From: a virus
DNA length: 20,808 nt
IMG/VR virus record: IMGVR_UViG_3300009183_000432
Span: 1-20,808 of that record
Direction: 5' to 3' (one strand)
Part shown: piece by piece, positions 1 to 20,808 of the stretch
Layout: each line of letters starts with the position of its first letter
Position numbering within the stretch: the stretch's first letter is position 1
Translations under genes and position numbers: made by a program
The notes under the pieces: generated by a model
The model's input: the letters and a program-made list of their open reading frames with translations, nothing else
The model's database searches: none
What the model was told of the DNA's origin: nothing

Positions 1-99
1 GAGGCGCCCGCCCCAGCCGTAGTCGCCAATTTCAGCAACTCTGGAAAGTTTGAAGATCAAAAGGGATACCTTGAACTAATCGAAATTGTTAATTTCTAA
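1..99 (+). CDS. 3' end of an unidentified protein (partial)
   Basis: Frame 1 is open from the window edge to a TAA at 97-99 and gives the last 32 residues of a protein that starts upstream. The visible tail begins Glu-Ala-Pro-Ala-Pro-Ala and ends Ile-Val-Asn-Phe; it has a short Ala/Pro stretch and then a mixed charged and hydrophobic segment. There is too little to assign a family. The TAA is followed by an A/C-rich leader for the next gene. It could also be a chance open frame, but its position directly before a tightly packed gene series favours a real gene end. Confidence 0.5.
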   Translation, partial: EAPAPAVVANFSNSGKFEDQKGYLELIEIVNF

Positions 100-100
100 T
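71..100 (+). promoter_or_regulatory. Weak candidate sigma70-type promoter
   Basis: TTGAAC at 71-76 and TCTAAT at 95-100 are separated by 18 bases and resemble -35 and -10 boxes. A start near 107 would leave a short leader before the gene at 139. The -35 matches the consensus at only four of six positions, so this is weak. It could serve the packaging genes. Confidence 0.22.
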
Positions 101-138
101 CAACCCTCACCCACAACCTACACAACCAAAAACCAATC

Positions 139-309
139 ATGAAAACCTACGACCAACTGCAATCCGAATATGACGCGAAACTAGCCGAACTAGACAGACT
201 CATCGCGGAGAACAACACCAAGCTCGCAGAACAGCACCGGCTCATGTCGGAAGCGATCGCAGACGCGCAGACGGCTATTGCCACGGCGATTGAAAAACTA
301 AGCAAATGA
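139..309 (+). CDS. Small coiled-coil protein, unknown function
   Basis: A 56-residue open frame starts at ATG 139 and ends at TGA 307-309. The protein is almost entirely helical in character, with regularly spaced Leu, Ile and Ala among Lys, Glu and Asp (for example EYDAKLAELDRLIAE), so a short coiled coil is likely. There is no signal peptide, membrane segment or enzyme motif. The start follows an A/C-rich leader without a Shine-Dalgarno sequence, as elsewhere in this window. Its stop overlaps the next start (ATGA at 306-309), which supports translation. Function is unknown; it lies just upstream of the packaging genes. Confidence 0.6.
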   Translation: MKTYDQLQSEYDAKLAELDRLIAENNTKLAEQHRLMSEAIADAQTAIATAIEKLSK

Positions 310-494
310 AGCGCCTCCCTCTTTCTGACATTCCAAACGTCGAAGGATTCCGATTCATCGGCATCACCAAAGACGACAGGCGCATTATATGCTACGTGAA
401 ACAAAACGAAGCGGGACAACACGAAGCACGCGACGAATCGGACGGCACTAATTGCTTTCTTCGTCTCGCATATTGGCAGATAATCACGGGCTGA
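306..494 (+). CDS. Hypothetical protein, 62 aa
   Basis: This short gene overlaps the previous stop by four bases (ATGA) and ends two bases before the next ATG at 496, so it sits inside a compact co-transcribed series. The protein has alternating hydrophobic and charged residues that suggest a small beta-rich fold (GFRFIGITKDDRRIICYV), and a C-terminal segment rich in aromatic residues. I recognise no family. There is no Cys pair or His cluster for metal binding and no membrane segment. The antisense frame across 147-422 is longer but has no start context or neighbours on that strand. Confidence 0.6.
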   Translation: MKRLPLSDIPNVEGFRFIGITKDDRRIICYVKQNEAGQHEARDESDGTNCFLRLAYWQIITG

Positions 495-495
495 T

Positions 496-1014
496 ATGTC
501 AAAACCAAAAACAACGTCTATTGACCTTAGCGGAACCGGAGCCGCGCAAGCCCTCGCCCGTCTCGAAAAGGAGGAACTGCAAACCTACGCAGCGAAAGAG
601 GCACTAGAGGCGCGACTTGGCGAATTGGTTCAGCCTTCACCAAACGCAACCAGCGAGCAGCGCGAAGTGTGGATTGCCGAAAAGCTACAAATTGAAAGCG
701 ACCTGCTTTTCAGCCTTCGCCGTTGGGATATTTCAAGAAAGGCCTTGCTTGAGTTTGATCGCGGCGTTGCGCCGGAGAAGCGCGAGGGTGAAAAGATACT
801 TGTGAGCGAGGCGCGGGAAATATGGAATCAGACGCTACTCAGCATTGACCTCGCCATTGAGCAGACAATCATCGCAGACGCGCAATCCGCCGCGCTATGC
901 GACTCGCCAGAGGCTTTTCACATCGCCCATGCTGGAAACTACCGCGCAGCAAAGGAAGGCGCGATCACGGCGGCGAAGAATGACGGCGTGCTTCCCGCGT
1001 GGTTGACGATATGA
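496..1014 (+). CDS. Candidate terminase small subunit (positional)
   Basis: A 172-residue protein lies directly upstream of the large terminase, the usual place of the small subunit that recognises phage DNA for packaging. The sequence is mostly alpha-helical: a long charged helix around residues 15-45 (ARLEKEELQTYAAKEALEAR), a central segment around 65-95, and a C-terminal helical part rich in Ala. I see no clear Nu1-type helix-turn-helix or P-loop, so the call rests on position, size and helical content only. Its TGA (1012-1014) overlaps the next ATG at 1011, implying coupled translation. It may instead be an unrelated helical phage protein. Confidence 0.45.
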   Translation: MSKPKTTSIDLSGTGAAQALARLEKEELQTYAAKEALEARLGELVQPSPNATSEQREVWIAEKLQIESDLLFSLRRWDISRKALLEFDRGVAPEKREGEKILVSEAREIWNQTLLSIDLAIEQTIIADAQSAALCDSPEAFHIAHAGNYRAAKEGAITAAKNDGVLPAWLTI

Positions 1015-2798
1015 CAACTTTAGAATTTGCCTCCAATAATATAGTATTCAATCGATCAGGCTCGCCCATCACGGGGCCGTTTAGAATCGAGCAGTATCCA
1101 TTTCTAAAGGCTCCATTTGCGGCGGCTGATGACATTCGCGTGAAGCGGCTAGTCCTATACAAGGCGAGCAGTTCAATGGGGACGGTTGCGGGGCAATGTA
1201 TTATGGCAAAGCGCATCCTATTTAATCCCGGCGATATGCTGTTTTGCGCGCAAAGCGACGACGACGCGGCGACATGGTGTAAGACTCGTGGCAAAGAGTT
1301 TCTGCTTTCTATTCCGAACGTGCGGCGATTTCTAAGCCGAGATAAATACTCAGTAACAAACGACCTCTTTCAGTTTAGAGGCAAATTTTTAGCAATCACG
1401 GGGCCGGGTATTTCGTCGGCTCAAAGTTTGCAGGTATCAACACTGATGAGCGACGAGGCGCACCTGGATTCATACCCACCGGGACGACTAATCGAGTTTG
1501 AGAAAAGACTTGGCGGAAGGTGGAATCGGCTTGCCGTTCATGTAACCACGGCTCCAGATGTTGGCAAAGAGGTTGATACGTTTTTCAACGAAGGACAAAA
1601 AGACAACTGGAATTTCCGCTGCCCTAAGTGCGCTAACTTAACGGAGCCATCGTGGGCAGAGCACTCGAAAGAGAAATACAACGGAGTGGAGGTGTTTCAA
1701 GCGGCAGGAGACAGCGTTTTATTTATTTGTCCGCATTGCCAAGCGTCATTTGCAGATACCGCGAGAGAAAGATTCTCGCTTGTAAAAGATGGAGACTACA
1801 TTGCTGAAAACCCATCCGCGCCTTTTGCTACTCGCTCGTTTCGATGGCCCGTGTTCGCAATGCATACAATCGCGTGGAGCGGATTGCTTGCGGAGCACAG
1901 AGCGGCGATGGAGTCCGCGAAGCTGGGAAACCTAAAGCCCCACGAGGATTGGATAAAAAAGCGCGAGTGCCGTCCGTATTCTCCAAGCTTGCCCGATTTT
2001 GGCGGCGGGAAAGGCGTCAATGATTACAAGCTAGGCGACGTTTGGGAAACCGATCAGGAAAAGATAAGGATACTCAGCGCGGATTTCCAAGCTGGCAGCG
2101 GAGACGAGGGCGCGCATCTTCACGCGCTTTGTGTGGAGTATGACCGCCTTGGAAACTCTCGCCGCATTGAATACCGTAGGCTAGATACTTTCGAGCAGCT
2201 TCATCAAATGGCGCTCACTCTTGGCGTGCGCGAAGCCAAAGTTGACGGAAATCTAACGGGAAAAGGAACGTGCGTTATCGTGGACTCAGGGCATGAGAAC
2301 AGGCTAGTGTTTCGTGAGTGCTCAAAATACGGATGGTATGCCTATCGCGGCTCAGACCTAGAGCAATTCCACGTTGCGACGATTGACGGCAAGCAAGTCT
2401 CGCATCCGATGCCTTACTCAGTGCCAAAGCCGGAAAGCGGCGTCGTTGGAGAGAAACAGCCCGATAGACTGCGCGGAGTTGCAAAGGGCGCGCTTCCCTC
2501 AGGATGGGCGTATTGCATTGTTGGCGACAATAACACGCTCTATGGCTATTTATCCGCGCTTGTCGGCGGTTCTAGCGGACGTTACTTCGGCATTGCGTCC
2601 GATATGACGGAGATTTACGTCGCCAATATGCCAGCGTTCATCCCGCTTGTGGAGACCGACAAAAAGACGAACAAGGCAAAGGCAACGGTGTGGAAGCGCG
2701 TTCGCAGGGATCATTTTTGGGATTGCGAGGTAATGGCGTTGACTCTCGCAATGAAGCACGGACATTTTCCGCTAGCTATTTCTCGGCAGTCGGTGTAA
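1011..2798 (+). CDS. Terminase large subunit, GpA family
   Basis: This is the ATP-driven motor and nuclease that cuts concatemeric DNA and packages it through the portal. The protein is 595 residues, close to lambda gpA (641). Visible marks in order: a P-loop-like segment YKASSSMGTVAG about 50 residues in; a Walker B with catalytic Glu in LMSDEAH near residue 147; a zinc-ribbon pair (CPKC near 205 and CPHC near 243); and nuclease-domain acidic motifs ILSADFQAG (about 350), IVDSGHEN (about 425) and HFWDCEVMAL near the C-terminus. A GTG at 999 is in frame, but ATG 1011 forms an ATGA overlap with the preceding stop and is preferred. The P-loop lacks the usual Gly-Lys-Ser/Thr order, which is common in this family. 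Confidence 0.93.
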   Translation: MTTLEFASNNIVFNRSGSPITGPFRIEQYPFLKAPFAAADDIRVKRLVLYKASSSMGTVAGQCIMAKRILFNPGDMLFCAQSDDDAATWCKTRGKEFLLSIPNVRRFLSRDKYSVTNDLFQFRGKFLAITGPGISSAQSLQVSTLMSDEAHLDSYPPGRLIEFEKRLGGRWNRLAVHVTTAPDVGKEVDTFFNEGQKDNWNFRCPKCANLTEPSWAEHSKEKYNGVEVFQAAGDSVLFICPHCQASFADTARERFSLVKDGDYIAENPSAPFATRSFRWPVFAMHTIAWSGLLAEHRAAMESAKLGNLKPHEDWIKKRECRPYSPSLPDFGGGKGVNDYKLGDVWETDQEKIRILSADFQAGSGDEGAHLHALCVEYDRLGNSRRIEYRRLDTFEQLHQMALTLGVREAKVDGNLTGKGTCVIVDSGHENRLVFRECSKYGWYAYRGSDLEQFHVATIDGKQVSHPMPYSVPKPESGVVGEKQPDRLRGVAKGALPSGWAYCIVGDNNTLYGYLSALVGGSSGRYFGIASDMTEIYVANMPAFIPLVETDKKTNKAKATVWKRVRRDHFWDCEVMALTLAMKHGHFPLAISRQSV

Positions 2799-2901
2799 AA
2801 GCCAACTCAGTGACGGACAACAGTATTGTTTCGGCCTATTGGTGTGGGCTGGTTATCTCATACGCTGGGGCGGTAAAAACGTAAAAGCACGCCCGCCGTC
2901 G

Positions 2902-2929
2902 CCTAACTTTGCGCTTGCTAGTTGTTAGG
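2902..2929 (+). other. Short inverted repeat CCTAAC/GTTAGG
   Basis: CCTAAC at 2902-2907 and GTTAGG at 2924-2929 can form a 6-bp stem with a 16-base loop in the 154-base gap between the terminase and the next gene. No T-run follows, so it is not a standard terminator. The rest of the gap (2799-2952) holds no credible gene. CCTAAC also precedes several other starts in this window. Confidence 0.3.
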
Positions 2930-2944
2930 TGTCTCTGCTATATG
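2915..2944 (+). promoter_or_regulatory. Weak candidate promoter before the gpW-like gene
   Basis: TTGCTA (2915-2920) and TATATG (2939-2944) are 18 bases apart, and the -10-like box ends 8 bases before ATG 2953. If active it would give an almost leaderless transcript. Each box is an imperfect match. The same spacing to an ATG is seen at 5793 and 16725. Confidence 0.25.
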
Positions 2945-2952
2945 TCCGCGAA

Positions 2953-3216
2953 ATGCCTAGCCCGCGCAGACTTTTTCGCAACTTTACTACCGCCCAAATC
3001 CAGCAGTTGCTCGACAGCGGGTTTGATCGCGCCCTTTACGGCACATTCACAAGCCTTAGCGGAGGCTCGAAATCGAGCGGGATTCAAAACATGGACTTGA
3101 GTGAATTACTCATGGAAGCAAACTATGAGCTAGGCATCCGTGGCGGCACACTTGGGCCGTCTAAAACATATCAAGACTTCACGGGTAATCGCCCGCCAAT
3201 TACCGTCAATGACTAA
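2953..3216 (+). CDS. Head-tail connector, gpW-like
   Basis: The gene sits between the large terminase and the portal, exactly where lambda W lies. gpW is a small protein that joins the filled head to the tail below the portal. From ATG 2953 the product is 87 residues. It has an N-terminal helix (FTTAQIQQLLDSGFDRAL), a short Ser/Gly-rich hairpin, and a second helix (MDLSELLMEANYELGIRGG), which is the helix-hairpin-helix layout of the gpW family; sequence identity is low, so this is a pattern call. A GTG at 2929 in the same frame would add eight residues. Its stop overlaps the portal start at 3209 by eight bases. Confidence 0.65.
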   Translation: MPSPRRLFRNFTTAQIQQLLDSGFDRALYGTFTSLSGGSKSSGIQNMDLSELLMEANYELGIRGGTLGPSKTYQDFTGNRPPITVND

Positions 3217-5572
3217 GCCCGCACTCTCTGAACGAATCAAAGCAGGCATCCAAGGCATCGCGATCGGCGTTGCTAAGTTTGCAGGCTACAATGCAGCGAT
3301 GCCAAACAAGGTGCAAGCGCCAGCTACGCGCACGGGCACGAATCCGAACTCTAGCTACGCGCAACAGCAGCGCGTGCGGCTTTCTTTTGAGGGCGAGAAC
3401 GCGATTAAAAACACTAGCTTTGCTCGCAACTACATTAACAAACGCCGGATGTATTGCAGCAGCGGAATCACATACGCGCCCGACACGGGAGACCACGCGC
3501 TAGATGAAGCGGTGAGCGCGTATTGCATGGAACAATGGAAGCACATGGGCGTTGGATGCTCCATGCAACAGGCGTTTGCCCGTGCGTCCGATGTGAACTT
3601 ACCGGAACGCGGAGACTCGGCGCTGCAATGGTATCGTGACGAGGGGCGATTGCGATTGCTGGAAGTCACGGCGGATCGCATTGGCGAGCTTTACCAGTTC
3701 ACACGACCCGTGCGCGATGTTCGCAGCGGCGAAGTCTATTTTTCCGGCTTGTATTTGCAGGGGCCAAATACCACCGCTTATCGAATTTACGAGCGCGGCT
3801 TTGACGCGATTTACACAAATCCGCAGCGCGTGGAAGCGTGCGACGTTATATTTTTCAAAGATGACATCACGGGCGGCGTTCGCGGCGTTTCAATCTTTGC
3901 CTCGGCGCTGGAAGATGTGAACTCGCGTTATCAGATTTTAAAGTCCACGAAAGACACGATGCAGCAACAGTCGAAGATTGCGGCTATCGCGTCAAATAAT
4001 AGCGGGCAACCAAATGAACTCGACTACGAGACGCAAGTGAGCAGCGAAGGGGCGGTTGAATACGTGGAGACGATGGCAGACGGCGCTATCGTGAAATACC
4101 AATTCAACGGCGACAACTATCAAGTGTTGAAAGGCGAGCATCCAAGCGATTCGTTCATTAACGGGATGCGCTACTTGGACGCATCGGCTTCGCTTGCTGT
4201 TGGCTTCCCTTACGAGTTTTTATTCAGCGGAGCACAAAGCGGCGGTGCTCCTTTCCGTGGCGCATTTGAGGCGGCAGGGCGCGAGATTATGCGGCTCCGA
4301 AATGACGTTCACCGCCCTCGATTGGACGTTATCAGCTACGTGACAATCATGGACGGCGTGGAGCGAAAGAAGCTCCCGCCCATGCCGAACATTGCGCGTG
4401 GAAATTGGGGTTTTACTACGCTACCAACTGCGGACGCTTTCCGAGACGATGCGAGCGACATCAAAGCAATTCGCAGCGGAATCACGACGAAAAGCGCCGT
4501 CATCATGGCAAACAGCGGGCGCAGCTTTCCCGTGGTTCTGCGCGAGTCCATGCAGGAAGCGGTTGCAACAGCAATGGCCGTGGAAGATGCAAACCGCGCA
4601 CTTGTTAAAGCTGGATACAAGCCAAGCGTTACCATTGCCGACATTGCACAGGTGAGCGACAATCCGCAGCAGGCGGCGGCGGCAGAAAATTTGACGCAAG
4701 GCAAACCAGCGGAAGGAACGCCAGCGAAACCAGCAGCGGCGGTGATGGCTGATTTTGAGGAATCAAAGCATCCACGCGCCGACGATGGGAAGTTTGGCAG
4801 CGGGGGCGGAAATAAAGCAGCAAATCCCGCAGAAGAGTTTAAGAAAAAGCACGGACGCGATCCGACATTCCAAGAGCTACACGCAGGAAAAGGCGGCTTG
4901 ATTGAAAAACTCGAAAAGAAAGACGGCGGAAACAAGGCCGCAATCCGCGACGTTACGCCGGAAGGATTCGGGCCGACTGAAAGCAATTACAACGCAGGCG
5001 CAGACCCGGAGCGACTGCACGTTGATCCAGTTGAATTTAACAAGCTGAAATCCTCTATCAATGAAGCGCAAACGCTTTTGAAGGGCGATCTTTCGCCGGA
5101 AAAACAAGCACAAATTCACCGCAGCTTAGAGGCGACGAAAAAGAAGCTGGAAGACTTACAGAATCACGAACCCACAAGCCCAAGCGAGCCAGCCGCTAAG
5201 ACCGGCGATGCAGCGCCAAAGAAAGAGGGCGCGCCAGCGCCTAAGCAAAGCAAGCTAGAACAATTAAAAGCCAAGCATGAGGCACTAAAAGCAAAGAACG
5301 CGAGCAACGCAAAGAATCTTGCCGATGCAAATGCGCGCGTTAAAGAATTACACGGGCAGCTTGTGGAGCAACTAAGGGTCGGAACAGGAACGGCAAATGA
5401 CGACTTGAAAAATACCGTCAATGAACTTGGCGCTAAGATTGCGGAAACGGAAACCCATACGGCGACTATTCAGCACGCACTAAAAAACGAGGACATAGCC
5501 GCAGATGAGAGCGGGCAAGATTCTCCAGAACATGAGGCGGCGCGCAAGCGAACAGAATACGTCTCAAAATGA
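3209..5572 (+). CDS. Portal protein, lambda gpB-like, with C-terminal extension
   Basis: The portal forms the dodecameric ring through which DNA enters and leaves the head. The first 510 residues or so match the size and style of lambda-type portals (gpB, 533 aa), including the N-terminal Arg-rich helix region with NTSFARNYINKRR, the DVIFFKDDITGGVRGVSIFA segment and GFPYEFLFSGAQSGGAPFRG. Residues from about 513 to 787 are extra: the motif ESKHPRADDGKFGSGGG, then low-complexity, Lys/Glu/Ala-rich stretches with probable coiled coils. The start at 3209 (MTKPALSERIK) is chosen over in-frame 3140 because it minimises overlap with the preceding gene. The TGA overlaps the HTH gene start (ATGA at 5569). 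The extension might act as a head-interior or scaffold-like part; that is inference. Confidence 0.9.
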   Translation: MTKPALSERIKAGIQGIAIGVAKFAGYNAAMPNKVQAPATRTGTNPNSSYAQQQRVRLSFEGENAIKNTSFARNYINKRRMYCSSGITYAPDTGDHALDEAVSAYCMEQWKHMGVGCSMQQAFARASDVNLPERGDSALQWYRDEGRLRLLEVTADRIGELYQFTRPVRDVRSGEVYFSGLYLQGPNTTAYRIYERGFDAIYTNPQRVEACDVIFFKDDITGGVRGVSIFASALEDVNSRYQILKSTKDTMQQQSKIAAIASNNSGQPNELDYETQVSSEGAVEYVETMADGAIVKYQFNGDNYQVLKGEHPSDSFINGMRYLDASASLAVGFPYEFLFSGAQSGGAPFRGAFEAAGREIMRLRNDVHRPRLDVISYVTIMDGVERKKLPPMPNIARGNWGFTTLPTADAFRDDASDIKAIRSGITTKSAVIMANSGRSFPVVLRESMQEAVATAMAVEDANRALVKAGYKPSVTIADIAQVSDNPQQAAAAENLTQGKPAEGTPAKPAAAVMADFEESKHPRADDGKFGSGGGNKAANPAEEFKKKHGRDPTFQELHAGKGGLIEKLEKKDGGNKAAIRDVTPEGFGPTESNYNAGADPERLHVDPVEFNKLKSSINEAQTLLKGDLSPEKQAQIHRSLEATKKKLEDLQNHEPTSPSEPAAKTGDAAPKKEGAPAPKQSKLEQLKAKHEALKAKNASNAKNLADANARVKELHGQLVEQLRVGTGTANDDLKNTVNELGAKIAETETHTATIQHALKNEDIAADESGQDSPEHEAARKRTEYVSK

Positions 5573-5748
5573 GAGTATCACCACGCCGCACGCCGATAGC
5601 ACGCGCCCGCCTTTCCGCTGGATTGCAGCAGAAAGAAATGGCCGCGAAGATTGGCGTTTCTCAAAGCTATCTGCAAAAGGTAGAGCTTGGAGTCTTAAAG
5701 CCTAGCCTTCGTTTGCAGGAGATAGCAAAGGCGCTCGCCAAGCGCTAA
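5569..5748 (+). CDS. Small XRE-family helix-turn-helix protein
   Basis: A 59-residue frame begins at ATG 5569, overlapping the portal stop as ATGA, and ends at TAA 5746-5748. Residues 14-58 form a compact Cro/CI (XRE) type DNA-binding fold: RARLSAGLQQKEMAAKIGVS contains helix 1 and helix 2, the turn Gly-Val-Ser is at 29-31, and the recognition helix is SQSYLQKVELG, followed by PSLRLQEIAKALAKR. The order Gln-x-x-(Met/Leu)-Ala-x-x-(Ile/Leu)-Gly-Val-Ser and the later Val-Glu-x-Gly are the family signature. The Arg-rich N-terminus may contact the DNA backbone. No dimerisation or effector domain exists. A regulator inside the head genes is unusual; it may control late or structural transcription. 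Targets are not known. Confidence 0.85.
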   Translation: MRVSPRRTPIARARLSAGLQQKEMAAKIGVSQSYLQKVELGVLKPSLRLQEIAKALAKR

Positions 5749-5761
5749 AAGCACTGCGCTT
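5740..5761 (+). terminator. Weak hairpin after the HTH gene
   Basis: AAGCGC at 5740-5745 is repeated as its reverse complement GCGCTT at 5756-5761, with a ten-base loop. It spans the HTH gene stop. A T-rich but interrupted stretch follows. It may attenuate transcription or be chance; a strong intrinsic terminator is not present. Confidence 0.25.
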
Positions 5762-5792
5762 TCAATTTCTCGCGTTACTTAATAGGATTAGG

Positions 5793-5798
5793 TATAAG
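5793..5798 (+). promoter_or_regulatory. -10-like TATAAG before the protease gene
   Basis: TATAAG lies seven bases before ATG 5806 in the only clear gap between the HTH gene and the protease. No good -35 box is seen 16-18 bases upstream. The identical hexamer occurs in the better promoter candidate at 16725-16730. If used, the transcript would be leaderless or nearly so. An operator for the adjacent HTH protein would be expected near here, but I see no clear palindrome. Confidence 0.25.
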
Positions 5799-5805
5799 CG
5801 CGGAA

Positions 5806-6768
5806 ATGGCAACAGCTTTAGCATCACTTAGGCACGCATCGTTTTCGCAAGATAGCATCAACGGCGATGTGCTTTTGGGCGTAAAGATTGCAGAGCTAGG
5901 CAAGGTCGCGTGCTTCAGCGGGCCGGATGGAAAGCCGCGCTATGCGACAATCACGCCCGCATTTGTGGATGCGCTACTTTCTCATGCTGGCAGTCGTTCT
6001 ATTCCCGTTCATTGGACGCACGATTACAAGCAGGGCAACGGCGATGCGCTGCACGCCAAGGTCGGCAAACTTAAAGACATTCGCAAAGACAGTGAAGGAA
6101 ACCCCATTGCAGACCTTCACCTAGCGCCGGGCCAGTATAAGGAGACCGCTCTATGGAACGCAGAGCACGACCCTGAGAACATGATGCTGTCGCCCGTGTT
6201 TTCCTACGACCCGTCCGACAAGGACAGCACGCCTCTCGATTTCCAAGCCGCCGATTTAGTCGAATGTGGCGCAGCGACTACGGCTCTTTTTTCCGCAGCA
6301 CAAACACAAACACAAACACAAACCAAAATGACAGACGAAGATAAAATCGAAGTCGCTAAGATGATTGCAGACGCAATCGCCGCAGCGAACAAACCAGCGG
6401 ACGCGCCCGTCGTGCCCGACACCGCCGAAATGGAAGCAACCGCAGGCGTCACCGATGCCGACAAAAAGCCGGAGGACGAAAAAGCGCCCGCGCTCATGGC
6501 CGCGTTCGCCCGTTGCAACCGCGCAATCAAACGCCAACTCGAAACCGCCAAAGGTGAAGCCGTCGTGCTCGCAGAGGCTAAGTTCACCGCCGCTCTCGGC
6601 GCTGGTAAGTTCACGCTTCCAGCCGCACCAGCCGCGAAGGATGAAGTCGAAGAGGCTATCGCCGCTCAAATCTCAGCAGGCGCTAAAGATCGCTCCACGG
6701 CAATCTTCCGCTTGGCCAAAGATAAACCCGAAATCTACAACTCTGCTCGCAAGGCAGGAAAGCTCTAA
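5806..6768 (+). CDS. Capsid maturation protease with C-terminal scaffold domain
   Basis: The 320-residue product occupies the lambda C/Nu3 position. Residues 1-170 resemble the phage I-like/prohead protease group: a beta-rich start, SIPVHWTHDYKQGNGDALHA with a candidate catalytic His, VGKLKDI, and MLSPVFSYD with a candidate catalytic Ser in the Leu-Ser-Pro-Val context. Residues 175-320 are helical, rich in Ala, Lys and Glu, and scaffold-like. The halves are joined by a Gln-Thr repeat. Codon choice shifts toward GCC, ACC, CTC and AAC after the joint, as in the neighbouring capsid genes. The protease would cleave scaffold and possibly capsid proteins during head maturation. Protease class and residues are inferred by pattern only. 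Confidence 0.75.
   Translation: MATALASLRHASFSQDSINGDVLLGVKIAELGKVACFSGPDGKPRYATITPAFVDALLSHAGSRSIPVHWTHDYKQGNGDALHAKVGKLKDIRKDSEGNPIADLHLAPGQYKETALWNAEHDPENMMLSPVFSYDPSDKDSTPLDFQAADLVECGAATTALFSAAQTQTQTQTKMTDEDKIEVAKMIADAIAAANKPADAPVVPDTAEMEATAGVTDADKKPEDEKAPALMAAFARCNRAIKRQLETAKGEAVVLAEAKFTAALGAGKFTLPAAPAAKDEVEEAIAAQISAGAKDRSTAIFRLAKDKPEIYNSARKAGKL
6301..6324 (+). repeat. Hexanucleotide tandem repeat (CAAACA)n
   Basis: Three copies of CAAACA and a fourth ending CAAACC lie in frame and encode the alternating Gln-Thr linker between the protease and scaffold halves. Gain or loss of a unit would change linker length without breaking the frame. The same bases form an A/C-rich leader just before the internal ATG at 6328. 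Confidence 0.85.
6328..6768 (+). CDS. Probable internal scaffold protein (Nu3-like in-frame start)
   Basis: In lambda the scaffold Nu3 is made from a start inside gene C in the same frame. Here ATG 6328 begins MTDEDKIEVAKMIADAIAAA, an abrupt new helical domain right after the repeat linker. The preceding A/C-rich tract resembles the leaders of independently started genes in this window (6781, 7178, 11816), and codon choice changes at the same point to match the highly expressed capsid genes. The product would be 146 residues, acidic and Ala-rich, with helices that could assemble the capsid lattice and then be digested. This is an overlapping product, not a separate locus, and is inferred. Confidence 0.55.
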   Translation: MTDEDKIEVAKMIADAIAAANKPADAPVVPDTAEMEATAGVTDADKKPEDEKAPALMAAFARCNRAIKRQLETAKGEAVVLAEAKFTAALGAGKFTLPAAPAAKDEVEEAIAAQISAGAKDRSTAIFRLAKDKPEIYNSARKAGKL

Positions 6769-6780
6769 TACCTAACTCAC

Positions 6781-7158
6781 ATGGCTACTACAAACACAGC
6801 TACAACTAACATCAAAATCCAGAAGACGGTAACGGCAACCGCCGTTGCTATCTCTCGCGGTGCTCGTCTCCTGCTCAATACTAACGGTCTCGTTAGCGTT
6901 GCGGGACTTAGCATTTGCGGCGATTACGTCGCTCTGCAAGACATTCCGGCTTCCGGCACGGGCCTCGCGGCTCCTATCGGCGGCGGCGGCAGCGTGCCAG
7001 TGCTCGCTTCCGCAAACTGCACCGTTGGCGCAGCGGCTTACTCCGCAGCTTCCGGAAAAGCATCTGCAACCTCAACTAACGCCGTGCTAATCGGCAAATG
7101 GCTACAAGCTCCCTCGACCGACACCCTCGGCGTTGTTGAACTCGGCTACGTTGCTTAA
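6781..7158 (+). CDS. Head decoration protein (DUF2190-like)
   Basis: This 125-residue protein lies between the scaffold and the major capsid gene, the place of lambda gpD. It is Ala, Thr, Gly and Val rich with short beta strands: TVTATAVAISRGARLLL, then Gly-rich loops (PIGGGGSVP) and a C-terminal ...LGVVELGYVA strand. The mix of 'A-x-x-I-S-R-G' and repeated Gly-centred turns resembles small capsid cement proteins of the DUF2190 type that bind the outside of expanded heads. The start follows CCTAACTCAC, with no Shine-Dalgarno sequence. Codon choice suggests high expression. It appears distantly related to the product of 10002-10412. Confidence 0.7.
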   Translation: MATTNTATTNIKIQKTVTATAVAISRGARLLLNTNGLVSVAGLSICGDYVALQDIPASGTGLAAPIGGGGSVPVLASANCTVGAAAYSAASGKASATSTNAVLIGKWLQAPSTDTLGVVELGYVA

Positions 7159-7177
7159 TTACTAACTAACAAATACA

Positions 7178-8173
7178 ATGCCAGCATATACTAACTCAAC
7201 AGCCCGCCCTCGGCAGGAACTCGCATCCGTCATTCGTGAAGGACGCGGGATTAACAAGCTCAACATTCATTCGCAGATTCTTCCGGCCCTCCCGGTGAAC
7301 AAGCGCACGGTGCATTTGGTGAAAGCCAAGATTGCAAACGCGCAGCTTGCACGAATCTTGGATGATTACTTCATCACTGCTCCCGGCGCAAACGTCGAGC
7401 GCATGACGGCAACTCTTAACGATGACTCGTTCACCGTTACGATCCGCAAGCGCGAAATTCAAGTGCCCGACGAAGTTGAAATGGATTACGCCGATTATCT
7501 CAGCGTCGAATCCCTCATGGCAGCACAGGCCGCAGAAGCCGTGGAAATCACCACGGAGTATCTGACCGCCGCCGCGATCATGAATACGACCAACTTCGGC
7601 AGCGCAACAAACAGCGCCGTTGCTTACACGGAAGCCAACCTCGCCACGGTCAACTTCGTGCGCGATGTGTATGACTCGATTGAGCGCGTGCTGGATAAGG
7701 GCGAAGTTGCCGACACTATCGTTCTTAGCTCGCAGGTCTATAAGCGCATCCGTCGCTCGACCTTGCTGACTAACTTCGTTGTTTCCCAACTCGGCAAAGG
7801 TTACGAAGTCAACCAGAGCAATCTGCAACTCGCGTTTGCCGACGCTGGCATCAAAAAGGTGCTCATCGGCAATAGCGTCTATAACAGCGCAAGCGACGGC
7901 GCGACGGCGGTTATGTCCCGCATTTGGGGCAATACTTACGTGTGGGTCGGCGCGGCTGGGGACAGCGCAAGCGCGCAGGAAGACGGCATTGCAACGCTCC
8001 AAGGTTGCGGCGTCAATGCTTACTGGGACAGCTACACGCCCGCAGACGGCTACGGCGTGGATACCTACCGCGAAGAGAAAACGGAGTCGAACATTGTTCG
8101 CACGAAAACCTCGAAAGCGCCCTACATTGCGAACGGCAATGCGGGAGATTTGATCGCGACGCAGTTCAGTTAA
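7178..8173 (+). CDS. Major capsid protein
   Basis: The 331-residue product follows the protease, scaffold and decoration genes and has the size and composition of an HK97-fold capsid subunit. Visible parts: an N-terminal arm (first 50 residues), a beta-rich stretch with MTATLNDDSFTVTIRKRE and the acidic VPDEVEMDYADY, the long spine-like helix SVESLMAAQAAEAVEITTEY, an Asn/Thr-rich turn, and the C-terminal A-domain strands ending ...GNAGDLIATQFS. The leader is ACTAACTAACAAATACA, again without Shine-Dalgarno. Codons are strongly biased to GCC, CTC, AAC and CGC, which fits the most abundant virion protein. The family within the HK97 fold cannot be fixed by eye. Confidence 0.85.
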   Translation: MPAYTNSTARPRQELASVIREGRGINKLNIHSQILPALPVNKRTVHLVKAKIANAQLARILDDYFITAPGANVERMTATLNDDSFTVTIRKREIQVPDEVEMDYADYLSVESLMAAQAAEAVEITTEYLTAAAIMNTTNFGSATNSAVAYTEANLATVNFVRDVYDSIERVLDKGEVADTIVLSSQVYKRIRRSTLLTNFVVSQLGKGYEVNQSNLQLAFADAGIKKVLIGNSVYNSASDGATAVMSRIWGNTYVWVGAAGDSASAQEDGIATLQGCGVNAYWDSYTPADGYGVDTYREEKTESNIVRTKTSKAPYIANGNAGDLIATQFS

Positions 8174-8204
8174 GCAAACAACCGAGTAGCGATTAACTAA
8201 TTGA

Positions 8205-8238
8205 CATGCCGCTAGGGTTTAATTACTCTAGCGGCATG
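8205..8238 (+). promoter_or_regulatory. Perfect 11-bp hairpin over the endonuclease start
   Basis: CATGCCGCTAG (8205-8215) and CTAGCGGCATG (8228-8238) are exact reverse complements around a 12-base loop. The right arm ends in ATG 8236, the preferred start of the GIY-YIG gene, and the left arm contains the alternative in-frame ATG 8206. Pairing would bury both start codons. No U-run follows, so a translational block is more likely than a terminator, though partial termination after the capsid gene is possible. Confidence 0.8.
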
Positions 8239-9048
8239 ACTATTTATATATACGGTCTCTATGACCCAAGAAATGGACTGCTGAGATATGTAGGAAAAAC
8301 TAACAACATTCGCATTAGGCGCTCAGCGCATACTAGTGAAAACGGAGAGCGTTATAAGCATAATTGGGTAAAATCACTGATTAGCGTTGGTCTTAGGCCG
8401 GAGATTCGTGTTTTAGAAACAATCGAAAACAGCGACGATAAAGATTGGCAGGAAAGAGAGCGATGGTGGATTAAGTCTTCATTTGATTCCGGCGCTCCAT
8501 TAACGAATCTGCACTCAGGCGGGCGAGGCGGATTCTCAATGCACGAATCCACGAAAGACAAAATCCGCACCAAAGCGACAGGGCGCAAAATGTCACCCGA
8601 AGCGGTCGCCAAAATGAAGGCGTCGAAAGCGGCGAATCTAACGCCGGAAGTGCGCGAAAGAATAAGGCTCGCGCAGCTTGGCAAGAAGCAATCAGCGGAG
8701 ACGCGAGCAAGGCGCGCAGCGGCTATGACAGGGCGCGTAGTGTCAGAAGAAACACGGCGCAAGATAGGCGAGGCGAACAAGATTTCACGCGAGCGTTATC
8801 TTGCGGAGCATCCGCCAAAGTGCCGACAGCCGAAGGTTAAAAAAGAGCGCGCACCTATCAGCGCGGAAGCGCGGTATAAGATGCGACTAGCCAAGCTCGG
8901 CAAGCGGAAGACGGCGGAAGCAATAGAAGCCGCGCACGCTCCATTGCGAGGAAGAAAGCGCAGCGCGGAGACACGGGCGAAAATGTCACAAGCAAAGCGC
9001 GAGGGATGGGCGCGTCGAAAATTGCTTGCCAATAACCGCATCCTGTAA
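8236..9048 (+). CDS. GIY-YIG homing endonuclease with NUMOD3-type repeats
   Basis: Free-standing homing endonuclease that cuts related genomes lacking the gene and spreads by repair. The N-terminal GIY-YIG domain (residues 1-85) has IYIYGLYDP and RYVGKTNN, an Arg-rich helix IRIRRSAHT with the likely catalytic Arg, and DWQERERWWIKS with the likely catalytic Glu. Residues about 90-270 hold repeated Ser-x-Glu-x-x-x-Lys/Arg-Met/Ile units (MSPEAVAKMK, QSAETRARRA, VSEETRRKI, ISAEARYKMR, RSAETRAKMS), typical of NUMOD3 DNA-binding modules. ATG 8236 is chosen because the domain begins there; ATG 8206 would add ten residues. Base use is more A/T-rich at the 5' end than in the capsid gene, consistent with insertion. 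Confidence 0.9.
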   Translation: MTIYIYGLYDPRNGLLRYVGKTNNIRIRRSAHTSENGERYKHNWVKSLISVGLRPEIRVLETIENSDDKDWQERERWWIKSSFDSGAPLTNLHSGGRGGFSMHESTKDKIRTKATGRKMSPEAVAKMKASKAANLTPEVRERIRLAQLGKKQSAETRARRAAAMTGRVVSEETRRKIGEANKISRERYLAEHPPKCRQPKVKKERAPISAEARYKMRLAKLGKRKTAEAIEAAHAPLRGRKRSAETRAKMSQAKREGWARRKLLANNRIL

Positions 9049-9064
9049 TAGCTAGTCTGCACCT

Positions 9065-9364
9065 ATGGCAAAAGAAACACCATCAAACGACAGGCAAGTT
9101 GACGCACTTAAACGGCAGATTGCTAAACAGGAATCAGAACTAGACGCGCTCAAAGGCAAGGCGCTAACGAAGGTCGCAAAGGCCGACGATTCGTTCTCTG
9201 GATACAGCGGCAAATACAAAGACATTCGCACGGGCGAAATCGTTGCGCTAAAGGTTCTCGACGCGCATGAGGTTCGTTTTCTTCGCACGCACCTAGTCAA
9301 AGGCGAGAATACAAGCGGCGATTACACGGCGGCGGATTTCCGCAGGCTTTTTGACAAGCTCTAG
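9065..9364 (+). CDS. Hypothetical head-region protein, 99 aa
   Basis: The protein has a charged N-terminal helix likely to form a coiled coil (QVDALKRQIAKQESELDALK) and a C-terminal part with a small beta segment (YKDIRTGEIVALKVLD) and a helix ending FRRLFDKL. It lies where lambda has FI, a packaging helper that also has a helical N-terminus and a small C-terminal region, but the sequence gives no direct proof. The TAG lies at 9362-9364, one base before the next ATG at 9366, so both are probably translated together. No enzyme motif, signal or membrane segment is visible. Confidence 0.55.
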   Translation: MAKETPSNDRQVDALKRQIAKQESELDALKGKALTKVAKADDSFSGYSGKYKDIRTGEIVALKVLDAHEVRFLRTHLVKGENTSGDYTAADFRRLFDKL

Positions 9365-9365
9365 G

Positions 9366-9989
9366 ATGAAGCGGTTTTATCCACTAATTGACAACGGCAC
9401 AGGAACCATAAAGGCGCAATACTGCTACGACGCACTGGTTGCGATTGGCGGCAGGGGCGCGGTTCTAGGTAGGGTTTCTCAGCCATACCCTACAAGATCA
9501 CTTAACATGGCCACAGCAACCTTTCTTTCCACGGACTGCGAGGAAATGGTTGTCATAGATATGGACATCCATTTCACCCGCGAAGATGTGGATAAGTTGC
9601 TATCGCATGACGTTCCGCTTGTGTATGGCCTCTATCCAAAGAAAGCACTTCCGCTGCAATGGTGCGTTGCCACGTTGACCGATGAAAACCCGTTCGGCGG
9701 TGTCGAGCCGCTTGTGGAAGTCAAACGCGCAGGGCGAGGCTTTATGCGCGTGCATCGCAGCGTTTTCGAGAAGATGAAGCCGCTAGTGCCGGAGTATCAC
9801 AACCACGGGCGTCCAGAGTGGCAATTCTGGCATGAAGGGTGCGACAATGACGGAGAATGGCGAAGCGAGGACTGGTGGTTTTGCGACAACTGGCGAAAGT
9901 TAGGCGGAAAAGTATTGGTGGATCAAACTATATGCTTGCAACATATAGGCGATTACTCTTATGGTGCGCCTATTCCTAACAACTCCTAA
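9366..9989 (+). CDS. Glycosyltransferase-like protein (GT-A type)
   Basis: A 207-residue protein with features of nucleotide-sugar glycosyltransferases: MVVIDMDIHFTREDVDKLL contains a DxD-like Asp-Met-Asp for metal and nucleotide binding; VPLVYGLYPKK follows; RAGRGFMRVHRSVFEKM matches the 'Gly-Phe-Met-x-x-x-(K/R)-x-x-(V/F)-Phe' acceptor-side block; and SEDWWFCDNWRKLGG with LQHIGDYSY resembles the late Glu-Asp-x-x-Phe-Cys and His segments. A TTG at 9351 is in frame, but ATG 9366 is preferred. Located among head genes, it might modify capsid or tail proteins or a host surface glycan; the acceptor is unknown. Two CCTAAC motifs lie at its 3' end, before the next gene. Confidence 0.7.
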   Translation: MKRFYPLIDNGTGTIKAQYCYDALVAIGGRGAVLGRVSQPYPTRSLNMATATFLSTDCEEMVVIDMDIHFTREDVDKLLSHDVPLVYGLYPKKALPLQWCVATLTDENPFGGVEPLVEVKRAGRGFMRVHRSVFEKMKPLVPEYHNHGRPEWQFWHEGCDNDGEWRSEDWWFCDNWRKLGGKVLVDQTICLQHIGDYSYGAPIPNNS

Positions 9990-10001
9990 CCACATACTCA
10001 A

Positions 10002-10412
10002 ATGGCAGACTTATCACCCACAGCAGCGAACGTCCTTCAATCTTCCGGCACTTCCGTTTCAGCGGGCGTGGCGTCAACCGCAATCACTCGCGGCCAATAT
10101 GTCTATGTTTTAGCGAATGGAACAATCGGCCTCGCGGACAGCAACGGCACGACCCCAGCCAATAGCGTTGCCGGATGCTGCATCGCAGACGTCGCCACTT
10201 CGCAAACGTGCTTTTACGTGGCGTCTGATTCTGGATTCACTCCCGGCTTTACCGTGCTTGCTGGTGATACTATTTGGCTTTCAAATACTCCGGGGGCTTG
10301 CACGAAAACTTACGCAGACATTGCCAGCGGATCGACAGTTATTCCGCTCGGAGTTATGACGAGCACGACCGTGATGCGGTTTTCTCCGCTTGTTGGCGGC
10401 GTGAAGGCGTAA
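10002..10412 (+). CDS. Second decoration or head-fibre protein
   Basis: The 136-residue protein is rich in Ala, Thr, Ser, Val and Gly and made of short beta segments: GVASTAITRGQYVYVLANGT, a Cys-bearing AGCCIADVATSQTCFYV stretch, GFTVLAGDTIWLS, and a closing VIPLGVMTSTTVMRF. The 'A-I-T-R-G-x-x-V' near residue 30 and the Gly-centred turn pattern resemble the decoration protein at 6781 and DUF2190-type or head-fibre proteins. Its leader holds two CCTAAC motifs and no Shine-Dalgarno. It may sit on the outside of the capsid or stabilise it. Other small beta-sandwich virion proteins cannot be excluded. Confidence 0.55.
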   Translation: MADLSPTAANVLQSSGTSVSAGVASTAITRGQYVYVLANGTIGLADSNGTTPANSVAGCCIADVATSQTCFYVASDSGFTPGFTVLAGDTIWLSNTPGACTKTYADIASGSTVIPLGVMTSTTVMRFSPLVGGVKA

Positions 10413-10416
10413 GGCT

Positions 10417-10737
10417 ATGGCCTTGGATTTCAAGGCAGCATCGTTGCGGGCGTTTAACGCCATGCTCAGTTCGTCTATGTTTGGCGACACGCTTACATTC
10501 AACGGCAAAAGCTATTCGTGCATTGCTCCGCCGATTGAATACACGAAGCGCATGGCTAACGCGAATTATGAAGAGCAGATGCCAGCAACCTTTCAAATGC
10601 TGGCGACTGATTTCACGGCTAGTGAGATTGAGCTTAAATCCGTGTTCGCCCATAACGACAGCGCGTTTCAAGTCATCGCAATCACGCGAGACAATCGAGA
10701 CGGCAGCGTTGAACTCCGCGCCAACCTCAAGCAATGA
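10417..10737 (+). CDS. Head completion / head-tail joining protein (FII position)
   Basis: A 106-residue protein located between head decoration and tail completion genes, matching lambda FII, which closes the connector and forms the tail attachment surface. It has an N-terminal helix (FKAASLRAFNAMLS), a beta hairpin (DTLTFNGKSYSCIAPP), a loop with a Tyr/Glu-rich segment, and a final strand series (FQVIAITRDNRDGSVELRAN), consistent with the small beta-barrel of FII-like stoppers. No diagnostic motif is visible, so the call is mainly positional. Its stop overlaps the next start (ATGA at 10734-10737). Confidence 0.5.
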   Translation: MALDFKAASLRAFNAMLSSSMFGDTLTFNGKSYSCIAPPIEYTKRMANANYEEQMPATFQMLATDFTASEIELKSVFAHNDSAFQVIAITRDNRDGSVELRANLKQ

Positions 10738-11321
10738 AAAAGACTGGATTCCGCGTAGATGTTTCGACGCTTCGGAAAAAGCTGGAAGCGATGAAGCAAG
10801 TTGCGGCAATTCAGTTTAAGCCGGACGTGATGGACTACACAAAAAAAACTCTAGCGACGGCTTCGCGGATTACTCCCGTTCGTGACTTCTCTCTTATTCG
10901 TTCAAATCAAATCCAGAAAAAAGGAAACCAGTTTCAGCGATGGAAAGAGCAAGGCGGGCGCGGAAAGACAAAGGCGCAATTTCTGGCGGGCCGTGCTCCT
11001 GCTCGATTCCTTTACCGCGCTTCGTGGGGGCAGCTTGCGCGTTCGCTCGGCTTGCAGATTCCAGAAAGCCAGCAGGTCAAAAACGCTACGTCACGACGAG
11101 ACCCGATAAAAGCACCGCCTCGCGCCTACGGTCAAATACGCGGAGGAAAGCGCACGTTCTCTGTGGCCATGTTCAATCCATTTTTAGCCATGCCTTCGCG
11201 CTATAAGAAATTCACGGGCGAACAAATAATTTCCGACGCGCAGAAAAAGCATGAGCGGCAATTCCGTCGCTCAGTGAACAAAAGGCTAAAGGTCACGCTT
11301 TTTGCCATAATGAACAAATGA
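10734..11321 (+). CDS. Tail completion protein (gpZ position)
   Basis: A basic 195-residue protein with many Lys and Arg, starting in an ATGA overlap with the upstream gene and ending in another with the downstream gene. It has an N-terminal helix with Leu-Arg-Lys-Lys, a long Arg/Lys/Gln segment (KGNQFQRWKEQGGRGKTKAQ), and a C-terminal amphipathic part. In lambda Z (192 aa) lies in this slot and is required for tail completion and correct DNA positioning. Size and position agree; sequence signatures are not evident. It may instead belong to the HK97 gp10-type family. Confidence 0.5.
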   Translation: MKKTGFRVDVSTLRKKLEAMKQVAAIQFKPDVMDYTKKTLATASRITPVRDFSLIRSNQIQKKGNQFQRWKEQGGRGKTKAQFLAGRAPARFLYRASWGQLARSLGLQIPESQQVKNATSRRDPIKAPPRAYGQIRGGKRTFSVAMFNPFLAMPSRYKKFTGEQIISDAQKKHERQFRRSVNKRLKVTLFAIMNK

Positions 11322-11797
11322 GCACCGATGAAATCTTCCAGTTTGAAAACAACCTAGAGTCTGCCTTTTGCGGGATTCTGAAAACCGCCACGCCTCACGT
11401 TTATCTTTCGCGCATGGTGGACTCGGCGCAATCTCCGCGCCTAGAAATCAAAGCGACAACGGGGCAGACACAGAATCACGCCAAGCTAGCCGTTGACCGC
11501 GTGCGCTGGATTTATGACGCCTACGACGGCACGATTGAAGTGAAGGTTGTCACGAATCGCACAAGCGAAGCTAAGAGCGATGCACACGCAAAGCTAGTGG
11601 GGCAAGCGCGGGCGCGTATGCAGCTTTACTACATCACGCAGGAGTGGACTAAGCAGAACTCCCCATTGCTAGTTATGGACGTGCGCGAGGCTAGCTCTGA
11701 TACTAGCTTTGACGATGAAATGAACCTCGACACTTCTACGTTGACATTTGCAATATATTTCTCTATTAACCCTAACGCTTGGCCGACGAATCTCTAA
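11318..11797 (+). CDS. Candidate tail terminator protein (gpU position)
   Basis: The 159-residue product begins in an ATGA overlap and lies directly before the tail tube gene, where lambda U (131 aa) is. Tail terminators are hexameric caps that end tube growth. The protein starts with a helix (EIFQFENNLESAFCGILK), followed by beta strands (RLEIKATTG, TIEVKVVTN), a middle helix (SDAHAKLVGQARARMQLYY) and a last strand pair near TLTFAIYFS, which fits the alpha/beta layout of this family. No conserved catalytic motif exists to confirm it. The 3' end contains a candidate promoter (TTGACA at 11741). Confidence 0.5.
   Translation: MSTDEIFQFENNLESAFCGILKTATPHVYLSRMVDSAQSPRLEIKATTGQTQNHAKLAVDRVRWIYDAYDGTIEVKVVTNRTSEAKSDAHAKLVGQARARMQLYYITQEWTKQNSPLLVMDVREASSDTSFDDEMNLDTSTLTFAIYFSINPNAWPTNL
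11741..11769 (+). promoter_or_regulatory. Candidate promoter for the tail tube gene
   Basis: A perfect -35 TTGACA (11741-11746) and a TATTAA (11764-11769) are separated by 17 bases within the 3' end of the preceding gene. Initiation near 11776 would leave about 40 bases before ATG 11816, a leader that includes CCTAAC. The tube protein is needed in many copies, so an extra promoter would make sense. The -10 matches four of six positions. Confidence 0.4.
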
Positions 11798-11815
11798 ACC
11801 TAACCACTCACTCAC

Positions 11816-12196
11816 ATGGCAGTACCTAATCAAATTCTCGATGGAACTCCCGCTTACGGGACAACCACAATCACCATTAACGCCGTTACCTACATCGTCA
11901 ATAAAAAGACGATCACGCCCAACTGGTCGTCCACGGAAGATTTCACGGCGGCAGGATTACCTAACCGCAAGCATTGGACGAAGGGTCGCTATACTTGGCA
12001 GGCCGAATTGCAGCTTGCCAGCGGCTCGACAGCGTTTCCTGCGCCGGGTGCAACCTTCACCGATACACCGCCGAACGAAACTGGCGCGATTACCTTTGCC
12101 GTAACGACCGTTCCTTACGAAGAGGACAACACTCCCGGAGGAATCCGCGTTGTGAACGTCACGGCGGAGAGCGGCACAAGCTTCACCACGGTCTAA
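11816..12196 (+). CDS. Major tail tube protein (candidate)
   Basis: A 126-residue, beta-rich protein that begins MAVPNQILDGTPAYGTTTIT and continues with strands such as VTYIVNKKTITPNW, YTWQAELQLASGS and GAITFAVTTVP. Size, Thr/Ala/Pro content and position, before the tail assembly and tape genes, fit a siphovirus tail tube subunit (lambda V is 246 aa, but many tube proteins are 120-180). The codon choice is C-rich and biased, as in the capsid gene. The leader is CCTAACCACTCACTCAC, with no Shine-Dalgarno. Its start (VPN-Q-I-L-D-G) is similar to that of the protein at 15024 (SVPNKIRDGDW), hinting at common ancestry of the first segment. Confidence 0.65.
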   Translation: MAVPNQILDGTPAYGTTTITINAVTYIVNKKTITPNWSSTEDFTAAGLPNRKHWTKGRYTWQAELQLASGSTAFPAPGATFTDTPPNETGAITFAVTTVPYEEDNTPGGIRVVNVTAESGTSFTTV

Positions 12197-12200
12197 TAAT

Positions 12201-12905
12201 GTGGCAGGTCAATCTTGCATCCACGGCTTTGATGACGCGATAGCGAGCGAAAGGCGCGACCGTTCCAAGGCGTTGCTTGGACTCCCTGAGTTGATCGGCG
12301 GCATCGTTTGTATGCCCTTGACGCTTCGCCGTTTTGAGTGGTTGCGCGCGTATGATTCGCCGTTCGTTTGTGGCGGGAAGATTACAGACGCGGCGGTGCT
12401 GCAATTCCTTTGGTTTATTTCGCCTTTATTTCCGTTTGATGCCGTGCAGGATGGGCGAGATGCTTTCATTGAAACAAACGCGACCTTGGACGTTGTGGCA
12501 GCATTGGAGGGCATAGACGCATTTCTTGACGCGGCGTTTCTCGATGCTCCTACTGGTTCAACGTGCAAGCCGTATTACTCGCCAACTGCGGGCTTGTATC
12601 ACAGCCTAAATGAAAGCTATCCATCCGGAGAATGGACATTGGAGCGCGTGCTAGATTCGCCGCTGAACGTCATTTATCAGCTAATCAAAGCGGCGGATCG
12701 TTCTCGCGGTTGCGTAGTAGTCAATCGCAGAAGTGACGAGATTGCTAGCAAATGGGGCGATGCGCTCGAAACAATCACAAAGCCGGAGAAAACCGTTGTG
12801 CGCGAGATTAACCGCAAGCGAAAGCAAGGCTATCTCCTAGTCAGCCAGCCGTCACGCAATCGAGACGGCACTTACTCTTTTTCAATGCAGAAACCTAACA
12901 ACTAA
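12201..12905 (+). CDS. Probable tail assembly chaperone-region protein
   Basis: The 234-residue product occupies the G/GT position between tube and tape measure genes. The first 100 residues include VCMPLTLRRFEWLRAYDSPF, a 'pLT-x-x-r-x-x-w-L' style segment of tail assembly proteins, and a hydrophobic FLWFISPLFPF; the C-terminus is basic. The start is GTG 12201; ATG 12199 is in another frame and closes after 14 codons. No slippery heptamer or shifted second ORF of suitable length is apparent, so the lambda-type G-GT frameshift is not supported. The stop lies one base before ATG 12907. Confidence 0.5.
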   Translation: MAGQSCIHGFDDAIASERRDRSKALLGLPELIGGIVCMPLTLRRFEWLRAYDSPFVCGGKITDAAVLQFLWFISPLFPFDAVQDGRDAFIETNATLDVVAALEGIDAFLDAAFLDAPTGSTCKPYYSPTAGLYHSLNESYPSGEWTLERVLDSPLNVIYQLIKAADRSRGCVVVNRRSDEIASKWGDALETITKPEKTVVREINRKRKQGYLLVSQPSRNRDGTYSFSMQKPNN

Positions 12906-12906
12906 G

Positions 12907-15027
12907 ATGGCCGGAAAAAACGACATACTAGCGACGGCGGGAGTGGACTTGTCAGCGTTTGAAGCTGGCATTGCTAAGCTAACATCGCGCTTGGATGCCG
13001 TGGAGAAAAGCGGGAGTAAGGCGGCGAGCGGGATTGAGAAGGTGGATAAAACCGCAAACAAACTAAAGAACATACAGACAGCGCAGGCTTTTTCTTCTGC
13101 GCTACTTGGGATAGCCAATAACGCAGGCGTGGCGGCTAGCGCCGTATCTGAATTAAATGCGTCCTCTGGAATTGGCGGGTCTTCGCCATTGCTTAAAACA
13201 TTCTCAGCAATCAGTGATGCCGCCGCAAATATCCCCGGCCCTGTTGGAATTATAGCGTCCGGCGTTAGCGCTGCAACGGCACAAATAGCGCAGAGCTTTA
13301 CTGTCCTAAACAAGTATCAGGGACTAGCGCGAAAGGATGGAATTTCTACAAAGTCGGCAATAGAAAAAGAAGTTGCGCTTCAAAAGGAATTTATAGACGC
13401 GCAGAATACGGCGTTTGCGGCGGCTCATCATTTATTCGGGGCGCAAACTCAAAATGAAGAGGCGCTGGCAAATATGCGCGCCAGTAATTCCTCGCAGTTT
13501 GAAGTTCAATCAAAAAAAGAGGTTGCGTTAATCAAGGATAAAACTGCGGGGGCGGCACAGCGACTATCGCTGATGCAGGTAGAGCAGGAACGGCAGCAAA
13601 ATATATCCGATTTGAACGCTGAATTGCAAAATCAGTTTAGCGGCGGCGTGATGGATAAAGATGCGCTAAAAGTGCGCGATGCTGCGCTCAACAAGATTAA
13701 CGCGGAAGCGGAGGCGAAAAAGAAAATCCTCTCCTTGTCTGAGTCACAGGAAAAATCTGAAGTCTCATTAAATCAATCCGCTTCGGTTCGCGGCGTTACA
13801 ATGTCGGATGCGATAGAGGCTCAGACGAGTTATCAAACCGAACTTAACGCGCAGCTAAAAATTGCACAGGGACTTTTCGCGGCAAACAGCGTGCAGGTTA
13901 CATCTCTCGAAAAAGCACTGCACGAATCCGCATTGGCGGTTGATGAGATTAACTTTGCACAGGAGCAAAATCTGACCTCTGCCAAAGGCAATAATGAGGC
14001 TTTGGAGAAAACCATCACAGGCGATAAAAGCGCAGTCGCATCGGCAAAAGAAAAAGCGGCTTATGAGATAGCCAGAAACCAAGCCATAAAAGACGGGAAC
14101 GATGATCTTTTGGGTCAGGTGGATATACAGCATGAACTTTCGACAAAGCAAATCGGGATTGATGAGAAAAATGAGCAAGTTCAAAAGTCGTTGCTTGGAA
14201 AAAAACAGCAAATCGGAATTACTCAGCAAGACCATTTGAAAGACTTAGACGCGGAACTTTACGCCGCGCAGCAGGCTCTTCAAATATCCAATGACGCGGG
14301 GCAGCAGGGAACGGTCATAAACGAACAACTGAAAGAAGCAGCACATCAGAAGGCAAAAGCCTTAGTGTTGGGACAGCTTGCTCTAAAAGACCAAGAGAGG
14401 CAGGCCAACTTAGCGAAAGATGCCGCAGTTCAACAGCAGGCCGGAAATCAAAAGCTAACCACGCTGGCGCAAATCCGAGCACAATATGAAGTTCAAATCA
14501 CACAGGCTATACGCGAAGGAAGGATTGAAGTTGCAAAACAACTAACCGCTCAAAAACAAATTGCGGAGCTGGAAGCAAAAATTGCGGATTTTCAAAAAAC
14601 TCCACAGCAACGGCAAGACGAATTGAAAGAGCAACAAAAGCACGATCAAGCGCAGGGAACCGTAATTAGTCGCCAGCAAGACCGTGAAGCGCGCGCTAGA
14701 GAGCTTGGAGGAATAAACGCAAAAGAAAAAAAATCACTAGAGGATTTGAAACACGGGCAAACAATAGGAAAGTCGGCAAAAGAAATAAGAGACATGGCCA
14801 AAGAACAAGGAGTCAGCGAAAAGCCTATGACTCCTGAGGAAATTGACAGAACACTAGGCCGATCGGATTCTACAAATCGAACAAGTAAGTCGCGCGAAAA
14901 ACAATTGGGTGATTTCTTAGAAGAACGCGCGCCAGCTCCAGCCGATATTGCCAAAATACAAAAACAAGATGTAGGGCAAATGGATGTGCAGAAAATTAAC
15001 CTAGCAATGCTTCAAAACGCGCCATGA
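12907..15027 (+). CDS. Tail tape measure protein
   Basis: The largest gene between the tube and fibre genes encodes a 706-residue, mostly alpha-helical protein that would span the tail and set its length. The N-terminus VDLSAFEAGIAKLTSRLDAV is a common tape-measure opening. Residues about 60-140 are Ala/Gly/Ser/Ile-rich and hydrophobic (PGPVGIIASGVSAATAQIAQ), and much of the rest is Gln, Lys, Glu and Ala rich, with coiled coils. No lytic transglycosylase or peptidase motif is seen. At about 0.15 nm per residue the tail would be near 105 nm. Base use is somewhat more A/T-rich than in neighbouring genes. The stop overlaps the next start (ATGA at 15024). Confidence 0.88.
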   Translation: MAGKNDILATAGVDLSAFEAGIAKLTSRLDAVEKSGSKAASGIEKVDKTANKLKNIQTAQAFSSALLGIANNAGVAASAVSELNASSGIGGSSPLLKTFSAISDAAANIPGPVGIIASGVSAATAQIAQSFTVLNKYQGLARKDGISTKSAIEKEVALQKEFIDAQNTAFAAAHHLFGAQTQNEEALANMRASNSSQFEVQSKKEVALIKDKTAGAAQRLSLMQVEQERQQNISDLNAELQNQFSGGVMDKDALKVRDAALNKINAEAEAKKKILSLSESQEKSEVSLNQSASVRGVTMSDAIEAQTSYQTELNAQLKIAQGLFAANSVQVTSLEKALHESALAVDEINFAQEQNLTSAKGNNEALEKTITGDKSAVASAKEKAAYEIARNQAIKDGNDDLLGQVDIQHELSTKQIGIDEKNEQVQKSLLGKKQQIGITQQDHLKDLDAELYAAQQALQISNDAGQQGTVINEQLKEAAHQKAKALVLGQLALKDQERQANLAKDAAVQQQAGNQKLTTLAQIRAQYEVQITQAIREGRIEVAKQLTAQKQIAELEAKIADFQKTPQQRQDELKEQQKHDQAQGTVISRQQDREARARELGGINAKEKKSLEDLKHGQTIGKSAKEIRDMAKEQGVSEKPMTPEEIDRTLGRSDSTNRTSKSREKQLGDFLEERAPAPADIAKIQKQDVGQMDVQKINLAMLQNAP

Positions 15028-15692
15028 GTGTTCCAAATAAAATACGAGACGGAGATTGGACGGTTGCAACGCAAGACGGCCCCGCTACGTGGTCGCTTCC
15101 GTTTCAGTCGAAAGGCGACACGCAGAGCTTTGAATACAAGGCGAAGTTCATGCAATACGCGGCGAATTACACGCCGTTGAAAAACTCACTCGCGCCGTTC
15201 AACACTCCGCCGACGACGAATCACGAGCAGCTTTCAACGATTACCGTGACACGCGGAGGCGCTCCAGTTACCGCATACCTCATTGACGAAAGCGACACGA
15301 CGGACGAGGGGTGCGGCATCCTTTCTTTTACGCGCACTTACGCCAGCTTACCTAGCACGCGCACGGAGCAAAGCACGATCACCTATCCTTTTCAGTTTGT
15401 TAGCACGACGCTTTCTTACGATTGGACTTCGCCGCCAGTTGCGCCGGAGGTTGCGGAGCTTCCTATCACGGTGAACGCTGATGTGGTTTATGAATACAGC
15501 CTCACGAAGCCTTCGATTATCTACGCGCCAAAAGTGTTTTCCGTGTTTGGGAGGCTGGTTTATATCGGCTCGCCTACTCCGCTAGGCGCGGGCTACTTTG
15601 TCGCGGAAGATTCTGCCATTGAACTTTATCGCGGCTTCTTTTACCAGCGCAAGGCGGTTTATGTTAGCTGGTCACAATTTACTTCGCCCTAA
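15024..15692 (+). CDS. Distal tail protein, unknown class
   Basis: A 222-residue, beta-rich protein that begins in an ATGA overlap with the tape measure stop and ends in a TAATG overlap with the next gene. The opening SVPNKIRDGDWTVATQDGPA is followed by Thr-rich strands (STITVTRGGAPVTAY, TYASLPSTRTEQSTITYPF). It lies where lambda has M and L, but I see no Cys-cluster or NlpC/P60 domain. A tail tip or distal tail (Dit-like) role is possible by position. Pro/Thr richness and repeated strands suggest an exposed structural protein. No family assigned. Confidence 0.5.
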   Translation: MSVPNKIRDGDWTVATQDGPATWSLPFQSKGDTQSFEYKAKFMQYAANYTPLKNSLAPFNTPPTTNHEQLSTITVTRGGAPVTAYLIDESDTTDEGCGILSFTRTYASLPSTRTEQSTITYPFQFVSTTLSYDWTSPPVAPEVAELPITVNADVVYEYSLTKPSIIYAPKVFSVFGRLVYIGSPTPLGAGYFVAEDSAIELYRGFFYQRKAVYVSWSQFTSP

Positions 15693-16702
15693 TGGATAAG
15701 CTGCCACAAATGGGAGATGATGCGTTTAAGGATGGATTTCTTTCTAAGAAATTCGGAAACCGAATTATTGACCGCATGAATAGAGATTGGCAAGTTGTGA
15801 TGCCAGTTGGCGGCGGCAGCGGGCGAGTAATCGAGAGCGATCAGAACGTGGTGCTCGATTTGACAAAGGCGAAACTTGGATGGGATGGGACATGGAATCA
15901 GCCGTCACCGCCGCCCTATTTGCCGCCGTGGAATCTTTACCCGACGATGCGCGGCACACTGGCGATTCCGTTCACCTACGACAGCGGCACGGGCACTTGG
16001 ACTTGCACGAACATAAATCACGGGCTAAAGCTTAATTCACCCGTCACTGTTGCGCTGACTACGGCGGGCACGGGCACGATGAGCAGCGCGTTCACGCTCG
16101 CTACAACCTACTACGCACGCGACATCACAGCGAGCACGCTAAAGCTATCAGCAACAGCAGGAGGCGCAGCAATCACGGGAGGCACGAACGGAAGCGGAAT
16201 GACGCTGGTTTATTCTGGGATAGCGTTGAAAATCAATCCGCAGAGCACGCTGATGAAGACCTATAACTATAGGTCGAATTGGAAGGATTCAACGTGGCTG
16301 GATCGGTATGCCACCATCACTAATTTCGACAATACAATCATACTAACAGCGGCAAGTCACGTCGTTTGGCTTGAAGTGCTTTTTGATAGCGGTGAAATCT
16401 CAACCGCCACGATAAAAAGCGGCGAACAATGGGGATCGTATGCTTACGTGAGTGCAGACAACAGCCTCTTCGGAAGCGGAAATTTCACATGGTATCAACT
16501 GCTTGGCTACTTGAAAGACTCCGACGATCCAGGGGGCGAGGCGAATGACGTGAAATTTTCCGGCGCTTGGTATAAACTGATGTGCCCGACGACGACGCAC
16601 CTAATGCAGGGATTCTTGCGGCAAGCACAGGATAATGGCGCAATTCCGGAAGACTTCTTTGGAATTGTCCCGTGGTTTGGTTGCGTATGGCAAGGTTCCT
16701 AA
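15692..16702 (+). CDS. Minor tail protein with a beta module shared with the fibre
   Basis: A 336-residue protein starting in a TAATG overlap. It has an N-terminal segment (DKLPQMGDDAFKDGFLSKKF), a Pro-rich linker near 70-80 (PSPPPYLPPW), and a beta module at about 103-174 (INHGLKLNSPVTVALTTAG, then TTYYARDITASTLKLSATAG and a Thr-Asn-Gly tail). The same module occurs twice in the fibre protein encoded downstream. The C-terminal part is aromatic-rich (WYKLMCPTTTHLM, FGIVPWFGCVWQGS). Likely a tail-tip or fibre-attachment protein; the exact role is not known. Confidence 0.6.
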   Translation: MDKLPQMGDDAFKDGFLSKKFGNRIIDRMNRDWQVVMPVGGGSGRVIESDQNVVLDLTKAKLGWDGTWNQPSPPPYLPPWNLYPTMRGTLAIPFTYDSGTGTWTCTNINHGLKLNSPVTVALTTAGTGTMSSAFTLATTYYARDITASTLKLSATAGGAAITGGTNGSGMTLVYSGIALKINPQSTLMKTYNYRSNWKDSTWLDRYATITNFDNTIILTAASHVVWLEVLFDSGEISTATIKSGEQWGSYAYVSADNSLFGSGNFTWYQLLGYLKDSDDPGGEANDVKFSGAWYKLMCPTTTHLMQGFLRQAQDNGAIPEDFFGIVPWFGCVWQGS

Positions 16703-16730
16703 TTGACATATTTTTCAACCTAACTATAAG
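16703..16730 (+). promoter_or_regulatory. Candidate sigma70-type promoter for the tail fibre gene
   Basis: A perfect TTGACA (16703-16708) and TATAAG (16725-16730) are separated by 16 bases in the only gap before the fibre gene. The expected start point is around 16737, at most four bases before ATG 16741, so a leaderless or nearly leaderless transcript is predicted. This is the best promoter match in the window. The CCTAAC element lies inside the spacer (16719-16724). Confidence 0.55.
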
Positions 16731-16740
16731 AACCTAAGCG

Positions 16741-19700
16741 ATGCCACTGAACCTACTAATTAACACCTCAGACCCGCAGCAGCGCGGTTTAATCAACAGC
16801 ATCCTAGACGGTGGCATTGCTCCTTTTCCTAACTTCACGCGAAACGATCAAAGCGTAGTCATAGCTATTCAGCCCGTCGTTCCATCGGCAACAGACACGC
16901 GCAGCTTCGACGTGGATTACACGGCTGGCGACACGTATCAAGTCAGCATCGGAAGCGCGGACGAAGCGCCAACGGCGGGCACATTTGCCTTGGAAATTGA
17001 CGGCGTGACAACCGACTTGACGGCGTTAGACTTTGACGTTAGCGCGGCGGATTTGCAAACTCCGCTAAGCCTCGCAAGCGTTGCGGGCGGAAATCCAGCC
17101 GTGACCGTCACGCTTTTAAGCGAAGGCGTTTATCAAGTGGACGGCGCAACGGTTGGTGTGCTTCCCACAATCGCGGCAACGGCAACGAATCTGATTCCCG
17201 TTTGCTCGGCGGTTGTAACCGTTATCGCGCAAGGGACGGTCTCCACAAAGGGACAGCAGATTATCGCGCTAGTTCAACAGCCTGCGGCATACGCTACGCC
17301 TTCGACGGCGCTACCAACGGCGAGCGTTACGGTATCTACTGAACAAGCCGCAAGTTCGTCGTTGAATAAAATCATTCGCATAGCTTTCGCCGCTGGCACT
17401 TATGGCGGGCTTTATAGCCTTAGCGCGACGGTTAACGGCGTGACGGCGGTGTGCGGCTCAGTTTCTCCCGTGGCGAGCATTGGCGAGCTTTCTGCGGTGC
17501 TAGGGCGGCATCCGCAGTTGCGCTACAATAACGCCAACGCAGCGGACAACTTCACAGTTTCGACAGACGGCGCGGCGTATCTTGTGGAGTTTATCGGCAA
17601 CCTCGCGGGGCCAGTTGACCCTAGCTTAGCGGCAACAAATGTTTCATTGCTCGCGCCCTTCGGCGCATCCGGCACGATTTCACTAAACACGGTGAACATG
17701 GCGAAGATGTTTTGGGCATCGGGCGTGGATTCGCTCGCGCTTACATTGTCCGTTGTCCGCACGCGCGCAAGTGGCGAGGTAAAAACGATTCTCTCGATTC
17801 CCGTTACAGTTCCAGCCGACATCATAAACGCTGGTTCGCTCACTCCGCTTTCCGTTTCGGGGGCGGTTAGGTATGACACATCCCAAAGCCTGAGCGCATC
17901 GGAAAAACTACAGGCCGTCACAAATCAAGGTCTTAACCTAACCGCCTCAAAGCTACTTGGACAGGCGAGCAGCGGCGGAACCGGATTGCCAGTTGCAATC
18001 ACTCTAGGCACAAACCTAAGTATGAGCGGCACGACGCTGAACGCGGTGGATTCAGCTACGGGCACAGTGACTAGCGTTTCCGTGACAACGGCAAACGGCG
18101 TCAGCGGCACAGTGGCGACAGCGACAACTACGCCCGCGATTAGCTTAACGCTTGGAGCAATCACGCCGACTAGCGTTGCCGCATCTGGTGCCGTAAGTGG
18201 CAGTAATCTTAGCGGAACGAACACGGGCGATCAAACCAGCGTGAGCGGAAATGCTGGAACGGCAACGGCACTTGCAACGCCTCGCAACATTTTCAACATT
18301 AGCTTTAACGGCACGGCAAATGTTGCTGGCGATGCAACAAACACGGGCCACTTTGCCAGCATTCCCGGAACGGGCGCTGCGGGGCATTTCGTCACTGAAA
18401 ATGGAACCACTCCAACTCTTATAGCCGGACGCTCGGCTTGGTATTCAGACGGTAGTGGTATCCCATCTTTCAAAAATGGAACTGGCACTGCTGTTACGCT
18501 TGTGCGTAGTTCCGACTTAGGCACAGGAGTTGCAACTTTCCTCGCCACTCCATCCGGCGCAAACCTAGCATCTGCGCTCACATCGGCATTACCAGAAACA
18601 AAAGGCGGCACGAATCAAACAACCTATACCACGGGCGACATACTCTATGCCAGCGCATCGAACACGCTTTCCAAGCTGGCTGATGTAGCGGTTGGCAGCG
18701 TGCTTTCCAGCGGCGGCGTCGCTACGGCTCCGGCTTGGAGCGCATCGCCATACATAGGCACTTCGATTAACCTTGGACACGCCACCGACACGACAATCAC
18801 CCGCGTCTCCGCTGGCAGAATCGCGGTGGAAGGCGTGAATGTCGTCACCACTTCGTCCGCGGATACCCTCGCGAACAAAAGCATAGACAATACGTGCAGC
18901 TTGAGTGGCTCCTTCTCCGGCAGCGCTAGTGCTGCCACATTCTACACTAACTATTTCTCCCCACAGTCTTACTACGGCGACATTTCAACAAGTGCCTATG
19001 CTTGGTGGTTTGATTCTGCGCAACTCTGTCTAGCGCAATACCTCGGCGCGAGCAACCTTGGGAAGCGGGCTACACTCCCCACGGTGCTGTATGGCAGTTA
19101 TTCGCCTGCCGTGGTTGGCGGCAATACCCTGACCACTGCACAAAACTTCCTCGCTCATACAATCACAGCGACGAACTCTTCGGCAACGTGGACGTTTGCA
19201 TCCCCGATTGGATTTGTCATCGGGGATGCTGTGAAGTTGTCCACAACGGGAACGCTGCCTTCTGGATTCGATCAATATACAACTTACTACATCATCGGAA
19301 CCTCGTTTTCGGCGGGCGTGAGCTGTCAGCTTGCTTCCTCACTCACAGGCAGCGCGATCAGCGGAAGCGGCGGAAGTGGCACGCACACGATGACGAGAAC
19401 GAATTGCATTGGTGCTCCCGTTATCCCTGCAAACTTGCTTGTGACAGGGAAAAAACTGCGGATTAGAATAGATGGAGTGTATTACAGCGGAACGTCTTCC
19501 ACGATTATCCCGACAATCACAGTTGGCGGGGTGCAGGTAAGCAGCCAATCCACCGGCACGATTTCACCTTCGTCTCTAACTAATTCTGATTTTTGGCTGG
19601 AAACCGTATTGACGATGTTTGATTCGTTGCGAATGTCTTGCGAGGGTGGTATCCTAACAACCTCGCTGCAAAGCACGACCACGACTGGATTTGCGTATTC

Positions 19701-20121
19701 GTTGAATACCTCCACGATGGCCTCTAGCGGTATTGGCAACACCGTCACATTCACTAGCGCAACCCCAACCGTTGTTACTCATACAATGACGGGTGTTGTG
19801 GCGGTTGGCGATGTGGTAAAGTTCACATCGGCAGCGGCGGTGACTTGGCCTTCGGGAACTTGGCCGAACGGGATTGCGCCAAATGTGCCTTACTACGTCA
19901 CGGCGATTCCGAGCAGCACGACATTCCGAATTTCGCTCTCCGCTGGCGGGACTGAAATCAACACCACTAGCACAGGGACGGGAACCTTTGCAATGCAGTT
20001 TGTTGCAAAGCTCATAGACCCGACCGTAGCGAACACGATTGCCGCTACGATGAAATGGGGAACTGGAAATGTCGGCAATCAAGTCCACGCAAATAACGCA
20101 ACCATCGAAATCCTCAATTAA
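16741..20121 (+). CDS. Tail fibre / receptor-binding protein
   Basis: A 1126-residue, Thr/Ser/Ala/Gly-rich protein of fibre type. Residues 1-400 contain beta domains and probably attach to the tail. Near 490-510 the block GTNTGDQTSVSGNAGTATAL followed by ATPRNIFNISFNGTANVAG is the classic fibre repeat motif. Near 620-640, GGTNQTTYTTGDILYASASN with a following 'L-S-S-G-G' resembles another common fibre repeat. Two beta modules, about 818-885 and 1003-1087, share TTYYII/PYYVTA with later Gly-Thr turns and match one in the preceding protein. The C-terminus (TIEILN) has no chaperone motif. The protein likely recognises the host surface. Start ATG 16741 lies just after the promoter candidate; no Shine-Dalgarno sequence is seen. 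Confidence 0.87.
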   Translation: MPLNLLINTSDPQQRGLINSILDGGIAPFPNFTRNDQSVVIAIQPVVPSATDTRSFDVDYTAGDTYQVSIGSADEAPTAGTFALEIDGVTTDLTALDFDVSAADLQTPLSLASVAGGNPAVTVTLLSEGVYQVDGATVGVLPTIAATATNLIPVCSAVVTVIAQGTVSTKGQQIIALVQQPAAYATPSTALPTASVTVSTEQAASSSLNKIIRIAFAAGTYGGLYSLSATVNGVTAVCGSVSPVASIGELSAVLGRHPQLRYNNANAADNFTVSTDGAAYLVEFIGNLAGPVDPSLAATNVSLLAPFGASGTISLNTVNMAKMFWASGVDSLALTLSVVRTRASGEVKTILSIPVTVPADIINAGSLTPLSVSGAVRYDTSQSLSASEKLQAVTNQGLNLTASKLLGQASSGGTGLPVAITLGTNLSMSGTTLNAVDSATGTVTSVSVTTANGVSGTVATATTTPAISLTLGAITPTSVAASGAVSGSNLSGTNTGDQTSVSGNAGTATALATPRNIFNISFNGTANVAGDATNTGHFASIPGTGAAGHFVTENGTTPTLIAGRSAWYSDGSGIPSFKNGTGTAVTLVRSSDLGTGVATFLATPSGANLASALTSALPETKGGTNQTTYTTGDILYASASNTLSKLADVAVGSVLSSGGVATAPAWSASPYIGTSINLGHATDTTITRVSAGRIAVEGVNVVTTSSADTLANKSIDNTCSLSGSFSGSASAATFYTNYFSPQSYYGDISTSAYAWWFDSAQLCLAQYLGASNLGKRATLPTVLYGSYSPAVVGGNTLTTAQNFLAHTITATNSSATWTFASPIGFVIGDAVKLSTTGTLPSGFDQYTTYYIIGTSFSAGVSCQLASSLTGSAISGSGGSGTHTMTRTNCIGAPVIPANLLVTGKKLRIRIDGVYYSGTSSTIIPTITVGGVQVSSQSTGTISPSSLTNSDFWLETVLTMFDSLRMSCEGGILTTSLQSTTTTGFAYSLNTSTMASSGIGNTVTFTSATPTVVTHTMTGVVAVGDVVKFTSAAAVTWPSGTWPNGIAPNVPYYVTAIPSSTTFRISLSAGGTEINTTSTGTGTFAMQFVAKLIDPTVANTIAATMKWGTGNVGNQVHANNATIEILN

Positions 20122-20122
20122 A

Positions 20123-20428
20123 ATGATACCCATCGAAATCGCAACCGAACAACTTGAAATCATCGCAGGAGGCGCGCAGGGCTTCGTGTTTAACGACGCT
20201 GTTGAAAAACTACGGGCCGTGCTTGCGAAGATTACCGATGTAACCGCTGACCGTGACCGCATTGCCAAGCTACTCGCGGACGCGTCCACCGCGTTTGACG
20301 CTGGCGACATCGCCACGCTGACAACGATGCGAGCCGCCGCGCTGCAAACCGAGAACGAAAAGAAGCTCGCCGCCGCACTTGCTAAAAAAGCGGAAGCGGA
20401 AGCAGAAATTGCCTCACTTACAGAATAA
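20123..20428 (+). CDS. Small coiled-coil protein downstream of the fibre
   Basis: From ATG 20123 the product is 101 residues: MIPIEIATEQLEIIAGGAQG, then KLRAVLAKITDVTADRDRIA and a C-terminal Ala/Lys/Glu helix (KLAAALAKKAEAEAEIA). The protein is probably mostly helical. An upstream in-frame ATG at 20069 would overlap the fibre gene by 53 bases; the later start, directly after the fibre TAA, is preferred. Its position suggests a fibre assembly helper or a minor virion part, but nothing confirms this. Confidence 0.6.
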   Translation: MIPIEIATEQLEIIAGGAQGFVFNDAVEKLRAVLAKITDVTADRDRIAKLLADASTAFDAGDIATLTTMRAAALQTENEKKLAAALAKKAEAEAEIASLTE

Positions 20429-20431
20429 GCC

Positions 20432-20662
20432 ATGACACTCGAAAACGCTTTGCTCATAGCCGTAAGTTCCGTGACGGGCGCGTTATGTTTTCTTGCAAAA
20501 ATCCTTTGGCATCGCAGCGAGCAATGCGAGTCAGACCGCAAAGAGCTACGAAGCGCAATCGAATCCGTTCGGGCGCAAGCTGGAGAGAACCACGGGATGC
20601 TCATGGCCTATCGAATGTGCCCCGGCAAGCCATGCCCTTTCAAAGAAACCATAAAACCATGA
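20432..20662 (+). CDS. Small membrane protein, possible lysis accessory
   Basis: A 76-residue protein with one N-terminal membrane span (ALLIAVSSVTGALCFLAKIL, residues 6-25) followed by a charged helix (SEQCESDRKELRSAIESVRA) and a Cys/Pro tail (CPGKPCPF). One span with a periplasm- or cytosol-facing coiled coil is the layout of Rz-like spanins or small phage membrane proteins. The TGA overlaps the next start (ATGA at 20659), pairing it with the holin-like gene. Other small membrane proteins remain possible. Confidence 0.55.
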   Translation: MTLENALLIAVSSVTGALCFLAKILWHRSEQCESDRKELRSAIESVRAQAGENHGMLMAYRMCPGKPCPFKETIKP

Positions 20663-20808
20663 ACAACTACAAAACAACCATCGCGGCCATCGCCTACGCA
20701 CTAGGCAAGTTTCTTCAAACATATCAAGGCGGGCCAGCTTGGATTTATCTTGTCGGACAAGTTCTCGAAACAGCAGCAATCGGCGGAGGCTTTGTTGTCG
20801 CCCGTGAC
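20659..20808 (+). CDS. Holin-like protein (partial, 5' part)
   Basis: The reading frame opens at ATG 20659, overlapping the previous stop, and runs off the window after 50 residues. It shows a short polar N-terminus (MNNYKTTIAA), a hydrophobic helix with YALGKFLQTY, a Gly-Pro turn, a second hydrophobic helix (PAWIYLVGQVLETAAIGGGF) and an Ala-Arg-Asp end. The Gly-rich second helix ending in 'A-R-D' resembles small phage holin families, in which pores release the endolysin. Being incomplete, it could also be another small membrane protein. Confidence 0.5.
   Translation, partial: MNNYKTTIAAIAYALGKFLQTYQGGPAWIYLVGQVLETAAIGGGFVVARD

Follow-up and report, generated by a model that had tools for sequence, protein, structure and literature searches.

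A conserved hairpin over the start codon of a homing endonuclease gene behind a phage capsid gene

What becomes of a homing endonuclease gene (HEG) when it is read through from the major capsid gene in front of it? The question is raised by a stretch of 20,808 nt from an uncultured bacterial virus (IMGVR_UViG_3300009183_000432, positions 1–20,808), the whole of which is called the window here. On its + strand, to which all features below belong, a major capsid protein gene (7178–8173, 331 aa; PHROG_1005 major head protein, E = 1.6e-15) ends with TAA at 8171–8173, directly upstream of a strong hairpin at 8205–8238. The HEG follows (8236–9048, 270 aa), free-standing and co-directional with the capsid gene. 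It had been proposed that the stem may keep capsid read-through from producing the endonuclease.

The HEG matches PHROG_314 homing endonuclease (E = 2e-19) and carries GIY-YIG (PF01541, E = 3.5e-7) and NUMOD3 (PF07460, E = 4.1e-7) domains, both scoring above the Pfam cut-offs. Residues Y6, Y18, G20, R28, E75 and N91 are invariant in protein alignments A1 and A3; the catalytic roles of the GIY-YIG Tyr, Arg, Glu and Asn residues we take to be those of I-TevI. Judged by its sequence, it is a free-standing GIY-YIG homing endonuclease. Its relatives in annotated phages are only 25–41% identical, and searches of annotated phages with the window DNA, the window capsid protein or that of lineage L066 returned no match, nor did a PDB sequence search with the HEG. 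A genome scan for relatives gave none with a first query and one short match, on a Thiomargarita contig, with a second; further viral scans found no additional lineage carrying the gene. Searching with the DNA pattern of the start region yielded, beyond known loci, three unrelated ones (L057, L058 and L061).

The insertion and the start of the gene

The gene is polymorphic among close relatives. It is present in the window, L041 and L043 and absent from L038, L040, L042, L044, L045 and L047 (94–99% capsid identity); the same presence/absence distinguishes L080 from L081 and L094 from L092. All six genomes of the window's group without the gene carry a textbook terminator, GCCCGCGCTTGGAAACAGGCGCGGGTTTTT, after the capsid gene. 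An almost exact empty site is seen in L042, whose sequence agrees with that of the HEG-bearing L041 and L002 as far as AACTCA and picks up again at TTGCTTGCC. The HEG segment (about 8201–9021) therefore occupies the place of the terminator, a native hairpin of ~29 nt in L038–L047. The HEG ends within ancestral flank DNA common to relatives without the gene, which encodes its final eight codons and stop (LLANNRIL*, 9022–9048). In L038 and L047, TTGCTTGCCAATAACCGCATCCTGTAA is likewise found after the terminator. The next phage gene (9065–9364, 99 aa) adjoins the terminator directly in such relatives.

Phages with the HEG and their nearest relatives without it diverge, mainly through synonymous changes, over the final 30–50 nt of the capsid gene (L080 vs. 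L081/L082, L094 vs. L092, the window vs. its group). The places concerned are window 8120–8173 and the capsid 3′ ends of L080 and L094. L080 is about 99% identical to L081/L082 before the divergent end, which matches that of L084. Such differences would fit homing with co-conversion of flanks, or recoding of the target in the capsid 3′ end, and the apparent exchange of flanks near the insertion site is consistent with homing of the HEG. As a separate observation, the HEG of L003 (4001–4813) is a domain swap: its C-terminal half is nearly identical to that of the window HEG, while the catalytic domains share about 52% identity.

Two candidate start codons, at 8206 and 8236, had been placed in the stem. 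Both are indeed paired, but only one is credible. In the alignment with relatives the protein opens with MT[IVN]YIYGLYDPR at 8236, and on this comparison ATG 8236 is the true start. A start at 8206 was rejected as unconserved: L003 reads CACGCC at this place, no ATG is present in L066, and the L094 copy reaches a stop after five codons. The ATG at 8206 exists because CATG is self-complementary, so that a stem pairing CATG displays ATG in both arms.

No Shine-Dalgarno sequence lies at usable spacing upstream of 8236, and the majority of window genes lack one. For translation of this kind, local absence of structure has been reported to be both necessary and sufficient (PMC3121790). Since the window's genes mostly do without a Shine-Dalgarno, pairing of the start codon itself would be the lock. 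The suggestion that the hairpin occludes the ribosome-binding region as in T4 thus holds for the start codon, which is covered, but not for a Shine-Dalgarno.

Structure and conservation of the hairpin

The arms CATGCCGCTAG (8205–8215) and CTAGCGGCATG (8228–8238) are exact reverse complements, as originally noted (chance expectation 0.00). The 11-bp repeat is perfect, but it is only the outer part of the stem: in place of a 12-base loop, folding and comparison of pairing extend it to 14 bp, including one G·U, between a 5′ arm CATGCCGCTAGGGT (8205–8218) and a 3′ arm ACTCTAGCGGCATG (8225–8238), around the 6-nt loop TTAATT (8219–8224). The final three bases of the 3′ arm are the HEG start codon. 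Folding of 8170–8270, a check named in the original prediction, gave a minimum free energy of −33.3 kcal/mol, against −16 ± 3 for shuffled sequences (z = −5.6), none of 200 being as stable. The hairpin is also the top fold (−25.7 kcal/mol, + strand) of all 40-nt stretches on both strands of the window, ahead of a runner-up at −23.4; 40-nt folds across the window average −6.9 kcal/mol with a standard deviation of 3.4. An Rfam scan of the window found no family. Another strong inverted repeat lies at 19198–19229, inside a large gene (16741–20121), with perfect 11-bp arms (GCATCCCCGAT/ATCGGGGATGC) and a 10-nt loop.

Post-capsid HEGs of four lineages share the register of the hairpin, with 5′ arms CATGCCGCTAGGGT in the window and L002, CACGCCGCACGGT in L003, TGCCGGGAGGTTAA in L066 and CATGCGCACAGGTT in L094. 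The N-terminal domains of the endonucleases of L003, L066 and L094 are 51–61% identical to that of the window, and the letters of the stem largely differ between lineages while the pairing is kept. In alignment A6, five metagenomic sequences of four lineages related by descent (window, L002, L003, L066 and L094), standard pairs make up 97% of pair cells and two-sided changes occur at 7 of the 14 stem pairs. The covariation score is 0.61, whereas shuffling gives 0.20 (0/500) and shifted registers do not exceed 0.16; RNAalifold, unprompted, returned the identical 14 pairs. The start codon takes part: in L003, AUG has become GUG and the opposite arm compensates (CAT to CAC). The stem of L066 pairs only the A of AUG. 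Comparison with relatives thus bears out conserved pairing, with compensatory changes, in the four lineages.

G·U pairs on the + strand occur in three lineages, which would favour the sense RNA as the paired molecule. They also weigh on the possibility that the repeat acts in DNA, as a palindromic operator or recognition site for the endonuclease or another protein, or as a cruciform. I-TevI acts as its own repressor, through an operator located at its promoter (PMC2988022), and the repeat is near-perfect in DNA; however, those G·U pairs are mismatches in DNA, and conservation of pairing between lineages, but not of stem sequence, is a poor fit to a sequence-specific protein. We regard a DNA-level element as highly improbable.

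Capsid 3′ ends with and without the gene

Could the hairpin simply belong to the capsid gene? In such a case it would be a capsid 3′ hairpin, acting as an intrinsic terminator or exonuclease barrier, at whose foot the HEG landed, and it would cover the start codon only incidentally. We read the regions 3′ of the capsid stop in relatives of the window capsid and in 56 relatives of the L066 capsid (30% identical to that of the window). Taking the best hairpin in 90 nt, one of −18 kcal/mol or better is found at the same place in 45 of the 48 distinct relatives without the gene, in both groups together, which makes a hairpin after the capsid gene the rule. The closest relatives of the window have the textbook terminator GCCCGCGC..GCGCGGGTTTTT there, with TTTTT. 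As L084 keeps an L066-type hairpin without any HEG, the structure can occur independently of the gene, which supports a capsid-side role; L084 may represent either an ancestral empty site or loss of the HEG. At L084 3964–4040, TTGAC plus hairpin appear as in the HEG-bearing L066, with the -10-like TAACCT changed to TGACCT.

Against this stands the relation of the stem to the start codon. The hairpins of relatives without the gene, often terminators, cover no start codon, and the next start is open in all but L052 and L097, whose starts are likely mis-assigned; in every HEG-bearing copy the start codon is in or at the stem. In L003 the change of start codon is matched in the opposite arm, and the hairpin of the HEG-bearing members of the window's group differs from the native terminator. 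The U-tract argues in the same direction. An intrinsic terminator calls for a GC-rich stem with an immediate U-run; the HEG-bearing hairpins have the stem, but the U-run is absent or broken (tails after the stem: ACTATTTATA in the window, ACTGTTTATA in L003, ACGGTTTACA in L066, ACGAACTACA in L094). Although a loose terminator scan flags the window site (5 of 8 tail bases T), the number of its matches is at the level of chance. Intrinsic termination was therefore rejected as the main role of these hairpins. As far as these sequences go, HEG-bearing phages are peculiar in that the start codon of the following gene lies in the stem or borders on it, and that no proper U-run is present.

Taken together, we find it unlikely that the hairpin is a capsid 3′ hairpin only. 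A second, capsid-side role is nonetheless probable, since the stem stands at the position of the capsid 3′ hairpin of relatives without the gene; it probably also forms the 3′ end of the capsid message, a role that may account for some of its conservation. In two further pairs, L086/L087 and L097/L098, the outer arms of the hairpin just past the capsid stop are kept, whereas the interior is inverted (CTTGGATAAAACCTTG vs. CAAGGTTTTATCCAAG; TGAAAGAT vs. ATCTTTCA), which suggests loop inversion between relatives.

A translational lock and its possible release

Computed accessibility points to a lock on translation. The energy needed to open −10 to +8 around the start is 20.8 kcal/mol for the window HEG, 21.9 for L002, 26.4 for L003, 24.4 for L066 and 25.0 for L094. 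It is 1.9–12.7 kcal/mol for family members at other sites, and a lock common to every member of the family was accordingly rejected. L003 has another HEG of this family at 5131, behind the next phage gene; its ATG comes directly after the stop of that gene (TAGGATGG) and it lacks a hairpin lock, so that one genome holds opposite start arrangements in two HEGs of one family. The first post-capsid gene of 43 relatives without the HEG has a median cost of 4.2 kcal/mol, the outliers L097 and L052 probably having wrongly assigned starts. That comparison used automatic starts (8206 in the window and L041, an upstream GTG in L094), and the costs at the true starts were computed separately. Other window genes mostly lie at 1–13 kcal/mol; TerL reaches 16.5, with an uncertain start.

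We hypothesize, with the caution due to repression in vivo, that the hairpin is probably a translational lock on the HEG in capsid read-through mRNA. Such RNA would contain both arms, and the 14-bp stem would hide the start at 8236 and the surrounding bases. Initiation without a Shine-Dalgarno would need an unpaired start codon, and pairing should be an effective block. The ribosome leaving the capsid gene terminates about 30 nt before the stem and should not open it. The capsid message, presumably abundant, would then yield little endonuclease. The original idea of a barrier to read-through expression is in this sense partly supported: the start at 8236 is covered, the pairing is conserved, and the full-length RNA is computed to be closed and one starting inside the hairpin to be open. 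It loses the start at 8206 and any Shine-Dalgarno.

To be expressed, the HEG would need an RNA that begins within the hairpin, made either by transcription from a candidate internal promoter or by processing. RNAs that begin at 8205 or upstream stay closed at the start (about 21–23 kcal/mol); shifting the 5′ end lowers the computed cost to 9.7 at 8212, 4.9 at 8218 and 0.5 kcal/mol at 8236. TTGACA (8201–8206), which resembles a -35 element and overlaps the base of the 5′ arm, had been described as having no matching -10. Its coordinates are right and no strict consensus -10 exists, but TACTCT (8224–8229), of the form TAnnnT, lies exactly 17 nt downstream and 6 nt before ATG 8236. The predicted RNA would start at the A of this ATG and lack the 5′ arm.

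Counterparts are seen in the other lineages (TTTACA-16-TACTGT in L003, TTGACT-18-TAACCT in L066, TTTGCA-19-TAATCT in L094, the latter also with TTTGCA-17-TATAAT). All four lineages thus have a -35-like element (4–6 of 6 positions matching TTGACA) and TAnnnT at a spacing of 16–19 nt, 5–6 nt before the start. Random paired hairpins reach this in 3.2% of cases (-35 of at least 4/6) or 0.7% (at least 5/6), and a similar criterion is reached by 1 of 43 controls without the HEG; the criterion was set after the sequences had been seen, and the lineages share ancestry and are not fully independent. L084, without the HEG, has TGACCT where L066 has TAACCT. On the other hand, the -10 matches are weak (3/6 in the window), the predicted L003 RNA start lies within GTG, and a strict sigma-70 scan found no match at the hairpin. 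A promoter within the hairpin giving a leaderless, translated HEG mRNA without the 5′ arm would extend the lock and is compatible with it; we offer this speculative switch as a candidate only, tentatively.

Somewhat more doubtful is the idea that a single 34-nt element does everything, replacing the capsid 3′ hairpin, locking the HEG start and holding the promoter for a leaderless, unlocked mRNA, all fused and co-evolving. In this reading, promoter, terminator-like stem and start codon would be combined in one element. The lock by itself would extend a mode of control of T4-like phages to unrelated, uncultured phages largely without Shine-Dalgarno starts, and here the start codon is among the bases that co-vary with their partners in the stem. 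The site also illustrates how a selfish gene may establish itself behind the major capsid gene, by takeover of the capsid 3′ hairpin.

In I-TevI, I-TevII, I-TevIII, T4 segB and Aeh1 mobE, hairpins are known to close the region of translation initiation when the HEG is carried on a long transcript, and late promoters yield unlocked RNA for such genes, e.g., I-TevI and mobE (PMC2988022, PMC3014915). As with I-TevI, and also I-TevII and I-TevIII, the HEG studied here lies within an upstream transcription unit, with a stable hairpin closing its initiation region on long transcripts. I-TevI is also made from shorter late-promoter transcripts without the hairpin-forming sequence (PMC2988022, PMC3014915), whereas here the internal promoter is only predicted; its Shine-Dalgarno is sequestered and its gene sits in a group I intron, whereas here the start codon is paired and the gene is free-standing. 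The latter trait, with a hairpin over the translation start, is shared with mobE of Aeromonas phage Aeh1 and with T4 segB. Unlike the present gene, mobE is an HNH endonuclease, both occupy other positions (ribonucleotide reductase genes, tRNA region), their Shine-Dalgarno is sequestered and no capsid terminator was replaced. T4 segD, too, is a GIY-YIG HEG that neighbours the major capsid gene (gene 23), with terminators nearby, but it is oriented antisense to that gene (PMC2988022), while the window HEG is co-directional. Set against the T4-type locked HEGs, our locus has the hairpin over the initiation region of a read-through RNA, by computation and covariation, and no Shine-Dalgarno in the stem; a promoter whose transcripts lack the 5′ arm has candidates in four lineages and is absent from the strict scan. 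By analogy, the proposed lock works like those of I-TevI, segB and mobE, but without the sequestered Shine-Dalgarno, a defining point of these systems, and with a promoter that is a candidate.
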